Positions 1 through 64,000 of a stretch of DNA of 64,000 nucleotides are shown here, in pieces. The notes beneath the pieces are model-generated. The model had not been told where the DNA came from. It saw nothing but the letters and a program-made list of their open reading frames with translations, and did not search any database. The stretch's first letter is position 1; every line of letters begins with the position of its first letter. Origin of the DNA: Psychroflexus halocasei (GTDB lineage: Bacteria; Bacteroidota; Bacteroidia; Flavobacteriales; Flavobacteriaceae). The position numbers and the translations under genes were made by a program. Location: contig NZ_FNQF01000004.1 in NCBI RefSeq assembly GCF_900107595.1, forward strand, positions 124,001 to 188,000, given 5' to 3'.

Positions 1-1034
1 CAAATGGTCATCGCGTCTTGATTGAAAAAGGCGCTGGAAATTACGCCAAATTTTCTGATCAAGATTACAGTGAAGCTGGAGCAGAAATTACAAATGATAA
101 AAACAAGATTTTCTCTTGTCCCATTATTTTAAAGGTGGCGCCTTTATGCGATGAAGAACTAGAAATCATACATCCGCAAACCACTTTAATTTCTGCATTA
201 CAACTCAAAACGAGAAACAAAAAGTATTTTCAAAAACTTGCTGAAAAACGCATCACTGCTTTGGCTTTTGAGTTTATTAAAGATGAATTTGGCACATACC
301 CAGCAGTTAGAACTTTAAGCGAGATTGCTGGATCAGCATCAATTTTAATCGCAGCCGAGCTTTTGGCTAAAGTCGATGAAGCCAATGGATTAATGCTTGG
401 TAACATTAGTGGCGTCCCACCAACAGAAGTTGTGATTATTGGCGCAGGAACAGTTGGAGAATTTGCAGCAAAATCTGCTATTGGTTTAGGTGCATCCATT
501 AAAGTTTTTGATAGTTCTATCACAAGACTTCGTCATTTAAGAGAAAACCTGAGTCATCATATTTTCACTTCAACAATTCAACCTAAAAGCTTAACAAAAG
601 CGCTTCGTCGGGCTGATGTCGTGATTGGCGCTGTTGCTGGCAAAAACAGATCCCCAATAATTGTTTCTGAAAAAATGGTTCAGAAAATGAAAAAAGGAGC
701 TGTTATTATCGATGTCAGCATTGACATGGGCGGCTGTGTTGAGACATCAGAAATCACCAACCACAACAAACCCACCAAAGTGATTTACGATGTAATTCAT
801 TATTGCGTTCCTAATATTCCTTCTCGCTATCCTCGTACGTCCTCAATGTCAATTAGTAATATTTTCACACCCTACTTATTACATATTGCTGAAGAAGGCG
901 GCATAGAAAATACGCTTCGATATGAGAAAGGTCTTCGCAATGGATTATATTTGTACCACGGAATATTAACAAACAAATCTGTTGCAAACTGGTTTGATAT
1001 GGATTATAAAGATCCAAATCTACTTATTTTTTAA
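1..1034 (+). CDS. ald: Alanine dehydrogenase, 5'-truncated by window edge
   Basis: Alanine dehydrogenase/PNT family: NAD-dependent interconversion of alanine and pyruvate plus ammonium in the cytoplasm. The frame is open from base 3, reading NGHRVLIEKGAGNYAKF, the usual N-terminal region of the family, so about 60 residues and the start lie outside the window; the TTG at 18 is not a start. The Rossmann fold is visible as EVVIIGAGTVGEFAA near residue 136 of the visible part, and DVSIDMGGCVETS follows in the C-terminal lobe. The gene is followed after 2 bases by a small membrane-anchored protein. The family assignment is firm; whether the enzyme runs in the catabolic or assimilatory direction cannot be seen. 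Confidence 0.88.
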   Translation, partial: NGHRVLIEKGAGNYAKFSDQDYSEAGAEITNDKNKIFSCPIILKVAPLCDEELEIIHPQTTLISALQLKTRNKKYFQKLAEKRITALAFEFIKDEFGTYPAVRTLSEIAGSASILIAAELLAKVDEANGLMLGNISGVPPTEVVIIGAGTVGEFAAKSAIGLGASIKVFDSSITRLRHLRENLSHHIFTSTIQPKSLTKALRRADVVIGAVAGKNRSPIIVSEKMVQKMKKGAVIIDVSIDMGGCVETSEITNHNKPTKVIYDVIHYCVPNIPSRYPRTSSMSISNIFTPYLLHIAEEGGIENTLRYEKGLRNGLYLYHGILTNKSVANWFDMDYKDPNLLIF

Positions 1035-1036
1035 AT

Positions 1037-1408
1037 ATGAAATTTATTCAACGCTTAGGTTATTACTCCATTGGTTTAGTTATTGGAGTGATTATTCTTT
1101 TATTTTTTTTAGGAGGAAAAAAAACATCTTGTGATTATGGTCTAGATGCGAGAGTCATCAAAAACATTTCAACTAAAAAATCAAGTTACTCATCTGAGGC
1201 ACTACAAAGTTTTAGTCAATACCAGATTGATACAAGTCAATATAAAACCATTTTACAAGATGCTACTGTAAATTTTGGAGAAAGTCAAACTGATTTAGAT
1301 TCCTGTAAAATTTATATTTTAGAATCTCAATACGCATCACATAAATATAAACTTCAAATTGAAAATTGCGATTCAATTGCACGAGTTCAAAAGCTTGAAA
1401 AACAATAA
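1037..1408 (+). CDS. Small membrane-anchored protein, DUF4258-like
   Basis: Protein of 123 residues with one N-terminal membrane helix (residues about 9-26, YYSIGLVIGVIILLFFL) followed by GGKKTSCDYG and a soluble domain of about 90 residues. It starts 2 bases after the alanine dehydrogenase stop, so the two are almost certainly co-transcribed. The sequence resembles the flavobacterial proteins annotated as DUF4258, recalled from memory and not searched. Its two later cysteines (in DSCKIY and ENCDSI) may be structural. No function is known; the conserved pairing with ald is the only hint. Confidence 0.75.
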   Translation: MKFIQRLGYYSIGLVIGVIILLFFLGGKKTSCDYGLDARVIKNISTKKSSYSSEALQSFSQYQIDTSQYKTILQDATVNFGESQTDLDSCKIYILESQYASHKYKLQIENCDSIARVQKLEKQ

Positions 1409-1430
1409 TTAAGTTTGCGCTTAAAAACAA

Positions 1431-1462
1431 AAAAGGTCTTTCAAAACTGAAAGACCTTTTTT
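1431..1462. terminator. Bidirectional hairpin terminator between ald operon and rho
   Basis: A 12-bp stem (AAAAGGTCTTTC paired with GAAAGACCTTTT) with a 6-base loop, with T-runs on both strands. It lies between two convergent genes and can serve both. Confidence 0.85.
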
Positions 1463-1500
1463 GTTGACTCGAATAACAACGAGACTATTTTAATATAGAA

Positions 1501-3222
1501 TTAATTATTCATTGAAACAATAAACTCTTCATTTGTTTTTGTCTTTTTAACGCGATCACTAATAAACTCCATCGCTTCAATAGGATTCATATCAGCTAAA
1601 TACTTACGCATCACCCACATTTTTTGAATCATATTTTCATCAAGAAGTAAATCATCACGTCTTGTACTTGACGCTGTTAAATCAATCGCTGGGAAGATAC
1701 GACGGTTTGCAATCTTGCGATCAAGCTGCAATTCCATATTACCAGTTCCTTTAAATTCTTCAAAGATAACTTCGTCCATTTTAGAACCAGTATCCGTTAA
1801 AGCAGTAGCAATAATTGATAAAGATCCGCCATTTTCAATATTACGTGCTGCACCGAAAAAACGCTTTGGTTTGTGTAATGCATTTGCATCAACACCACCA
1901 CTTAATACTTTACCACTAGCCGGCTGAACTGTGTTGTATGCTCTTGCTAAACGCGTGATTGAATCTAATAAAATCACGACATCGTGACCACATTCAACCA
2001 AACGTTTTGCTTTTTCGATAACGATATTTGCAACTTTGACGTGTTCGTGTGCCTCTTTGTCAAAGGTAGAAGCAACAACTTCACCTTTCACACTGCGCTG
2101 CATATCTGTCACCTCTTCTGGGCGCTCATCGATTAATAAAACCAATTGATAAACCTCAGGGTGATTTGCCGCTATAGCATTCGCTATTTCTTTTAAAAGA
2201 ATTGTTTTACCAGTTTTTGGCTGAGAAACAATCATACCTCTCTGACCTTTACCTATTGGTGCAAACATATCCATGATACGTGTTGACATTGAAGGACGTC
2301 GATCAGCGATATTAAACTTTTCTTGAGGGAATAATGGTGTTAAATGCTCAAAAGAAACACGATCACGTACCACTTTTGGATCTAAGCCATTTATTTGAAT
2401 AATTTTGATCAGCGGGAAATACTTCTCTCCTTCTTTAGGAGGACGAACTTGTCCAAGAACTGTATCGCCAGTTTTCAAACCAAAAAGTTTGATTTGAGAT
2501 TGAGACAAATAAATATCATCAGGTGATGATAAGTAATTGTAATCTGACGATCTTAAAAAACCATAACCATCAGGCATCATATCTAAAACGCCTTCACTCT
2601 CAATAATTGCATCAAATTCGTAATCTGATTTCTTATACTTATTACGGCTGTCTTTGTTTCCGTTTTTCTGAGAGTTGGAATGAGTATGACTTTGTGAACT
2701 TTTAGAAGATTTTTGATTTTGATTCTTGTCTCTTCCTTTGGTATCTTCACGACGTTGTTTTTCCTGATATTCCTTAGTTTGATTAGGATTTCTCTTATCA
2801 GCTTTATCGTTAGACTTAGCCTTAGAATCAGGCTTTGGCTTATTTTGCCTTTTTTGATTGTCTTTATTGTGAGACGGCTTTGGCTTATGATCTGACTTAG
2901 ATTTATGATCAGACTTAGCATTGTGAGTTTGATTTGCTTCACTTTTACGCTCAGCTTCCTCTTCCATCTTTTTACTAACACGAACACGTTTAGGCGCTTC
3001 TTTTTTTGGTTGACTTGATGGTTTAGAAGAATCTTTCTCAGACTTATTAAAATCATTATTTACAACAGATTTGACTTTTTCAGGATTGCTCGCTTGATAG
3101 TCTAAAATTTGATAAATAAGATCTAACTTTTTTAAACTTCTAAATTTTGGTACTTCTAACTCTTTGGCGATATTTTGTAACTCAGGGAGTTTTTTCGCCT
3201 TTAATTCGTTAATTTCTAACAT
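1501..3222 (-). CDS. rho: Transcription termination factor Rho
   Basis: Hexameric RNA helicase that terminates transcription. The N-terminal Rho_N (SAP-like) helices (residues 1-50, [19 protein letters not shown]) are followed by a long lysine/serine/asparagine-rich low-complexity insert (about 60-200), as is usual in Bacteroidota. The RNA-binding cold-shock domain ([19 protein letters not shown]) and the ATPase with Walker A SQPKTGKT and Walker [17 protein letters not shown] complete the protein. Length is 573 residues, longer than the roughly 420 of E. coli Rho because of the insert. ATG start at 3222. The insert is probably disordered; its role is unknown. Confidence 0.97.
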
Positions 3223-3378
3223 TGACTATTATTGAAATTATTTTTTTGATATTTTTTTTGAAGAAAAAATAGGGGTTAAATTGATGTGTTTGAAATAATT
3301 ACATCAAAGTAAATCATTGGACTATGCAATTATACAACAAAAAATTAATTTTTAAATATTTTTTGTCAAATAATCTTC

Positions 3379-3386
3379 TATTTTTG
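3379..3386 (+). promoter_or_regulatory. Candidate -7 promoter element (TATTTTTG)
   Basis: Matches the Bacteroidota -7 consensus TAnnTTTG, 17 bases before the ATG of the DUF4293 gene. The nearest TTTG upstream is only 13 bases away, short for a -33 element, so the promoter is only partly supported. Confidence 0.4.
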
Positions 3387-3403
3387 TATTTCAATTGCAT
3401 CAA

Positions 3404-3814
3404 ATGATACAGAGAGTACAAAGCTTATATCTTACAATTGTGTTTATCCTCAACGCAGTAATTTTTAATTTACTGCCTGCCTCAGACTTTATTTTTGATA
3501 ATATTTTGGGCGATAACACTTATATGATTGTAAGTATTTTATTTTATGCAAGTGCATTACTTGCACTGATTAGTATTTTTAAATACAAAAATAGACAACT
3601 ACAATTCGTCTTAGGACGTTTAAATATGTTATTGAACGCTGTTTTAGTAGGCATTTTCGTTTACGGATCGCTAAATCTACCTGGAGAATCAAGTTTTTCT
3701 GAGAAGGGTATTGGGGTTCTTCTTCCTATCATTTCTATCGTTTTTATTGTGATAGCTAATAAAGCTATTAAAAAGGATGAAGACCTTGTAAAATCTGTTG
3801 ATCGTTTCCGTTAA
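3404..3814 (+). CDS. DUF4293 family membrane protein
   Basis: Protein of 136 residues with four predicted membrane helices (about 6-22, 38-58, 68-90 and 105-122 from the ATG). The opening MIQRVQSLYLTIVFIL is typical of the DUF4293 family found in Bacteroidota. The ATG at 3404 is chosen over an upstream TTG at 3395 because family members begin with MIQR. It is divergent from rho, as often seen in related genomes. No function is known. A strong hairpin terminator follows directly. Confidence 0.85.
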   Translation: MIQRVQSLYLTIVFILNAVIFNLLPASDFIFDNILGDNTYMIVSILFYASALLALISIFKYKNRQLQFVLGRLNMLLNAVLVGIFVYGSLNLPGESSFSEKGIGVLLPIISIVFIVIANKAIKKDEDLVKSVDRFR

Positions 3815-3840
3815 GCCTCAAATCTTAGTGTATTTAGTGT

Positions 3841-3868
3841 AAAACCCCGTTCATTCGGGGTTTTTTTA
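3841..3868 (+). terminator. Rho-independent terminator
   Basis: AAACCCCG and CGGGGTTT form a stem around a 6-base loop, followed by a run of seven T. It lies 27 bases after the DUF4293 stop. Confidence 0.9.
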
Positions 3869-3957
3869 TTTATAGCTACAATTTTATGTAAGAATTAAGA
3901 TACCCAAACATGGATTTGTATTATCTTAAGTGCAATAATCTTTTATAAAAACTAAAT

Positions 3958-4422
3958 ATGTTAAAGAAATTAATAGTAATAAGCCTTGTCATAACAGGCA
4001 TCAGTTGCAAAAGCTATCAAGACCCATCAACAGAAAATATGACAATTATCCATCAATCTGAACTCACTGGCAATGGCGAAGAAGGCATTAATGGCTCTTA
4101 CCATGTGATTGAAAACCAAGAAGACTGGAATGCCTTAGAAGAAAAAATGAATAGCATCAACGATCAACGTATCAAGATGGATCCAGTTAACTTTAAGAAT
4201 GAAATGATCATCGCGTTATTTAGTGAAGTGAAAAACTCTGGTGGACATTCCATAAAAATTAAAGAGATCACTCAAAAGGATAATCAAGTCATTATCAAAG
4301 TTGAAGAAACGAGTCCTCGCGGCCTTGCGACTAGTATGATGACACAACCTTATTATATTGCAAAAATCCCTAAGACTGATAAAGTAATTGAGTTTGAGAC
4401 TACAGATCGTCTTCGGAAATAA
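3958..4422 (+). CDS. Lipoprotein with PrcB-type C-terminal domain
   Basis: Protein of 154 residues with a short lipoprotein signal (LVITGISCKSY, lipid cysteine at 17) and a domain resembling the PrcB C-terminal family: an EDWNALEEKMN helix, then FKNEMIIALF and the signature SGGHSIKIKEI, and a closing PYYIAKIPKTDK strand. In Treponema PrcB supports an outer-membrane protease complex; nothing here shows such a partner, so only the domain name is used. It is probably a stand-alone transcription unit, bounded by terminators on both sides. Confidence 0.75.
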   Translation: MLKKLIVISLVITGISCKSYQDPSTENMTIIHQSELTGNGEEGINGSYHVIENQEDWNALEEKMNSINDQRIKMDPVNFKNEMIIALFSEVKNSGGHSIKIKEITQKDNQVIIKVEETSPRGLATSMMTQPYYIAKIPKTDKVIEFETTDRLRK

Positions 4423-4452
4423 ATGTAATTTTATCTATCAATAAATGCCTAA

Positions 4453-4487
4453 CAAAAAAAGCCTCTCAAAAATTTGAGAGGCTTTTT
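4453..4487. terminator. Bidirectional terminator between lipoprotein gene and rpsA
   Basis: AAAAGCCTCTCAAA pairs with TTTGAGAGGCTTTT around a very short loop, with A/T runs on both sides, between convergent genes. Confidence 0.85.
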
Positions 4488-4506
4488 AGCTATTAGAAAG
4501 GACTTC

Positions 4507-6336
4507 TTACTTTCCTTCCATTTTATCTTTAAGCGCTTGTAATTCAGCATTTGCATCACCAAGAGTAGTTTTGTTCTCTTCAGTTTTAGCTTTTTGCTGA
4601 GCTTGCTTAACAATATTTTGCTCTTCTTCTTTATGAATAGCAGTATGCGAAGCAACAACTCTCTTAAATTCTTTATTGAATTCAATGATTACAAAGTCAG
4701 CTGATTCACCTTTTGTTAACTTGCTTTCGTCTTCTTTAATCAAGTGACGAGAAGGAACAAATGCAGTGACATCATCGTTAAACTTGATGGTTGCACCTTT
4801 ATCAACAATATCAGTGATTTCAGCAGTGTGCTTGCTTCCTACAGCAAACTCTTCAGCGTATCTATCCCAAGGGTTCACTTCTGTTTGCTTATGACCTAAG
4901 CTTAACTTGCGTCCTTCAACATCTAGTTCAAGTACAACAACGTCTAACTTATCACCAACTTTACAGAATTCTGAAGGGTGTTTAATTTTCTTAGTCCAAG
5001 AAAGATCAGAGATGTAAATCAATCCGTCAATTCCCTCTTCTAATTCAACAAAAACACCAAAGTTTGTAAAGTTTCTAACTTCACCTGTGTGTTTAGAACC
5101 AACAGGATATTTAGTTGTAATATCAGTCCATGGATCTGGTGTCATTTGTTTAATACCAAGTGACATTTTACGCTCTTCACGGTCAAGTGTTAAGATTTTT
5201 GCTTCAATCTCATCACCAACATTTACGAAATCTTGTGCAGATCTCAAGTGCGTACTCCAAGACATTTCAGAAACGTGAATTAAACCTTCAACACCTTCTT
5301 CAACTTCGATGAATGCACCGTAATCAGCGATAACTGTGACTTTACCTTTCACAACATCACCAACTTTAATGTTTTCATCTAAAGCTTCCCAAGGATGCTT
5401 ACTCAATTGTTTAAGACCAAGTTGAATTCTTGTCTTATCTTCATCAAAGTCTAAAATTACAACGTTTAATGTTTGGTCTAACTCAACAACCTCGTTCGGG
5501 TGGTTGATTCTTGACCAAGATAAATCAGTAATGTGAACTAATCCGTCAACACCTCCAAGATCAACAAATACACCGTAAGAAGTAATGTTTTTAACAACAC
5601 CTTCAAGGACTTGTCCTTTTTCTAATTGACCGATAATTTCTTTCTTCTGCTCTTCAATATCAGCTTCGATAAGTGCTTTATGCGAAACAACAACGTTTTT
5701 AAATTCGTGATTGATTTTCACAACTTTGAATTCCATGTTTTTCCCAACGTAAGCATCGTAGTCACGAATAGGTTTCACATCAATTTGAGAACCTGGTAAG
5801 AAAGCTTCGATGCCGAAAACGTCAACGATCATTCCTCCTTTAGTTCTGCACTTAACTAAACCGTTAACTACAGTTCCGTCTTCTTGTGCTAAATTAACGC
5901 GCTCCCAAGCTCTGATAACACGAGCTTTTCTATGAGAAAGAATTAATTGTCCTTCTTCATCTTCACGAATGTCAATAAGAACGTCAACCATGTCACCTTC
6001 TTTAAGGTCTGGGTTGTATCTAAATTCGTTTAAAGAAATAACACCTTCACTTTTTGCGTTGATGTCAATAATTGCGTCAAGGTCAGTAATTTTGATAACT
6101 TTACCTTGAACAACTTCGTTATGAAGTGTGTCAACAAAATTCTCTTCAACTAATTTCTCAAACTGATCTAACTGCTCATCTGCAACTTCATCAATTCCTT
6201 CTTCATACTTGTGCCAGTTGAAGTTTTCAAGAAATTCTTTAGGATTTTTTTGTTGTTCAGAAGCTTCGATTGTAGATTGTTGTGCTTCTGTGTTTGCAAC
6301 GTCTTGTTGCTCTGTTTTTTTTGAATCTTCAGCCAT
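4507..6336 (-). CDS. rpsA: 30S ribosomal protein S1
   Basis: Ribosomal protein S1, needed for mRNA binding to the 30S subunit. Its 609 residues carry six S1 repeats between about residues 80 and 570, recognisable by recurring segments such as GVFVDLGGVDGLVHITDLSW, GAFIEVEEGVEGLIHVSEMSW and GVFVELEEGIDGLIYISDLSW. The N-terminus is glutamine/glutamate-rich and the C-terminal tail is charged, as usual in Bacteroidota. It has its own promoter upstream on the minus strand and a terminator directly downstream, so it is probably monocistronic. Confidence 0.97.
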   Translation of the reverse strand: MAEDSKKTEQQDVANTEAQQSTIEASEQQKNPKEFLENFNWHKYEEGIDEVADEQLDQFEKLVEENFVDTLHNEVVQGKVIKITDLDAIIDINAKSEGVISLNEFRYNPDLKEGDMVDVLIDIREDEEGQLILSHRKARVIRAWERVNLAQEDGTVVNGLVKCRTKGGMIVDVFGIEAFLPGSQIDVKPIRDYDAYVGKNMEFKVVKINHEFKNVVVSHKALIEADIEEQKKEIIGQLEKGQVLEGVVKNITSYGVFVDLGGVDGLVHITDLSWSRINHPNEVVELDQTLNVVILDFDEDKTRIQLGLKQLSKHPWEALDENIKVGDVVKGKVTVIADYGAFIEVEEGVEGLIHVSEMSWSTHLRSAQDFVNVGDEIEAKILTLDREERKMSLGIKQMTPDPWTDITTKYPVGSKHTGEVRNFTNFGVFVELEEGIDGLIYISDLSWTKKIKHPSEFCKVGDKLDVVVLELDVEGRKLSLGHKQTEVNPWDRYAEEFAVGSKHTAEITDIVDKGATIKFNDDVTAFVPSRHLIKEDESKLTKGESADFVIIEFNKEFKRVVASHTAIHKEEEQNIVKQAQQKAKTEENKTTLGDANAELQALKDKMEGK

Positions 6337-6457
6337 ATGCTGTGATTAAAATTTGTATTTTGTCAGTTCTGAATTTTTACGTGGCAACCAACAAAAGATT
6401 GTTAAATGATTTTTATCAATACTTTTAGGAAACTCCAAACCACTCCCAAAAGTTTTG

Positions 6458-6488
6458 CAAAAGTACAACTTAAATTTTGATACCCAAA
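6458..6488 (-). promoter_or_regulatory. Promoter of rpsA (TTTG-N19-TACTTTTG)
   Basis: On the minus strand TTTG (6488-6485) is followed after 19 bases by TACTTTTG (6465-6458), a full match to the Bacteroidota -33/-7 consensus. It gives an rpsA leader of about 110 bases, which could hold translational autoregulation, although no clear fold was identified. Confidence 0.7.
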
Positions 6489-6599
6489 CAATTAGGTTAT
6501 TTAATTATGAAAGCGAATTATTTCCCTGAATTTTGGTTTCAGCTAATTTGAGTAGCACTTCCTTCTATTCTTTTTTTGATAAGTTAGTGTTTTATAACT

Positions 6600-7307
6600 T
6601 TATAGCATATTCAATTTACGTAAGCGGATTTGCTTCATAGCTAATTTCAATAATACATCAGCTTGCTCTTCTTTTGTCAAGTTCGTATTGTCAAGCTTTA
6701 CGGCATCATCGGTTTGTATAAGCGGAGAGGTTTCACGAGAAGAATCTATCAAGTCACGTTCTTGAACATTAGCAAGAACTTCATCAAAATTTAGATCAGA
6801 ACTACTTCCTTTTAATTCATTAAAACGTCTTTTTGCACGTTCATTTGCTGTGGCTGTCATAAATATTTTGAGTTCAGCTTCAGGGAAAACTACACTTCCA
6901 ATATCACGACCATCCATAACCAAACCTCCCTTCTCTCCTATTTTCTGTTGAATCTTAACGAGTTTATGTCTTACTTCAGGAATTTTAGCAACATAACTAA
7001 CTTTGTTAGCAACATCCATTTGACGAATAAAATTTTCAACATTTTCACCATTTAGTAAGATGATGCTTTTCTCTTTGGATTGATCATATTCAAAACTCAA
7101 ATCAACATCATCTAAAGATTGAATAAGTCTTGTTTCATTTAAAACATCATTCTCAAAAAAACCATTTTTTAAAGCAAAATAAGTCATGGCGCGATACATT
7201 GCTCCTGTATCGACATAAATATAATTCAGTGCTTTAGCCAATTCTTTTGCTGCTGTACTTTTCCCTGTTGATGAATGTCCATCAATGGCAATGGTGATTT
7301 TTTTCAT
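6600..7307 (-). CDS. cmk: Cytidylate kinase
   Basis: Phosphorylates CMP and dCMP with ATP, a step in pyrimidine nucleotide supply. Its 235 residues include the P-loop GHSSTGKST near the N-terminus, VDTGAMYRAMTYFAL, and the conserved VMDGRDIGSVVFPEAELKIF and RAKRRFNEL segments of the CMP-binding and LID regions. The ATG at 7307 (MKKITIAIDGHSS) fits the family better than an in-frame ATG seven codons upstream, which would overlap the preceding gene. It lies 4 bases after the HD phosphohydrolase stop and is probably translated from the same mRNA. Confidence 0.94.
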   Translation of the reverse strand: MKKITIAIDGHSSTGKSTAAKELAKALNYIYVDTGAMYRAMTYFALKNGFFENDVLNETRLIQSLDDVDLSFEYDQSKEKSIILLNGENVENFIRQMDVANKVSYVAKIPEVRHKLVKIQQKIGEKGGLVMDGRDIGSVVFPEAELKIFMTATANERAKRRFNELKGSSSDLNFDEVLANVQERDLIDSSRETSPLIQTDDAVKLDNTNLTKEEQADVLLKLAMKQIRLRKLNML

Positions 7308-7311
7308 AAAT

Positions 7312-9354
7312 TTAATCTGGATATTCAATACGTAAATGATAAATGTTATTCAGCTTAGCTTTTAAAATCTTTTTGATTTGCTGTATATCTTTAAAGGTAA
7401 TATCAGCATTTTCAAACTGATCATCTTCAATTTGTTTATCAATAATTTTTTCTACGAAATTATCAATAATTCGAGTGTTTGGAGATTTTAAACTTTTACT
7501 CGCAGCTTCGACACTGTCACACATCATCAAAATAGCTGTTTCTTTACTGAAAGGTTTTGGACCAGGATATTGAAAATCTTTTGGATCAATACGCACACCT
7601 TCAGGCGCATTTTCTTGTGCTTGCTTAAAAAAGAAATAAACCTTTGTGGTGCCGTGATGTGTTCTTATAAAATCAATTATACGATCTGGAAGTTTATATC
7701 TTTTGGCATATTCAATTCCTTCTAACCTATGGTTCACAATCAGTTTAGCACTTTCATGAGGAGAAAGCTCGTCGTGAGGGGTGACATCTGTTGTTTGGTT
7801 TTCAACGAAATAAATAGGGTTTTTCATCTTACCTATATCGTGATAAAGTGCCCCAACTCTTACAAGTAAAGCATTAGCACCAACTTCATTAGCGGCAGCT
7901 TCTGCTAAATTTGCAACATTTAGTGAATGATGAAAAGTTCCAGGTGCAACTTCAGCCAATTGCTTCAGTAATTTAGAGTTTGTATCCGATAATTCTAATA
8001 ATGAAAGGTCTGATACTAGACCAAAAGCTTTTTCATATGTATAAATCAAAGGCTGCACAAATAATAAACCAACACCACAAAGAATGAAATAAATCATATT
8101 TGTGTAATTGATATCGACAAAGTCAACATCTTGAATCATGCTAAACGCCATATAAGCAAAAATATAAACACCTGTAATTTGCGCCACAGAGATAAAGAGA
8201 TTTGCTCTTTTATAAAGTTCTGAAACTGTCAATATTGTAACAATACCTGTTACAATTTGCAAAAACATATACTCAAAACTATTAGGCACTACAAAGCCGA
8301 GAATCAAAACTGTAACAACATGTGAGAACAAGCCTAAGCGCGCATCAAAGAACGCCTTCAATGTTAATGGTAAAATACAAAGTGGAACAATATAAATGTA
8401 CTCATACCCGATTTTCATCACAACTAAGGTGAGAAAAACCATAAAGAGAATATTAAAAAATATAAAGGTGAGTTTGTTGTTATTTGTATAAATATCATTT
8501 CTGTATTTACTCAAAAACAACATCAACATAAGCAATGCCAAGGAAACAAGTAATGAATAACCAATCAAGATTGTGACATAGCTTGTCATGTCTAAATCTT
8601 GTGATTCATATTCGTTTTTGAGAGAGTTCAGTTTTCGTAATTTTTCACCCTCAATGATTTCACCTTTGGCAATAATTTTACTCCCTTTAGAAACACTTCC
8701 ACGCGTTGGCGAAATATTTTTATAAGCATCCTCTAAGACTTGTTGATTGAATTCTTTATCATATTCAACATTAGGAGAAAGAATATCGTAAAAAATAGGT
8801 TTCAATTTTGCTGACTGAGCATAACTGAATTTTGACAGTTTTTGATCTAAATAACGATCTAAATCAGATTGTTTTAAAATCTTGTCAAGGGTTACTTCTT
8901 GTAATCTGATATTTTTTTTAAGGTAAACAAGTTGTTTTTCATCAAAATCTTCACTTTCAACGCGTATGCCATAGTTGTAAACATTTTTAATAATTGTATC
9001 AACAAAACTTCTGTCTGCCATTGCGCTAATCAACGAATCTTGATGTGGTGAAATGACTTTCGGCCAGTTTTTCCAGATAGAATCTGCTTTAGCAACATTA
9101 TATATATAATATGGAATATGATTATCCTTGATTTGCTCTTTTTCAAGTTCTAATTCTTGATCAGATTTTAAGATTGCAAAATCAAATGGAGAATATAAAT
9201 TTTCATACTGCCAAGGCTTATTTTTGATTATTTCATACTTAAATTTTCCTTGTATCGGAAAGAAATAAACAATTAAAAAAACACTGATTAAGAACAAAAA
9301 TATTTTGTAAATCAAAGATTGTTTTGTGTAAAGTATGTCTAGCTTAGACTTCAT
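7312..9354 (-). CDS. 7TM-HD phosphohydrolase, PgpH-like
   Basis: Protein of 680 residues with the 7TMR-HDED architecture: an N-terminal membrane helix (about 16-31), an extracytoplasmic domain to about residue 255, seven membrane helices (about 260-450), and a cytoplasmic HD domain with HHSLNVANLAEAAANEVGAN and the metal-binding pair H505-D506 in LYHDIGKM. In Firmicutes the homologue PgpH hydrolyses c-di-AMP, so a c-di-AMP phosphodiesterase role is likely here but not shown. It sits 4 bases upstream of cmk in one operon. It is divergent from a thiolase gene. Confidence 0.88.
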   Translation of the reverse strand: MKSKLDILYTKQSLIYKIFLFLISVFLIVYFFPIQGKFKYEIIKNKPWQYENLYSPFDFAILKSDQELELEKEQIKDNHIPYYIYNVAKADSIWKNWPKVISPHQDSLISAMADRSFVDTIIKNVYNYGIRVESEDFDEKQLVYLKKNIRLQEVTLDKILKQSDLDRYLDQKLSKFSYAQSAKLKPIFYDILSPNVEYDKEFNQQVLEDAYKNISPTRGSVSKGSKIIAKGEIIEGEKLRKLNSLKNEYESQDLDMTSYVTILIGYSLLVSLALLMLMLFLSKYRNDIYTNNNKLTFIFFNILFMVFLTLVVMKIGYEYIYIVPLCILPLTLKAFFDARLGLFSHVVTVLILGFVVPNSFEYMFLQIVTGIVTILTVSELYKRANLFISVAQITGVYIFAYMAFSMIQDVDFVDINYTNMIYFILCGVGLLFVQPLIYTYEKAFGLVSDLSLLELSDTNSKLLKQLAEVAPGTFHHSLNVANLAEAAANEVGANALLVRVGALYHDIGKMKNPIYFVENQTTDVTPHDELSPHESAKLIVNHRLEGIEYAKRYKLPDRIIDFIRTHHGTTKVYFFFKQAQENAPEGVRIDPKDFQYPGPKPFSKETAILMMCDSVEAASKSLKSPNTRIIDNFVEKIIDKQIEDDQFENADITFKDIQQIKKILKAKLNNIYHLRIEYPD

Positions 9355-9412
9355 TTAGCCTGTTTTGGTGGTTCAAAATTAGAAAAAAATTAGTCATTTC
9401 ATTTATAATTCG

Positions 9413-9440
9413 TTTGTTCTTTTAAAAATCATTAATTTAG
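9413..9440 (+). promoter_or_regulatory. Candidate promoter of the thiolase gene
   Basis: TTTG at 9413-9416 and TAATTTAG at 9433-9440 (one mismatch to TAnnTTTG) are separated by 16 bases, slightly short. The -7 element is 23 bases before the ATG. Confidence 0.45.
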
Positions 9441-9463
9441 CAGCAATCGTAAAAAAATAAAAC

Positions 9464-10642
9464 ATGAGTAAAGAAGTCGTTATAGTAAGCGCTGCGCGTA
9501 CGCCAATCGGGAGTTTTTTAGGAAGTTTATCTTCAATTCCCGCTACAAAACTTGGCTCAATCGCGATCAAAGGTGCTTTAGATAAAATCAATTTAAAACC
9601 AGAATTAGTCAACGAAGTTTTAATGGGAAATGTTGTGCAAGCTAACAACGGTCAAGCTCCTGCACGTCAAGCTGCTATTGGTGCTGGCATTCCTGATAAG
9701 GTTCCTGCAACCACAGTGAATAAAGTCTGTGCAAGCGGAATGAAAGCTGTTATGCAAGCTGCTCAGTCTATCGCTCTCGGTGATGCTGATGTTGTCGTTG
9801 CTGGCGGCATGGAAAACATGAGTATGATTCCTCATTATTTACCTATGAGAAAAGGCAAAAAATTTGGTCCTGCTCAAATGGTAGATGGTTTACAAAAAGA
9901 TGGACTTGTAGATGCTTACAGTCAAGAAGCTATGGGAACCTGCGCTGACTTATGCGCCACTGAACATAATATTTCTCGTGAAGATCAAGATGCTTTTGCG
10001 ATTGAATCTTATAAAAGAAGTGCCAAAGCTTGGGAAGAAGGAAAGTTTGATAATGAGGTTGTTCCTGTTGAAATTCCTCAACGTCGCGGAGAACCTATCA
10101 TTTTCAAAGAAGATGAAGAATATAAAAATATCAAACTCGATAAAATACCAAACCTTCGTGCTGCATTTTCTAAAGAAGGAACTGCTACTGCTGCAAACTC
10201 ATCAACAATAAATGATGGTGCTGGTGCAATGGTATTAATGAGTCGTGAAAAAGCTGATGAACTTGGTCTTAAAGTTTTAGCTACTATCAAAAGTTATGCT
10301 GATGCTGCTCAAGAGCCAAAATGGTTCACAACCGCTCCTGCAAAAACTGTCCCTTTAGCAATTGAAAAGGCAAATTTAAAAATTGAAGATATTGAGTATT
10401 TCGAATTTAATGAAGCATTCTCTGTCGTTGGTATTGCTAACACAAAACTTCTTAATATTGATGAAAGTAAAGTAAATGTCAATGGTGGCGCTGTTTCGTT
10501 GGGTCACCCACTTGGATGTTCTGGTGTGCGTATTCTTATTACTTTACTGAACGTATTAGAGCAAAATAATGCAAAACTTGGTGCCGCTGGTATTTGTAAT
10601 GGTGGTGGTGGTGCCTCTGCTGTCGTTTTAGAAAGAGCTTAA
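9464..10642 (+). CDS. Acetyl-CoA C-acetyltransferase (thiolase)
   Basis: Type II thiolase that joins or cleaves acetyl-CoA/acetoacetyl-CoA, used in ketone body, short-chain fatty acid or isoprenoid metabolism. All catalytic elements are present in its 392 residues: nucleophilic C89 in NKVCASGMKAV, the histidine in GGAVSLGHPLGCSG, and the second cysteine in GICNGGGGASAVV near the C-terminus. NEAF (FNEAFSVVG) is also present. A biosynthetic acetoacetyl-CoA thiolase (AtoB/PhaA type) is more likely than a beta-oxidation FadA. The NlpC/P60 gene follows 24 bases downstream on the same strand. Confidence 0.93.
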   Translation: MSKEVVIVSAARTPIGSFLGSLSSIPATKLGSIAIKGALDKINLKPELVNEVLMGNVVQANNGQAPARQAAIGAGIPDKVPATTVNKVCASGMKAVMQAAQSIALGDADVVVAGGMENMSMIPHYLPMRKGKKFGPAQMVDGLQKDGLVDAYSQEAMGTCADLCATEHNISREDQDAFAIESYKRSAKAWEEGKFDNEVVPVEIPQRRGEPIIFKEDEEYKNIKLDKIPNLRAAFSKEGTATAANSSTINDGAGAMVLMSREKADELGLKVLATIKSYADAAQEPKWFTTAPAKTVPLAIEKANLKIEDIEYFEFNEAFSVVGIANTKLLNIDESKVNVNGGAVSLGHPLGCSGVRILITLLNVLEQNNAKLGAAGICNGGGGASAVVLERA

Positions 10643-10666
10643 TTATTTAATTCAAATTATATTCAA

Positions 10667-11419
10667 ATGCAATACGGAATTTGCGAACTCAGCATCGTTC
10701 CTGTGAGATCGGAAGCTAATGATGCTTCAGAAATGGTAACACAATTACTTTATGGTGATCATTTCAAAATTATAGAAGAACGTAAAAAATGGGTCAGAAT
10801 CCGTATTGCATTTGATCATTATGAAGGCTGGATTGACAAGAAACAAGCTAAATTTATTACTGAAGAAATTTATGAGGCTTGCCATAATAATGCTGCTTAT
10901 TCAGCTGACTTAATCGATATTGTTAATCTTAATGAACAACAAGTCCTCAGCATTTGTGCTGGCTCTAATGTTGCAGCTTCTCAAATCTTAAATCACCATT
11001 TTGAAGGAAGATTTCAAACAGGTCAAAACTTCATGAGATCTCAGCTTTTAGATACAGCGATGCTTTACCTCAATGCTCCATATCTTTGGGGTGGAAAAAC
11101 ACCATTTGGTATTGATTGTAGTGGTTTGACTCAAATGGTTTATAAAACTAATGGCATTATGCTTCATCGTGATGCTTCTCAACAAGCACTTCAGGGACAA
11201 ACACTTTCATTTATTGAAGAAACTCAAATTGGAGATTTAGCATTTTTCGATAACCAAGAAGGAAATATTATCCATGTCGGAATCATGATGGGTGATAATT
11301 ACATTATTCATGCACATGGAAAAGTTCGCGTTGACAGGATTGACCACACTGGTATTTTTAATGTCGACACACGAACTTACTCACATCAATTAAGAGTTTT
11401 AAAAACATATGCCAATTAG
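10667..11419 (+). CDS. NlpC/P60 family peptidase with SH3 domain
   Basis: Cell-wall endopeptidase of the C40 family, expected to cut gamma-D-glutamyl-diaminopimelate links in peptidoglycan. The N-terminal half (about 1-65) is a bacterial SH3 domain (IVPVRSEANDASEMVTQLLYG); the C-terminal catalytic domain has C151 in PFGIDCSGLTQMVYK, H203 in NIIHVGIMMGDN and H215 in IIHAHGKV. No signal peptide is evident at MQYGICELSIVP, which is common in this flavobacterial group. Its stop overlaps the stop of the convergent metallophosphatase gene by 4 bases. The role could be muropeptide recycling rather than cell separation. Confidence 0.9.
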   Translation: MQYGICELSIVPVRSEANDASEMVTQLLYGDHFKIIEERKKWVRIRIAFDHYEGWIDKKQAKFITEEIYEACHNNAAYSADLIDIVNLNEQQVLSICAGSNVAASQILNHHFEGRFQTGQNFMRSQLLDTAMLYLNAPYLWGGKTPFGIDCSGLTQMVYKTNGIMLHRDASQQALQGQTLSFIEETQIGDLAFFDNQEGNIIHVGIMMGDNYIIHAHGKVRVDRIDHTGIFNVDTRTYSHQLRVLKTYAN

Positions 11420-14400
11420 AATTTTGTCACCAAACCAAATGAAAAATGGAAACCATCTTTTCCGTGGAAAAGATTAAATTGTCCACTTGCTATTTGAGCT
11501 GCATTTATCCAAAATCCTCCTCCATAAGAATTATGCCATTTGTTTGAATCTTCATTTGGAACCCATACTCGACCTACATCTCCTCCTCCAAAAACACCTA
11601 ATTGAAGAGGTAAAAATGATGTGCGAATTTCATTAAAAACATATCTTATATCTGCATTACCAGCAAGTGTTGATTTTCCTGTAAACCTTTCTCTTCTATA
11701 ACCTCTTAATCCAGATTGCGCACCTAAGTGAGCTGCTTGATAAAAATTAAAATCCTCCTTAAATCTCAACTGCGACTGAACCTGAGTTCTTAAAACCAAG
11801 CGACGTGATTGAGATAATGGATTAAAAAATTCAAGTGATGGGTTTAGGCTAAAAAAGTTATCAGAGCTGGTTAAGTCTTGTGTGAAGCCAGCGTTCAAAT
11901 CAAAATTCATTCCTTTTGCTGGTGCAAGTTTGTCATCATAACTTTCATATTGGTAAGTTGTCTCTGCATTTAAAAAATGCTGATTTGAGAAGAAGTCTTC
12001 ATCACTAAGTTCTAAGTCATCACCTATTGCATCGATAAATCGACCTCCTGATCGTTTGACTTTTAAAGCGTTGTAATTCAATCTTAACTCGTAAAAACTA
12101 CCATATTTAGATTCTCTTCTTAAACCAATGCTCGCCTGTAAATCTCTTAATCTAACGCGGTTGTATTTTTTACCAAAATCACTTTCATTATTAATACTTG
12201 TATTGCTATAGCCGAAAAAATTATGAGCAAAACTTGGACTTTTGTATGATACGCCTGCAAATCCATTAAAATCACCAATAATATCTGCGTGAGCTATTTC
12301 GTAGGACAAATTATAACTTTGTGTTCCAAAATAAAAGCCTGCTTTAATTTTATGTTGCGTTGTATAATCTTCACCATAAAAACCTTTATGCCTAAAAGTC
12401 GCTAATCCACCAATCAAAAAACCATCATCAGGATTGTAACCAAAATTAGGGACAGTCATTCTCGTGTTATGAATTGTTTTTCCTCTTAAAAAAACATTTT
12501 CTTCATAGTTATCTGATAATTTCTTTCTTGCTTTAAAATCATCAGAGAATTCACTTTTTGAAGATTTATAATCATGAACTATAACTTTTCTTTGTTTACC
12601 AACATTGTAAGTGTCTTTACCATGACCGCCAATTAGCCTGATTTTTATTTTAGATTTATTAGAACCCGTTACTGTAAATATGTCATCATCATCAAGACCA
12701 TAAATCCAAAGTTCCTGAGTCAACTCATCTGTGTAAGTATTTTCAACAAATAAATCTTCTCTTTCACCCTTTATATTTCTATAGATTTTTAATTGAACTT
12801 CTCGATCATTAACAAATTCAAGATCGATAAAATCATCTTTATCTGTCGCGATAACAACCTGATATTTCGCAATGACATCATAAAATTGAGAAATAATATG
12901 AACGAGATTATCCCTTCTTTTCTTAACAGTTGCTATCAATTTATCATTGGTTTCACCTTTCACTTCATTTGGCATTTGAGCAAAAGCTTTTTCAATAACA
13001 TCATCAGTTATTTTTTCTTGAATAAACTCTGCAGCTGTCATCCAATCTTCCTTAGATGAATTTCTTAATAAATTTCTGTCTTGACTTCTAGAATTAAATG
13101 AATACCATTTATAATAATCCACATCATCAGAAAAAGTTTGATAAGATTTTGGAAAACTTGCCATTAAACGAACCAAATCAAAAATACCACCATCAAAACT
13201 TGCAAATACCTGATCTCTATCTCTTGGTATTGGTGAGAATATATGTGTTTTATCTTCAGTTTTAGTTTCCGCCCAACGCCATTGATCAGCATGCCTATCA
13301 AAATCACCAATCAAAATGTCAAATACTCTTGATTTGATGTATTGCTTCTCATCCACTCTATATTTTTCATCACGTTTCAGATGGTCATAAAATTTTCTGG
13401 TGCTGACGATATCATGATTCGGTGAACCAAAAAAATCAGCACCTAACCAATCATCTTGCGGCCGTTCTTCAATCATATAAATAAAACCTCCATGTTCTTT
13501 ATTAAATTTCCCTAAAGCCTTTTGTTTAGGAATATAATAAATTTCAGGATTAGTATGATAAACACCCACGGTCTCGGCCATGACTGGAACCGTCATAAAA
13601 GCAAACGGATGTGAAGCCGTCATAAAGTCTTCAAGAACATTTTCTATTAATGTATGGTCAAATTCATCTCTTAAATATTCATCCTCATAAACATTCGATT
13701 GTAAAAGTTGAACTGCGTCTTTTTTGATTTGACGAATGTTATATTGTTTACCATTTTCATCTTGCATACGAAGTGAATTCGTTTGATCGCCGCCACCGAG
13801 TTGTATCGGCGTTAAGCCACCATAAAGCGTGTCAAGATCAACAGTTTTAAACTTCATTTTTTTGAAATAAAGCGCTCTGTAATGTTCACCGAAAATGCTT
13901 TTATAGGTTTTGGAATCTCCTAAGGAAATATCCTCATAAATCGCTTTTGTGACGTATTGATCCTTAGATTCTTCATAGTCTATTTCTTCATCAAGGTAAT
14001 GCGGTGGATTGATTTGTTGTTGATAAACAGGTACTGCTTTATCATTTTCATATTTATAAAAACGTACATAAGAAGCACCATTTTTAAGGACTGTTAATTC
14101 TGCAAAGCCTTGTGTAGGATATGCAAACTCTGAGTATCGGCCTAATTTAGCAAAAGATACTTTTGAGCCAGAGCCACTCACAATTTGCTTTGTCTCTCCT
14201 GCTTCTAAATATTGTAAATTATGTTCATGGCCAGAAGCAAAAATAACATTCCCGTATTTTTCCGCATATCTTTCAAGTTTTTTTGTTAAACTCTGGTATA
14301 ATGCATTTTGAATATCTTGTTTGGAAATTCCTCCGTTAGCTCTCAAAACATTAGCTAGCGTTGCCAGAAATGGCAATGGAATTTTTTTATCTGATGGGAA

Positions 14401-15135
14401 TAAATGCTTAGTTAACTCATATTTCCCACCATGAATTCCACTTGAATGAATTGGATGATGCATAGCCACCAAAACTGTTTTATTTTGATTTTTTTTCAAT
14501 TCAGTTTCAAATTCTTCTATAAATTGCTCTCTTGTTTTGATGATTGAACAATTTTTATTGATATCAGGATTTTCATCCCAATTTTGCAAAAACCACTCAG
14601 AATCTAGAATCAATAAATAAAGTTGATCGCTGAGATCATAACCTTCAATACCACATCCAATATCAGGCTTCCATAGAAACTTAGGATCATTATCAGTGTA
14701 TTTTTCCATAAACTCTTTTTGCTCAATTAAACCAGGGATTTTATGACGCCAATCGTGGTTTCCAGGAATAAAAATAACATCACCATCAAATTTTTGAAAA
14801 ACATCAAGTTGCGCTTTATGTCTTTTTTCAGCTTCTTCTCTGGTTTTATGATCTTTAGGCGGCATTCCATTTTGATAAATGTTATCACCTAAAATGATGA
14901 TTTTTTCAGCATGACGATGCTCATTTTCTTCAATGTAATACTCAACAGCTTTAAGTCCATCAGTGGTTCTTCCTTTGACTGAATTACCTGTATCACCAAT
15001 CAATATCAACCTATTGGTAATTTCATTTTCTTCAAAATTAACAAACTCATTCTTGGAATCATCCTTAATTTTGATTTGATAATTAGCGCATGACATCAAT
15101 AAAAAAAGACTGATGAGAGGTAATATTTTGTTCAT
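11416..15135 (-). CDS. Metallophosphatase lipoprotein fused to outer-membrane beta-barrel
   Basis: Protein of 1239 residues with a lipoprotein signal (FLLMSCANYQ, C16). Residues 42-340 are a calcineurin-like metallophosphatase with the whole metal-site series: LIGDTGNS (D48), ILGDNIYQNG (D84), IPGNHDW (N126-H127), AMHHPIHSSG and ASGHEHNLQ. A conserved middle region (about 420-700) carries GGGDQTNSLRM, IRQIKKDA, GDFDRHADQWRW (D613) and IPRDRDQVF (D639, D641). The last 350 residues are aromatic-rich alternating strands ending in FSFGLVTKF, as in D15/BamA-like barrels. It is probably surface- or periplasm-facing at the outer membrane. Substrate is unknown; phosphate scavenging or envelope signalling are possible. 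The middle region is discussed in the findings. Confidence 0.85.
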   Translation of the reverse strand: MNKILPLISLFLLMSCANYQIKIKDDSKNEFVNFEENEITNRLILIGDTGNSVKGRTTDGLKAVEYYIEENEHRHAEKIIILGDNIYQNGMPPKDHKTREEAEKRHKAQLDVFQKFDGDVIFIPGNHDWRHKIPGLIEQKEFMEKYTDNDPKFLWKPDIGCGIEGYDLSDQLYLLILDSEWFLQNWDENPDINKNCSIIKTREQFIEEFETELKKNQNKTVLVAMHHPIHSSGIHGGKYELTKHLFPSDKKIPLPFLATLANVLRANGGISKQDIQNALYQSLTKKLERYAEKYGNVIFASGHEHNLQYLEAGETKQIVSGSGSKVSFAKLGRYSEFAYPTQGFAELTVLKNGASYVRFYKYENDKAVPVYQQQINPPHYLDEEIDYEESKDQYVTKAIYEDISLGDSKTYKSIFGEHYRALYFKKMKFKTVDLDTLYGGLTPIQLGGGDQTNSLRMQDENGKQYNIRQIKKDAVQLLQSNVYEDEYLRDEFDHTLIENVLEDFMTASHPFAFMTVPVMAETVGVYHTNPEIYYIPKQKALGKFNKEHGGFIYMIEERPQDDWLGADFFGSPNHDIVSTRKFYDHLKRDEKYRVDEKQYIKSRVFDILIGDFDRHADQWRWAETKTEDKTHIFSPIPRDRDQVFASFDGGIFDLVRLMASFPKSYQTFSDDVDYYKWYSFNSRSQDRNLLRNSSKEDWMTAAEFIQEKITDDVIEKAFAQMPNEVKGETNDKLIATVKKRRDNLVHIISQFYDVIAKYQVVIATDKDDFIDLEFVNDREVQLKIYRNIKGEREDLFVENTYTDELTQELWIYGLDDDDIFTVTGSNKSKIKIRLIGGHGKDTYNVGKQRKVIVHDYKSSKSEFSDDFKARKKLSDNYEENVFLRGKTIHNTRMTVPNFGYNPDDGFLIGGLATFRHKGFYGEDYTTQHKIKAGFYFGTQSYNLSYEIAHADIIGDFNGFAGVSYKSPSFAHNFFGYSNTSINNESDFGKKYNRVRLRDLQASIGLRRESKYGSFYELRLNYNALKVKRSGGRFIDAIGDDLELSDEDFFSNQHFLNAETTYQYESYDDKLAPAKGMNFDLNAGFTQDLTSSDNFFSLNPSLEFFNPLSQSRRLVLRTQVQSQLRFKEDFNFYQAAHLGAQSGLRGYRRERFTGKSTLAGNADIRYVFNEIRTSFLPLQLGVFGGGDVGRVWVPNEDSNKWHNSYGGGFWINAAQIASGQFNLFHGKDGFHFSFGLVTKF

Positions 15136-15228
15136 ATTTTTGAGCTTACAAAAAGGATACTAAAATAGCAAAATCTTAAAAGTTTATGACATTATTTTTT
15201 TACTTTTATACCTCATTAAATCTAATTC

Positions 15229-16430
15229 ATGAATACAATTGACAAGACAGAAGCTTTTGCAGAAAAACTACTCGTATATGATATTTCAGAAGCATATCTA
15301 TATCACAACATAAATCATACTAGACGGGTTGTTGAGTCTGCAAAGGAAATACTAGAACATACAAATGTTGATTCTGAGGTAGAAGAAATTATCATTGTTT
15401 CAGCTTGGTTACATGATTTAGGCTACACTGTAACTGATAAAGGCCATGAAGAAGAAAGTGTAAAAATTGCCGAAAACTTTTTAAAATCAATAGATAAAAC
15501 GCCAGATTATATTAGTCGTGTTGTTAATTGTATAAGAGCGACAAAGGTTAACATTATACCTAAATCTTTAGAAGAAGAAATTATCAAAGACGCTGATTGT
15601 AGTCACTTTGCCTCTGATGACTTTAAGGAAATTTCTGAACTTCTTAGACAAGAAATTAAGCGTTTAGGTAAGCAAAACTACACCATCAGAGAGTGGCGTG
15701 AGGAAAACATAGATATGCTCTCCAATAAGCATAATTTTTACTCATCATACGCAATCAAAGAATGGTCTTCTAAAAAAGAAGATAACTTAATGAATTTGAT
15801 TAAAAAGAAAAACAAGATTAAGAAGAAATATGAAAAAGAAGAAGCTAAAGCAAAGTACAAAGCGAAATATAAAAACGAAAATCCTGAGAGAAGTATTCAA
15901 ACATTATTTAGGATCACACTTCGTAACCATCTTAAACTGAGCGATATTGCTGATACAAAAGCTAACATTTTACTTTCTGTCAATGCGATTATCATCTCTT
16001 TAGCTTTATCAAACATTATCCCTAAGCTTGACAATCCATCAAATCAACATTTGATGATACCAACCTTAATTTGATGATACCAACCTTAATTTTAGTTATT
16101 TTTAGCGTTGCTGCAATTATTTTATCAATAATGTCAACAAAACCAAACGTTACATCAGGTGAATTCAATAAGGAGGAAGTTAAAGAGCGTAAAGTCAATA
16201 TTTTATTTTTTGGTAATTTTCATAAAATGAAATTTGAAGATTACCATTGGGGAATACAACAAATTATAGACGACAAAGATTATGTTTATGAAGCCTTAAC
16301 AAAAGATCTCTACTACCTCGGTATTGTTTTAGAGAGAAAATATAAACTCCTACGCATCACCTATACGGTTTTCTTATTAGGAATTATCGTTTCTGTTATG
16401 AGTTTTATTATAGCTTTTTATTTAATGTAA
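15229..16430 (+). pseudogene. Pycsar-effector-like HD/transmembrane protein, frameshifted by 20-bp duplication
   Basis: Two adjacent reading frames (15229-16074, 281 residues; 16074-16430) are one gene broken by a tandem duplication at 16051-16090. Removing one 20-base copy restores a 393-residue protein. The N-terminal half is an HD phosphohydrolase domain (HNINHTRRVVESAKEI, VSAWLHDLGYTVTDKGHEEE, IIKDADCSHFASDD). The C-terminal half, FRITLRNHLKLSDIADTKAN then membrane helices, resembles the PycTM/DUF5706 family of Pycsar anti-phage effectors, which are membrane proteins triggered by cyclic UMP or CMP. No cyclase gene is near. Stop and restart overlap as TGATG, so the second part could still be translated by coupling. 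It overlaps the convergent GAF gene by 9 bases. Confidence 0.75.
16051..16090. repeat. Perfect 20-bp tandem duplication
   Basis: TTGATGATACCAACCTTAAT occurs twice head to tail (16051-16070 and 16071-16090). Because 20 is not a multiple of three, it shifts the frame of the HD/PycTM-like gene. Reading through only one copy gives the smooth sequence HLMIPTLILVIFSVAAIIL, a normal membrane helix. Confidence 0.95.
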
Positions 16431-18788
16431 TTGCTTCATCAACTCATCATAGCTTATTGTTTGCTTCTCGTTTTCTTCCATGTGATAACACACTTCAATA
16501 CGCAAAGCCTTTAAGCCTGAAACACCTTGTACATCTTCAAGTATCAAATCTTCAACTTGATTAGAAATATATTTTTTACTTTGTAAATAAGAAATATATT
16601 TTTTGTACTCGTTTTTCATCTCTGATGATGTATAAACAATTGCAATTTTTCCTTTTTGAGTGATACGTTCATCAGTTCCTTTAATCAAAGCTTTGTCAAT
16701 TCTTTTTTTAATCACTTCATATCTCGCATTATAGGTTCCATCAACATCAAATTTCTTTTCATCCATACGATAACGTATAGACAACTGGGAATTGAAAACC
16801 AATATCATGGATGCAGCTTGAAGTGGTAAATCAGCGTGATCTTGAATTTTATAAAATTCATTTTCCATTTCACACATGACTTGAAGTTGCCATAAACGCA
16901 GGTTTTGCAATAATACATGACTGAATTTTTTTGAACTCGAAATACTTTGGCCTATGTATAAGTTATGCTCAACACCATCAGTTTTATAACGTTCAAAGTA
17001 ATGTGGAAATATTTTCTGCGCTTCAAGTTGTTTTTGATCGATATACTCAGCTAGTTTTTCATTACTTTCGTGAACAGTTTGATCAAATTCTTTTCGACGC
17101 TCATAAATTAAATTATTGTCTTTACTTAACAATTGGTTATAGGAAAGTATCTTTTTATCAAGACTAGGTTCCTCGTCTATAATATGGTCAAGAACTGGGT
17201 CAAGCTCATTAAAAATTAAACTTGAAACACGCTGCTCAAGATTAGCTGTAAAATTATTTTCTATTTTATCTAAATATTCTCTTATTCTAAAAATTGAGTG
17301 TTCATATATGGGTAAAGAGGATAACTTATTAGCGTCCTCAAATATATCCAGCATGATATTTAGCTGTTTATTCAAATCATATTCGATGGCTTTATTCCTT
17401 TCTTCAGATGAAGCGACAATATCAATTTGACCATAAAGTGGAAAAACATCACTAAAAATAATATCCTCAAACTCATAATTTTTGCCGTTATCTTTCGCCT
17501 CTATATATTTATGTGCTTCTTTCTCAAACCTCCATTCGACACTTTCATGAATTGAAGTACATTTGCTTTGTATAACAGCCTTAACACGGTTTTGTTGCTC
17601 AATCTTATTGCGTTCAGCAGAAGCGTATAAATATGGTAAAACCGCATTAAGTTTGATCGCATTAATTTGATTTAACTGATTTTTTTGACGAGCAACTATT
17701 TCAAGAATACCTATAATGTTACCTCCTTTAGAGATGGGTGCAAGAATCACAGATTTAAAACCTTTTGAAATTAAATTTTCAGAAAGCTTCATGTCGTTAT
17801 GATTTTGATTGTATTTTTCAACATCAGAGATACAGAAATAATCTCCCTTTACAGCTAAATTTCGAAGTGAATCTTGACAAATAACATTCTCACATTTCTC
17901 AGAAATCAGATCTCCCAATATAAAACTTTCAATTTTTTCACTATCGATGACGTTGAATGTCTTTTTATCTTGATTAAAAAGTGTAAACCCAAACTCTAAA
18001 TCATCCACATTAAACATGTTGCGAAAAACAGAAGTGAGTTGATCGTAGACAACAACATCATTTTTCAAACTATTATTGATGAGTACCGTTTTGAGCCTTG
18101 AAACTTGCTCATCAATTGTGACATCTGAAAAACTAAAGAGTGTAAATCCCTTAAAATGCCAAGAATTTTTCGGAAAATATGATTCCCACAAATCAATATC
18201 TTTAGGATTTGACATTAATAAATCAACATCTTCATCTGTTATTTCAACTGCTTTATCTAAAGGTTCTATTTCAACAAAATCAGAGTTAACAAAAAGACGA
18301 TAAGTTTTTATTTTTCCATCCTTATCTGGAATATCGTAATAAAGAGGAATTCTGTAATCTATCTGACAACCATAATATTCATTTAAAATTATGACGCAAG
18401 CAAAAATATAATTTAGCTCTACATTAAATTCCCTTGGCGATAATTCATAACCATCTCCAGCCTCTGACAAAATCTTATCTAACCGATCAGATTTACAGAA
18501 AATTGTTGGGATAAAAGGGACAGTGGCCGCTTTAATCTCATTATTCGAGAGCATATTTGGAAAAATATCATCAAGGACAACTTTTATGATATCATCATAC
18601 AATTTAAGCTTCTTATCAATATCAACACCCTCTACAAGCTCAGGATACTTCGCTATGTATTCTAGCAAAGATTCTATATAATTCTTAGCAATAGGATTTT
18701 TTTCGGTTCGAAGTCGTTCTTTATAAAGTTGAATAACTTTTTTAAAGCTAACCGAAATTTTAAAAGGGAATTGATAATTTTGTTTCAT
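16422..18788 (-). CDS. GAF-domain-containing protein of unknown function
   Basis: Soluble 788-residue protein. A GAF-like domain is suggested at about residues 235-395 (FRNMFNVDDLEFGFTLF, then SENLISKGFKSVILAPISKG and IIGILEIVARQ). The flanking regions are helical and charged, with no DNA-binding, kinase, cyclase or output domain that I can recognise. The N-terminal part (FPFKISVSFKKVIQLYKERL) is characteristic of a flavobacterial family annotated only as GAF domain protein. No signal peptide. It is convergent with the Pycsar-like gene, overlapping its end, and stands alone as a transcription unit. The ligand and role are unknown. Confidence 0.75.
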   Translation of the reverse strand: MKQNYQFPFKISVSFKKVIQLYKERLRTEKNPIAKNYIESLLEYIAKYPELVEGVDIDKKLKLYDDIIKVVLDDIFPNMLSNNEIKAATVPFIPTIFCKSDRLDKILSEAGDGYELSPREFNVELNYIFACVIILNEYYGCQIDYRIPLYYDIPDKDGKIKTYRLFVNSDFVEIEPLDKAVEITDEDVDLLMSNPKDIDLWESYFPKNSWHFKGFTLFSFSDVTIDEQVSRLKTVLINNSLKNDVVVYDQLTSVFRNMFNVDDLEFGFTLFNQDKKTFNVIDSEKIESFILGDLISEKCENVICQDSLRNLAVKGDYFCISDVEKYNQNHNDMKLSENLISKGFKSVILAPISKGGNIIGILEIVARQKNQLNQINAIKLNAVLPYLYASAERNKIEQQNRVKAVIQSKCTSIHESVEWRFEKEAHKYIEAKDNGKNYEFEDIIFSDVFPLYGQIDIVASSEERNKAIEYDLNKQLNIMLDIFEDANKLSSLPIYEHSIFRIREYLDKIENNFTANLEQRVSSLIFNELDPVLDHIIDEEPSLDKKILSYNQLLSKDNNLIYERRKEFDQTVHESNEKLAEYIDQKQLEAQKIFPHYFERYKTDGVEHNLYIGQSISSSKKFSHVLLQNLRLWQLQVMCEMENEFYKIQDHADLPLQAASMILVFNSQLSIRYRMDEKKFDVDGTYNARYEVIKKRIDKALIKGTDERITQKGKIAIVYTSSEMKNEYKKYISYLQSKKYISNQVEDLILEDVQGVSGLKALRIEVCYHMEENEKQTISYDELMKQLH

Positions 18789-18907
18789 AATCTCGCATAA
18801 TCATAGACAGAGACACGAAAATACGAAATTTTAAATCGAACACTCACACAGGCTGTTACATTAACACCATATTAAACTTTTTTACAAGGAAAATAATTTA
18901 ATAAATG

Positions 18908-18915
18908 TAACTTTG
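18908..18915 (+). promoter_or_regulatory. Candidate -7 element (TAACTTTG)
   Basis: Full match to TAnnTTTG, 14 bases before the ATG of the TlpA-type gene. The expected -33 position holds only TTTACAA, so the promoter may be weak or assisted. Confidence 0.45.
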
Positions 18916-18929
18916 TAAAAAATATTTTT

Positions 18930-20048
18930 ATGCGTAAGTTATTAACAATATGCCTTATCGGAAGCGCTCTATTTCAGAGTTGCGAAAAAACTCCTGATAC
19001 CCAAATTAAAGGAACTGCAAACGATCTCAGTGATGGAACAAATATCTATCTCAGTAAATTAGGTAAATCTCAAAGTATTCAGGCTGTTGATACTTTTCAA
19101 GTTAAACAAAATAGTTTTGCTTCAGAATTACCAGAACCAAATCATCAAGAAATTTACCTTTTGAGTGTTGAAGGGCTTGACAGACAAAACTTAATCTTCA
19201 TCAATGAAGGTCACGATGTGGAAATTGAGTTGAACAAAAACAACTTAAGAGATTCAAAAATTACTGGTGGTCCACAAACTGAGCAAATGACGAAATACCT
19301 TGATAAACAAATGGATTTTGCAACTAAAGCAAATAATCTTCAAGGTGAAATCACACAAGCTAAAGTTCAAAACAACCAAGAAGAATTTTCTAAAAAAATG
19401 GCAAAATTCAATGAACTTAAAGAAGAGAATTTAGCTTATAGAAAACATATTGTCAATACAAATCCTAACTCAATTGTTAGTCTGTTGATTATCAATGATT
19501 TTCTTAATCAAAAATCTTTACCAGTTGAAGAGTCTAAAAAATTATTGGCAACACTTACGCCTGAAGTCAGAGATACTGAGATGGGTCGCAGCATTAATAA
19601 AAACTTAGCTTCAGTAAAGGCGACTGATATCGGTGCTTTTGCTCCTAAATTTGAAGGGCCAACACCAGATGGAGGAACACTGTCCCTAGAAGATGCTATG
19701 GGGAAAATCACATTGATTGATTTTTGGGCTTCTTGGTGTAGACCATGCCGTGTCGAAAACCCAAATATCGTTGCTATTTACAATGATTACAAAGACAAAG
19801 GTTTTGATGTTATTGGAGTTTCTCTTGATCGACCAAATCAAAAAGACCGTTGGTTAAAAGCAATTGAAGATGATAAGTTAGACTGGCATCATGTTTCTAA
19901 CCTTCAATTTTGGAATGATCCTATTGCAAAATTGTATGGTGTTAGGAGTATTCCTCGCGCTTTTTTAATCGATGAAGAAGGAAAGATTATTGCTAAGAAT
20001 CTAAGAGGTCAACAATTAAGAGATAAAGTTGCTGAATTATTAGATTAA
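18930..20048 (+). CDS. TlpA-family thiol-disulfide oxidoreductase lipoprotein (DUF4369)
   Basis: Envelope thioredoxin-like protein of 372 residues. The signal ends in a lipobox (IGSALFQSCEKTPD, lipid cysteine at 19). Residues about 25-125 form the DUF4369 domain common in Bacteroidota (IKGTANDLSDGTNIYLSK), followed by a helical linker and an AhpC/TSA-thioredoxin domain with the redox motif WCRPC in FWASWCRPCRVENPN and the cis-proline region RSIPRAFLIDEEG. It probably reduces or shuffles disulfides of exported proteins. It stands alone, with its own candidate promoter and a strong terminator. Confidence 0.9.
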   Translation: MRKLLTICLIGSALFQSCEKTPDTQIKGTANDLSDGTNIYLSKLGKSQSIQAVDTFQVKQNSFASELPEPNHQEIYLLSVEGLDRQNLIFINEGHDVEIELNKNNLRDSKITGGPQTEQMTKYLDKQMDFATKANNLQGEITQAKVQNNQEEFSKKMAKFNELKEENLAYRKHIVNTNPNSIVSLLIINDFLNQKSLPVEESKKLLATLTPEVRDTEMGRSINKNLASVKATDIGAFAPKFEGPTPDGGTLSLEDAMGKITLIDFWASWCRPCRVENPNIVAIYNDYKDKGFDVIGVSLDRPNQKDRWLKAIEDDKLDWHHVSNLQFWNDPIAKLYGVRSIPRAFLIDEEGKIIAKNLRGQQLRDKVAELLD

Positions 20049-20072
20049 TTTTTTAATAAATTTCATAAAATC

Positions 20073-20103
20073 AAAAGGCTCTGAAAATTCAGAGCCTTTT
20101 TTT
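20073..20103. terminator. Terminator between tlpA-like gene and queA
   Basis: AAAAGGCTCTGA pairs with TCAGAGCCTTTT around a 4-base loop, followed by T-run; the mirrored A-run lets it act for queA on the other strand too. Confidence 0.88.
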
Positions 20104-20134
20104 ATGATTAAAACTGATGACTATTTGAAATTGA

Positions 20135-21184
20135 TTAGATAATCAACATAGCGTCACCATAAGAATAAAATCTATAATTTTCCTTAACAGCTTCCTTGTA
20201 AGCTTTCTCCATTAATTCATGGCCAGCGAAAGCAGAAATCATCATTAATAATGTAGATTTAGGCATATGGAAGTTTGTAACCATGCAGTTTGCTATGCTG
20301 AAATCATAAGGAGGGAAAATAAATTTATTTGTCCAGCCTTCATATTCATTTAAGCGTTGATTTGAACTTACAGCGCTTTCTAAAGTACGCATAACAGTTG
20401 TTCCAACAGCACAAATTCTTCTTTTTTCATCTAAACCTCTGTTGATAATTTCAGTTGCTTCTTTTTCAATACAGATTTCCTCTGAATCCATTTTATGTTT
20501 AGATAAATCTTCGACTTCAACAGGGTTGAAAGTTCCTAATCCAATATGTAAAGTAACATCTGCAAAATTAACGCCTTTAATTTCTAAACGCTTCATCAAA
20601 TGCTTTGAAAAGTGCAAACCTGCAGTTGGTGCAGCTACAGCACCTTCATTTTTTGCATAAATTGTTTGGTAACGTTCTTCATCTTCAGGTGAAACATCTC
20701 TTTTAATATATTTCGGTAAAGGCGTCTCTCCTAACTCACGCATTTTAGATCTAAAATCTTCGTAAGAACCATCATATAAAAAACGTAACGTACGACCACG
20801 AGATGTTGTATTATCAATAACTTCAGCAACTAAACTCTCATCTTCTCCGAAGTAAAGTTTATTTCCAATTCTGATTTTACGAGCTGGGTCAACCAAAACA
20901 TCCCATAAACGTGTTTCAGGATTTAACTCTCTTAACAGAAAAACTTCAATTCTCGCTCCAGTTTTTTCTTTATTCCCGTATAAACGTGCGGGAAAAACTT
21001 TTGTGTCGTTGAAAACCATGACATCATCTTCATCAAAATAATTGATAAGATCCTTAAACATCTTGTGTTCAATGGTTCCTGTCTTTCTGTCAATAACCAT
21101 CAATTTAGATTCATCACGGTGCTCCGCTGGATGTTCTGCTAATAAGTCGTCAGCCAATTCAAAAGTGAATTGAGATAATTTCAT
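20135..21184 (-). CDS. queA: tRNA preQ1(34) S-adenosylmethionine ribosyltransferase-isomerase
   Basis: Transfers the ribosyl part of S-adenosylmethionine to preQ1 in tRNA, forming epoxyqueuosine at the wobble position. The 349 residues show the family landmarks [19 protein letters not shown] at the start, [35 protein letters not shown]-type [15 protein letters not shown] and [18 protein letters not shown]. The ATG at 21184 is chosen because family members begin MKLS; two upstream in-frame ATG codons would add a non-conserved extension. A 50-base linker separates it from the aroA group upstream on the same strand. Confidence 0.95.
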
Positions 21185-21271
21185 TCCCATAGTAGTGTTT
21201 TTTCGAATTTGCAAATATAAGCTTTGCGCATAGCGGTTGTCAAGTATTCTGACTTATATTTTTATTAAATT

Positions 21272-22495
21272 TTAACTTTTTATTGAAATACCAAGTTTTC
21301 TCAAGTCATTCCAGAAGTTAGGATATGATTTTGAAACCACATTTTCATCTTTAATTTTTATAGGAATTAACAATGTAAGCGGCGCAAAAGCCATTGCCAT
21401 GCGGTGATCTTGATAAGTATAAACTTCAACATCAGAATTTAAAACACTTGGCGTTTTCATTTTTAACTGAGAAAGATTGATTTCAACTTCTGCTCCAAAT
21501 TTTTCTAATTCATTTTTTAAAGCAATTAAACGATCGGTTTCTTTAATCTTTAAAGTTTTTAAACCTGATAATTCACAATCGATTCCTAAAGCCAGACAAG
21601 TCACAGCTATTGTTTGAGCTAGATCTGGTGTTTCAATAAGATTAAATTTTAAGAAATCAGGATATACCTTAGTCTTCTTATAAAGCATAAGCTGCTTATC
21701 TCCTATTTGTTCGACACCGACACCAAATTTTTGATAAAACTTAATGAGTTGAGCATCACCTTGTAAACTTTGTTGACGGTAATTTGATAATTTAATTTTT
21801 AAATCATCAGAAATGGCAACAAAACTAAAAAAGTATGAAGCAGAACTCCAATCTGATTCAATATGAAATGCTATAGGTTTAACTTCTTTTAAAGGATGGA
21901 TATTTATCTTGTCACCAGATTTCTCATATTGAACACCAATTTTATTCAAGATTTGAAGTGTCATTTCGACATAAGGCTTTGAAGTCAATTGATCTTCAAT
22001 TTGTAAATGCAACCCATTCTCTAATTTAGGAGCGATAAGCATTAATGCTGAAATGTATTGACTACTGACAGCTCCTGAAATAGAAACTTTATCTTGTTTA
22101 AGTGTTAAGCCCTTAATTTTTAAAGGCGGAAATCCATCTTTTTCGAGATAAGAAATATCAGCGCCTAAAGTTCTTAAAGCGTCAACTAAAACCGAGATAG
22201 GTCGATTGTGCATGCGCTGACTCCCTTTTAAAATGAAAGTTTGAGAATCAGTTACAGCACACAATGCAGTGAGAAAACGCATTGCAGTCCCAGCATGTTC
22301 AACGTCAATTTCAATGATTTCTGAAGAATCATCAAAGCGTTTTAGTGCACTTTCAAGATGTTGCGTATCGTCACTATTAGATAAATTAAGAAGTTCAAGG
22401 TTTTTAAATAAATGTTTGAGAACCAATAAACGATTAGATTCGCTTTTTGAGCCTGTAATTTGAATATCGGCCTGATCCACCAATTGATTCAACAT
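21272..22495 (-). CDS. aroA: 3-phosphoshikimate 1-carboxyvinyltransferase (EPSP synthase)
   Basis: Penultimate step of the shikimate pathway: joins phosphoenolpyruvate to shikimate-3-phosphate. The 407 residues include the N-terminal GSKSESNRLLVLKHL, the substrate-binding GTAMRFLTALCAV, RPISVLVDALRTLGADI, and the C-terminal ETPDLAQTIAVTC, KIKETDRLIAL and YQDHRMAMAFAPL. ATG at 22495 is chosen; longer in-frame starts would run into the preceding 83-residue gene. It ends a gene series (DUF3857 proteins, MazG-like, small membrane protein, aroA), while the pathway's first enzyme lies about 6 kb upstream on the same strand. Confidence 0.95.
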   Translation of the reverse strand: MLNQLVDQADIQITGSKSESNRLLVLKHLFKNLELLNLSNSDDTQHLESALKRFDDSSEIIEIDVEHAGTAMRFLTALCAVTDSQTFILKGSQRMHNRPISVLVDALRTLGADISYLEKDGFPPLKIKGLTLKQDKVSISGAVSSQYISALMLIAPKLENGLHLQIEDQLTSKPYVEMTLQILNKIGVQYEKSGDKINIHPLKEVKPIAFHIESDWSSASYFFSFVAISDDLKIKLSNYRQQSLQGDAQLIKFYQKFGVGVEQIGDKQLMLYKKTKVYPDFLKFNLIETPDLAQTIAVTCLALGIDCELSGLKTLKIKETDRLIALKNELEKFGAEVEINLSQLKMKTPSVLNSDVEVYTYQDHRMAMAFAPLTLLIPIKIKDENVVSKSYPNFWNDLRKLGISIKS

Positions 22496-22499
22496 GAGG

Positions 22500-22751
22500 C
22501 TAATCATCTTCTCTGCGTGCTTGTTCTTTAATTTTGCCTTTAAACTTGAAATAGCTGACAATAAAACCATAAATGCAACCACTTGCAATACCTCCTAAAA
22601 TCAATTTACCAACGTGCTCAATCGTGTAAACATCAAAATTAGAATCGTTTGTAAAAAAGAAATCTATGATCATGTAAACAACACAAAACATGCCCGCTAG
22701 TGCGAATACTGACTTCCAGAATCCTGGGTAATTAACTATTCTTTGAAACAT
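22500..22751 (-). CDS. Small two-helix membrane protein
   Basis: Protein of 83 residues with two membrane helices (about 11-32, SVFALAGMFCVVYMIIDFFF, and 48-66, LILGGIASGCIYGFIVSYF) and a charged C-terminus. It is locked between two genes: its ATG overlaps the MazG-like stop by one base, and its stop is 4 bases before the aroA start. Such tight packing supports a real gene. I do not recognise a domain; it appears to be a conserved flavobacterial protein without a known function. Confidence 0.75.
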   Translation of the reverse strand: MFQRIVNYPGFWKSVFALAGMFCVVYMIIDFFFTNDSNFDVYTIEHVGKLILGGIASGCIYGFIVSYFKFKGKIKEQARREDD

Positions 22752-23077
22752 TACTTTAATTTTTTATTGGCGTGATGGCGATCGTGATCACGTTTGGTTT
22801 TTATATCTAATTTTTTATCAAAAGCATCTTGAAGATCGATTCCTGTTTGATTGGCTAAGCAAAGTACAACAAAAACAACATCAGCTAGCTCTTCACCTAA
22901 ATCTTTCTTTTTATCGCTTTCTTTTTCGCTTTGCTCACCATATCGTCTTGCAATAATCCTGGCTACTTCTCCAACTTCTTCAGTGAGTTGAGCCATATTT
23001 GTTAATTCATCAAAATAACGAACACCATGTTCTTTAATCCAATGATCAACTGCTTTTTGGGCATCTTCAATATTCAT
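22751..23077 (-). CDS. MazG-like nucleotide pyrophosphohydrolase
   Basis: Single-domain all-alpha NTP pyrophosphohydrolase of 108 residues. The metal-binding ExxE...ExxD pattern is clear: QLTEEVGEVARII and DLGEELADVVFVVLC, separated by a lysine-rich loop. Such enzymes hydrolyse non-canonical NTPs to NMP and pyrophosphate (house-cleaning); the physiological substrate is not visible. It begins 3 bases after the stop of the upstream DUF3857 gene and overlaps the next gene by one base, so it belongs to the same operon. Confidence 0.9.
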   Translation of the reverse strand: MNIEDAQKAVDHWIKEHGVRYFDELTNMAQLTEEVGEVARIIARRYGEQSEKESDKKKDLGEELADVVFVVLCLANQTGIDLQDAFDKKLDIKTKRDHDRHHANKKLK

Positions 23078-23080
23078 AAA

Positions 23081-25078
23081 TTAGACTTTTTTTAGAACGA
23101 TTTTTTCATTTTCTTTTTCAACAATTGTTTGGAAAAACTCTTTTAAACTCTGATAAAAATCTGCCGGTAAAATATTGGCTTTAATTGTTGTTGTGACACT
23201 TAATTGAATTTTGTTTTCATTAGCTGCTGCAAAATACTTGAACATTCCTTTATCATTTGGTAAAGCTATCACTGATTGCTCAGGCACATAATCTGGCATA
23301 TATCCTTCAGGGATATTAATTGTCAACATCAATTTAGACTCTCTTGGATAAGTAAAGTCAATTGGGTAATCACGAGTTTTTGTTTTAAAAGGATTTTCAT
23401 CAAGTGCTAAAAATAACATTGGCGAAATATATAATTTTCCGCCGATGATATCAACATAATTTGATTCAGATTTAAAATCAAATGTTTGCATCACAGGTTT
23501 TGAAATATCCTCTACATCGGAATTTGACAGATTAGATATTTTAGTGTTTTGATATTTATTTTCGAGTGTTTCTGTCTGGTCTTCAATTGATTTTTTTGAA
23601 ATATTTGATCTATAATTCAAAGCAAAATAGTCGAAATAAACTCTTCTAATTTTACCACTAATTTCTCCTTCGGTAGATAAATCAGCACTGAGCATTGTAT
23701 TTATTTTAGAAACTTTTGTTGGCATTAAGTCAATCTCGCTTGTAAATCCTGATTCTGTAATAATAATACCGTTCCAGTTTAAAGCACGTCTAGGTAACAG
23801 ATTAGGTTTAGAGTATTTACTCGTTGCATCTAATAAGTAAGTTTGACCGTCAATTCTTACAAGAGATGTGACATAATTAAGACCAGAAATTGTCGGTGAA
23901 AAAGGAATCCCATTAGAGATCGTACTACTCAAAACAGGCTTTGCATCAAGTTTAGCATATTGCAACATCGCATTTAACATGATGTTGATATCAGCTGAAT
24001 TACCTCTTCCTTCTTTATATACTTTTTGAATTTTATCTGAAGTAAACAAACGGTTTTTTTTATTCCATTCCATTTTTGATTTGACAAACTCAAAAATGTG
24101 ATTCATCTTATCATAATCAGAACCTGACTTTAAAATAATTTTATCAATATCACTTTTAAAATAATTTTGTTTACTGATTTGATCTCCAAAATTATTAGAC
24201 TTATAGATTGCTTTGGTGACATCCCCCCAATTAACATTCAGAATGTTTCTTTTAGCATTTTGGGCAAAACCACGATAAGCAAGTAATTCATATTTGACTG
24301 ACGTCAAGTAATTATTAATGTTATTAACGTAAGATTCACCTGAAATTTTTGGAATATTTTCCGCGTGATGAACAATCTTTTTAAAATTTGTTTCAAAAGA
24401 AGCTCTTTTTGTACTTCTTGCTGTTTCAGAATTAATTGCATCAACTTTCCCTGATGCAAATTCTTCAGAGGTATAAACATGATGAAAACCTCTGATAATA
24501 GGTTTATAATTTAAAAATTTATCAGGAAAATTATAATTTATAACAGAATAATCTACAGGAATATCTTGTTGAAAATTCCATGTTGGCAGTGTACTAACAT
24601 GTGGTGAAGTGTATCTACAAGAATATTCAATTATAGAACCGTCTTCCACTTTAGGAAAGGCAAATTTGATCTTGTTAACAACATCATTGATCTCTTCTTC
24701 AAAAATATCCTTTTTCGAAACTTTAGTTTCAACGATTTCACCATCTACTAAGTTATAAATGACAGCTTTGAGATAACTAATAGATTCGCTTTCTGCATTG
24801 GAATTACCTTTGTAATATGGAATTTCAATATTTGCTTGGTCATAACCATCTTGGTTATAAATTTTAATTCTCGTTTTAACATCGAGTCTGTAATTCCAAC
24901 CACTATCATAATTAAAATCCAAATCTCCTTGATCAAAAAGTATGGCAGCTGAAGCTGTCGAATCTTTGGGATGAACATTTTGTGTTAAATCCTCTATACT
25001 CACCTCTTTCATTTCAACTTGGCTGTATGCACTTGTTGATAAAGCAATAAGACAAATGATTATGATATATTTTTTCAT
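23081..25078 (-). CDS. DUF3857 transglutaminase-like secreted protein, catalytic cysteine absent
   Basis: Exported 665-residue protein with signal peptide (IIICLIALSTSAYSQ). Residues about 50-230 are the DUF3857 domain (YRLDVKTRIKIYNQDGYDQA, KIKFAFPKVEDGSIIEYSCRY), followed by a transglutaminase-like domain in which the GDCK site of active members is replaced by GNSADIN (S361), and a C-terminal DUF2569/3858-like beta region. The substitution suggests a binding or scaffold role rather than catalysis. The gene starts 7 bases after its paralogue, which keeps the cysteine. Both probably act in the periplasm; the function of the family is unknown. Confidence 0.85.
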   Translation of the reverse strand: MKKYIIIICLIALSTSAYSQVEMKEVSIEDLTQNVHPKDSTASAAILFDQGDLDFNYDSGWNYRLDVKTRIKIYNQDGYDQANIEIPYYKGNSNAESESISYLKAVIYNLVDGEIVETKVSKKDIFEEEINDVVNKIKFAFPKVEDGSIIEYSCRYTSPHVSTLPTWNFQQDIPVDYSVINYNFPDKFLNYKPIIRGFHHVYTSEEFASGKVDAINSETARSTKRASFETNFKKIVHHAENIPKISGESYVNNINNYLTSVKYELLAYRGFAQNAKRNILNVNWGDVTKAIYKSNNFGDQISKQNYFKSDIDKIILKSGSDYDKMNHIFEFVKSKMEWNKKNRLFTSDKIQKVYKEGRGNSADINIMLNAMLQYAKLDAKPVLSSTISNGIPFSPTISGLNYVTSLVRIDGQTYLLDATSKYSKPNLLPRRALNWNGIIITESGFTSEIDLMPTKVSKINTMLSADLSTEGEISGKIRRVYFDYFALNYRSNISKKSIEDQTETLENKYQNTKISNLSNSDVEDISKPVMQTFDFKSESNYVDIIGGKLYISPMLFLALDENPFKTKTRDYPIDFTYPRESKLMLTINIPEGYMPDYVPEQSVIALPNDKGMFKYFAAANENKIQLSVTTTIKANILPADFYQSLKEFFQTIVEKENEKIVLKKV

Positions 25079-25085
25079 GATTTGA

Positions 25086-26963
25086 TTAGTTTAGAATTAA
25101 TTTGGATTGATCATTTCTAGAGATTTCATTTAAAAAATTGACGAAATCTTCATATTCCTCTTTTTCATAATTATTCTTATAAACTTCTAAATTTCGATTA
25201 ACAATAAGTTTGTTTTCATCTTGAAGTGAAAAATGAAGCTCATATTTACCGAATTTAGAATCTATAGTTACGTTTTCAGGTAAATAGCCTACTTTATAAT
25301 CTCCAAGTAAAAATTCGTATTGATCTACATCTTTGTAACCTCGCATCAATTGAAAAGGATTTGTCCTTTCATTATATGTCTTGATAGATGGAGTGTTTTG
25401 ATTAAAAGGATTGGCTGTTAATATAATATCATTACCCAATTTTTGAAGGAAATTTTGAGCGATTAGGTTGATGCTCTGAGTAAATTTGATTTCTTTCTTA
25501 TCATTTTCAAAATGATAAGAATTGATTGAAAGACGATTTAAATTTGACCAATATTCTTTATAGAATTCACGCACATATTTTGGGCTTAGCCTTTCAAGAG
25601 CAGGTTTACGATTATATTGTGTTCCGTAAGACTCAATTTTAATTTCTGTATGCATGTCAAGCTGACTAAAATTAATTTGAGCGATAGATTTTTGTAAATT
25701 TTGACTATTAACATATTTTGGAGTTTCGATAATTTCTCCGCCATTTTCGTCAATTGCCAAAACTTTTCTGTTGTCAGTAAAAGTACCTAGAAAACCAAAA
25801 GGCTGAGTTTGACTTGTGCATTCGAGCCAATAATCTTCATCGTCATCTAAAACTTTTAGAATAACATGATTTCCTTGCATCGAAAAAAAATCAGGATCAA
25901 TGTCGCGTTTTTCAGAGCCTGCGTAAACCACACAATACTTAGATTCAATACCTACAGATTTCAACATTGCTTTTGTATAATTGGTCAAAGCTTTACAATC
26001 GCCATATTTTTTATCATAAACATCTTCTGCTGGCATTGGTCTCCAGCCGCCAATACCCAATTGCACACTGATGTACCGACTGTTATCCTGCATAAATTGA
26101 TAAATCAATTCAGCCTTTTCTCGATTAGTATCTGCATCTTGAGTTAAATTTTCAATCTCTGAAATTAAGTTAGCAGGAAGCTCATCATATCCTTTCAGAA
26201 AATTTTCATATTGCCACTGTCCAAACTCTTTCCAATTATGAGCCTCTCCTTGAACACCTTCAAGGTTGAACTTATTTAAAGCGAATTTTACAGATGGAAC
26301 GAAATTTTCTAAAGACGGGCTATAAGATTCTTTCTTAACCGCAGGAATATTTTCTGCTATAAAATGGAAGTCAGATTTTTGTTTAATGTTAAAATTCTCA
26401 AAGTTTTGATTTTTAGATCGAAGTTTAATTGATGTGTTATTAATAATCTTAAATGATGAATTCTCTACCGATTGATAATACCGCCCTACTGGATAAAATG
26501 GCCTTATAAAAGCCGTATTAGAAGTTGTTAAAGTATATTCAAATTTTAATGTTACTGGATAACTTTTAGGTTTATAATCCATGTGATAGACGCGACTATC
26601 AGAATACAGTGTACCTCCAGAAACAGCGCTTTGATCAATAAAATCACGCTTTTTAAAACGTTCCTTTTCTTCACCTATTAAGTCGTAAACATAAAGATTT
26701 AAATCTTTGACTTTTGACACATCATCATAGTAAACATAAGCGCCAACTTGTTTTAAGCCTTCGCTATTAAAAACAGTTATAATTTTTGTGAAATCGATTG
26801 ACATTTTATCAATCGCATCAATAGTAATCACAACATTTTTATCTCTGATAACAGAATTTGCATCAATTTTTAATGTATCCTTAATTGTTAAGGGAGAATA
26901 ATCTTGAGCGCATATCGAAGAGATAAAAAAAATTAGAAAAAACTGAAAATAAATAAGTTTCAT
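25086..26963 (-). CDS. DUF3857 transglutaminase-like secreted protein
   Basis: Exported 625-residue protein with signal peptide (FQFFLIFFISSICAQ). DUF3857 occupies about residues 50-225; the transglutaminase-like core follows with IYQFMQDNSRYISVQLGIGG and the site KKYGDCKALTNY, where C323 is the expected nucleophile, then SKYCVVYAG and GNHVILKVLDDDEDYWLECT supplying histidine and aspartate-like positions. It probably acts as a periplasmic peptidase or amide-modifying enzyme. It is the upstream partner of the tandem pair, separated by 7 bases from the cysteine-less paralogue. Confidence 0.87.
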   Translation of the reverse strand: MKLIYFQFFLIFFISSICAQDYSPLTIKDTLKIDANSVIRDKNVVITIDAIDKMSIDFTKIITVFNSEGLKQVGAYVYYDDVSKVKDLNLYVYDLIGEEKERFKKRDFIDQSAVSGGTLYSDSRVYHMDYKPKSYPVTLKFEYTLTTSNTAFIRPFYPVGRYYQSVENSSFKIINNTSIKLRSKNQNFENFNIKQKSDFHFIAENIPAVKKESYSPSLENFVPSVKFALNKFNLEGVQGEAHNWKEFGQWQYENFLKGYDELPANLISEIENLTQDADTNREKAELIYQFMQDNSRYISVQLGIGGWRPMPAEDVYDKKYGDCKALTNYTKAMLKSVGIESKYCVVYAGSEKRDIDPDFFSMQGNHVILKVLDDDEDYWLECTSQTQPFGFLGTFTDNRKVLAIDENGGEIIETPKYVNSQNLQKSIAQINFSQLDMHTEIKIESYGTQYNRKPALERLSPKYVREFYKEYWSNLNRLSINSYHFENDKKEIKFTQSINLIAQNFLQKLGNDIILTANPFNQNTPSIKTYNERTNPFQLMRGYKDVDQYEFLLGDYKVGYLPENVTIDSKFGKYELHFSLQDENKLIVNRNLEVYKNNYEKEEYEDFVNFLNEISRNDQSKLILN

Positions 26964-27019
26964 TTGTTAATTTTCTCAAAAATAGATATTTTGATTTCAT
27001 TAACAAATAAAAATTCTAT

Positions 27020-27463
27020 TTAATTAATATCGAGTATAATATTTATTGGTCCATCATTTATTGAACTGACTTGCATGTCAGCACCAAAAACACCTGATGA
27101 AACTTTATGATGGTATTGATTTTGAAGTTGCTCAACAACATAGTTATACAATTCTTCAGCAAGACCTGGTTTTGCAGCATCCATAAAACTTGGTCGATTT
27201 CCCTTTTTAGTGGATGCGTATAAAGTAAATTGACTCACCACGAGTATTTCGCCTTCTACTGAAGAAATATTGGCATTGATCGCTTTCCCTTCAGAAGGGA
27301 ACAATCTGATTTTTAAAAGTTTATCAATAAATTGGTCAGCAACCTCTTTTGTATCGGTATGGGTGATACCTAAATAAACTAAATAACCTTGTTGGGCTTC
27401 TCCTATAATTTTCTGATCAACTTCTACTTTAGCATTTTTAACACGTTGGATAACTGCTCGCAT
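27020..27463 (-). CDS. dtd: D-aminoacyl-tRNA deacylase
   Basis: Removes D-amino acids (and glycine from tRNA-Ala) mischarged on tRNA. The 147 residues open with MRAVIQRVKNAKVEV and contain the active-site strand LVVSQFTLYASTKKGNRPSF and the C-terminal NDGPINIILDIN, which holds the Gly-cisPro pair that excludes L-amino acids. Length matches the family. The start codon overlaps the rsgA stop by one base, so translation is probably coupled to rsgA. Confidence 0.95.
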   Translation of the reverse strand: MRAVIQRVKNAKVEVDQKIIGEAQQGYLVYLGITHTDTKEVADQFIDKLLKIRLFPSEGKAINANISSVEGEILVVSQFTLYASTKKGNRPSFMDAAKPGLAEELYNYVVEQLQNQYHHKVSSGVFGADMQVSSINDGPINIILDIN

Positions 27464-28416
27464 TATTTTGAATTTTGGTATTGATCTTTTCTGTAATTAT
27501 CATCTTCACTATCTAAAATTTGTAAATAGCTTTGATATCTAAAATAATGAATTTCATCTTCTTCTAAAGCTTCTTTTACGGCGCAATGTGGTTCGTCAAT
27601 ATGTAAACAATTATTGAATTTACACTCTTGTTTTAGAGCTAAAAACTCAGGAAAATAATCGCCTAACTCATTTTTATCAATATCAACAACCCCAAAACCT
27701 TTGATTCCTGGTGTATCAATAATGCGTGCATCAAAACTTAAGTCGAACATTTCAGCAAAAGTAGTGGTGTGCTGACCTTGTAAATGTTGTTCTGAAATTT
27801 GTGAAGTTTTTAAATCTAAGCCTGGCTCTAAAGCATTGATTAAAGTTGATTTACCAGTTCCACTATGGCCAGAAACCAATGAGGTTTTGCCTGTCATAAT
27901 TTCTTTAACCTGATTGATATTTTTACCAGTTAAAGCAGAAATTCCGATGCATTCGTAACCAATTTCTCTGTAAGCCTCAGCCAAAAATTTCATTTCAGCA
28001 AACTCCTCTAATTCATAAGAATCAACTTTATTGAATAAAAGTGTAACTGGGATGTGATAAGCTTCAGCTGTTACTAAAAATCTATCGATGAATGTTGTGC
28101 TGGTTGGCGGATTGTTATATGTAATTAATAAAAAAGCCATGTCAATATTAGAAGCTAAAATATGGGTTTGCTTAGATAAATTGACAGATTTACGGATGAT
28201 GTAATTATGACGCTCCTTAATTTCATCAATGATACCTAAAGCTTCATCACCTATTTTCTCTATTTCAAAATTAACGAGGTCACCGACAGCAACTGGATTT
28301 GTACTTTTCAGACCTTTAATTCTGAATTTACCTTTCAATTTTGCCTTTACAAAATTTCCACTTTCATCTTTTATGAAATACCAGCTTCCTGTTGATTTAT
28401 AAACACGACCTTCCAT
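27463..28416 (-). CDS. rsgA: Ribosome small subunit-dependent GTPase A
   Basis: Circularly permuted GTPase that helps mature the 30S subunit. Its 317 residues hold an N-terminal OB-fold (GRVYKSTGSWYFIKDESG), then GTPase motifs in permuted order: LLFNKVDSYE (G4), GHSGTGKSTLINAL (G1), IDTPGIKGFG (G3), and the C-terminal zinc finger CKFNNCLHIDEPHCAV. It begins directly after the stop of the DAHP synthase/chorismate mutase gene and overlaps dtd by one base, forming an operon of three. Confidence 0.96.
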   Translation of the reverse strand: MEGRVYKSTGSWYFIKDESGNFVKAKLKGKFRIKGLKSTNPVAVGDLVNFEIEKIGDEALGIIDEIKERHNYIIRKSVNLSKQTHILASNIDMAFLLITYNNPPTSTTFIDRFLVTAEAYHIPVTLLFNKVDSYELEEFAEMKFLAEAYREIGYECIGISALTGKNINQVKEIMTGKTSLVSGHSGTGKSTLINALEPGLDLKTSQISEQHLQGQHTTTFAEMFDLSFDARIIDTPGIKGFGVVDIDKNELGDYFPEFLALKQECKFNNCLHIDEPHCAVKEALEEDEIHYFRYQSYLQILDSEDDNYRKDQYQNSK

Positions 28417-29505
28417 TTATTTGTTTTCTTTATTAATAATCTTATGTTGGTGCTGAATAGATTCTTGATGAATTGCTTTGAGAAAGCGATTTGTAAAATC
28501 TTCTGATAAATCTATGTCTTTTGCATAGGCCGTTAATCTATCCAAAATTGCATTCCAACGTTCTGGTTGAAAGATAGCAACATTGTTTTCTTTTTTAAGT
28601 TCGCCAATCTGATCAACAATTTTCATACGTTTACTAATTGCTTCAAAAATTTGATCATCAACCACATCAACCTTAGAACGCAAGCGTAAAATTTCTTCAT
28701 TAAAAGCAGACTCACCAGATTTATTCCTAATTCTCAAATCTTTTGTCATCTGATCAAGCATCTCAGGCGTAATTTGCTGTGCTGCATCACTCCAAGCTTT
28801 GTTAGGCGTGTGATGTGTTTCAACCATTATTCCATCATAATTAAGATCTAGCGCAGTCTGACAAATATCAAAAACCAAATCGCGATTTCCAGCAATATGA
28901 GAAGGATCAACGATGAGTGGTAAATCAGGAAAATTCTTTTGTAACTCAACAGCAATTTGCCATTCAGGATTATTACGATATTTTATTTTTTCATAAGTTG
29001 AAAAACCTCGGTGAATAACGCCAAGATTTCGAATATCAGCATTATAAAAACGCTCAACAGCGCCTAACCACAAAGCTAAATCAGGATTAACTGGATTTTT
29101 GATCAAAACGACCTTATCGGTACCTTTCAAAGCATCAGCAATTTCTTGAACTATAAAAGGACTTACTGTACTTCTGGCACCAACCCATAAAACATCAACA
29201 TCAGCTTTAAGCGCAAGATCTACATGAGTCTTATTCGCGACTTCAGTCGCAATTTTTAAACCCGTTTCTTCTTTTGCTTTTTTAAGCCACTCTAAACCTA
29301 TTGCGCCAACACCTTCAAAATTTCCTGGTCTTGTTCTTGGTTTCCAGATACCGGCGCGCATCACGCTTGTATCAGTGTTTTTGAGTTCATGTGCGATTTT
29401 TAAAACCTGCTCTTCTGTTTCAGCACTACATGGACCTGCAATAACAAGCGGATGATCGAGATGAAACTCTTTTAGCCAGTTTTTAATACTTGTATCGTTC
29501 TTCAT
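28417..29505 (-). CDS. Bifunctional DAHP synthase / chorismate mutase (type II)
   Basis: Fusion of 362 residues that catalyses entry into the shikimate pathway and the chorismate-to-prephenate step. Residues 1-265 are a KDO8P-type (class Ibeta) DAHP synthase with HPLVIAGPCSAETEEQ, WKPRTRPGNFEG, GARSTVSPFIVQEIADALKG, and DPSHIAGNRDLV. Residues 270-355 form an AroQ-type chorismate mutase (LRSKVDVVDDQIFEAISKRM, VDQIGELKKENN). This order is common in Bacteroidota. The mutase part may feed or feedback-regulate the synthase. ATG at 29505; it heads the rsgA-dtd operon. Confidence 0.95.
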   Translation of the reverse strand: MKNDTSIKNWLKEFHLDHPLVIAGPCSAETEEQVLKIAHELKNTDTSVMRAGIWKPRTRPGNFEGVGAIGLEWLKKAKEETGLKIATEVANKTHVDLALKADVDVLWVGARSTVSPFIVQEIADALKGTDKVVLIKNPVNPDLALWLGAVERFYNADIRNLGVIHRGFSTYEKIKYRNNPEWQIAVELQKNFPDLPLIVDPSHIAGNRDLVFDICQTALDLNYDGIMVETHHTPNKAWSDAAQQITPEMLDQMTKDLRIRNKSGESAFNEEILRLRSKVDVVDDQIFEAISKRMKIVDQIGELKKENNVAIFQPERWNAILDRLTAYAKDIDLSEDFTNRFLKAIHQESIQHQHKIINKENK

Positions 29506-29629
29506 AAGTTTTGTTGTAGCAACAAAATTAAATTATAAAATCAATAAGCCAAGACAAATCATAGCTTTTAGAAATTAATTAGTTATCATTTAATCAAAAA
29601 ATAGTATCATTGATTTAAAATTTGAAAAG

Positions 29630-30526
29630 ATGGATATTCAAGTTCAAAACTTACATAAATCATATCAAAATCAACATGTTTTAAAAGGGATCAATCTTTC
29701 AGTTAAAACAGGAGAAATAGTCGGATTACTCGGCCCAAATGGGGCAGGAAAATCGACTCTCATGAAAATATTAACTGGTTTTACAACCGCTGATGAAGGC
29801 GAAGTACATGTAATTGATAAGAATATTAATACTGATAAGCTCAATATACAGAAACAGCTTGGTTATTTACCCGAGCAAAATCCTTTGTATGATGAAATGT
29901 ATGTGCGCGAATTTTTAAAATTTAATGCTAATATTTTTAAAATTAATAATCAACGCATTAAGGAAGTTATAAAACTCACACAACTGACGCCTGAAGCGAA
30001 TAAGAAAATACACCAACTTTCCAAAGGTTACAAACAACGCGTTGGTATTGCTGCTGCTCTTTTACATGATCCCAAAATTCTTATTTTAGATGAACCAACA
30101 ACAGGCTTGGATCCGAATCAATTGGTTGAAATCAGAGCTTTGATTAAAAAAATATCTATTGATAAAACGATTATTTTATCAACGCATATTATGCAAGAAG
30201 TTGAAGCCATTTGCAATCGTGTTGTGATTATAAAAAAGGGTGAAATTGTAAAAGATCAATCTTTAACTGATTTACAACAAAGTTCAAATCAGCAAATAAT
30301 AGATGTTGAATTCAACACTGAAATAGAGATTTCACAATTAAAAGATTTAAATCATCTTATTGATGTTAAGCCGCAAAACAAGAATCATTATTACTTGGTT
30401 TTTGACACAATAGAAGATCAACGAAGTCAAGTTTTTGATTATGCTGCAGAACATAATCTCAAAATTTTGAACATGACAGCAATCAATCAAAGTTTAGAAG
30501 ATTTATTTCATGAATTGACTTCGTAA
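29630..30526 (+). CDS. gldA: Gliding-associated ABC transporter ATPase GldA
   Basis: ATP-binding subunit of 298 residues, with Walker A GPNGAGKST, Q-loop YLPEQNPLYDEM, signature LSKGYKQRVGIAAALLHDP and Walker B ILILDEPTTGLDP. The sequence around YLPEQNPLYDEMYVREFL and the separate location from gldF/gldG match flavobacterial GldA, which with GldFG forms an ABC transporter associated with gliding motility. Assignment from memory of the family; a generic ABC-2 ATPase is the alternative. It is divergent from the DAHP synthase operon and stands alone. Confidence 0.85.
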   Translation: MDIQVQNLHKSYQNQHVLKGINLSVKTGEIVGLLGPNGAGKSTLMKILTGFTTADEGEVHVIDKNINTDKLNIQKQLGYLPEQNPLYDEMYVREFLKFNANIFKINNQRIKEVIKLTQLTPEANKKIHQLSKGYKQRVGIAAALLHDPKILILDEPTTGLDPNQLVEIRALIKKISIDKTIILSTHIMQEVEAICNRVVIIKKGEIVKDQSLTDLQQSSNQQIIDVEFNTEIEISQLKDLNHLIDVKPQNKNHYYLVFDTIEDQRSQVFDYAAEHNLKILNMTAINQSLEDLFHELTS

Positions 30527-30664
30527 GTTCAAAATAAATATCACAAAACCATTAAGCCTTACGACAAATAGTTGACAAAACAAATGACGTATGAATGTCA
30601 ATAAATAAATAGTAATTAAAACTTTCTATTTTTATATTTATGATTGAATCAATGTAAAAATGTC

Positions 30665-31225
30665 ATGAATCTTTTAGCTAAGAAAATAAGTGAACACAGG
30701 AAAATTAAAGGACTCACACAAGAAGAGTTAGCTGAGCAAGCCAAAGTCAATTTAAGAACAATACAACGTATTGAAAATTCTGAAAGTGAACCCAGAACTC
30801 AAACACTTCAATTAATTTGTGATGTTTTAGAAGTTAATGTTGAAGATATACTTTCAAGAGATCATCAAAGATATCATAAACGAATTGGTACCAAAATTAT
30901 CAATTACTTCTTCTTAATTGTTATAAACATGATTCTAATGGGCATATTTGGATATCTAACTTTAGATTCAAATGCCAATCCAAATAGTGTTTTTGCAGCC
31001 TTTTTATTAAGTTTTTTAATTCATTTTTTTATTGTCATTTTTACTAAAAAAATGAACGGTTTTGAACGCCTACTTAAGTTTGGCTCAGGCTATCTCGTTT
31101 ATTTCATTATCGTTATTCTTAGTTTTGGATTTCCCAAAGGTTTTGTTTCAGGCCTCTTCCCTTGCCTTCTCATTGGTTTAGCTATCTTAAATTTCGGACA
31201 CTATTTTTTTAAAAGTAAATTTTAA
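30665..31225 (+). CDS. XRE-family regulator with membrane anchor
   Basis: Protein of 186 residues: an N-terminal HTH_3 domain (MNLLAKKISEHRKIKGLTQ, EELAEQAKVNLRTIQRIENS) reaching about residue 70, then a tail of four hydrophobic segments (about 85-100, 112-128, 140-155 and 160-180). The ATG at 30665 is chosen over a TTG 21 bases upstream because the HTH begins directly after it. A membrane-embedded HTH protein could respond to an envelope signal; the target is unknown. It has no obvious operon partner. Confidence 0.82.
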   Translation: MNLLAKKISEHRKIKGLTQEELAEQAKVNLRTIQRIENSESEPRTQTLQLICDVLEVNVEDILSRDHQRYHKRIGTKIINYFFLIVINMILMGIFGYLTLDSNANPNSVFAAFLLSFLIHFFIVIFTKKMNGFERLLKFGSGYLVYFIIVILSFGFPKGFVSGLFPCLLIGLAILNFGHYFFKSKF

Positions 31226-31320
31226 AAAATGATAATTAGATTCAGTCACAGAGTAATTTAATGACTCTCATACCTTGTGTGAGATATTTTGTATATTTCA
31301 TGAAAACAAAATTTAACATC

Positions 31321-31911
31321 ATGAAAACCAACATCACAACATTATTTTTACTCCTATTTGGAACAGCTCTTTTTGCGCAAAGCTCAAAAGTTTTACCAAA
31401 AGAAGTACAAATCAAAATGGCTTTACAAGTTGCTCCTGAAGAAAGCCAAGCCAATGCAACTGTATATGGCTATGATCAAAAAGGCGAACTTATTCTTCTA
31501 AAAAAAGGGACAAACAACTTGATCTGCCTAGCTGATAACCCAAACAAAGAAGGCGTTAAAATTGATTGCTATAGCACGAAACTTGAACCTTTTATGTCAC
31601 GAGGACGTGACCTCAAAAATGAAGGTAAAAGCGTCACAGAAATAAGAGATATCAGAAAAAAAGAAGTTGAAGCTGGCAAACTTCAAATGCCTGACGAACC
31701 AAGCATGCTTTATGTTTTTACTGGTGATGATAAAAATCTTAATCCTGAAACAGGACATCTTAAAGATGGTAAATTCAGATATGTGATTTACATTCCTTAT
31801 GCCACTGTTGAAGAAACAGGAATTCCTGCAAAACCTCATGCACCTGGCATGCCATGGTTGATGGATCCTGGAACGCACAGAGCTCACATTATGGTTTCTA
31901 CGCCACATTAA
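31321..31911 (+). CDS. Secreted protein of unknown function
   Basis: Protein of 196 residues with a clear signal peptide (ITTLFLLLFGTALFAQ). The mature part reads GYDQKGELILLKKGTNNLIC and ends with HAPGMPWLMDPGTHRAHIMV, a histidine-rich tail. I recognise no domain. ATG at 31321 is preferred; an in-frame ATG at 31300 would place charged residues before the signal. The gene stands alone between the XRE regulator and the truncated hemoglobin run. The His/Met-rich end could bind a metal, but this is a guess. Confidence 0.75.
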   Translation: MKTNITTLFLLLFGTALFAQSSKVLPKEVQIKMALQVAPEESQANATVYGYDQKGELILLKKGTNNLICLADNPNKEGVKIDCYSTKLEPFMSRGRDLKNEGKSVTEIRDIRKKEVEAGKLQMPDEPSMLYVFTGDDKNLNPETGHLKDGKFRYVIYIPYATVEETGIPAKPHAPGMPWLMDPGTHRAHIMVSTPH

Positions 31912-31927
31912 TTTCAAGGATTTAATC

Positions 31928-31941
31928 GGATAAGCTTATCC
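31928..31941. other. 14-bp perfect palindrome
   Basis: GGATAAGCTTATCC lies 16 bases after the secreted protein's stop, followed by TTT. It could be a short hairpin terminator with an AGCT loop, or an operator before the truncated hemoglobin gene, which starts 43 bases later. Confidence 0.4.
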
Positions 31942-31983
31942 TTTATCATTCAAAAAGCTTAAATTTGAGAGAAAAATAAAGCT

Positions 31984-32373
31984 ATGAAGAAAGATATTAC
32001 ACATCTTGATGACGTGAAGCTTCTTGTGGATTCGTTTTATACAAAAATTCGTAATGACGGACTTTTGGCCAATATTTTTAATGAAATTATTCAGGATAAT
32101 TGGCCAAAACATCTTGAGAAAATGTATCAGTTTTGGCAAACAGTTTTATTAGATGAACATACTTATTATGGTGCACCCTTTAGACCTCACGCCCATTTGC
32201 CTGTTGATAAAAGACATTTTGAAAGATGGTTGAGTTTGTTTGAAGAAACTCTTGATGAACATTTCAAGGGTGAGATAGCTGAAGAAGCGCGATGGAGAGC
32301 CAATAAAATGGCACAGATGTTTTTATTTAAAATAGAGCACCATAGACAGAATAATTCAAATCCTTTAGTTTGA
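31984..32373 (+). CDS. Group III truncated hemoglobin
   Basis: Small heme protein of 129 residues. The group III pattern is visible: DVKLLVDSFYTKIRNDGLL, a middle YQFWQTVLLDEHTYYGAPF and the proximal region HAHLPVDKRHFERWLSLFEE. Such proteins bind O2 or NO and are usually tied to NO detoxification or low-oxygen life, which fits the nos and Ric genes nearby. The TGA stop overlaps the ATG of the DUF488 gene (TGATG), so the two are translationally coupled. Confidence 0.92.
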   Translation: MKKDITHLDDVKLLVDSFYTKIRNDGLLANIFNEIIQDNWPKHLEKMYQFWQTVLLDEHTYYGAPFRPHAHLPVDKRHFERWLSLFEETLDEHFKGEIAEEARWRANKMAQMFLFKIEHHRQNNSNPLV

Positions 32374-32723
32374 TGAAAAGAATTATCTTAAAAAGAGTTT
32401 ACGATGATGCCAGTCAAAATGATGGCTATCGCATGCTCATTGATAGAGTTTGGCCACGTGGCGTGAGTAAAGAAGATGCAAATCTAGATGAGTGGAATAA
32501 AGAAATTGCACCATCTACAGATTTGAGAAAGTGGTTTGACCACGATGATGAAAAGTTTGATGAGTTTAAAGTGAAGTACAAAAAAGAACTCAAAGAAAAT
32601 TCAGAAGATGTTAAACGCATCAACAAAATTAGGAAAGATCATCAACTCTGTTTATTGTTTGGCGCCAAAAATGAAGAATCTAATCAAGCTGTTGTTCTTA
32701 AAGAGTACTTAGAAAATAATTAA
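32373..32723 (+). CDS. DUF488 family protein
   Basis: Cytoplasmic 116-residue protein with the DUF488 signature RVYDDASQNDGYRMLIDRVW followed by PRGVSKEDANLDEWNKEIAP and LRKWFDHDDEKFDEFKVKYK. The start is the ATG at 32373 overlapping the truncated hemoglobin stop. The family is of unknown biochemical function and often sits beside heme or NO-related genes, as here. It is followed after 2 bases by another small gene in the same run. Confidence 0.88.
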   Translation: MKRIILKRVYDDASQNDGYRMLIDRVWPRGVSKEDANLDEWNKEIAPSTDLRKWFDHDDEKFDEFKVKYKKELKENSEDVKRINKIRKDHQLCLLFGAKNEESNQAVVLKEYLENN

Positions 32724-32725
32724 TT

Positions 32726-33046
32726 ATGGAAAATAGAAAATCATACGACACTGTCTCTGAAGCAATGAACGATTTAATGAAGCGTGGCTATACAACAGAC
32801 TTTAGTTTAAAAGCAGCTGAAGATTGCATCGTTTGTAATAAACAAAACTTAAGCTTATCTGCAGATGAATTTACAATAGATGAAATCTATCGTTTCGAAG
32901 GTGAAACTGATCCTGGTGACCAAATGATACTTTACGCCATCAGCTCTGATGAGCATCAAGTGAAAGGAATGATTCTCAATGCTTACGGTATTTATGCAGA
33001 TAGCGAAAAATCAAAAATTGTCAAAGAACTAGAAAAACATCTTTAA
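32726..33046 (+). CDS. Conserved small protein (often mislabelled PRPP synthetase)
   Basis: Protein of 106 residues beginning MENRKSYDTVSEAMNDL with CIVCNKQNLSLSADEFTIDE, FRFEGETDPGD-like EGETDPGDQMILYAIS and a closing MILNAYGIYADSEKSKIVKE. Close relatives in Bacteroidota databases carry the name phosphoribosylpyrophosphate synthetase, but this protein is a third of that enzyme's length and lacks its PRPP-binding motif, so the name should not be used. It lies in the truncated hemoglobin-hemerythrin run with 2- and 11-base gaps. Confidence 0.82.
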   Translation: MENRKSYDTVSEAMNDLMKRGYTTDFSLKAAEDCIVCNKQNLSLSADEFTIDEIYRFEGETDPGDQMILYAISSDEHQVKGMILNAYGIYADSEKSKIVKELEKHL

Positions 33047-33057
33047 TTTTAAATAGC

Positions 33058-33522
33058 ATGTCAAAACCAAAACCTATTAAAAGGCATAGCGCCCTTATTC
33101 CTTTTAGCAGAGAACACCACCACAGCTTACTATTAGGCTGGAAAATCAAAATGGGATTTTCAAAAGATATCGCACCAGAACGCATCAAGAAATATACTGA
33201 TTGGTTTTTTAAAAATCATATTTTAGAACATTTCGAAGAAGAAGAAAAGTACATCTTTCCAATTTTAGGAAATAACCATCCAATGGTTAAGAAGGCGCTC
33301 GCCGACCATCAGCGATTGATTTCTCTATTTAATGAAAAAGAGAACATTGAAGCTTCTTTAAAAAGCATTAAAGAAGAACTCGAAGCGCATATACGTTACG
33401 AAGAACGTGAATTGTTTAAAGCCATCCAATCGGATGCAACTCCAGAAGAACTTCAGAAAATAGAAGATATACACAACGAGATTAAATTTGAAGAGAATAC
33501 CACTGATCAGTTTTGGTTGTAA
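33058..33522 (+). CDS. Hemerythrin-domain protein
   Basis: Protein of 154 residues with a four-helix hemerythrin-like fold: FSREHHHSLLLGWKIK, NHILEHFEEEEKYIFP, ALADHQRLISLF and HIRYEERELFKAIQ supply the histidine and glutamate ligands for a di-iron centre. Likely to bind O2 or NO or to sense iron/redox state. It belongs to the plus-strand run that begins with truncated hemoglobin, supporting a role in NO or low-oxygen stress. Confidence 0.9.
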   Translation: MSKPKPIKRHSALIPFSREHHHSLLLGWKIKMGFSKDIAPERIKKYTDWFFKNHILEHFEEEEKYIFPILGNNHPMVKKALADHQRLISLFNEKENIEASLKSIKEELEAHIRYEERELFKAIQSDATPEELQKIEDIHNEIKFEENTTDQFWL

Positions 33523-33543
33523 ATCATCAATCGTCATTATATC

Positions 33544-34329
33544 ATGAAAATTGTATTGTTTCTCAATAAAGATATGCATGCAAATATTGCATATCAGTTA
33601 TTAAAACCCGAACTTTTAAAACATCAAGTTCAAATTTATTACACTGATCAAGTTGGTCATTCTTCTAAAAGATCTGAAATACTTCAACAAATTGAATACT
33701 TAGAAAAAGAAAGGTTTTTTAATGAAGTAGCATCACAAGATTCATGCTCAAATTTTGAATTTTTAGATGATTCTTTTAATAGCTTCCCATTTAAGAAAGC
33801 TCCAAAAGTCAATTCAAAAGAATTTGTTGATTTCATGAGAAAAGAGCAGCCTGACATATTCATTTCAATACGATTTGGTCAAATTTTCAAAGATGACATC
33901 ATAGCCATTCCTAAGCATGGTTTACTTAACCTTCACTCTGGAATACTTCCACATTACAGAGGTATCATGGCAACTTTACACGCTTTAATTGATCAGAATG
34001 ATAAGATTGGATGCACCTTTCATAAAATAACAGATTCAGGTATAGATACAGGAGAGATTATTAGTCAGTCTTTCTTAAAAACAAATTCAAGTAAATCTTT
34101 ATTATGGCATATTACACACATTTATCGTGGTGGAACAGATCTTATAATTCAAGCTTTAAGGCAAATTGAAAATAGTTCATTCATAAAAACTCATCGTCAA
34201 AATATCAACGAAGGTTCTTATTTTTCCTCACCAACATCAAAAGATTTTTTAAACTTAAAGGAGTCTGGTTTTAATTTATATAGTGAAAAAGATTACGAAG
34301 ACATTATAAAAACTTTTGTTTCAAGCTAA
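33544..34329 (+). CDS. Formyltransferase-family protein
   Basis: Protein of 261 residues. The formyltransferase core is clear in the second half: FISIRFGQIFKDDIIAIP, the catalytic segment LLNLHSGILPHYRG (Asn-x-His) and CTFHKITDSGIDTGEIISQS with the conserved aspartate. It is shorter than methionyl-tRNA formyltransferase and lacks its C-terminal domain; the N-terminal part differs from Fmt and PurN. A sugar- or amine-N-formylating enzyme is possible, but the substrate is not visible. Last gene of the run; its end overlaps the convergent membrane protein gene by 4 bases. Confidence 0.8.
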   Translation: MKIVLFLNKDMHANIAYQLLKPELLKHQVQIYYTDQVGHSSKRSEILQQIEYLEKERFFNEVASQDSCSNFEFLDDSFNSFPFKKAPKVNSKEFVDFMRKEQPDIFISIRFGQIFKDDIIAIPKHGLLNLHSGILPHYRGIMATLHALIDQNDKIGCTFHKITDSGIDTGEIISQSFLKTNSSKSLLWHITHIYRGGTDLIIQALRQIENSSFIKTHRQNINEGSYFSSPTSKDFLNLKESGFNLYSEKDYEDIIKTFVSS

Positions 34330-35534
34330 ATTTTCTTGGTAAACTGTTTTAGCATGATGATCAATATACCGATAACAAGCAATAAGCTTGCAACAAACAA
34401 CAATATATATTGAGGTATGGAAAAATCTAGATTAAAAATAAACGAAATAGGTCTCCAAAATATCAAAGCTTCGGTTAAAAGAAAACCTAAAGCATAGAAA
34501 TAGATGACTGCTTTATTGATTTTTATGAGTTTAAAATAACTCAACAAAACGAAAAGACTCAACGTGATGACGCCTAAAAATGTCCAGTGTAAAAAACCAA
34601 TTGTCAAGTTTTTATAATTTGTAATTAAATCAGCAATAGGTTTGAATCCAGCGAAAAACTGAATAACAAACTTGATCAGCAAAAGAATTGACACCCATTT
34701 AAGAAGAGTAAATTCTAAATGAGAAAATATCTGTTTAACTTTTGTCTTTAAATCAGGTATAGCTTCTTTGATATAATACAAACTCACTAACTGTAAAGCT
34801 CCTCCTGCTATTGATAAAATATAATAAATCCCATGTGGTTCAATAAACAAAATTGATAAGAAAAAAGTGAGAATAAGTCCTGAGTTGAAATACATTAAGA
34901 AAACCTTGATTGCTTTTTTTTCTATCAAAATACCTTTATGTTCAAGAACATAAACGAATATGCCTATCAGGCCTAAAATAATCCAAGCATTGTACTGAAA
35001 ATGTAAATAAAAATAAATTGCGATACGGTACCAAACAGAACCTGATCCTAAAGTTGCCATCACTCCGCCAACTGCCCACGGTCCAATACTAGAAATGAGC
35101 ATATAGATTAAAGCGTATTTGAGGATGCGATAAGAATGGAGTTGTCTTGTTTGCTTAGATGCATGCTTTATGAAGAACCAATAAAACCAATAGCTTGCAA
35201 ATAAAAACAAAGTTGAAAATGTGATTGAAATTGCAGCATAGCCCTGAAACGGAAAACTGCACAACATACCAACAACAGTAATTAAGGTAAAAACAAAAAT
35301 ACCATTGTATTGCTTTTTATTTTTTTTAGTGTCAAAAAAACACAAACGAATCAAAACGAGCATTGCTAAATAAACCCATCCCATCAAAGCAACATGGGAG
35401 TGCGCATGTAGAAAATATTTAAAATCAACCTCTACATCAGCGATAAAAAGAAAACGTAAAAACAAACCAATTACCGCAGCGATTAAAAAAAAGCTTAAAG
35501 AAATATTGGTTTGTTTTTTAAGAGATAAACTCAC
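34326..35534 (-). CDS. Polytopic membrane protein at end of nos operon, oxidase-subunit-I-like
   Basis: Protein of 402 residues with about twelve membrane helices. Histidines sit where heme ligands would be expected: YFLHAHSHVALMGWVYLAML in helix II, YLHFQYNAWIILGLIG in the middle and FLHWTFLGVITL late. This pattern resembles stand-alone cytochrome oxidase subunit I- or NnrS-like proteins seen beside denitrification genes; the similarity is inferred, not searched. The GTG start at 35534 directly follows the nosY stop without a spacer, so it is the last gene of the nos operon. It could bind heme or copper and serve NosZ maturation or electron supply. Confidence 0.7.
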   Translation of the reverse strand: MSLSLKKQTNISLSFFLIAAVIGLFLRFLFIADVEVDFKYFLHAHSHVALMGWVYLAMLVLIRLCFFDTKKNKKQYNGIFVFTLITVVGMLCSFPFQGYAAISITFSTLFLFASYWFYWFFIKHASKQTRQLHSYRILKYALIYMLISSIGPWAVGGVMATLGSGSVWYRIAIYFYLHFQYNAWIILGLIGIFVYVLEHKGILIEKKAIKVFLMYFNSGLILTFFLSILFIEPHGIYYILSIAGGALQLVSLYYIKEAIPDLKTKVKQIFSHLEFTLLKWVSILLLIKFVIQFFAGFKPIADLITNYKNLTIGFLHWTFLGVITLSLFVLLSYFKLIKINKAVIYFYALGFLLTEALIFWRPISFIFNLDFSIPQYILLFVASLLLVIGILIIMLKQFTKKI

Positions 35535-36317
35535 TTAGAAATCTTTTTTCTTCGATTTTCTATAAATATTAAATACAGGTAAAACAACCCAAATCATTAA
35601 AGCGCCTAAAGCAGAAAATAAGCCAGTGTTTGTACCAAAAAACTCTTTAAAAATAGCACCTGTATAACCTAATAATGCTGCAATATCCAACTTTAATAAA
35701 ATTAAAATTCTCGATAAATCAATTGGATTCAGCATGGTCGCTATCAGAGAAAATTTGTCTAATGGATAAGTGTCAAAAATCACTAAAAACATCAAAAATA
35801 AACCATCATAAATCACTGCCATAAAAAGCCACATCAAAATAGCATAACTAAAACCTTTAATTTTATTTTCGTTATAAAGCGCAATATTAAATGCGATTGC
35901 CGTAAACGCAAGTGTTAATAAGGCTCCTGTTACTAGCAGTAAAGTAAAATCAAAGATAGCTGATGATTGAAACAATCCATAAAAAACAAATGGTAAGCCT
36001 AAACCAATCACTAGACTCATCACAAGTGAGAGCGAAACACCGAGATATTGACCTATAAAAATTGATGATCTTTTAACGGGTTGTGCTAATAAAAGTTCTG
36101 TAAACTCCTTGGAATCGTAATAATACATCACGCCAAATATGGTTCCGATTAATGGAACTAGAATAATGATGACATTCATTAAAGTAATGACTGCTTTTGA
36201 TAAATCTTCATTTAAGAAAAGCAACACAAAGCCTAAAAGCAAGTAAAAGAGTAAATATACATAACTCCATCGGCTTCTAATCAAATCAAAAAAACTGTAT
36301 TTTAATATCTTAAGCAT
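35535..36317 (-). CDS. nosY: NosY ABC transporter permease
   Basis: Membrane subunit of the NosFY(D) transporter needed to build the CuZ centre of nitrous oxide reductase. Its 260 residues hold six membrane helices of the ABC-2 type (for example VYLLFYLLLGFVLLFL and LFMAVIYDGLFLMFLVIF) and the ABC-2 motif YYYDSKEFTELLLAQPVKRS after helix 2. Its start overlaps the nosF stop by 8 bases, showing translational coupling. The assignment rests on fold and position beside nosF, nosD and nosZ. Confidence 0.92.
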   Translation of the reverse strand: MLKILKYSFFDLIRSRWSYVYLLFYLLLGFVLLFLNEDLSKAVITLMNVIIILVPLIGTIFGVMYYYDSKEFTELLLAQPVKRSSIFIGQYLGVSLSLVMSLVIGLGLPFVFYGLFQSSAIFDFTLLLVTGALLTLAFTAIAFNIALYNENKIKGFSYAILMWLFMAVIYDGLFLMFLVIFDTYPLDKFSLIATMLNPIDLSRILILLKLDIAALLGYTGAIFKEFFGTNTGLFSALGALMIWVVLPVFNIYRKSKKKDF

Positions 36318-37017
36318 GGTCTTTCATTAAAAGGTTAGCAATAGCATGTTCAAAATCTGCTTCTCCTGTTTTCTCACGGAGTTCTTGAAGATTTCCTTTG
36401 AAATAGATTTTTCCTTCAAGGATAAAAACAATTTCGTCTGAAATTTCTTCTACAAAACTCATGATATGAGATGTCACTAATATTGTTTTTCCTTTCTCTT
36501 TTTCTTTTTTAATCAGGTTTTTTAAATGAATCAAAGCCACGGGATCTAGCCCAGTTGTAGGCTCATCAAGAATAACGATTTGGCTATCAAACATAAATGT
36601 CAGAACGATATTCACTTTTTGCTTGGTTCCGCCTGACAGATTATTCAATTTTTTATTCAAAAATGGTTCGAGTTTAAAAACCTTGATCAGTTCATCATAA
36701 TCTGCATTAACACCTCTCAAATCTTTGATCATTTTAATCAATTCTTTAACACCTAAGTTGTTAGGAAAGTTAGCAATTTGAGGTAAATAATCTATATCAG
36801 ATCTATAAGCTCCGTTCTGTTGAGTTTCTTTTCCTTTGATAAATATTTTGCCTTTATCGGGCACCACCATGCCTAAAATAGATTTAATCAAGGTGGTTTT
36901 TCCTGATCCATTTGGACCCAAGACTGCAAAAATACCTTTTTCTGGTATGTTGAGATCAACACCTTTGAGGACTTCATTTTTACCAAATTTTTTATGTAGG
37001 TTATCTATCTTAATCAT
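36310..37017 (-). CDS. nosF: NosF ABC transporter ATPase
   Basis: ATPase of 235 residues that energises the NosFY transporter for copper-centre assembly. Walker A GPNGSGKTT, signature LSGGTKQKVNIVLTF and Walker B VILDEPTTGLDP are complete. It overlaps nosD upstream and nosY downstream by 8 bases each. The three overlaps form a compact nosD-nosF-nosY unit as in other nos clusters. Confidence 0.94.
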   Translation of the reverse strand: MIKIDNLHKKFGKNEVLKGVDLNIPEKGIFAVLGPNGSGKTTLIKSILGMVVPDKGKIFIKGKETQQNGAYRSDIDYLPQIANFPNNLGVKELIKMIKDLRGVNADYDELIKVFKLEPFLNKKLNNLSGGTKQKVNIVLTFMFDSQIVILDEPTTGLDPVALIHLKNLIKKEKEKGKTILVTSHIMSFVEEISDEIVFILEGKIYFKGNLQELREKTGEADFEHAIANLLMKDHA

Positions 37018-38263
37018 TATATTTTCGGATTAAAGGTTCTTCATCCAAGAGATTATCGGGTGTAAAAACTGGTGATACTTTTTCAGAGAAATCAATAATA
37101 TCAACAAAAAGACTTCTCATTAATATAATCGCTTCTGGAATTTGATTAACAACGTAGCTAAAGAGCTTAACAGGTCGGTAAGGGACATCTCCATAACCAT
37201 CTTCATCTAAATCATAGCCTGTATATTCGCTCCAGTAATTTTGATGAAAGCGATTGGTGTTCAATCGACTGTTAAAACTCACATCAAAAGAATTATATAG
37301 AAAGTTATTGAGTGTAAAAATGTTATCGTAACAAGCACCCAATACTTTAATTGCTGTTCCGTTGTCCTTAAAATCGTTCTTGGTGTATGTAATTCTGTTT
37401 GAACCTTCAACATTAATTCCTGTTGTGTTTTCTTCAAAAATATTACTTTCAATGGTGGCATCATTAATTTCTTTTAAAAGAAGTCCGTAGGCTGCTGTTC
37501 CCCAATTGTATTTAAATTCATTTCTGATCATTTCAATTCTTTTGGAAAACATCACTGCGACACCTGCACCGTTATTTTCAAAGATATTATGTTGATAAAC
37601 ATCATCATTTGAGAACATGAAATGCAAGCCGTATCTTAAATTATCAATGCTTTTATTATTAGAAATAACACAATCATCAGCAAATTCTAAATAAATACCA
37701 TCTCTCACTTTTTGAATGAGATTGTCTTCAATTTTTACGTTTTTAGAATACCATAAATGTATGCCGTTTCCTGAATTGTGTTCATTAACTGCATCGCCAA
37801 GGATGTTGTTATTCCTGATTGTTCCGTGATGTGATTTTTCTAAATATATACCGAAAAATATTTTTCTCAACTCTAAGTTTTGAATAAGAAAATTTTTAGC
37901 ACGACTTAAGCGTATTGCTGCAAAATCGGATGTGTAACTTGAGCCAACATTGATGAGCTTAAGACCATCAATTGTGACAGAATCAGCAAATACCTGAAAA
38001 ATATCTCCTTTATTTTCTCCATCAACTATTGGTAAGTTTTCACCAATAAGCGTGATAGGTTTATCAATGATGATTTTGTGTTCTTTATAAACACCTTCTT
38101 TCACAATAATTTTGTCTCCAGGTTTGGCTTGAGAAATCGCATCAGAAATTGATCTAGTTTCACAAGTCTGGCACACCTCAATATCTTGAGCATTGAATGA
38201 TTGCGTGAACAATAAAAAAATGCTCAAGAAAGAAGTGATTTTTATAAAAAATTTTGAAAACAT
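37010..38263 (-). CDS. nosD: NosD nitrous oxide reductase maturation protein
   Basis: Periplasmic right-handed beta-helix protein required for assembling the CuZ site of NosZ. Signal peptide ITSFLSIFLLFTQSFNAQ, then PbH1-type repeats (residues about 90-330: FLIQNLELRKIFFGIYLEKS, HGTIRNNNIL, CVISNNKSIDN) and the end segment NYWSEYTGYDLDEDGYGD that is typical of NosD. ATG at 38263 (417 residues) is preferred; an upstream ATG adds ten non-signal-like residues. A CQTCE pair just after the signal may bind copper. Confidence 0.94.
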   Translation of the reverse strand: MFSKFFIKITSFLSIFLLFTQSFNAQDIEVCQTCETRSISDAISQAKPGDKIIVKEGVYKEHKIIIDKPITLIGENLPIVDGENKGDIFQVFADSVTIDGLKLINVGSSYTSDFAAIRLSRAKNFLIQNLELRKIFFGIYLEKSHHGTIRNNNILGDAVNEHNSGNGIHLWYSKNVKIEDNLIQKVRDGIYLEFADDCVISNNKSIDNLRYGLHFMFSNDDVYQHNIFENNGAGVAVMFSKRIEMIRNEFKYNWGTAAYGLLLKEINDATIESNIFEENTTGINVEGSNRITYTKNDFKDNGTAIKVLGACYDNIFTLNNFLYNSFDVSFNSRLNTNRFHQNYWSEYTGYDLDEDGYGDVPYRPVKLFSYVVNQIPEAIILMRSLFVDIIDFSEKVSPVFTPDNLLDEEPLIRKYND

Positions 38264-38302
38264 AGATTCAAAAAATAAGTGTATGTAAAACAATAGCTAA
38301 GC

Positions 38303-38731
38303 TTAGTTTGCTTGCTGTTTAAGCAATTCTTCCCAAGTGTAAAGCTCACCGTCTTTATCGGCTTGAACTTTTTCTGCATCAACCTTAGTGGGGAAAGCAG
38401 TGATATACTCACCCATCGGACTTGGTATATTTTCACTGATCAAAAATGTTGCTTGCTCAGCTCTGATAAGTTCCTCTGGCTTTAGGTAGTGATTTGTAAA
38501 AAACATATCGACTTTTTCTTTTGTCATATCGTCTTTGAAGTTAATCATGCATTCTATAGCATCAAATTTGTAAACCTTTCCTTTTTGGGTTACAATTTCG
38601 GCACCATGAATTTTATCAACGATATTCATTCTGCAAAAGTCACATGCATCACTTCCGTAAACAATTGGTTTTTTCTCATTTGTGCAGCTGCTTAAAGCAA
38701 GAATAATCAATAAAGTGAAAACATTTTTCAT
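38303..38731 (-). CDS. nosL: NosL copper chaperone lipoprotein
   Basis: Outer- or inner-membrane lipoprotein of 142 residues that delivers Cu(I) to apo-NosZ. Lipobox LALSSCTNEKK (C16), the copper motif CDFCRMNIV near residue 35, and the NosL pattern GKVYKFDAIECMINF are present. It starts 3 bases after the stop of the NosB-like gene and lies 39 bases ahead of nosD. Confidence 0.95.
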   Translation of the reverse strand: MKNVFTLLIILALSSCTNEKKPIVYGSDACDFCRMNIVDKIHGAEIVTQKGKVYKFDAIECMINFKDDMTKEKVDMFFTNHYLKPEELIRAEQATFLISENIPSPMGEYITAFPTKVDAEKVQADKDGELYTWEELLKQQAN

Positions 38732-38734
38732 AGC

Positions 38735-39343
38735 TTATTTTTTATTTGTTTTGAATCCTACTAAATAGGCAATAAAGGTTAAAAACATTCCTATTGTTAA
38801 AAATATACCTCCTGTACCAGGATAAGAGATTGCTGTAAAGTTAAGAATATCTCTTGAGCCTAAAAGTGGTGGCTTATAGCTAAATGGTGTTCCATCTGGT
38901 TCAGTCACTTTGATGATTGCATTCGGATCTAGATTTGAACCATAATCAGTCATCCATGCATTAAAATCAAACATACCTAAGACGCCTAAAACTGTCATTA
39001 AAATTAGCCAATATAAGAACCAATTATGTGATATTTTTCCTATAAATCCTAGAAACCCGACAATGATTCCTAAAATTGCCATACCTCCTACAACTATAGG
39101 AAAAACACTAAACTCCCACATTTCGTGAGCTTTAGGTAAAGTTTGCATTCCGATATAATGGTTTAAACCATCAATATTTTGTAAATCAAATTCAGTAAAT
39201 CCTTGAAGCCCATTTAAATGAATAAACATTCCTAATCCGTCTGGGTATTGTGGTGCTTCAAGTTCAACAACCCATAAAGGATAAATGAATAAGCTCAATA
39301 ATAAAGCAGAGCCTATTATCATTATTGTACTAGCAGTTTTCAT
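38735..39343 (-). CDS. nosB: NosB-like membrane protein of the nos operon
   Basis: Protein of 202 residues with about four membrane helices (about 7-25, 83-105, 110-127 and 178-197) and a conserved-looking loop LWVVELEAPQYPDGLGM and LNHYIGMQTLPKAHEMWEF. Clade II nos clusters carry a membrane gene, nosB, right after nosZ; position and topology fit that gene. Identity as NosB is inferred from context and remembered motifs such as HYIGM. It is thought to take part in electron transfer or NosZ maturation, without biochemical proof. Confidence 0.7.
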   Translation of the reverse strand: MKTASTIMIIGSALLLSLFIYPLWVVELEAPQYPDGLGMFIHLNGLQGFTEFDLQNIDGLNHYIGMQTLPKAHEMWEFSVFPIVVGGMAILGIIVGFLGFIGKISHNWFLYWLILMTVLGVLGMFDFNAWMTDYGSNLDPNAIIKVTEPDGTPFSYKPPLLGSRDILNFTAISYPGTGGIFLTIGMFLTFIAYLVGFKTNKK

Positions 39344-39362
39344 ACTTCTCTAGTTTAGTAAT

Positions 39363-39394
39363 AAAGGCGAGCAATGTGAATCGACTCGCCCTTT
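39363..39394 (-). promoter_or_regulatory. Intergenic hairpin between nosZ and nosB-like gene
   Basis: On the minus strand GGCGAG pairs with CTCGCC (plus flanking AAAG/CTTT) around a 13-base loop, followed by TTTATTA. It may be a partial terminator or an mRNA-stabilising stem that makes nosZ more abundant than the maturation genes. Confidence 0.55.
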
Positions 39395-39420
39395 GATAAT
39401 TAAAATTCAGTGATCAGGTG

Positions 39421-41379
39421 TTATTCTTCACCTAGAGACCAGCTTAACTCAATATCAGAATCTGCTGGAGAAACTCTTATATAACCTTGCATTTCTTGGT
39501 GAAGTGCAGAGCAGAAGTCAGTACAATAGAATGGCCATACACCCACTCTATCTGGCTCCCATGTCGTTGTTTTTGTTTGACCTGGCATAATTAATAACTC
39601 TGAGTTATTTTGCCCTATCATTGCAAATCCGTGAGGGACATCAAAGTCTTGCTCTAAGTTAGTGATATGGAAGTATACTTTGTCACCGACTTTGATTCCT
39701 TCTATATTATCTGGATTAAAGTGGCTACGAATTGTTGACATGTAAACATGAACTGTTTTACCATCTCTTACAACTTTTGTTTCACCTTCATTCTTCACAG
39801 CATAAGGATGTTCATTCTCGTCAAGTCTATAAATTTTTCTTGAGTTTGGCGCAACCTTATCTGCTTTAATCGCAGCTGCATAGTGAGGTTCACCGTGCGT
39901 TGGGAAGTCAGAAATTAACTCCATCTTATCTCCACTAATGTCATAAAGCTGTGCTGAATGCTCAAGTTCTGGACCCACTGGTAAGTAACGGTCTTTTGTA
40001 ATCTTGTTCATCGCAAACATATATTTACCATCTGGCTTACGTGAGTTACCTCCAGGAATTGTAAGGTGACCAACAGAGTAGTAAGTTGGTTTTCTGTCTT
40101 TAATTTCCCATGAACCTAACTCCCATTTCACAACTTCAGAAGTAATAAAGAATGTTGTATAAGCATTTCCTTTATCATCAAACTCAGTGTGTAGTGGCCC
40201 TAAACCTGGATTTTCAACAACACCGGCTAATGTTTCATCAAAGTTTAAGATAGGAATACCATAAGCTTCACCATCAAAACTTTCATTTTCAATTGCCTTA
40301 ATCATTTTAGGGAATGAGTGAACAGTTAAGTTAGCTGATAATTTACCATTACCAACAATATATTGTCCGTCAGGAGATATATCACAACCGTGTGGTGATT
40401 TTGGTGTTGGTAAAAAGAATACTGCACCAGGTACATCAGAAGGATTCACGATTCTAACCTCTTTTTTCATTTCAGATTTTCCGACATGAGTATGGTGATC
40501 ATAAGTGTTATGTGCATATTCAGCTGGCATCATTTCGCCTCCGCCATTTGCAACATACTCCTCAATTTTCTTCCAGTTAACAGCTGCAATAAAGTCTTTG
40601 TCATTTTGTGATGCATTAACCTCTAATAATGTGCTTGCTTCTTCTGTATTATAAGTTGTAAAGAAGAACCATCCGTGAGACTGACCACGACCAGGGTGAG
40701 ATAAATCATAGTTAAAACCAGGCATCATTAATTGGAAATTGATATCCATTGCACCAGTTTCTTGATCTACTTTAATAAATGATAAAGCACCTTTAAATTT
40801 TCCTTTATAGTCTTTAATGCTGATGTCTTGTTGTGGAAATGGAACCGAGAAACGTGTTCCTGCAACAACATATTCAGTGTTTTCTGTTACAAAAGATGAA
40901 CTGTGGTTACCTGCACTGTTTGGCACCTCGATAACCTCAACAGTTTCAAAAGTTTCTAGATCAACACGTGCGATACGCGGTGTGTTGTTTTCGTTGACAA
41001 AAACCCAACGTCCATCAGTTACACCATCTGTTTGAGAAATATCAGGGTGGTGTAAATCTCCCCAAGGAATAAATCCATGTGAAGTGTTTAACATTGCTTT
41101 TGTTTCTTCAGAATAACCATACCCAGAAGTTGGGAATTGGCTAAAAACTGGGATTTCTTTAAACATTCTTCCTGAGGGTAAACCGTAAACCAATAGGTTA
41201 CCGCTATAGCCTCCAGAAATAAATGCATAATAATCATCGTGCTCACCTGGAGCGACGTAAACTTGCTCAGCATGGCTCTTATTTAAAGCGCCATTGCTTC
41301 CGCTTTTTTTCTCTGATTTACCACAACTTACTGCGAAGAAAATTGATAGTAAACCGATTCCTAAATTTTTTAAGTTCAT
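39421..41379 (-). CDS. nosZ: Nitrous oxide reductase, clade II, lipoprotein type
   Basis: Reduces N2O to N2, the last step of denitrification. The 652 residues begin with a Sec/lipoprotein signal (LLSIFFAVSCGKS, lipid cysteine at 19) instead of the twin-arginine signal of classical NosZ, a mark of clade II. The beta-propeller CuZ domain shows GDLHHPDIS (H110, H111) and YDHHTHVGKS; the C-terminal cupredoxin CuA domain has CxxxCxxxHxxM in CTDFCSALHQEM (C619, C623, H627, M630). Membrane anchoring on the periplasmic face is expected. A 25-base gap follows the cytochrome c gene upstream. Confidence 0.97.
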   Translation of the reverse strand: MNLKNLGIGLLSIFFAVSCGKSEKKSGSNGALNKSHAEQVYVAPGEHDDYYAFISGGYSGNLLVYGLPSGRMFKEIPVFSQFPTSGYGYSEETKAMLNTSHGFIPWGDLHHPDISQTDGVTDGRWVFVNENNTPRIARVDLETFETVEVIEVPNSAGNHSSSFVTENTEYVVAGTRFSVPFPQQDISIKDYKGKFKGALSFIKVDQETGAMDINFQLMMPGFNYDLSHPGRGQSHGWFFFTTYNTEEASTLLEVNASQNDKDFIAAVNWKKIEEYVANGGGEMMPAEYAHNTYDHHTHVGKSEMKKEVRIVNPSDVPGAVFFLPTPKSPHGCDISPDGQYIVGNGKLSANLTVHSFPKMIKAIENESFDGEAYGIPILNFDETLAGVVENPGLGPLHTEFDDKGNAYTTFFITSEVVKWELGSWEIKDRKPTYYSVGHLTIPGGNSRKPDGKYMFAMNKITKDRYLPVGPELEHSAQLYDISGDKMELISDFPTHGEPHYAAAIKADKVAPNSRKIYRLDENEHPYAVKNEGETKVVRDGKTVHVYMSTIRSHFNPDNIEGIKVGDKVYFHITNLEQDFDVPHGFAMIGQNNSELLIMPGQTKTTTWEPDRVGVWPFYCTDFCSALHQEMQGYIRVSPADSDIELSWSLGEE

Positions 41380-41404
41380 ACTGTGTTAGGATTAAATTAT
41401 GTTA

Positions 41405-41914
41405 CTATAGTGTTCGGAAGTATTCTAATACAGATCTTGCTTCTTCCTCAGTAAGACCTTGATTTGCCATTGGCGAACCATTAAACTCCATTAATAAATC
41501 TTTAGCTAATGGATCTTTACGAACCATTTCTTCAGGATTTAAGATCATATTCATCACCCATTCAGGTGCACGTCTGTCTAAAATACCTGTTGGTGCTGGA
41601 CCGATAAAACGTTTATCGATTTTATGACAAGCTGTACACATTTTGTCATATACTGCTTTACCGTTATCAGCCATCTCTTGATTGACATCATCAGCCAAGT
41701 CAACATTTTTAATTGGGCCTACACCTTTGTTATCAAGCACAACTCTTTCAGAGGCTTTTACCTTTTTAGTGTCTGACTTTTTACTTTCTTTTTTTGTTGT
41801 TTTTTTCAAACTTACTTTGTTGTCTTTTTCAGACTCTTTCTGAGGCTCACCACCACAGTTAACAAGGAAGATTGAAAGCATCAATACAAATGCTAAATTC
41901 AAATAATTCTTCAT
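41405..41914 (-). CDS. Cytochrome c lipoprotein, likely NosZ electron donor
   Basis: Monoheme cytochrome c of 169 residues with lipoprotein signal (LMLSIFLVNCGGEP) and a lysine-rich linker. The heme site is CTACHKID, and a candidate axial methionine is in GSPMANQGLTEEEA. ATG at 41914 is chosen because the signal peptide follows at once. It is the first gene of the nos operon, 25 bases before nosZ, so it very likely passes electrons to the CuA site. Similar to NosC-type cytochromes; the exact subgroup was not checked. Confidence 0.92.
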   Translation of the reverse strand: MKNYLNLAFVLMLSIFLVNCGGEPQKESEKDNKVSLKKTTKKESKKSDTKKVKASERVVLDNKGVGPIKNVDLADDVNQEMADNGKAVYDKMCTACHKIDKRFIGPAPTGILDRRAPEWVMNMILNPEEMVRKDPLAKDLLMEFNGSPMANQGLTEEEARSVLEYFRTL

Positions 41915-41970
41915 GTTTTTGATTTTTAGATTAACACAGTACAAACTTAATAAGACTAATCTATGTAAAA

Positions 41971-41986
41971 TATGACAAAAGTCATA
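41971..41986. promoter_or_regulatory. Inverted repeat between nos operon and Rrf2 gene
   Basis: TATGAC-AAAA-GTCATA is a perfect 6-4-6 dyad, flanked on both sides by the direct repeat AAGACTAAT (41952-41960 and 41990-41998). It lies in the divergent promoter region and could bind a Crp/Fnr-type regulator. Confidence 0.6.
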
Positions 41987-41991
41987 ATAAA

Positions 41992-42003
41992 GACTAATAA
42001 GTC
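41992..42003. promoter_or_regulatory. Second dyad, possible Rrf2 operator
   Basis: GACT-AATA-AGTC is a perfect 4-4-4 dyad overlapping the second AAGACTAAT repeat. It sits where the -33 element of the Rrf2 promoter would be, as expected for an autoregulatory or activator site. Confidence 0.45.
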
Positions 42004-42017
42004 CTGATTAAATATTA

Positions 42018-42025
42018 TATATTTG
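42018..42025 (+). promoter_or_regulatory. -7 element of the Rrf2 gene (TATATTTG)
   Basis: Full match to TAnnTTTG, 19 bases before the ATG. No TTTG is found at -33; the dyad at 41992 occupies that position. Confidence 0.6.
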
Positions 42026-42044
42026 CAATGTAAATAATTTCATT

Positions 42045-42479
42045 ATGTTTTCAAAGGCTTGTGAATACGGAATTAAAGCTGCTGTGTTTATTACTCAACA
42101 AAGTATTGTCAATAAACGAGTTAGTCTTGGCGATATCTCCGATAATATTGACAGCCCTAAAGCATTTACCGCTAAAGTCTTACAGATACTCACAAGAGAA
42201 AATATCATACAAAGCTTAAGAGGTGCACATGGAGGCTTTTACATATCTGAAACAAAATATAATAATGTTAAACTTAAAGATATCGTTTATGCAATTGATG
42301 GAGACAAGATCTATAATGGATGCGCTTTAGGATTTAAAAAATGTAACAAAAATAGACCCTGCCCTATGCATTATCAGTTCAAATCAATCAGAGATGATCT
42401 GAAATCAGTTCTAAGTACAACAAGTCTCCATGATTTAGCCACTGATGTAGAGGTGGGTATTTCATATTTAAAACTTTAA
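42045..42479 (+). CDS. Rrf2-family regulator, NsrR-like
   Basis: Winged-helix regulator of 144 residues: MFSKACEYGIKAAVFITQQ with the recognition region SPKAFTAKVLQILTRENIIQ and the wing RGAHGGFYISE. Three cysteines in GCALGFKKCNKNRPCPMH could hold an Fe-S cluster, as in NsrR (NO) or IscR/RsrR-type sensors. It is divergent from the nos operon and directly upstream of ric, so NO control of both is the likely role. An iron- or redox-sensing role remains possible. Confidence 0.88.
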   Translation: MFSKACEYGIKAAVFITQQSIVNKRVSLGDISDNIDSPKAFTAKVLQILTRENIIQSLRGAHGGFYISETKYNNVKLKDIVYAIDGDKIYNGCALGFKKCNKNRPCPMHYQFKSIRDDLKSVLSTTSLHDLATDVEVGISYLKL

Positions 42480-42535
42480 AAATTAAAAAAAAATTTAATT
42501 ATAAACCGGACAATTTTATCTTAAATACAAAAATT

Positions 42536-43267
42536 ATGACACAATTACTTCAAAAACAGATCGGCGAACTCGTCGCACAAGACTATAGAACTGCGGCTAT
42601 CTTTTCAAATTACGGAATAGATTTCTGCTGTAAAGGAAATAGACAAATCGATGAAGTTTGCACAAAAAAGAAAATCAATGCAGAAAAAATAGAAGCTGAA
42701 CTTGATGCGATTTTAAACGCTAAATCAACTGGAGAGCCTGACTTTAAACAATGGCCATTAGACTTATTAGCTGATTATGTTGAAAAAACGCATCACCGCT
42801 ATGTTGAAAGCAAATCACAACCTTTACTTCAATTTTTAGATAAGCTTTGTAAAGTGCATGGAGAGAGACATCCTGAGCTTTTTAAAATCAATACTGCTTT
42901 TAAAGAATTAGCTCAAGAACTAGCTTCACACATGAAGAAAGAAGAACTTATCCTCTTCCCTTTCATTAAAAAATTGGTTCAGGCTGAATTGACTAATAAA
43001 GAAATTGAAAAACCTCACTTTGGAAGTGTTGAAAACCCTATCGACATGATGGAGCACGAGCATGAAACTGCTGGAGATTTACTCCGCATCATCGAAAATG
43101 AGACAAGCGGTTACCAACCACCAGCTGATGCTTGTAACACATACCGCGTCACTTACGCGATGCTAAAAGAATTTGAAGAGGATTTGCATAAACACATCCA
43201 TCTTGAAAATAACATTTTGTTTCCAAAATCTATTCAATTAGAAAAAAGACTTAATGTTAGTGTTTGA
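42536..43267 (+). CDS. ric: Iron-sulfur cluster repair di-iron protein
   Basis: Ric (YtfE/ScdA) restores Fe-S clusters damaged by NO or oxidants. The N-terminal ScdA_N domain shows DYRTAAIFSNYGIDFCCKGNR; the C-terminal hemerythrin-like domain supplies ligands in KTHHRYVES, SHMKKEELILFPFIKK, MMEHEHETAGDLLR and HKHIHLENNILFPK. 243 residues, normal length. It lies 56 bases after the Rrf2 gene and probably shares its promoter and control. Confidence 0.95.
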   Translation: MTQLLQKQIGELVAQDYRTAAIFSNYGIDFCCKGNRQIDEVCTKKKINAEKIEAELDAILNAKSTGEPDFKQWPLDLLADYVEKTHHRYVESKSQPLLQFLDKLCKVHGERHPELFKINTAFKELAQELASHMKKEELILFPFIKKLVQAELTNKEIEKPHFGSVENPIDMMEHEHETAGDLLRIIENETSGYQPPADACNTYRVTYAMLKEFEEDLHKHIHLENNILFPKSIQLEKRLNVSV

Positions 43268-43313
43268 TTGATTTGTGGATAACACCACAATGATCATTTG
43301 TTTTATTGTTTGT

Positions 43314-43351
43314 CGCCTTACTGGTTTTCATGAGCTGGTAAGGCGTTTTTA
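43314..43351 (+). terminator. Rho-independent terminator after ric
   Basis: CGCCTTAC pairs with GTAAGGCG around a 16-base loop, followed by TTTTTATT. Confidence 0.88.
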
Positions 43352-43445
43352 TTGTCCTAAAAAAGATTAGTAAAATCTTAATAACTAAAGCAAGTATTGC
43401 TCAATAGATTTAAATAATTTTAGTGAAAATTAAAACAAAATTAAA

Positions 43446-43838
43446 ATGGCAAAAATCACATCAATAGGGACAAACCAAAAATACAAGGTTGATATTAAAT
43501 CAGAAACAGGACACCATATCATTTCAGATGAACCCAAAGATCTCGATGGCGGAAACTTGGGCATGATGCCAACAGAACTTCTAATCGCAGCGCTTGCTGG
43601 ATGCACTGGTGCAACACTAAGAATGTATGCCGATAGAAAAGAATGGCCATTGGAAGATGTCCACACCGATATTGAGTTAATTGAAAATAAATTTAAAGAT
43701 GCCCGCATTATTAAAACATTGCGAGTCACAGGTGATCTCGATGAAAAGCAACGCCAAAGATTATATCAAATCGCAGACAAATGCCCAGTACATAAAATGC
43801 TTGCAAGTGGTTTAGAGATTGAAACAATTACAAAATAA
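43446..43838 (+). CDS. OsmC-family peroxidase-like protein
   Basis: Protein of 130 residues with the two OsmC/YhfA-type cysteines: LAALAGCTGATLRMYADRK and DKCPVHKMLASG. The family reduces organic peroxides or handles persulfides. It starts a plus-strand series that leads into the SoxB-like, DoxX and DsrE genes, which hints at thiol/persulfide chemistry rather than osmotic stress. ATG at 43446. Confidence 0.9.
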   Translation: MAKITSIGTNQKYKVDIKSETGHHIISDEPKDLDGGNLGMMPTELLIAALAGCTGATLRMYADRKEWPLEDVHTDIELIENKFKDARIIKTLRVTGDLDEKQRQRLYQIADKCPVHKMLASGLEIETITK

Positions 43839-43862
43839 GTAAGTCTTATCGATTTGTAACTT

Positions 43863-43905
43863 ATGTCACAGATGTACTCACAGATTAAGTATATTATTGT
43901 GACAT
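43863..43905 (+). promoter_or_regulatory. 8-bp inverted repeat enclosing a start codon
   Basis: ATGTCACA (43863-43870) and TGTGACAT (43898-43905) are perfect inverted repeats 27 bases apart; the 3' arm runs into the ATG of the next gene. It could be a pair of regulator half-sites of the TGTCACA type, or an mRNA stem that hides the start codon. Confidence 0.5.
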
Positions 43906-44287
43906 GATAAAGAACAATGCGACTATAAAAATAATGACAGCTCAACTCATTTTAATGAGTTTGATGCTTATTTTTTCGCATTGTTCTCTTCGTCACACCA
44001 TAGAGGCTAATCTCAATCTTGATAAATCTAATGCCTCAAGTCAACTCAAAATACAAAAAACACAAGCTCAAAAGTGCTGCCGAGTTGATTTTAACAAAAC
44101 AAGAGTTACAAAATCTAAGCCTTATAATCATCAGCAATTTCTTTTTGCAGGCGTACACACTGATTTATCTTTTCAAAAACCTCTTATCATCAAACTTCCT
44201 TTGGTTATTATTGACCGAAAAGTTCCCAAATTACAAGCAGTTCCGCTTTATATTCTGTACCAAAATATGCGATGTTTTATCAGTTAA
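43904..44287 (+). CDS. Small exported or membrane-anchored protein, unknown
   Basis: Protein of 127 residues with one hydrophobic segment (about 11-25, MTAQLILMSLMLIFS) followed by a cysteine (HCSLRH), a CC pair in AQKCCRVDF, and a C-terminal PLYILYQNMRCF. I recognise no family with confidence. The start could be ATG 43904 or the in-frame ATG at 43934. Its place between OsmC and the SoxB-like gene and the cysteines suggest a thiol or metal role, which is a guess. An overlapping frame at 44019-44330 looks less protein-like. Confidence 0.5.
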   Translation: MIKNNATIKIMTAQLILMSLMLIFSHCSLRHTIEANLNLDKSNASSQLKIQKTQAQKCCRVDFNKTRVTKSKPYNHQQFLFAGVHTDLSFQKPLIIKLPLVIIDRKVPKLQAVPLYILYQNMRCFIS

Positions 44288-44377
44288 CTTTTATTTAAAA
44301 GATCAAAAAACTGAATTCATGATGTTATGAGTATAGCATCATTTTAAAAAACATATTTATTTTAGATATAAACAATA

Positions 44378-46015
44378 ATGAAACGTATTTTATTTATGGG
44401 TCTAATAGTAGGCCTGACAATATCTTGTACAACAAAAGCTAATGAAGTACAAGAAAAAGAATCCGATAAGCTAGAAAACGATACGCTTACAATATTACAA
44501 ACAGCAGATATTCACGGACAAATCTTCCCTCATGACGAATTGTTTTGGGAGGATGGTGAAATTAAATTTAAGCGCCTAGGAGGTTTAGCACACGTAAAAA
44601 CACTTTTCGAGACTGAAAGACAAAAAAATCCTGAAGGAACACTCATCATTGATGGTGGCGACCTTATACAAGGGAGTGCTGTGGCAGCCTTATCAAAAGG
44701 CTCAGCTTTTTCTCCAATTATTAAGAATATGAATTATGATTTTCTCATCCCTGGAAATTGGGAAGTTGTTTACGGTAAACAAGTGATGCTTGATGTTCTT
44801 AAAGCTTATAATACTCCCGTCATTGCTGCAAATATGTATGACGATGAAACTGAAGATCATTTATTTCCTCCTTATTTCATCAAAGAAATGAAAGACGTTA
44901 AAATAGGCTTTATTTCATACAACGATCCTGAAATCCCTGTCCGACAAAATCCCTCTTTTAGCCAAGGGATTAAGTTTGATAAGGTGCACGATAATATTAA
45001 GATGTTAATTGACAAACTAAAAGATGAAGAAGGTGTCGATATTCTTTTTGTGGTTTCCCATATCGGTATTAGTAAACAATTTGATTTAGCCAACCACCCA
45101 AGTTTTGAAAGAGTTGACTACTTGCTTGGTAACGACACTCATGAGCGTATTCGTCAACCTTTACAAGGCAAGTATACTAAAATTACTGAGCCTGGTGCTT
45201 TTGCTTCTTTTGTTGGAAAATTGGAACTCATTGTTAATGATGGAAAAATCATAGATGAAAATTATGAGTTAATGGAAGTTGATCCAGAAATATATCCCGC
45301 AGATTCTGAGTTGGTCAAAATCATTGATAAAGCTGTTGCACCTTATGAAAAAGAAACAAAAAAAATTTTAGGCTATACATCTACTCCACTTTATCGATAT
45401 TTCGTTGTTGAAAATCCAATGGACAACTTCATTACAGATGCCATGAGAGAGAAAACAGGTGTTGATATTTCTTTTTCAAATGGCTTTCGTTTTAGCCCTC
45501 CTCTCAATCCTGGAAAAGATGGATTAGCTGAAATTACCAGAGCTTATCTATGGAGCATGCTCCCTGTTAACGAGTATGTAAAAACAGGAAAAGCAACAGG
45601 CCAACAACTGACAGACTGGTTAGAACAGGAATTACATAATGTTTTTGCAGCTAACCCTTCTGAACGTTTTGGTGGCTGGTTAGTTCGTTTTTCAGGTATG
45701 GAACTCAAATTTAATGCACAAAAACCAAAAGGAGAACGCATCGTTTCCATCACTGTTGGTGGTGAACCTCTCAGACTTGATAAAGAATATAGCATTTCAG
45801 CTTGTCGTCGTGAGGGAGAGCCTGACCATATGATGTGCCGCATGCCAAATGCAATCAATCCTGTTATTCATGACTATACTGTTCACGATGTTTTGGCTGA
45901 ACATTTAAAAGAAAAAGGAACGATAGCACCTCGAATTGATGGACGCTCACAAGCCTTGGATTTAGGCGAGAATGTTCTTTCTCAACTGCCAGGAACGAAT
46001 TATCAATTTCATTAA
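44378..46015 (+). CDS. SoxB-like metallophosphatase / 5'-nucleotidase family lipoprotein
   Basis: Exported 545-residue protein with lipobox (LTISCTTK, C17), a metallophosphatase domain (QTADIHGQI with D44 and H46; IDGGDLIQGS with D95) and a 5'-nucleotidase C-terminal domain (from about residue 340, PMDNFITDAMREKTGVDISF). The usual GNHE motif reads GNWEVVYG (N127-W128-E129). A tryptophan in this place is a feature I associate with SoxB, the dimanganese thiosulfohydrolase. With DoxX and DsrE genes directly downstream, a sulfur-compound hydrolase is plausible; 5'-nucleotidase is the default alternative. The ATG follows a 90-base spacer. Confidence 0.8.
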   Translation: MKRILFMGLIVGLTISCTTKANEVQEKESDKLENDTLTILQTADIHGQIFPHDELFWEDGEIKFKRLGGLAHVKTLFETERQKNPEGTLIIDGGDLIQGSAVAALSKGSAFSPIIKNMNYDFLIPGNWEVVYGKQVMLDVLKAYNTPVIAANMYDDETEDHLFPPYFIKEMKDVKIGFISYNDPEIPVRQNPSFSQGIKFDKVHDNIKMLIDKLKDEEGVDILFVVSHIGISKQFDLANHPSFERVDYLLGNDTHERIRQPLQGKYTKITEPGAFASFVGKLELIVNDGKIIDENYELMEVDPEIYPADSELVKIIDKAVAPYEKETKKILGYTSTPLYRYFVVENPMDNFITDAMREKTGVDISFSNGFRFSPPLNPGKDGLAEITRAYLWSMLPVNEYVKTGKATGQQLTDWLEQELHNVFAANPSERFGGWLVRFSGMELKFNAQKPKGERIVSITVGGEPLRLDKEYSISACRREGEPDHMMCRMPNAINPVIHDYTVHDVLAEHLKEKGTIAPRIDGRSQALDLGENVLSQLPGTNYQFH

Positions 46016-46029
46016 TTAAAAATATAAAA

Positions 46030-46434
46030 ATGCTAAAATCTAATAAAATTGAAGTCAGTCAGCTTTCTATTGTTCTCCTAAGAATGATGCTCAGTTTAAT
46101 CTTTATTGTTGCCAGTTTAAACCACCTATTCCAGCTTGAAAAAACCGTAGGTCGCATAGAATCTGCAAAATTTGGAATGATTGGCAACTTGATGGGACCG
46201 CCAGAAGTTGCTGTAATCACCTCGGGAATCATTATGTTAATAGCGGGTTTAGCTTTATTGATTGGTTTCAAAACCAAATTAGCAGCCATCGCTTTAATTA
46301 TCGTTTTAATTCCGATTACCTTGACAATTCAAATTGGACAAGTCAGCAGTTTAGGGCCTCTTTTTAAAAATGTAGCCATTTTAGGAGGACTTTTAATTTT
46401 CGCTTTAAATAATTTTTCAAAACAAAAATCATAA
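46030..46434 (+). CDS. DoxX-family membrane protein
   Basis: Membrane protein of 134 residues with four helices (about 11-29, 56-76, 80-98 and 106-125). The DoxX pattern is present: LLRMMLSLIFIVASLNHLF and GLALLIGFKTKLAAIALIIV. The family contains subunits of thiosulfate:quinone oxidoreductase and proteins of thiol stress membrane complexes. It begins 14 bases after the SoxB-like gene and 4 bases before a secreted DsrE gene, forming a three-gene unit. Confidence 0.88.
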   Translation: MLKSNKIEVSQLSIVLLRMMLSLIFIVASLNHLFQLEKTVGRIESAKFGMIGNLMGPPEVAVITSGIIMLIAGLALLIGFKTKLAAIALIIVLIPITLTIQIGQVSSLGPLFKNVAILGGLLIFALNNFSKQKS

Positions 46435-46438
46435 AACA

Positions 46439-46870
46439 ATGAAACATTTAATTTTAATAACCTTCGCTTTTTTTAGTTTTTTAGGAACTCAAAACCTATT
46501 AGCTCAAAAAACTTCACATCTTCCGCATAATGAAAAAGAAAACTATGTCGTTTTAACCAGAAAGGTACCTCAACTCAAGCCTATCATTTATGCTGCAAAA
46601 GATTTAGCGACACAAGATGGAAACACTTTTGGTGAGTTCCACGTCGTAATTTGCGGAAAAACAATTTTAGAAACTAAAGATCATGAACAAATGAAAAGCT
46701 ATTTAGATTTAGCGAAAAATTATAACGTCAAAATATTCGCTTGTGGTTTTTCTATGAAAAAATTTGGTGTGAAAGCTTCAGAGTTACCTCAAGAAATGGA
46801 AATCGTCGAAAATGGGATTCTCTATAATTTCCAACTCCAAAAGAAAGGTTTCAAAAGTATTACGTTATAG
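46439..46870 (+). CDS. Secreted DsrE-family sulfur-relay-like protein
   Basis: Protein of 143 residues with a signal peptide (ITFAFFSFLGTQNLLAQ). The DsrE/DsrF-like domain shows FHVVICGKTILE with a cysteine at the loop and VKIFACGFSMKKFG with the usual active cysteine. DsrE proteins carry persulfide sulfur; exported versions are common in Bacteroidota and poorly understood. It lies 4 bases after doxX in one operon. A paralogue occurs at 56715-57161. Confidence 0.85.
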   Translation: MKHLILITFAFFSFLGTQNLLAQKTSHLPHNEKENYVVLTRKVPQLKPIIYAAKDLATQDGNTFGEFHVVICGKTILETKDHEQMKSYLDLAKNYNVKIFACGFSMKKFGVKASELPQEMEIVENGILYNFQLQKKGFKSITL

Positions 46871-46961
46871 ATTAAGTTTATTAGAAGAGTTGACTTTTAA
46901 TATGATTTTAAGCCTAATTAAGTCTTAAATCATTAAATTTAAACAACTTAAAAATAAAAAC

Positions 46962-47351
46962 ATGTCTTATTATAACAACCGAATTTTCAAAAATACAAGT
47001 GTCAAAGACTTACGTCCAAAGGTTGAGGCTGCATTAAAAACACAAGGTTTTGGCGTTTTAACTGAAATTGATTTTCAAGCCACAATGAAGAAAAAAATTG
47101 ATAAAGATTATCTACCACATCTCATTCTTGGTGCTTGCAGCCCTGAATATGCTGATAAAGTTGTCAGTTTAGAACCTCAAGTCAGTACACTTCTCCCTTG
47201 TAATGTCACATTAAGAGAGCTCGATAATGGCGATGTTGAAGTTGCAGCGATGGATCCGTCGGTTGCAATGCAAATGATTGAAAACGAAAAAGTTAAAACA
47301 CATGCAAAAGAAGTGAGAGATAAACTTGAAAAAGTTTTAGAAGAAATTTAA
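46962..47351 (+). CDS. DUF302 family protein
   Basis: Soluble 129-residue protein with the DUF302 signature LKTQGFGVLTEIDFQATMKK, HLILGACSPEYADKVVSLEP and a central cysteine pair context (LLPCNVTLREL). The family often accompanies thiol, sulfur and redox genes. It follows the DsrE gene by 91 bases and ends at a strong terminator, so it may be the last gene of the sulfur-related run or an independent unit. Confidence 0.9.
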   Translation: MSYYNNRIFKNTSVKDLRPKVEAALKTQGFGVLTEIDFQATMKKKIDKDYLPHLILGACSPEYADKVVSLEPQVSTLLPCNVTLRELDNGDVEVAAMDPSVAMQMIENEKVKTHAKEVRDKLEKVLEEI

Positions 47352-47370
47352 AAGTTTCTCTGTAATTTAT

Positions 47371-47398
47371 AAAAGCTCCGCTAATCGGAGCTTTTTTT
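47371..47398. terminator. Terminator between DUF302 gene and trmH-like gene
   Basis: AAAAGCTCCG pairs with CGGAGCTTTT around a 4-base loop and is followed by a T-run; it overlaps the stop of the convergent methyltransferase gene. Confidence 0.88.
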
Positions 47399-47921
47399 AT
47401 GATTTGAGTTTGTTGAAAACATCCCACAGGCAAATACCAACACTCACCGATATATTGAAAGAATGTTTTGTCCCAAGCTGAGGTATCTCTAAAACAACAT
47501 CACTTTGATCAACAACTTCCTGTTGCACACCTTTCACTTCATTCCCGAAAACCAAAGCTATTTTTTGATCTTTGGCGGGTTGAAAGTCATTGAGCATCAC
47601 TGAATTTTCTGCCTGCTCCACAGAAACAATCTGATGATCTTTCAGCTCTTCAAGTGCTTCTAAAGTCGTTTCAAAATATCGCCATCTAACTGAATCAGTC
47701 GCACCCAAAGCCGTTTTTGTAATATCGCGATGTGGTGGCTGAGCTGTGATACCACAAAGCATAATTTCTTCAATCAAAAAAGCATCTGAAGTTCTAAATA
47801 CAGAACCGATATTGTTTAAACTTCTAACATTATCTAATACAACAGTCATCGGTGTTTTGTCTGTTTTTTTGAAATCATCAACACTCAATCTGTTTAATTC
47901 GCTGTTCTTTAATTTTCTCAT
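47397..47921 (-). CDS. TrmH/SpoU-family RNA methyltransferase
   Basis: Protein of 174 residues that transfers a methyl group to 2'-hydroxyls of tRNA or rRNA. The SPOUT knot motifs are clear: LDNVRSLNNIGSVFRTSDAF, IALVFGNEVKGVQQEVVDQ and LEIPQLGTKHSFNISVSVG. ATG at 47921 (MRKLKNSEL) is chosen; an upstream ATG at 47957 lies in an unconserved lysine-rich extension. It is divergent from mutS. The RNA target cannot be told. Confidence 0.92.
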   Translation of the reverse strand: MRKLKNSELNRLSVDDFKKTDKTPMTVVLDNVRSLNNIGSVFRTSDAFLIEEIMLCGITAQPPHRDITKTALGATDSVRWRYFETTLEALEELKDHQIVSVEQAENSVMLNDFQPAKDQKIALVFGNEVKGVQQEVVDQSDVVLEIPQLGTKHSFNISVSVGICLWDVFNKLKS

Positions 47922-48006
47922 TTTCGTCTGCTTCATTTTCGTATTAAGCTCGCTCAATTTTGTTCTTTATTACTTTAGAAATCTTATTTTAGCAAAAAAA
48001 TAGATT

Positions 48007-50610
48007 TTGAGTAAAGCTGCAAAAGTAACACCTTTAATGAAGCAATATAACGCAATCAAGGAAAAATATCCTGATGCTTTATTGTTGTTTCGTGTAGGCG
48101 ATTTTTATGAAACATTTGGAGAAGATGCCATCAAAACAGCGCATATTCTCAACATCGTTTTGACCAACAGAAATAATGGAAATGAAAAACTTGAGTTGGC
48201 AGGCTTTCCGCATCATTCATTAAACACTTATTTACCAAAACTCGTCAGAGCTGGCGAACGTGTTGCCATTTGTGATCAGCTTGAAAATCCGAGTCAAACC
48301 AAAAAAATTGTCAAACGTGGTGTAACGGAATTAGTGACGCCTGGTGTTTCTTATAACGACGATGTTTTAAGCAGCAAATCAAATAACTTTTTAGCAGCGA
48401 TTTTTTGGCGAAAAAATCATTACGGCATCGGTTTTTTAGATGTTTCTACTGGCGAATTTTTTGTTGCTGAAGGTGATAAAGCTTATATGGAAAAGCTGAT
48501 TCAAAACTTTCAGCCAAGCGAAATTTTAGTTTCTAAAAAACTTAAAAATACTTTTAAGGAAGAATTTAATCCGCATCTCAACACTTTCTTTTTAGAAGAT
48601 TGGGTTTTCAAAATTGATTATACACAAGACATCCTCAATCAGCACTTTGAAACAAAATCATTAAAAGGATTTGGGATTGAAGATTTCTATGAAGCGAAGA
48701 TCGCAGCAGGAACAATTATTCATTACCTCAATGAAACCCGAAATACTGACAAAAAACACATCAGCTCAATTTCACGAATTGTTCGTGACGATTATGTGTG
48801 GATGGATAAATTCACCATTCGTAATCTTGAACTTTATCAAGGAAATACATCACAAGCCATCACGCTTTTAGATGTGATTGACAAAACTTCATCAGCGATG
48901 GGTAGCCGTTTATTAAAGAGATGGCTTGCCTTACCTTTAAAGCAAAAATCTGCGATTGAAAGTCGACACGCGGTTGTTGATTATTTTAAGAATAAAACAG
49001 ATTTACATCAAAATATTAAAAATCAACTTCAACAAATCAATGATCTTGAACGCTTGATTTCAAAAGTGGCCACCTTAAAAATTACACCACGTGAAGTTGT
49101 TCAACTCAAAAATTCGCTCAATGCTTTAGGCGAAATTAAAAAGCTTTTAAAAGAAAATAAACACGAGAGTTTAAATGCAATTTTAGATAATTTAAACCCT
49201 TGTGAAAGTTTAAAAAACACGATCAGCAAAGCCATTCAGGAAGATGCGCCTGTCAATATTATCAAAGGTCAAGCGATAGCTCAAGGCTACTCAGAAGAAT
49301 TGGATGAACTCAGAGATTTATCAAATTCCGGAAAAAAATATCTTGATGAAATGCTTAAGCGTGAAACAGAAAAAACAGGAATTTCGAGCTTGAAAATTTC
49401 GAGTAATAATGTCTTTGGCTATTATATTGAAGTCAGAAACACACATAAAGATAAAGTCCCTGAGGAATGGATTCGCAAGCAAACACTGGTGAATAGCGAA
49501 CGATACATTACTGAGGAACTCAAGGAGTATGAAGCCAAGATATTGGGTGCCGAGGAAAAAATACAAAGCTTAGAACAGCAACTTTTTTCTGATTTAGTCA
49601 TTGCAATGCAAGATTACATTAAAGTCATTCAGCAAAATGCTTTAACCATCGCACAATTGGATTGTTTAGCCAGTTTTTCAGAATTAGCAAGAACTGAAAA
49701 CTACAGAAAACCAAGCTTAAATGATGGTTTAACTATTTCTATTGAAGATGGACGTCACCCTGTGATTGAAAAACAATTACCACACGATGAAAGTTACATC
49801 AGCAACTCCATTTATTTGGACAATGCAAGTCAGCAAATCATTATGATAACTGGGCCAAACATGAGTGGTAAATCTGCGATTTTAAGGCAAACAGCTTTAA
49901 TTGTACTATTAGCACAAATCGGTTGTTTTGTTCCTGCAAAAGCTGCTGATATCGGAATTGTTGATAAAATCTTTACAAGAGTTGGCGCCAGTGATAATAT
50001 CTCTCAAGGCGAATCCACCTTTATGGTAGAGATGAATGAGACGGCGAGTATTTTGAATAACATTTCTGAACGCAGTTTGGTGATTCTTGATGAAATCGGT
50101 CGTGGGACAAGTACTTATGACGGCATTTCGATTGCTTGGGCGATTAGCCAATATTTACATGAACACCCGCATCAGCCAAAAACATTATTTGCAACGCATT
50201 ATCATGAACTTAATGGAATGACATCACACTTTGAAAGAATCAAAAATTTCAATGTTTCTGTCAAAGAATTAAAAGACACTGTTCTCTTTCTTAGAAAACT
50301 AAAAGAAGGTGGCAGCGCACACAGTTTTGGAATTCATGTTGCTAAAATGGCCGGCATGCCTCAATATGTGATTTCAAAAGCGAATACGGTTTTAAAACGT
50401 TTGGAAGCCACACATGGACAAGATGAAATTGAAGAAAAGCTAGAACAACAAGCTCAACAAACGGATCAACTCAGTTTTTTTCAGCTTGATGATCCTTTAT
50501 TGGAACAGATCAGAGATGAGATATCAATATTAGATATTGACACGCTCACCCCAGTAGAAGCCTTGATGAAGCTGAATGAAATAAAAAGAATGATCAAACA
50601 AAAAGGCTAA
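48007..50610 (+). CDS. mutS: DNA mismatch repair protein MutS
   Basis: Recognises mismatches and starts repair. All domains are present in 867 residues: mismatch-binding FRVGDFYETFGEDA (Phe-x-Glu) near residue 28, connector and clamp, ATPase with Walker A TGPNMSGKSAILRQ, Walker B VILDEIGRGTSTYDG and the C-terminal dimer region. The start appears to be the TTG at 48007 (MSKAAKVTPLMKQYN): an in-frame stop lies at 48001-48003, and the first ATG at 48037 would remove the conserved AKVTPLM segment. Confidence 0.96.
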   Translation: MSKAAKVTPLMKQYNAIKEKYPDALLLFRVGDFYETFGEDAIKTAHILNIVLTNRNNGNEKLELAGFPHHSLNTYLPKLVRAGERVAICDQLENPSQTKKIVKRGVTELVTPGVSYNDDVLSSKSNNFLAAIFWRKNHYGIGFLDVSTGEFFVAEGDKAYMEKLIQNFQPSEILVSKKLKNTFKEEFNPHLNTFFLEDWVFKIDYTQDILNQHFETKSLKGFGIEDFYEAKIAAGTIIHYLNETRNTDKKHISSISRIVRDDYVWMDKFTIRNLELYQGNTSQAITLLDVIDKTSSAMGSRLLKRWLALPLKQKSAIESRHAVVDYFKNKTDLHQNIKNQLQQINDLERLISKVATLKITPREVVQLKNSLNALGEIKKLLKENKHESLNAILDNLNPCESLKNTISKAIQEDAPVNIIKGQAIAQGYSEELDELRDLSNSGKKYLDEMLKRETEKTGISSLKISSNNVFGYYIEVRNTHKDKVPEEWIRKQTLVNSERYITEELKEYEAKILGAEEKIQSLEQQLFSDLVIAMQDYIKVIQQNALTIAQLDCLASFSELARTENYRKPSLNDGLTISIEDGRHPVIEKQLPHDESYISNSIYLDNASQQIIMITGPNMSGKSAILRQTALIVLLAQIGCFVPAKAADIGIVDKIFTRVGASDNISQGESTFMVEMNETASILNNISERSLVILDEIGRGTSTYDGISIAWAISQYLHEHPHQPKTLFATHYHELNGMTSHFERIKNFNVSVKELKDTVLFLRKLKEGGSAHSFGIHVAKMAGMPQYVISKANTVLKRLEATHGQDEIEEKLEQQAQQTDQLSFFQLDDPLLEQIRDEISILDIDTLTPVEALMKLNEIKRMIKQKG

Positions 50611-50674
50611 GCGATTTTAAATCAATGAGATATAAAAAACTTCAAAAAAAAGCATCTTTTTTTCATGAAAAAGT

Positions 50675-50704
50675 TTTGAAAACTCAATTAAAGCAGTAAA
50701 TTTG
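50675..50704 (+). promoter_or_regulatory. Promoter of the tRNA-Gly/tRNA-Leu unit
   Basis: TTTG (50675-50678), 18-base spacer, TAAATTTG (50697-50704): a complete Bacteroidota promoter 28 bases before the tRNA-Gly 5' end. Confidence 0.8.
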
Positions 50705-50732
50705 CACCCGCAATAAAGTTCTTAAAAATACT

Positions 50733-50804
50733 GCGAAAGTAGCTCAGGGGTAGAGCATCACCTTGCCAAGGTGGGGGTCGCGGGTTCAAATCCCGTCTTT
50801 CGCT
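50733..50804 (+). tRNA. tRNA-Gly (GCC)
   Basis: 72-base cloverleaf: acceptor GCGAAAG/CTTTCGC with discriminator T, D-stem GCTC/GAGC, anticodon stem CACC/GGTG with loop TTGCCAA (anticodon GCC), T-arm GCGGGTTCAAATCCCGT. CCA is not encoded. Confidence 0.97.
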
Positions 50805-50811
50805 CAGACGC

Positions 50812-50896
50812 GCTCGGATGGTGGAATTGGTAGACACGTTGGACTTAAAATCCAATGACCATTGCGGTCGTGCGGGTTCAATTCCCGCTCCGAGTA
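50812..50896 (+). tRNA. tRNA-Leu (TAA)
   Basis: 85-base class II tRNA with a long variable arm. Acceptor GCTCGGA/TCCGAGT (terminal G-U pair), anticodon stem TTGGA/TCCAA with loop CTTAAAA (anticodon TAA), T-arm GCGGGTTCAATTCCCGC, discriminator A. It starts 7 bases after tRNA-Gly and is in the same transcript. Confidence 0.97.
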
Positions 50897-50903
50897 CTTG
50901 TAA

Positions 50904-50946
50904 AACCTGTATCGTGTTGATTTTCAACACTTTACAGGTTCTTTTG
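50904..50946 (+). terminator. Terminator of the tRNA pair
   Basis: AACCTGT pairs with ACAGGTT, and an inner GTGTTGA with TCAACAC, forming a long stem with two small bulges, followed by CTTTTGTTT. Confidence 0.75.
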
Positions 50947-51102
50947 TTTATAATATTCCGAGAATATTCCGAAAATATTTGTTTTTAATCTTTTGTCAAT
51001 TAAATTAAATACAGCTTTAATTGAAAATCAAGTTTATTGAATTTTGTTATAAGCTAATTAAAAGCATACAGATTAGAATAATAAACAGTACTAATGACGG
51101 TA

Positions 51103-51226
51103 AGCGGTTTGCGTATATGGGTGGCAGGATAAAAACCCCTCGCCTTTCGGCTAAGATTTTAATTTTCTAAAAAAATACTACAATTTGGTATAGTACAAAA
51201 TCCGCCATAAACTATATACGCTGTTA
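51103..51226. repeat. Imperfect inverted-repeat element, attC-like
   Basis: The 441 bases between tRNA-Leu and the next gene hold no gene; apart from the terminator and an ATATTCCGA direct repeat (near 50955-50975) the main structure is this pair of arms. The left arm (about 51103-51130) contains GCGTATAT and GGCAGGAT; the right arm (about 51199-51226) contains ATCCGCC and ATATACGC, their near reverse complements. A smaller GCC-TTTC-GGC hairpin lies between them. It lies downstream of the unknown gene at 51338, as a cassette recombination site would, but the canonical integron core GTTRRRY is not matched. Confidence 0.5.
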
Positions 51227-51337
51227 TCTGTAGTCCTTTTTATTCGTCCAGTCATAATTACGTTGGTATACAAGTATAAAAAATTGCACATAAGGTGCTT
51301 GTAAAAAATTTATAATGGGTAGTTCGTTTGCTTTCAT

Positions 51338-52491
51338 TTAATTAGAATTTGTAAAATAAATTTTTGTGTCATTTGCTTTCTTATACCCAAAATTATTTTC
51401 TTGGATTGTCTTCATCGATTTTAAATTTTTACAATGCCCAAAAATGTCTGATTTTTTACCAATGTGATTTATTTCATTAAAATAAAATAAATCCCCAGCC
51501 TTAAAAGAATAATCTTGTGGTTGCTCTTTTCGTTTTTTATTTAAATAAAATTCATGGTTATGAAGTTCATTTATAAAAATGATAGGCTTACTAATAACTT
51601 CAGACTTCAAGCATTCATTATTTATGTATAATTTTATAATGGTTTCAAAACTAGAATTAATCGAAATTTCTAAGTTAAAGAGTAAATGCTTATTGAAATT
51701 CTCTTTCATATCTATCATATACTCAAAAAAATTGTTTAAGCTATCATGTATTACCACGTTAAGCTTATTATTTGAAGAAAGATTAACTGAAAAGCCGTTA
51801 TTGTTAAAAGGTAATTTATAATACTTAAATCTTCTCCAGAATTATTCTCTTTTAATTTCAGGTTAATAAAAAAATCTAAATCAATAGTTGAACGAAGTAC
51901 CTCATAACCATAGTTATAAAGAGTTCTTGTTTGTTTAGCAATTACATATTCAATAGAATTTAAACCATTAAATTTAATGCTCATTAATTGAATAATGTAT
52001 TTTGGTATTTTATCGGAGTAATGTGAGCCACCAAAAGTGTTTGAATATTTAGACACAACCTTTGATAAAGGTAATTTTATCTCATTGAGAGTAACTGCGC
52101 TAAGTTGTAAAAATTCATCTAGAGTATATTTCCTATAGTCCTTTTGATGATTAATTGAGGAATTGATTAAATAAAGGTTTAATTTATTTATTGTTACAAA
52201 TCTTTCTGCTTCAGTTTCTTTGGCATAAATAAATGGCTTCTTATCGACTAAATTTATAATTTCAATTAACAACGGCTTCAATCCTGAACTATTTTCAAAG
52301 AACAGACTTCTCAATTGGCCGCATATCACGTTGAGTTGATAATGACTACCATCATCAAATAGTTTTATACCATCATTAATTATTCTAAGTGAATAATACA
52401 ATTCATGAAAACGAAATAGTGTGTCTTTTTTGAGTTCTCTAAATATATCATTAGTCTCTAAGTGATTTACCATTTCCTTTTTATCTCCCAT
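51338..52491 (-). pseudogene. Unknown accessory gene, split by a -1 frameshift
   Basis: Two minus-strand frames (52491-51751, 246 residues; then 51757-51338) seem to be one gene. The first ends in a hydrophobic tail unlike the rest (LTITAFQLIFLQIISLTW), whereas the alternate frame across 51760-51830 reads YYKLPFNNNGFSVNLSSNNK and runs on into the second frame. One missing base near 51826-51830 explains this and would give about 380 residues. N-terminal part: LFRFHELYYSLRIINDGIKL, mostly helical, soluble. I do not recognise the family. It lies downstream of the restriction-modification gene and may be an accessory defence or cassette gene. Confidence 0.55.
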
Positions 52492-52589
52492 AACCTAACT
52501 ATTTTCAACAATCTCAATTTAGCTCGCTTCATTTATATTTTACTTTGCGGAGCTCGTGGATGAAAAATTATTAAGGCCTATACTTTAAT

Positions 52590-55500
52590 TTACGATTCTT
52601 CCACAATTTTTATCTCTTCATCTGTCAACCCATACAACTCATACACCATTTGGTCGATTTCTTTGTCTGTGGTGTCTATTTTAGCTTTAATATCAAGAGC
52701 TTTTTGTTGCTCAGCAAGAAAATAATCCTCCCACTCGGCTGCTTCGCTTAGGCTCAGTTTAATTTTTTTCTTTTTAAGTTCTTTGACAAAATCAGCAAAA
52801 CTCAATTCATACCAATTTTGGAGTTTTTTAGGGAGTTTTTCTAATTCTTCTGGGAATTGGCGTTGGAGTGAGCGTTGATATTTTGAAGATACAGCTTGTA
52901 AATCTTTATTTAAAGCCAACATTTGGTCTGCTTTCTCTATAAAGGGCTGTTGTTTTGAAGGAGAAATATCTTTTATTGGAAACTTTCTTAAGTCATTTAA
53001 AATTATTTTTGGGAACATTTTTCTAACTGACTTAGCTGTATTTTTCAAAAAGTAATAAGACATCATATTACTATTAATGATTGAAACAATATATTTAAGT
53101 GATATTTTTTTTTCTTGTTTGGCTATTATTCCAATATTACTCCTATTATATAAGTATATATCATCATTATATGTAGCTATTATACTATTAGGAAATTTTC
53201 CTGTAATCTCCCTAATGATAATTTTCTCACCATTAAATAAATCAAATGTTCTGGGAGAAGCTAACTGTTTACCATAACCTAAATATTGACCTGACCAATT
53301 TATTGAATACCGCTGCACATCTTTTCCTTCAAGATATTTATGAGTATTTTCATCAAATTTATAATCATAATCATAAGGTCTGTTTTTAACATCATTAGCA
53401 CTCTGTTTTGGCTCCCCTTTATTTTTTTCATAAGCTTGTAAACCAGCTCTTATATTAACAAGCTTATCTAAAACTTTTGAATTTAGTTTTAGTTTATTTG
53501 TTAATTCAACGCTTTGTTCATTAGAAAAAACCCTAAATTCAAATCCATTGTTTTTTGAAAAATCCTGTTGACACCTACTATGAGATAATATAAATTCTTC
53601 TCTAGCACTCAGTAGTACTTTTATAGTATTTAATGGATTAATATTTTTTGTTGCGATAATAATTATCGTTTCTACATTTACACCTTCAAAAGAATATCCG
53701 GATAGGTTAATAATTTGATTTACAGAGCAACTTTTTAAAATTAAGCTTCTTAGTCCTTTTGCTGAATCAACCATTAACCATGCGTTTGGTACAATCAAAC
53801 CAAAATTGGAGTCATCTTTTATAATTTTAATTGATTTTTCAATAAATAACAGATATAGATTGATTTGATACTCTGCTGCCTTGTATATTTTAGAGTAATA
53901 TTGTTTAATATCTTTAGTAAAATTTTCTCTTGCAAATACATATGGCGGATTCCCAATCACAACATCAAAACCACCTTTAAATTCAGTTTTAAAGGCTTCG
54001 TCTATCGTGCAACACATCTGGTTAATCAAGGCTTGGGTTGCTCTAGGGTGTTGGGGTAGTTCGTGCTTACTGCGGTTACGCTGTATATAGTTAATGGTAT
54101 TATTCAGCTGCTCGTGTGATGTCACTTCCTTAGGCTGTGAATATTTTTGTTGCCACAATGGTTTATTTTTTTCTTCTCGCAAGGGGTCATGACCCCTTGT
54201 AGATTCTTCATGACCCCTTGTAGCATGACCCTTTGTGGACTTTCTGGCTTTGTTAACTTTACGCGATGTGACAGATTTTAGCTTTTGCATAATGCTTGGC
54301 ACCTCTTCTATCTCGCAGGCAATTAATAAATGTATATGGTCGCCACAAATATTATAGGCCAATAGCTTCAACTGGTCTTCTTCTACCATCTCGCTAATGC
54401 TTTTGGTGACTATATAGTCATCTTCTGGGGTAAAATACACCACATTCGGGTACGGATTTGTTCCGCCGTCTCGACGTTCTCTTACTTTATAGCGTTTCAT
54501 TCGGGGTGAAGTTCGGCTGTCGTGAATTGCTGTGGTGATATGGTAAATTTTATTGTTTTTTTCTTGAAACACCTGCGGAAATTCGGTTTCCCAATTAAAG
54601 GCTTTAAGACCTGCAACCTCAGGATCATCGATTAAAGAATTACCGCATTTAATGTTATTACTTAAATCGTTGAGTTTACGGTTGGGTTGTGCAGTACGAA
54701 GCCATAGAGACAGTTTGGCAATTTCTACCGATTCATTATTAATATCTACCCCAAACAGGTTACTTTCTAAAATACTGTTTTCCACATTCGGAAATACAAA
54801 ACCGCCACCCATGAGTTTGGTTTCTAATTCATCGACGTAGTGGTGTTCAGCAATTAAGAAGTTTAATGCTTCATTTAAAAAGGCACCAGAACCACATGCA
54901 GGATCAACAATTGTAAGCTGTAAAAGCCAATAACGATAAGTTTTAAGTTTTTTTAGTAGTTTTTCTTTTGTTTTCTTTTGACGTTTTAAAATGTAATCTT
55001 CTTCATTTATTTCAAGCTTATCTTTTTGTTCTTCGCATAGCTTACCAACAGTATTTTCTACAATGTATTTTGTAATGTATTTAGGTGTATAGAAAACACC
55101 ATCTTTTTTACGTTTAGAAACCTTGATTTCATCTGAATTTTCTTCAAGCTGTGTTTGAATTTCTTCAATCTCATTCAGTGAATTTTCAAAAATATGTCCG
55201 AGTATATTGACATCTACCTCACTATTAAAGTCATATTCAGATAAATTCAGCGTATGTTTATACAGCAAATCATCGTCAATTTCAATGGTATCTAAAACTT
55301 CGTCAGGTTTAAACAAACCACCGTTGTATGGATAAACATTGTATTGCTCGCCCTTATGTCCTGTGTTGAGATAACCAAAGTATTTTTTAAAACGGTCAAA
55401 CAATGGTGTATAAGCATCTAATTCTTTTAGTTGCTTCCATTGTTTTAAAATTAATCGAACAGAATTAGGAGGAAGTAAATGTCGATCTTCTGCAAAAAAT

Positions 55501-56213
55501 AAAAACAAAAAGCGATCGAGTAATTTTTGCGATTTTTTAAATAGTAGCAATGGCTCAACGGCTGGGTTGAGTGCCGTTAAATTATTAAATAGTTCACGCT
55601 TAAATAAACTATAATCTTCATAAAGTTGTTTGGTTATTATGTCCTCTTGACTAACAGATTCTTTTTTGAGCTTTAAAGGAATATTTTTCTTGATGTTTTC
55701 GTAACCTAAGCATAAGTATAGAAGTCTAAATTCATCTTCTGTAAGCTTAAATAAATCGAATTTGATATGGTTAATAGCATTATCAATATAGAAGCGTAAT
55801 TTCTCAAAGTTTGAAATAATGACATAATTACAATCTGATTGATTGTTCTTATAACCAAATGCTTGATTTTCTACCTTTGATAAATCTGTTGTATCTGTTC
55901 CTTTTAATTCAACAACACCTACAACTTTATTATTGACTATAATACCGCCATCAGCTTTTTTGCTATCCTTGACATTTTTAAGTTCTGTCGTTAAATTGAA
56001 GTCAGTTTCAGGGTTTAGTGTGTAGCCTAAAACATCAACAAATAAATCACGAAAAAAGCCCTCTTGGTATTGTTCTTCTTTAACATTCCGAATGTTTTCT
56101 TGAATAGTCGGATCATGGAAATGAGTTTTATAAATTTCCCATTTCTGTTTTATTTTTTTTTCGTTGAGTGTTTTAAGATATTTTTGAACAACGGTTGATT
56201 GAAGTAAAGACAT
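52590..56213 (-). CDS. Type IIG restriction-modification enzyme with inserted Y1 transposase-like domain
   Basis: 1207-residue fusion of nuclease, adenine methylase and specificity domain (Eco57I/PglX-like). The PD-(D/E)xK nuclease site is D88...E102-L-K104 (KADGGIIVNN, VVELKG). Methylase motif I is DPACGSG (from D437), motif IV is NPPY (from N755). The target-recognition region covers about 880-1150, with terminal coiled segments. Between the methylase motifs, residues about 552-746 form a separate domain with HUH (H626-I-H628) and a candidate catalytic Y709, as in REP-associated tyrosine transposases. The frame is intact throughout. It may act as stand-alone restriction-modification or BREX-like methylase; no other BREX genes are present. 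Confidence 0.85.
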   Translation of the reverse strand: MSLLQSTVVQKYLKTLNEKKIKQKWEIYKTHFHDPTIQENIRNVKEEQYQEGFFRDLFVDVLGYTLNPETDFNLTTELKNVKDSKKADGGIIVNNKVVGVVELKGTDTTDLSKVENQAFGYKNNQSDCNYVIISNFEKLRFYIDNAINHIKFDLFKLTEDEFRLLYLCLGYENIKKNIPLKLKKESVSQEDIITKQLYEDYSLFKRELFNNLTALNPAVEPLLLFKKSQKLLDRFLFLFFAEDRHLLPPNSVRLILKQWKQLKELDAYTPLFDRFKKYFGYLNTGHKGEQYNVYPYNGGLFKPDEVLDTIEIDDDLLYKHTLNLSEYDFNSEVDVNILGHIFENSLNEIEEIQTQLEENSDEIKVSKRKKDGVFYTPKYITKYIVENTVGKLCEEQKDKLEINEEDYILKRQKKTKEKLLKKLKTYRYWLLQLTIVDPACGSGAFLNEALNFLIAEHHYVDELETKLMGGGFVFPNVENSILESNLFGVDINNESVEIAKLSLWLRTAQPNRKLNDLSNNIKCGNSLIDDPEVAGLKAFNWETEFPQVFQEKNNKIYHITTAIHDSRTSPRMKRYKVRERRDGGTNPYPNVVYFTPEDDYIVTKSISEMVEEDQLKLLAYNICGDHIHLLIACEIEEVPSIMQKLKSVTSRKVNKARKSTKGHATRGHEESTRGHDPLREEKNKPLWQQKYSQPKEVTSHEQLNNTINYIQRNRSKHELPQHPRATQALINQMCCTIDEAFKTEFKGGFDVVIGNPPYVFARENFTKDIKQYYSKIYKAAEYQINLYLLFIEKSIKIIKDDSNFGLIVPNAWLMVDSAKGLRSLILKSCSVNQIINLSGYSFEGVNVETIIIIATKNINPLNTIKVLLSAREEFILSHSRCQQDFSKNNGFEFRVFSNEQSVELTNKLKLNSKVLDKLVNIRAGLQAYEKNKGEPKQSANDVKNRPYDYDYKFDENTHKYLEGKDVQRYSINWSGQYLGYGKQLASPRTFDLFNGEKIIIREITGKFPNSIIATYNDDIYLYNRSNIGIIAKQEKKISLKYIVSIINSNMMSYYFLKNTAKSVRKMFPKIILNDLRKFPIKDISPSKQQPFIEKADQMLALNKDLQAVSSKYQRSLQRQFPEELEKLPKKLQNWYELSFADFVKELKKKKIKLSLSEAAEWEDYFLAEQQKALDIKAKIDTTDKEIDQMVYELYGLTDEEIKIVEES
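53976..54560 (-). mobile_element. REP-associated tyrosine transposase (Y1/HUH) domain inside the methylase
   Basis: In-frame insert of about 195 codons. It has the layout of a RAYT/IS200-like protein: strand IYHITTAIHDS, the HUH segment NICGDHIHLLIACE, helix SIMQKLKSVTSRKVNKARK, then PLWQQKYSQPKEVTSHEQL and NTINYIQRNRSKHELP with the catalytic-type tyrosine. On both sides the host enzyme continues normally (WETEFPQVFQE before, GGFDVVIGNPPY after). Its G+C looks higher than the flanks. It could be an insertion fixed as a domain, or still have nicking activity. Confidence 0.75.
54180..54238. repeat. REP-like palindrome and short repeats in the Y1 linker
   Basis: CAAGGGGTCATGACCCCTTG (54180-54199) is a perfect 20-base palindrome. 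Its half TCATGACCCCTTGTAG recurs at 54208-54223 and, with changes, at 54223-54238. In the protein these encode the repeated TRGHE/TRGHD segments of the linker between the HUH motif and the catalytic helix. Palindromic REP sequences are the natural targets of RAYT proteins. Confidence 0.8.
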
Positions 56214-56515
56214 TTATAAATATTGAATTAATAAATAGCTATAAATTTAGAAAATTCTTTAATATTTAAGGTACTCAATCAAGCATATTTATAGGCTTAA
56301 TGGATATAGTTTAATCGGTGATAAAATTCATTTATGTTTAAAAAGTATAGCAGTCTCATTTCAATCTTTAGTATTAAATATGTTAGCAGATCTTAGTTTC
56401 TCTTTATTAAAGTAGTAGTATTATAATACTGTTATTTCTGTTTTTTTGTTTTTCTGTTGCTACCTATGGTTTGTAGGTATTTCTATAATATAGAATTATT
56501 GAATCAACGGTTTAA
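56214..56515. other. Gene-free A+T-rich stretch upstream of the restriction-modification gene
   Basis: No gene is seen. The only structure noted is TACCTA-N7-TAGGTA (56461-56479), a 6-bp inverted repeat after a T-rich stretch, which may be a weak terminator or operator. The promoter of the restriction-modification gene must lie here, but no full TTTG/TAnnTTTG pair on the minus strand was recognised. Confidence 0.4.
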
Positions 56516-56680
56516 ATGATAAAATCAACCTATTCACATATATTTTATAAAGAGGTCATTGAAAGTTTAAAGATAAATAAAGCCTTCGCTTCAGCAAGAA
56601 TTTACCTCTATAAAAAAGAAAAAGCCAAGCGTTATAAAACACTTGACTTTCCCTCATCTAACCCTAATCTTGACTTTTAA
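56516..56680 (+). CDS. Possible 54-residue small protein
   Basis: Frame of 54 codons from ATG 56516, MIKSTYSHIFYKEVIESLK and onwards, basic and helical in the middle (NKAFASARIYLYKKEKAKRY). Its stop codon lies in the 5' arm of a strong plus-strand terminator, which suggests a transcript ends here. No clear ribosome binding site and no recognised relative. It may instead be the remnant of an older accessory gene or only a non-coding transcript. Confidence 0.25.
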   Translation: MIKSTYSHIFYKEVIESLKINKAFASARIYLYKKEKAKRYKTLDFPSSNPNLDF

Positions 56681-56706
56681 GTTTTATCGCTTAAAAGTTA
56701 TTTTTT
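56673..56706 (+). terminator. Plus-strand terminator before the DsrE paralogue
   Basis: ACTTTTAAG pairs with CTTAAAAGT around an 8-base loop, followed by TATTTTTTAT. U-rich sequence follows only on the plus strand, so it ends a plus-strand transcript; it lies just beyond the convergent DsrE gene's stop. Confidence 0.65.
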
Positions 56707-56714
56707 ATAAAATT

Positions 56715-57161
56715 TTAAATCACAATTAAATTGTAACCTAAAGCTTGAAGTTCAAACAAACGTACATGCGCATCTGGGACAACTTTAATACCATAAGGTA
56801 AATCTTCCTTAGAAACATCAAAATAATCTAAAGCGATTTGGCAAACAGTCACTTGAAGACCTTTAACTTCTTGTGCTTTGATGTAATCGTGAAGTTCAGT
56901 TCCTTTTTTTAAATCCTTGACAACAGCTCCCCAAATGACAATTTCAAAACGCTTTAGTTTAACGCCAGAATTTTGGAATTTCTGATACATGCTATAAGCG
57001 CTTTTAAGTTGACGCTCACCTGAAACACCTATGGCAAAGTTATCTGACTTGTTTAGAGTTTCAACAGTGCTTTTCTCAATTCTGTCAGTTTGTGCTTGCA
57101 GCATCATCGGCATTGAAAGCATGAGGATAAATAAGAACATGAAGTTTTTAAAGCCTTTCAT
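56715..57161 (-). CDS. Secreted DsrE-family protein, paralogue
   Basis: Protein of 148 residues with a signal peptide (FLFILMLSMPMMLQAQ). The DsrE-like fold is seen in FEIVIWGAVVKDLKKGTELH and VTVCQIALDYFDVSKEDLPY, and ends ELQALGYNLIVI, close to the pattern of the DsrE protein at 46439. Here the first cysteine position is tryptophan-glycine (IWGAV), while the second (VTVCQ) is kept. A role in persulfide handling is possible. It stands alone between the accessory region and tRNA-His. Confidence 0.82.
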   Translation of the reverse strand: MKGFKNFMFLFILMLSMPMMLQAQTDRIEKSTVETLNKSDNFAIGVSGERQLKSAYSMYQKFQNSGVKLKRFEIVIWGAVVKDLKKGTELHDYIKAQEVKGLQVTVCQIALDYFDVSKEDLPYGIKVVPDAHVRLFELQALGYNLIVI

Positions 57162-57318
57162 TTAGATCGTATTTAATATGAGTTATTCAATTCAACGACA
57201 AATTTAAGCATATCAAAACAAGTACAGTGTAACATAGGTTACTGAAGCTTTATATCATGCGCCGGCATTTTATTCAAAAAAAGTGATCAAAAGAAAAGTG
57301 AAGAAAAGTATGGAAACA

Positions 57319-57346
57319 AAAAAAGCCTTGAATTTCTTCAAGGCTT
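57319..57346 (-). terminator. Terminator of tRNA-His
   Basis: On the minus strand AAGCCTTGAA pairs with TTCAAGGCTT around a 4-base loop, followed by a T-run, starting 5 bases after the tRNA 3' end. Confidence 0.88.
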
Positions 57347-57350
57347 CTTG

Positions 57351-57426
57351 GGTGACAGGTGGGATTCGAACCCACGACCCTCGGATCCACAAACCGATAC
57401 TCTAACCAACTGAGCTACAACCACCA
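57351..57426 (-). tRNA. tRNA-His (GTG)
   Basis: 76 bases including the extra 5' G that pairs with C73, a hallmark of tRNA-His. Acceptor GTGGTTG/CTGTCAC is weak (two G-U pairs and a U-U mismatch), D-stem GCTC/GAGT, anticodon loop TTGTGGA (GTG) with a U-U mismatch closing the stem, T-arm GTGGGTTCGAATCCCAC. CCA is not fully encoded. Confidence 0.95.
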
Positions 57427-57438
57427 TTTTGCGAATGC

Positions 57439-57468
57439 AAATTTAATTAATTTTATCGTTTTACAAAA
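57439..57468 (-). promoter_or_regulatory. Promoter of tRNA-His
   Basis: Minus strand: TTTG (57468-57465), 18-base spacer, TAAATTTG (57446-57439), 12 bases before the mature 5' end. The elements and spacing are the same as in the tRNA-Gly/Leu promoter. Confidence 0.8.
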
Positions 57469-57477
57469 TTTTTTTCA

Positions 57478-58194
57478 TCAAATTAAATCAAAAATTGAAT
57501 CAACTGCAGGATAACGTTCAACGGTAAATCCTTCTGCATGATCAACGCCAATCATACGTCCTAAATTTCGCGCTCTGTAAGTCACTGAGTCATAAAAATT
57601 TGAACTTGTAATCGGTGTTTCAGGTTCCTTGGAATTCGGATCAAAAAACTGTGTTTGATAAGCTTCAACCGAAGTTATTTTTTTTTGCATAAATCCTGAA
57701 ATATCAACCACAACATCAGGTTCAATCTCTAACCATTGAATATAATGATAAACGATTTTTGGTCGCCAGGCTTCTTGATTTTCGCCATTAAACACAGTTT
57801 CTATCTTTTTTAAACCGCTTAAAAAACAAGCATTGCTTACGAGCTCTCCTCCTTTTCCGTGGTCGATATGTCGATCTTTAATCGCATTACAAAAGACGAT
57901 TTCAGGTTTGTAGTGGCGTATGCGTTTGATGATTTCTAATTGGTGTTTTTCATCATTGATAAAAAAACCATCTCTAAATTTAAGATTTTCTCGTGCTGAT
58001 AAATTTAATATGCCAGCAGCAGCTGTCGCTTCCTCATATCGGGTTTCTGCTGTGCCGCGAGTACCGAGTTCGCCTTGTGTTAAATCGACAACGCCCACTT
58101 TTTTACCGCGTGAAACTTCTTTAGCAAGCGTTCCTGAGCAACTGAGTTCAACATCATCTGGGTGTGCTCCAAAAGCTAATATATCTAATTTCAT
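57478..58194 (-). CDS. bshB1: Bacillithiol biosynthesis deacetylase BshB1
   Basis: Zinc-dependent N-acetylglucosaminyl-malate deacetylase of the LmbE/PIG-L family, second step of bacillithiol synthesis. Its 238 residues show the zinc motif AFGAHPDDVELSCSGTL at the start, DLTQGELGTRGT, RDRHIDHGKGG-type KDRHIDHGKGGELV with the histidines, and a C-terminal YRARNLGRMIGVDHAEGF that is specific for BshB1. It begins 6 bases after the NhaC-family gene stop, so the two may share a transcript. Confidence 0.93.
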   Translation of the reverse strand: MKLDILAFGAHPDDVELSCSGTLAKEVSRGKKVGVVDLTQGELGTRGTAETRYEEATAAAGILNLSARENLKFRDGFFINDEKHQLEIIKRIRHYKPEIVFCNAIKDRHIDHGKGGELVSNACFLSGLKKIETVFNGENQEAWRPKIVYHYIQWLEIEPDVVVDISGFMQKKITSVEAYQTQFFDPNSKEPETPITSSNFYDSVTYRARNLGRMIGVDHAEGFTVERYPAVDSIFDLI

Positions 58195-58200
58195 TTGTTA

Positions 58201-59658
58201 TTATTTTGCAATCTTTCTGATTTTATATCCAATAGCTGCAAAGATAAGTGTCATGATAGGACTCAAGTAGTTAAACATTGCATAAAAGAAATAATCAACA
58301 ACTGGGACACCTAAAACTCCACTGTGGTATGCACCACAAGTATTCCAAGGAATTAAAACCGAAGTTACTGTCCCCGAATCTTCAAGCGTACGGCTGAGGT
58401 TTTCTGGCGCTAAACCTTTATCGCGATAAGCTTTGGCAAACATTTTACCAGGCACAACAATTGCTAAATATTGATCTGAAGCTGTGACGTTAAGAGTCAC
58501 ACAACTTAAAACTGTACTTGAAAAAAGTCCAAAAGTCGATTTAAACAAGCCTAATAAAGCTTTACTAATGGCTTCAAGAGCGCCGATAGCATCCATCACA
58601 CCTCCAAAAACCATCGCACAGATAATCAGCCAAATTGTTCCGAGCATGCCTCCCATTCCGCCAGCTTCAAACAAATCTTTTAAAGTTTCATTCTCTGTTG
58701 GAATCACAATTCCTGTTGTAATTGAATCGATAATTCCACGATAAGCTGTGTGCACATCAAGTTGCTTTCCGCCACCAATCATTTGTACTAAATCTGGTTG
58801 AAAAATCAGGGCAAAAACAGCAGCCAAGAGTGTTCCGATTAATAAGGCAATTAAAGGCGGTGTTTTTTTCACAATCAGACCAATCACAACAACGGGAACT
58901 AAAAACAACCATGGTGACACTGTAAAAGAAGCTTTTATATCCGCTAAAATTTGGTCTGTTTCAATCACACCAGAAGTGTCTCTGGTTAAACCGATAATAA
59001 TAAATACAGCCAAAGTGACTAGTATTGTTGGCACAGTGGTGATCATCATATAACGGATATGTGTAAATAAATCTGTCCCTGCCATGGCTGGAGCTAAATT
59101 CGTTGTATCACTCATCGGTGATAATTTATCTCCAAAATAAGCGCCGGATAAAACGGCACCAGCCGTCATACTCAAAGGGATATTAAGTGCACCTGCAATA
59201 CCTATTAAAGCAATACCAACAGTTGCTGAAGTTGTCCAACTAGAACCTGTGGCAATGGAAATCACTGCACAAATCACAACACAAGCGGCAAGGAATATGG
59301 TTGGGTTTAAAATTTGAAGTCCGTAATATATCATGGTTGGAATCACGCCACTAATCAACCAAGTTCCGGCTAAAGCACCGACCATTAAAAGAATAAGAAT
59401 CGGACCTGTGGTGGCTTTGATGTTTTTGGAAACCTCTTCCACCATATATTCAAAATCCACTTTATTAAAAGCGCCAACAATCGCTGCAACGGTCGCTCCC
59501 ATCAATAAGATGAACTGGTTAGATCCGCCTAAAGAATCATCTCCATATATAAAAACATTATAGGCTAACATTAAAATTAATGCAATCACGGGAATAACAG
59601 CAGCAAGGATACTTAAGCTAGGCTTGTTTTGCTGTTCAGACTCATACATTTCGCTCAT
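58201..59658 (-). CDS. nhaC: NhaC-family Na+/H+ antiporter
   Basis: Membrane antiporter of 485 residues with about eleven helices. NhaC-family landmarks are present: TGSSWTTSATVGIALIGIAG, GAVLSGAYFGDKLSPMSDTT with charged residues inside a helix, and VLSCVTLNVTASDQYLAIVV near the C-terminus. It probably exports Na+ (or exchanges malate-Na+/lactate-H+, as some NhaC relatives do). ATG at 59658 (MSEMYES) is chosen; a longer frame adds 14 residues without a plausible ribosome binding site. Confidence 0.92.
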   Translation of the reverse strand: MSEMYESEQQNKPSLSILAAVIPVIALILMLAYNVFIYGDDSLGGSNQFILLMGATVAAIVGAFNKVDFEYMVEEVSKNIKATTGPILILLMVGALAGTWLISGVIPTMIYYGLQILNPTIFLAACVVICAVISIATGSSWTTSATVGIALIGIAGALNIPLSMTAGAVLSGAYFGDKLSPMSDTTNLAPAMAGTDLFTHIRYMMITTVPTILVTLAVFIIIGLTRDTSGVIETDQILADIKASFTVSPWLFLVPVVVIGLIVKKTPPLIALLIGTLLAAVFALIFQPDLVQMIGGGKQLDVHTAYRGIIDSITTGIVIPTENETLKDLFEAGGMGGMLGTIWLIICAMVFGGVMDAIGALEAISKALLGLFKSTFGLFSSTVLSCVTLNVTASDQYLAIVVPGKMFAKAYRDKGLAPENLSRTLEDSGTVTSVLIPWNTCGAYHSGVLGVPVVDYFFYAMFNYLSPIMTLIFAAIGYKIRKIAK

Positions 59659-59834
59659 AAATATAAAATTGATTGTAATGTTACAATTTTGAATTAACAA
59701 TTACAAAAAATGCTTTCAGAAGCTTTTAAGAAGATGTTGAATCGTCGCTTTGTAAGCTTGTTTTTATATAGATTCTATTGGTCGTTAATTATTATATGAT
59801 TAATTTTGTTATCCAAATCTTACAAATAAAAAAT

Positions 59835-61238
59835 ATGGATTCTTTTGATGTAGTCGTCATCGGCTCAGGACCTGGTGGATATGTTGCAGCTATTCGTTGC
59901 GCACAATTAGGAATGAAAACTGCAATTATCGAAAAATATAGTGTCAAAGGCGGAACTTGCCTCAATGTAGGTTGTATTCCTTCGAAGGCCTTACTCGATT
60001 CTTCACATCACTATGAAAGTGCTGTGAAAGATTTTGATGAGCATGGAATTGATATCTCTGGTGATGTCAAAGTCAACATCAAGAATATGATGAAGAGAAA
60101 AAGTCAGGTTGTTGAGCAGACAACAAAAGGTATCGATTTTTTGATGGACAAAAACAACATCACTTCGTTTGAAGGTGTTGGCTCTTTCAAAGACAAAACC
60201 CATATCGAAATTAAAAATGATAAAGAAACTGTTGAAATTGAAGCTAAACACAGCATCATTGCAACAGGAAGTAAACCTTCTACTTTACCTTTTATAGAAA
60301 TTGATAAAGAAAGAATCATCACATCAACTGAAATTTTGTCTTTAAATGAAATCCCAAAGCACCTTGTTGTAATTGGTGGTGGCGTGATTGGTTTAGAACT
60401 TGGTCAAGTTTATAAAAGATTAGGCACTGATGTCACTGTTATTGAATATATGGACAGAATTATCCCAACGATGGATAAGGCGCAAAGTAAGGAATTACAG
60501 AAAGTTTTGAAAAAACAAAAGGTCAAAATCAAAACTTCTCACAAAGTCAAATCTGTTGAGCGTAAAGGAAATGAAGTGATCATCAAAGCTGATGATAAAA
60601 AAGGCAAAGAAGTTGAGTTTAAAGCTGATTATTGCTTGGTTTCTGTCGGCAGAAAACCTTATACTAAAGGTCTAGGACTTGACAATGTAGGTATTGATAC
60701 CAATGATAAAGGTCAGATTCCTGTTGATGAAAAAAGAAAAACATCAGTTGACAATATCTACGCCATTGGTGATGTTGTAGAAGGTGCGATGTTGGCGCAT
60801 AAAGCTGAAGAAGAAGGAAGTATGGTTGCTGAAATCTTGGCTGGACAAAAACCACATATCGATTATAACCTTATCCCTGGCGTTGTTTATACATGGCCAG
60901 AAGTTGCTTCTGTTGGAAAAACTGAAGAGCAACTCAAAGAAGATAAAGTAGAGTATAAATCTGGTCAATTCCCGATGAGAGCTTTAGGCCGTTCGCGTGC
61001 TAGTGGCGATCTTGATGGATTTGTTAAAATACTAACTGACAAAGAAACAGATGAAGTTTTAGGCGTTCATATGGTCGGTGCACGTGCTGCTGATTTAATT
61101 GCGGAAGCTGTCACAGCGATGGAATTTAGAGCAAGTGCAGAAGACATTGCACGTATGAGTCATGCACACCCAACTTATGCTGAAGCTGTAAAAGAAGCTG
61201 CAATGGCTGCCACTGGCGACCGTGCTATTCATGTTTAA
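59835..61238 (+). CDS. lpdA: Dihydrolipoyl dehydrogenase
   Basis: E3 flavoenzyme of the pyruvate and 2-oxoglutarate dehydrogenase complexes; it reoxidises lipoyl groups with NAD. The 467 residues include FAD-binding VVVIGSGPGGYVAAIRCAQL, the redox disulfide GGTCLNVGCIPSKALL, NAD-binding VVIGGGVIGLELGQVYKRLG, IYAIGDVVEGAMLAHKAEEE, and the C-terminal HAHPTYAEAVKEAA with the catalytic histidine. ATG at 59835 matches the family; the longer frame upstream is unconserved. A terminator follows. Confidence 0.96.
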   Translation: MDSFDVVVIGSGPGGYVAAIRCAQLGMKTAIIEKYSVKGGTCLNVGCIPSKALLDSSHHYESAVKDFDEHGIDISGDVKVNIKNMMKRKSQVVEQTTKGIDFLMDKNNITSFEGVGSFKDKTHIEIKNDKETVEIEAKHSIIATGSKPSTLPFIEIDKERIITSTEILSLNEIPKHLVVIGGGVIGLELGQVYKRLGTDVTVIEYMDRIIPTMDKAQSKELQKVLKKQKVKIKTSHKVKSVERKGNEVIIKADDKKGKEVEFKADYCLVSVGRKPYTKGLGLDNVGIDTNDKGQIPVDEKRKTSVDNIYAIGDVVEGAMLAHKAEEEGSMVAEILAGQKPHIDYNLIPGVVYTWPEVASVGKTEEQLKEDKVEYKSGQFPMRALGRSRASGDLDGFVKILTDKETDEVLGVHMVGARAADLIAEAVTAMEFRASAEDIARMSHAHPTYAEAVKEAAMAATGDRAIHV

Positions 61239-61261
61239 ATTGATTTCAAAATAATTTTTAT

Positions 61262-61293
61262 AAAAGGGATATTCGATAGTTTATCCCTTTTTT
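61262..61293 (+). terminator. Terminator after lpdA
   Basis: AAAAGGGATA and TATCCCTTTT form a stem around a 10-base loop, followed by a T-run. Confidence 0.85.
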
Positions 61294-61359
61294 TATGAAC
61301 TTTTTAGTAGCTTAAGTAATCATTAATATTATGTTTGTATCAAAATCTGATTAAAATTT

Positions 61360-62262
61360 ATGGACAAAAAGACTTTGACATTTGAAGATGTCGCTGATTT
61401 AGACTTTACGACAATTATATGGATTGCCGCACCTTTGATGTTTTTATTAGTTGCGCTTGAATCCTATTTCAGCTATCGCCAGAAGAAAAAGTTGTATGGT
61501 GGTAAAGATTTTATGGCCTCTCTTTCTATTGGCTTAGGAAACATTATCCTGAATGGTTTTATGAAATTTGGCGTATTTGCTGTTTTCTTATTTTTCTATA
61601 ATATTTCACCATTTCGCATACCACAAACTTGGTGGTCGTATTTAATTTGTTTTGTCGCTTTAGACTTTATGCGATATTGGTCACACAGACTCGCTCACGA
61701 GCAACGCTTCTGGTGGTCAACACATGTGGTGCATCACAACTCAGAATATTATAATTTATCGACTTCTTTCAGATTATCGTGGACACAGAACTTAAAGATT
61801 GTTTTCTTTTTGCCTGTTATTTTGATGGGCTTCCACCCTTTCGTATTTTTAGTGGTTCATCAGTTGGCTGTTTTATATCAATTTTGGATTCACACAGAAT
61901 ATATCAAAAAATTACCTAAACCTATCGAATATATTTTTACAACACCTTCTCACCACAGAGTTCATCACTCAAAAAATGAGAAGTATATCGATAAAAACTA
62001 TGGATCAACATTGATTATATGGGACAGAATGTTTGGTACTTTTCAGGTTGAAGAAGAAAAACCAGAATATGGAATTACAATGCCTGTTGACACGTACAAT
62101 CCTCTTTACTTAATTTTCCACGAGTGGATTGCTTTCTTTAAAGACATCTTTAGAGCTAAAAGTCTTAAAGAAGCTTGGACAACAATTATCGGCAGTCCTG
62201 TAGATTACCACAAAAGAGAAATGGCTAAAAAAGCAGATGCAGAAGTTGTTCCTGAGGAATAA
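61360..62262 (+). CDS. Sterol desaturase / fatty acid hydroxylase family protein
   Basis: Membrane di-iron oxygenase of 300 residues. Four or five membrane helices (about 18-36, 55-80, 90-108 and 148-172) and the histidine clusters expected of the superfamily: HRLAHE, WWSTHVVHHNSEYYN and HHRVHHSKNEKYIDKNYG. In flavobacteria such proteins hydroxylate lipids or carotenoid-like molecules; the substrate is not visible. Single gene with a terminator on either side. Confidence 0.9.
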   Translation: MDKKTLTFEDVADLDFTTIIWIAAPLMFLLVALESYFSYRQKKKLYGGKDFMASLSIGLGNIILNGFMKFGVFAVFLFFYNISPFRIPQTWWSYLICFVALDFMRYWSHRLAHEQRFWWSTHVVHHNSEYYNLSTSFRLSWTQNLKIVFFLPVILMGFHPFVFLVVHQLAVLYQFWIHTEYIKKLPKPIEYIFTTPSHHRVHHSKNEKYIDKNYGSTLIIWDRMFGTFQVEEEKPEYGITMPVDTYNPLYLIFHEWIAFFKDIFRAKSLKEAWTTIIGSPVDYHKREMAKKADAEVVPEE

Positions 62263-62284
62263 ATTAAAACATCATATTTCATAG

Positions 62285-62322
62285 AAAAACGTATCAGGAC
62301 ATATCAACTTGATGCGTTTTTT
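62285..62322 (+). terminator. Terminator after the fatty acid hydroxylase gene
   Basis: AAAACGTATCA pairs with TGATGCGTTTT (one mismatch) around a loop of about 14 bases, followed by T-run. Confidence 0.7.
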
Positions 62323-62447
62323 ATTTATCTATTTTAAGTTTTTAGTTTATCAATCTTTGTCACAACAGGTGATTGTAACAAGTTTGATAAAGCAATAAAA
62401 GTTGATAAATTTACATTTCACTAAATCTCATAAACTATTAAAAAATC

Positions 62448-63158
62448 ATGAAAACAATTTTTAAGAAATCAAATGAACGCGGAACCTCTGATTTAGGGTG
62501 GTTAAAAAGTGCTCACAGTTTTAGTTTTTCAAATTATTTTGATCCTGAAAACATGAGTTTTGGAAGTTTAAGAGTTTTAAATGATGATGAAGTTGCACCA
62601 CAAATGGGTTTTGGGAAACATCCACACGAGAATATGGAGATTATATCCATACCCTTAAAAGGAAGTTTGAAACATAAAGATACAATGGGCAACGAAGGTA
62701 TTATTAAGGATGGGGATATACAAGTGATGAGTGCTGGCACAGGCATACAGCACAGCGAAGCCAATGCAAGCAAAACTGAGGAAGTTCATTTTTTACAAAT
62801 TTGGATTATCCCAAACAAGAAAAATGTTGAGCCAACTTACGCTCAAAAATCAATAGATAGCGACAAACTTCTTAATAGATTTAAAAAACTAGTCTCACCT
62901 TATTCAGACAAAGAAGGCTTAAGTATTTATCAAAATGCATGGTTGCATTTAGGATATTTTAATCAAAAAATGACTCAAGAGTATTTATTGAATCAAAAAT
63001 CAAACGGTGTCTTTGTTTTTGTTTTAGAAGGTCAAGCAAAAGTTGGCAGTTTCCATTTAGAAAAACGTGATGCTTTAGGTGTTTGGGATTGTGAATCCAT
63101 CAAGATTGATTGTGATGAGAATTCTAAAATCTTGTTGATAGAAGTTCCAGTGTCATAA
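62448..63158 (+). CDS. Pirin family protein
   Basis: Bicupin of 236 residues. The pirin signature is present: GTSDLGWLKSAHSFSFSNYF at the start, the metal-binding GFGKHPHENMEIISIPLKG and MSAGTGIQHSEANAS. YhhW-type pirins can act as quercetinases; the cellular role in this organism is not clear. Stands alone, with an unremarkable 88-base spacer before the next gene. Confidence 0.92.
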   Translation: MKTIFKKSNERGTSDLGWLKSAHSFSFSNYFDPENMSFGSLRVLNDDEVAPQMGFGKHPHENMEIISIPLKGSLKHKDTMGNEGIIKDGDIQVMSAGTGIQHSEANASKTEEVHFLQIWIIPNKKNVEPTYAQKSIDSDKLLNRFKKLVSPYSDKEGLSIYQNAWLHLGYFNQKMTQEYLLNQKSNGVFVFVLEGQAKVGSFHLEKRDALGVWDCESIKIDCDENSKILLIEVPVS

Positions 63159-63246
63159 ACAATTTAACGCTTTTTAATTTTTTTTAATGCTTTCTTAAAT
63201 AAGTTGCGAGTTTAATTTCATTAAATTGACTTTAAAATAAAGATTT

Positions 63247-63885
63247 ATGGAAAAAGTACTTATTATAGGCGCTAATGGAAATACAGGTCGAATTTTATCA
63301 GAAATCATTTCTAAAAATGATTTTTATAAACCTGTCGCCATGGTCAGAAAAGAAAGTCAAAAAGAATTGTTTGAAAAGAAAGATATCGAAACTTGCCTCG
63401 GAGATTTAGAGCAAAATTTTAAATCCTGTTTTGAAGGGATTGATAAAGTTATTTTTGCTGCTGGTTCTGGCGGACACACAGGTGATGATAAAACTGAAGC
63501 CGTCGATAAAAAAGGTGCGATAAAAGCGATAGATTATGCCAAAGAACACAGCATCAAAAAGTTTGTGATGCTCAGTTCAATGGGAACTGAGAATCCAGAA
63601 CAAGTTCCTGCATTAGAAACTTACCTAAAAGCTAAAAAAGCAGCTGATGAACATTTAATAAAGTCTGGCTTGAACTACTCAATATTAAGACCTGGTTCAT
63701 TAAGTGACGAAAAAGGAACATCAAAAATTAAACTCACCGATCAGCCAGCGCAAGGCGAAACGATTCCTCGTGAAGATGTCGCACATGCTTTGATGTATTG
63801 TTTAAATGACAATCATGCAGACCGCAAAATTTTCAATTTTGTCTCTGGATCAAAAGATATATTAACGACAATTAAAAACTTATAA
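63247..63885 (+). CDS. NAD(P)-binding SDR-like protein
   Basis: Atypical short-chain dehydrogenase of 212 residues with the N-terminal dinucleotide motif VLIIGANGNTGRILSEII and the later segments VIFAAGSGGHTGDDKTEAVD, KKFVMLSSMGTENPEQ and SGLNYSILRPGSLSDEKG, as in NmrA/SDR_a5 proteins. The usual YxxxK catalytic pair may be YLKAKKAADE. It may act as a flavin- or quinone-dependent stress reductase; the substrate is not known. The next gene begins 3 bases after its stop. Confidence 0.9.
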   Translation: MEKVLIIGANGNTGRILSEIISKNDFYKPVAMVRKESQKELFEKKDIETCLGDLEQNFKSCFEGIDKVIFAAGSGGHTGDDKTEAVDKKGAIKAIDYAKEHSIKKFVMLSSMGTENPEQVPALETYLKAKKAADEHLIKSGLNYSILRPGSLSDEKGTSKIKLTDQPAQGETIPREDVAHALMYCLNDNHADRKIFNFVSGSKDILTTIKNL

Positions 63886-63888
63886 AAT

Positions 63889-64000
63889 ATGAAAGCCTCG
63901 TCACATTGGAATGAAAGATATACTTTAAAAAATTACGTTTACGGAAGCGATCCAAACGACTTTGTTAGAGAAATACTACCAACACTACCTAAAGGAAAAA
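63889..64000 (+). CDS. SAM-dependent methyltransferase, 3'-truncated by window edge
   Basis: The first 37 codons from ATG 63889 read HWNERYTLKNYVYGSDPNDF and LPTLPKGK, the typical beginning of class I methyltransferases of the TehB/YjhP-like type (W-x-x-RY...YG-x-x-PN-x-F). The SAM-binding glycine motif would lie beyond the window. It starts 3 bases after the SDR gene and is in the same operon. Confidence 0.8.
   Translation, partial: MKASSHWNERYTLKNYVYGSDPNDFVREILPTLPKGK

Follow-up and report, generated by a model that had tools for sequence, protein, structure and literature searches.

How does a transposase-type domain come to lie within the reading frame of a restriction enzyme, and is it a settled part of that enzyme or a module that comes and goes? 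The question is raised by a type IIG restriction-modification gene on the minus strand (52590..56213) of the window, the whole 64,000-nucleotide stretch of Psychroflexus halocasei DNA analysed here. The open reading frame (ORF) runs from an ATG at 56213 down to 52590 and encodes 1207 residues without interruption, as the preliminary description had claimed, though without stating the strand; translation of the same interval on the plus strand is riddled with stops.

A RAYT-type domain beside a catalytic motif

The host protein has the hallmarks of a type IIG enzyme, with methyltransferase motifs I and IV and a specificity domain in a single polypeptide. It matches the Pfam families Eco57I (E = 6.2e-42), N6_Mtase and TaqI_C (1.1e-22), as well as the PADLOC profile REase_MTase_IIG (PDLC03609, E = 8.6e-272). 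Its architecture is otherwise like that of other members of this profile, which is 1066 positions long, but the best-matching stretch stops at residue 551, at the edge of an insert. Motif I (DPACGSG) begins at residue 437 and motif IV (NPPY) at residue 755, a gap of 318, compared with 123 in an insert-free homologue from the same genus; the more than 310 residues between the motifs and the roughly 195 extra residues noticed earlier are thus borne out, the latter as a clean difference of exactly 195. Of the 30 insert-free homologues, 27 have this gap of 123.

The insert occupies about residues 550-746 (53976..54566, minus strand), is placed eight residues ahead of motif IV, and differs in GC content (0.413) from the N-terminal (0.313) and C-terminal (0.289) halves of the host. 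The N-terminal half (residues 1-549; 54567..56213, minus strand) carries motif I and, presumably, the nuclease part of the enzyme; an ELK-type motif, a candidate nuclease active site, was spotted by eye in the N-terminal part. Residues 1-545 share 81% identity with the insert-free gene of the same genus, and blastn homology of this half stops at 54568, again at the insert edge. On the other side lies a right flank, GGFDVVIGNPPY (53940..53975, minus strand), which includes motif IV and is strongly conserved as DNA across the alleles compared. It is followed by the C-terminal half (52593..53939, minus strand), in which a hypervariable region precedes a more constant C-terminus and which is closest, within the locus set, to the insert-free gene L091. 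The host genes are modular, mosaic and heavily recombining. The fused enzyme is presumed to be still active.

Profile searches, alignment and a predicted fold support the earlier assignment of the insert to the RAYT/Y1-type HUH domains. Searched alone, it matches Pfam Y1_Tnp (PF01797) at E = 2.7e-11 (7.1e-9 within the full-length protein; this family's score is 44.1 against a cut-off of 23), and the NCBIfam model REP_Tyr_transpos at E = 7.1e-14, although its 51.9 bits fall under the curated cut-off of 80. When the predicted insert fold was searched with Foldseek, the best 30 of 1101 matches were all Y1-type transposases, including the RAYT structure 4er8, and nine matches had E ≤ 0.001; the methyltransferase part around the insert was predicted with low confidence (mean pLDDT 62.5, 11 sequences). 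The HUH motif H626-I-H628 (54330..54338, minus strand; GDHIH at residues 624-628) and the candidate catalytic tyrosine Y709 (54087..54089, minus strand), which lies in YIQRNRSKH (NTINYIQRN from residue 705), are positioned as previously described, and an HUH motif with a downstream tyrosine in a Y1 fold is the arrangement of RAYT, or TnpA-REP, proteins. DHIH and the tyrosine are invariant in a 12-row alignment. Across 20 fused genes, DH[IVM]H is present in every one and the tyrosine in 19, the remaining gene (L014) being cut by a contig end; the NRxKH residues beside the tyrosine are also kept (NH in L097). The insert parts of nine fused pairs gave dN/dS or pN/pS values of 0.04-0.39, indicating purifying selection. 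The window's own genome contains one Y1_Tnp match, and a search of plasmids, phages and viral contigs found no relative of the insert: five viral-contig stretches fitted a pattern, and none of them was confirmed.

Recurrence at a single site

The same architecture is found in 20 fused genes, that of the window and 19 from other genomes, drawn from both isolates and metagenome-assembled genomes (MAGs), which excludes chance or a single artefact. All 20 share one insertion site (the right edge lies beyond the contig end in L014 and L098), and two further fused genes carry an insert at the same site in another Eco57I-type subfamily. Fused genes that keep their frame and catalytic residues occur in genomes labelled as belonging to several phyla. 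Three of the 20 are short ORFs interrupted by a stop within the locus (L005, 782 residues; L094, 759; L012, 992), and motif I of L012 reads DPACSSG, so that some fused genes may be broken.

The preliminary description had envisaged a mobile nicking domain that became fixed in the enzyme. The domain type holds, but the distribution argues against fixation, beginning with the absence of the insert from the homologue of the same genus. On a 48-row tree of the host N-terminal half (L081 and L083, with a site outside the pattern, were left out), presence of the insert changes at least 13 times, 11 of these forced by starred branches; this number takes gains and losses together and can be inflated by heavy recombination of the host gene. 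Presence barely clusters on this tree, 61-64 of 500 label shuffles giving as few as 13 changes. A tree of the approximately 190 host residues beside the site (45 rows, without L014, L097, L108, L106 and L092) has 12 changes, eight of them forced. The insert and host trees also conflict. AU tests on clades picked after the trees were viewed rejected the insert's clade on the host tree (p = 2.9e-42 for the N-terminal half, 2.5e-48 for the ~190 residues), the 18 fused rows as a single clade on the host tree (p = 1.7e-4) and a host clade on the insert tree (p = 4e-5). L014 was left out of the insert tree with free-standing relatives, L014 and L097 were left out of the AU-tested insert tree, and L119 and L120 are in no tree. 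Because of the repeated changes and the conflict between trees, the insert appears to move rather than to be fixed, with many arrivals at, or departures from, one site of the enzyme family.

The DNA next to the insert indicates that inheritance also contributes. Among seven fused genes, the nearest 240-nt left flank belongs to an insert-free gene in four (the window, L004, L093 and L003) and to a fused gene in three (L012, L080 and L096); the pattern is therefore partly vertical. For the window gene, the left flank has its closest matches in insert-free genes whether 60, 120 or 240 nt are compared. For L094 and L096, an insert younger than its host was considered and dropped, as a sliding comparison revealed a similar tract that starts at residue 327 and continues through the insert, together with a mosaic N-terminal half.

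Relatives of the insert also exist as free-standing genes. L117/L013 and L118 share its domain family and its palindromes but differ in having their own ORF of 194-198 residues; in L117 and L118, CAAGGG..CCCTTG palindromes flank the gene and also sit inside it, a REPtron-like arrangement. The genome of L013 has 36 matches to the palindrome pattern, and L013 is placed among the fused inserts at an unresolved fork of the insert tree. An order-level search returned seven free-standing RAYT matches (E = 3e-10 to 3e-9), which belong to a different subclass where the tyrosine motif was read (YIHYNP in L040, L042 and L043); L037, L038, L041 and L039, the last with a stop, lie outside the insert tree.

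Palindromes in the frame of the fused genes

A perfect 20-bp palindrome, CAAGGGGTCATGACCCCTTG (54180..54199), lies between the HUH motif and the tyrosine of the window gene, encodes RGHDPL, and is the sole CAAGGG-N8-CCCTTG match in the 2.67-Mb genome. It is overlapped by three tandem palindrome-half copies, TCATGACCCCTTGTAG (54187..54238), 21 and 15 nt apart, the third being 81% alike. The preliminary description did not mention palindromes within the gene, which we consider the strongest hint of the role of the RAYT domain. In-frame, self-complementary 20-bp palindromes of this type are present in 18 of the 20 fused genes and in none of the 30 insert-free genes, and their arms can be altered on both sides together (CAATGG..CCATTG, CAAGGA..TCCTTG). 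In 13 of 17 palindrome-bearing fused genomes, every copy is in the gene, within 160 nt past its end or, in G455, past an early stop; the other four (G001, G006, G007 and G008) have further palindromes elsewhere. Exact pattern matches are lacking in three of the 20 fused genomes (G012, G029 and G582).

Nine copies lie within host parts of five genes (L006, L007, L008, L080 and L096), some of them in linkers between host domains. A palindrome at residue 1151 of L080 was dropped as a host-linker insertion, all 30 insert-free genes being filled at that position. No CAAGGG-type palindrome was found at the insert's own edges, so that there is no evident excision or integration intermediate. Across 53 tabulated palindromes, A stands at -1 in 44 and at -2 in 34, T at +1 in 32 and C at +2 in 29, with no consensus for the 5' GT[AG]G foot that distinguishes canonical REP sequences, which are also unlike these palindromes in that some of the latter lie in host-enzyme linkers. 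The window palindrome is adjoined by GTAG, but on its 3' side. Palindromes at the gene are again a RAYT/TnpA-REP trait, here in frame in the fused genes and flanking in the two free relatives, and we infer that they are cognate to the RAYT domain.

A proposed intragenic module and its alternatives

We suggest, with a probability of about 0.68, that the locus is an intragenic REPtron: a mobile RAYT-type HUH/Tyr nuclease module in a type IIG gene, acting in cis on the palindromes that it carries through putative nicking and strand transfer within a presumably active enzyme. The RAYT domain would be translated as part of the restriction enzyme and would bind and nick hairpins exposed as single-stranded DNA during replication, as TnpA-REP does; strand transfer would then copy or move palindromes, in cis, to those linkers of the same gene that tolerate them. 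Two routes could bring the module into alleles that lack it: recombination through the conserved FPxVF and GGFDVVIGNPPY sequences on either side, or direct transposition. It would persist, intein-like but without splicing, because its site abuts a catalytic motif in a gene whose disruption is costly, so that imprecise deletion would harm the enzyme. Among the readings offered earlier, the best fit is that of a selfish module for which the enzyme is a safe site. We propose more tentatively that these genes could hold mobile elements of a new class: intein-like domain parasites that are never spliced, whose active nuclease and hairpins spread inside a defence-gene frame, with hairpins inserted in cis into linkers and the catalytic motif serving as a site-specific address.

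Alternatively, an old RAYT insertion may be a passive passenger, patchy through homologous recombination alone, with palindromes that are relics or local duplications. Such a history would suit a modular, mosaic gene whose right flank is very conserved DNA, the three left flanks nearest to another fused gene, and the tandem palindromes of L012 and half-copies of the window, which resemble local duplication. We nevertheless consider it unlikely, since the HUH, tyrosine and NRxKH residues are retained in an insert under purifying selection, palindrome complementarity survives changes in both arms, local duplication does not explain palindromes far from the insert in five genes, and the closest left flanks to that of the window gene are insert-free at every length compared. 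A fusion that benefits the host, in which the HUH domain recognises hairpins, single-stranded phage DNA or forks, or regulates its own gene via the palindromes, is a doubtful reading and somewhat less probable again. It would account for the purifying selection and for frames and catalytic residues kept in genomes labelled as several phyla, but such conservation is equally expected of a selfish module, the insert barely clusters on the host tree, and all 30 insert-free homologues, including that of the same genus, keep open frames of 947-1103 residues. Misassembly, or chance tolerance of a decayed transposase, might explain the three short ORFs but is very improbable, given that 20 loci, from both isolates and MAGs, share one architecture and keep the catalytic residues wherever they cover them.

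The proposed module resembles several known systems and is distinct from each. Inteins and homing elements also reside in frame at conserved catalytic motifs and recur patchily at one site, but inteins splice out, whereas the RAYT domain stays within the predicted enzyme, and no splicing (Hint) or homing-nuclease family is among the seven Pfam matches of the 1207-residue protein up to E = 1. The IS200/IS605 TnpA proteins of IS608 and ISDra2 share the predicted fold and the HUH and tyrosine residues; their elements have subterminal hairpins and several near-identical copies, whereas the insert has no edge hairpins and a single copy in its own genome. According to Quentin et al. (2018, PMC6006769), the IS200/IS605 signature has Q four residues after the tyrosine (Y---Q), where the insert has N in the 19 fused genes covering the position. 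The same study describes RAYT subclass 2.4, which shares the HUH/Tyr Y1-type domain, low copy number and Bacteroidetes among its hosts, but has NH[IFV]H and YIxNNP as key motifs in place of DHIH and YIxxNRxKH. RAYTs are treated there as separate genes, with subclass median lengths of 148-325 residues, and unusually long proteins were set aside as fusions or annotation errors, whereas the insert is part of a 1207-residue ORF. Rickettsia palindromic elements are likewise in-frame palindrome insertions in proteins, but they hit several genes, and the part of PMC3733652 consulted mentions no nuclease in the same ORF. We found no description of a RAYT inside a restriction enzyme in the open-access papers searched.

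The spread of REP palindromes is described as poorly understood (PMC8266576). Part of the reason is that RAYTs are low-copy and seldom caught moving. The RAYT-type domain of these genes has a defined address and exact insert-free counterparts, and its palindromes, whose arms co-vary, form a natural bar-code mostly found only beside it, so that cis-action and mobility become testable. That a transposase-type domain is tolerated beside a methyltransferase catalytic motif may also aid protein engineering. For the restriction enzyme family itself, the findings point to a mobile nuclease that has made a restriction gene its home.

A RAYT domain inside a type IIG restriction enzyme

The 1207-aa restriction-modification frame that runs on the minus strand from 56213 to 52590 is of type IIG (PADLOC REase_MTase_IIG, E 8.6e-272), with Pfam matches to Eco57I, N6_Mtase and TaqI_C, and a RAYT/Y1 domain is placed between its motif I (residue 437) and motif IV (NPPY, residue 755). 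Searched alone, this insert scores 44.1 bits against Y1_Tnp (cut-off 23) and 51.9 bits against REP_Tyr_transpos, under the cut-off of 80; its own genome holds no second Y1_Tnp match at E ≤ 0.001. When the predicted structure of the insert (mean pLDDT 74.6) is searched with Foldseek, ranks 1–30 of 1101 are Y1-type transposases, including IS200/IS605 TnpA and the RAYT 4er8; the best E is 3.3e-4 (9 matches reach E ≤ 0.001), and TM by target is 0.47–0.64. The palindrome-encoded loop falls in model residues 119–140, the longest low-confidence stretch of the prediction. Because reading frames and motifs are kept, we presume that the host enzyme is active. tRNA genes, tRNA-Gly/tRNA-Leu and tRNA-His (50733–50897 and 57350–57424), flank the region, and between them lie the restriction gene and two downstream ORFs (51751–52491 and 51338–51757) without a Pfam or PADLOC match; this tRNA-bounded region is perhaps an island.

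A host-half search across 395 genomes of the order gave 30 with a match at E ≤ 1e-30, own genome counted. The nearest other genome, G248 of the same genus, encodes a protein that is 81% identical over residues 1–545 and lacks the insert, reading FPQVF-A-KGGFDVVIGNPPY where the window reads FPQVF, insert, KGGFDVVIGNPPY; DNA homology between the two N-halves (the host part before the insert) ends at 54568, the insert edge. Within the 10 kb that surround the G248 gene, nothing but this gene has a match in the window, and it therefore lies at a different genomic place. Of 30 insert-free homologues, 27 have a gap of 123 residues between motifs I and IV; the gap is 132 in L088 and 128 in L110, and in L115 NPPY was looked for and not found. 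L088 (in G019) and L110 (in G268) bear short insertions at the identical site, that of L088 reading as another in-frame palindromic element (CCCCCTTTGAAGGGGG...).

Recurrence and mobility of the insert

We gathered 20 fused genes, window included. The first source was 12 confirmed loci in genome contigs, 11 of them fused and the twelfth, L013, free-standing; searches of order and phylum, in overlapping samples of 395 genomes each, added G388, G330 and G029 (fused in 4/395, own included) and G425, G455, G448, G429 and G582 (6/395, own included), respectively. Record titles name Flavobacteriaceae, other Bacteroidota, one Neomarinimicrobiota MAG and one Gastranaerophilales MAG. DH[IVM]H is present in all 20 genes and Y[IV]xxN[RH]xKH in 19, the remaining one, L014, running off its contig end; L014 and L098, whose contigs end too soon, do not show the insert's right edge. 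For the insert parts of nine fused pairs, Nei-Gojobori ratios are 0.04–0.39, many of them raw pN/pS values, given saturation at synonymous sites. Some fused ORFs are shorter (L005 782, L094 759 and L012 992 aa), and motif I of L012 reads DPACSSG. At G392:C1:2457882-2459523, a host N-half relative has six stops in its first part.

The phylum of G011 (39 genomes) holds two free-standing relatives, one of them in G011, and two fused genes, L119 (in G787) and L120, with hosts of a different Eco57I-type subfamily as judged by eye from translation. Their inserts follow PFDW..EFPQVF and PFDW..EFKEVF; that of L120 precedes GGFDAVIGNPPY, and L119 stops at the contig end. The L119 host methylase, of that other subfamily, carries repeated palindrome-type peptides (NKGLREDNKGLREDNKGLKPLV) beyond motif I.

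On a host N-half tree of 48 rows (20 fused, 28 insert-free), insert presence requires 13 changes, 11 of them forced by well-supported branches; 61–64 of 500 label shuffles are equally low, and insert presence is therefore hardly clustered on the host tree. The host-tree partner of the window is insert-free L079 (100/100), and the insert tree joins the window with L003, L004, L012 and L005 (100/99). Placing these five in one host-tree clade is rejected (p 2.9e-42; p 2.5e-48 on ~190 site-adjacent residues), as are a single host-tree clade of 18 fused rows (p 1.7e-4) and, on the insert tree, two host-side groups (p 4e-5 and 1.4e-68), p values that serve as guides since the groups were picked after the trees were seen and hosts recombine. 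For the left flank of the window, the closest gene is the insert-free L079 over 120 and 240 nt and L084, also insert-free, over 60 nt; among seven fused genes compared, the 240-nt left flank has an insert-free gene as its closest match in four and a fused one in three. These sequence comparisons indicate that the insert is mobile, the tree changes being gain and/or loss, which are not separable; exact loss would require a precise process too.

The restriction gene is modular: the N-half is conserved, identity falls sharply shortly past NPPYV and recovers at the C-terminus, a pattern common to fused and insert-free genes. The part of the window enzyme after the insert (52593–53939) is closest to insert-free L091 (50–73% per 60-residue block), and its N-half to L079. 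In 14 of 19 fused genes the insert has a higher GC than the N-half; the excess is plainest at third positions in the window (0.41 vs 0.24), and the GC-rich palindromes contribute to it.

Palindromes within fused genes and across genomes

The window insert contains the palindrome CAAGGGGTCATGACCCCTTG (54180–54199), the only CAAGGG-N8-CCCTTG match in its own genome, and three tandem half copies. Allowing ≤2 differences from the arms and ≤1 mismatched pair in a self-complementary sequence, palindromes of this type occur in 18/20 fused genes (absent from L014 and L097) vs 0/30 insert-free genes; insert-free hits in L089 and L115 have 5 mismatched pairs and fall outside this criterion. The arms are CAATGG/CCATTG in L007, L080, L086 and L098 and CAAGGA/TCCTTG in L094–L096; they vary jointly on both sides, and pairing is therefore kept. 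When palindromes of any sequence with arms ≥9 were sought, 44 turned up in 19/20 fused genes, a few of them of other kinds (that of L014 is AT-rich and unrelated), and two, unrelated, in 2/30 insert-free genes; L086, the fused gene left uncounted, has one mismatch. The divergent insert of L097 has a palindrome type of its own, between HUH and Tyr. L007:6213-6235 and L010:6213-6235 share a further kind of palindrome (AAATGTTAT...ATAACATTT), at the same spot near the HUH motif.

L012 has eight copies at 36–42 nt intervals, every interval a multiple of three. Nine copies in five genes lie in host parts (L006 319, 1155; L007 1154; L008 94, 378, 1191; L080 410, 1175; L096 1151); five of these coincide with a full gap in 20 to 30 of the 30 insert-free genes, and the other four are partly aligned to insert-free genes, their insertion status being less plain.

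Exact-pattern searches covered 13 genomes (reversed-pattern control 0/13) and 30 genomes (control 2/30). Of these 43, 20 carry a fused gene, G011 has the free form and 22 lack a fused gene. Matches with ≤1 mismatched pair were found in 17/20 fused genomes and none in G012, G029 and G582. In 13 of these 17, every match lies in the gene (G000 1, G002 1, G003 1, G004 4, G005 1, G009 1, G010 7, G330 3, G388 1, G425 2), ≤160 nt beyond its end (G429 1, G448 2) or, where an early stop shortens the ORF, beyond that stop (G455 1), the G004 figure resting on both the genome match count and the four palindromes found in L006; G010 has one extra match elsewhere with 2/10 pairs mismatched. The remaining four of the 17 also have copies elsewhere (in-gene share G001 2/11, G006 4/7, G007 2/7, G008 1/15). 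Of the 22 genomes lacking a fused gene, two give one match apiece: G293 with 3 mismatched pairs and G303 with 4. CAAGGG-N8-CCCTTG palindromes with other centres are dispersed in G001, G008 and G011, 13/15 in G008 being of the GGCATGCC kind or close to it; these sequences hint at more free-standing relatives.

A probable intragenic REPtron

According to PMC8266576, TnpA-REP makes a tyrosine-linked cut in single-stranded REPs beside the stem, with strand transfer possible, and PMC6006769 describes in-frame REPs internal to RAYT genes of subclass 2.4, as a rule between HuH and Y. On the most likely reading, the fused domain would, like TnpA-REP, cut and transfer its own hairpins, mostly in cis, when the gene is single-stranded in replication, and selection would spare only copies that are in frame and in linkers. 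The insert would reach insert-free alleles by recombination over conserved site-adjacent DNA or by transposition, neither of which was seen.

The component parts are already known. In searches of open-access PMC literature we found no description of an intragenic REPtron, a RAYT domain with its own palindromes, in a restriction enzyme and recurring at one site; Quentin et al. put aside unusually long TnpAY1 proteins (PMC6006769). There is a fair chance that the combination merits a separate class.
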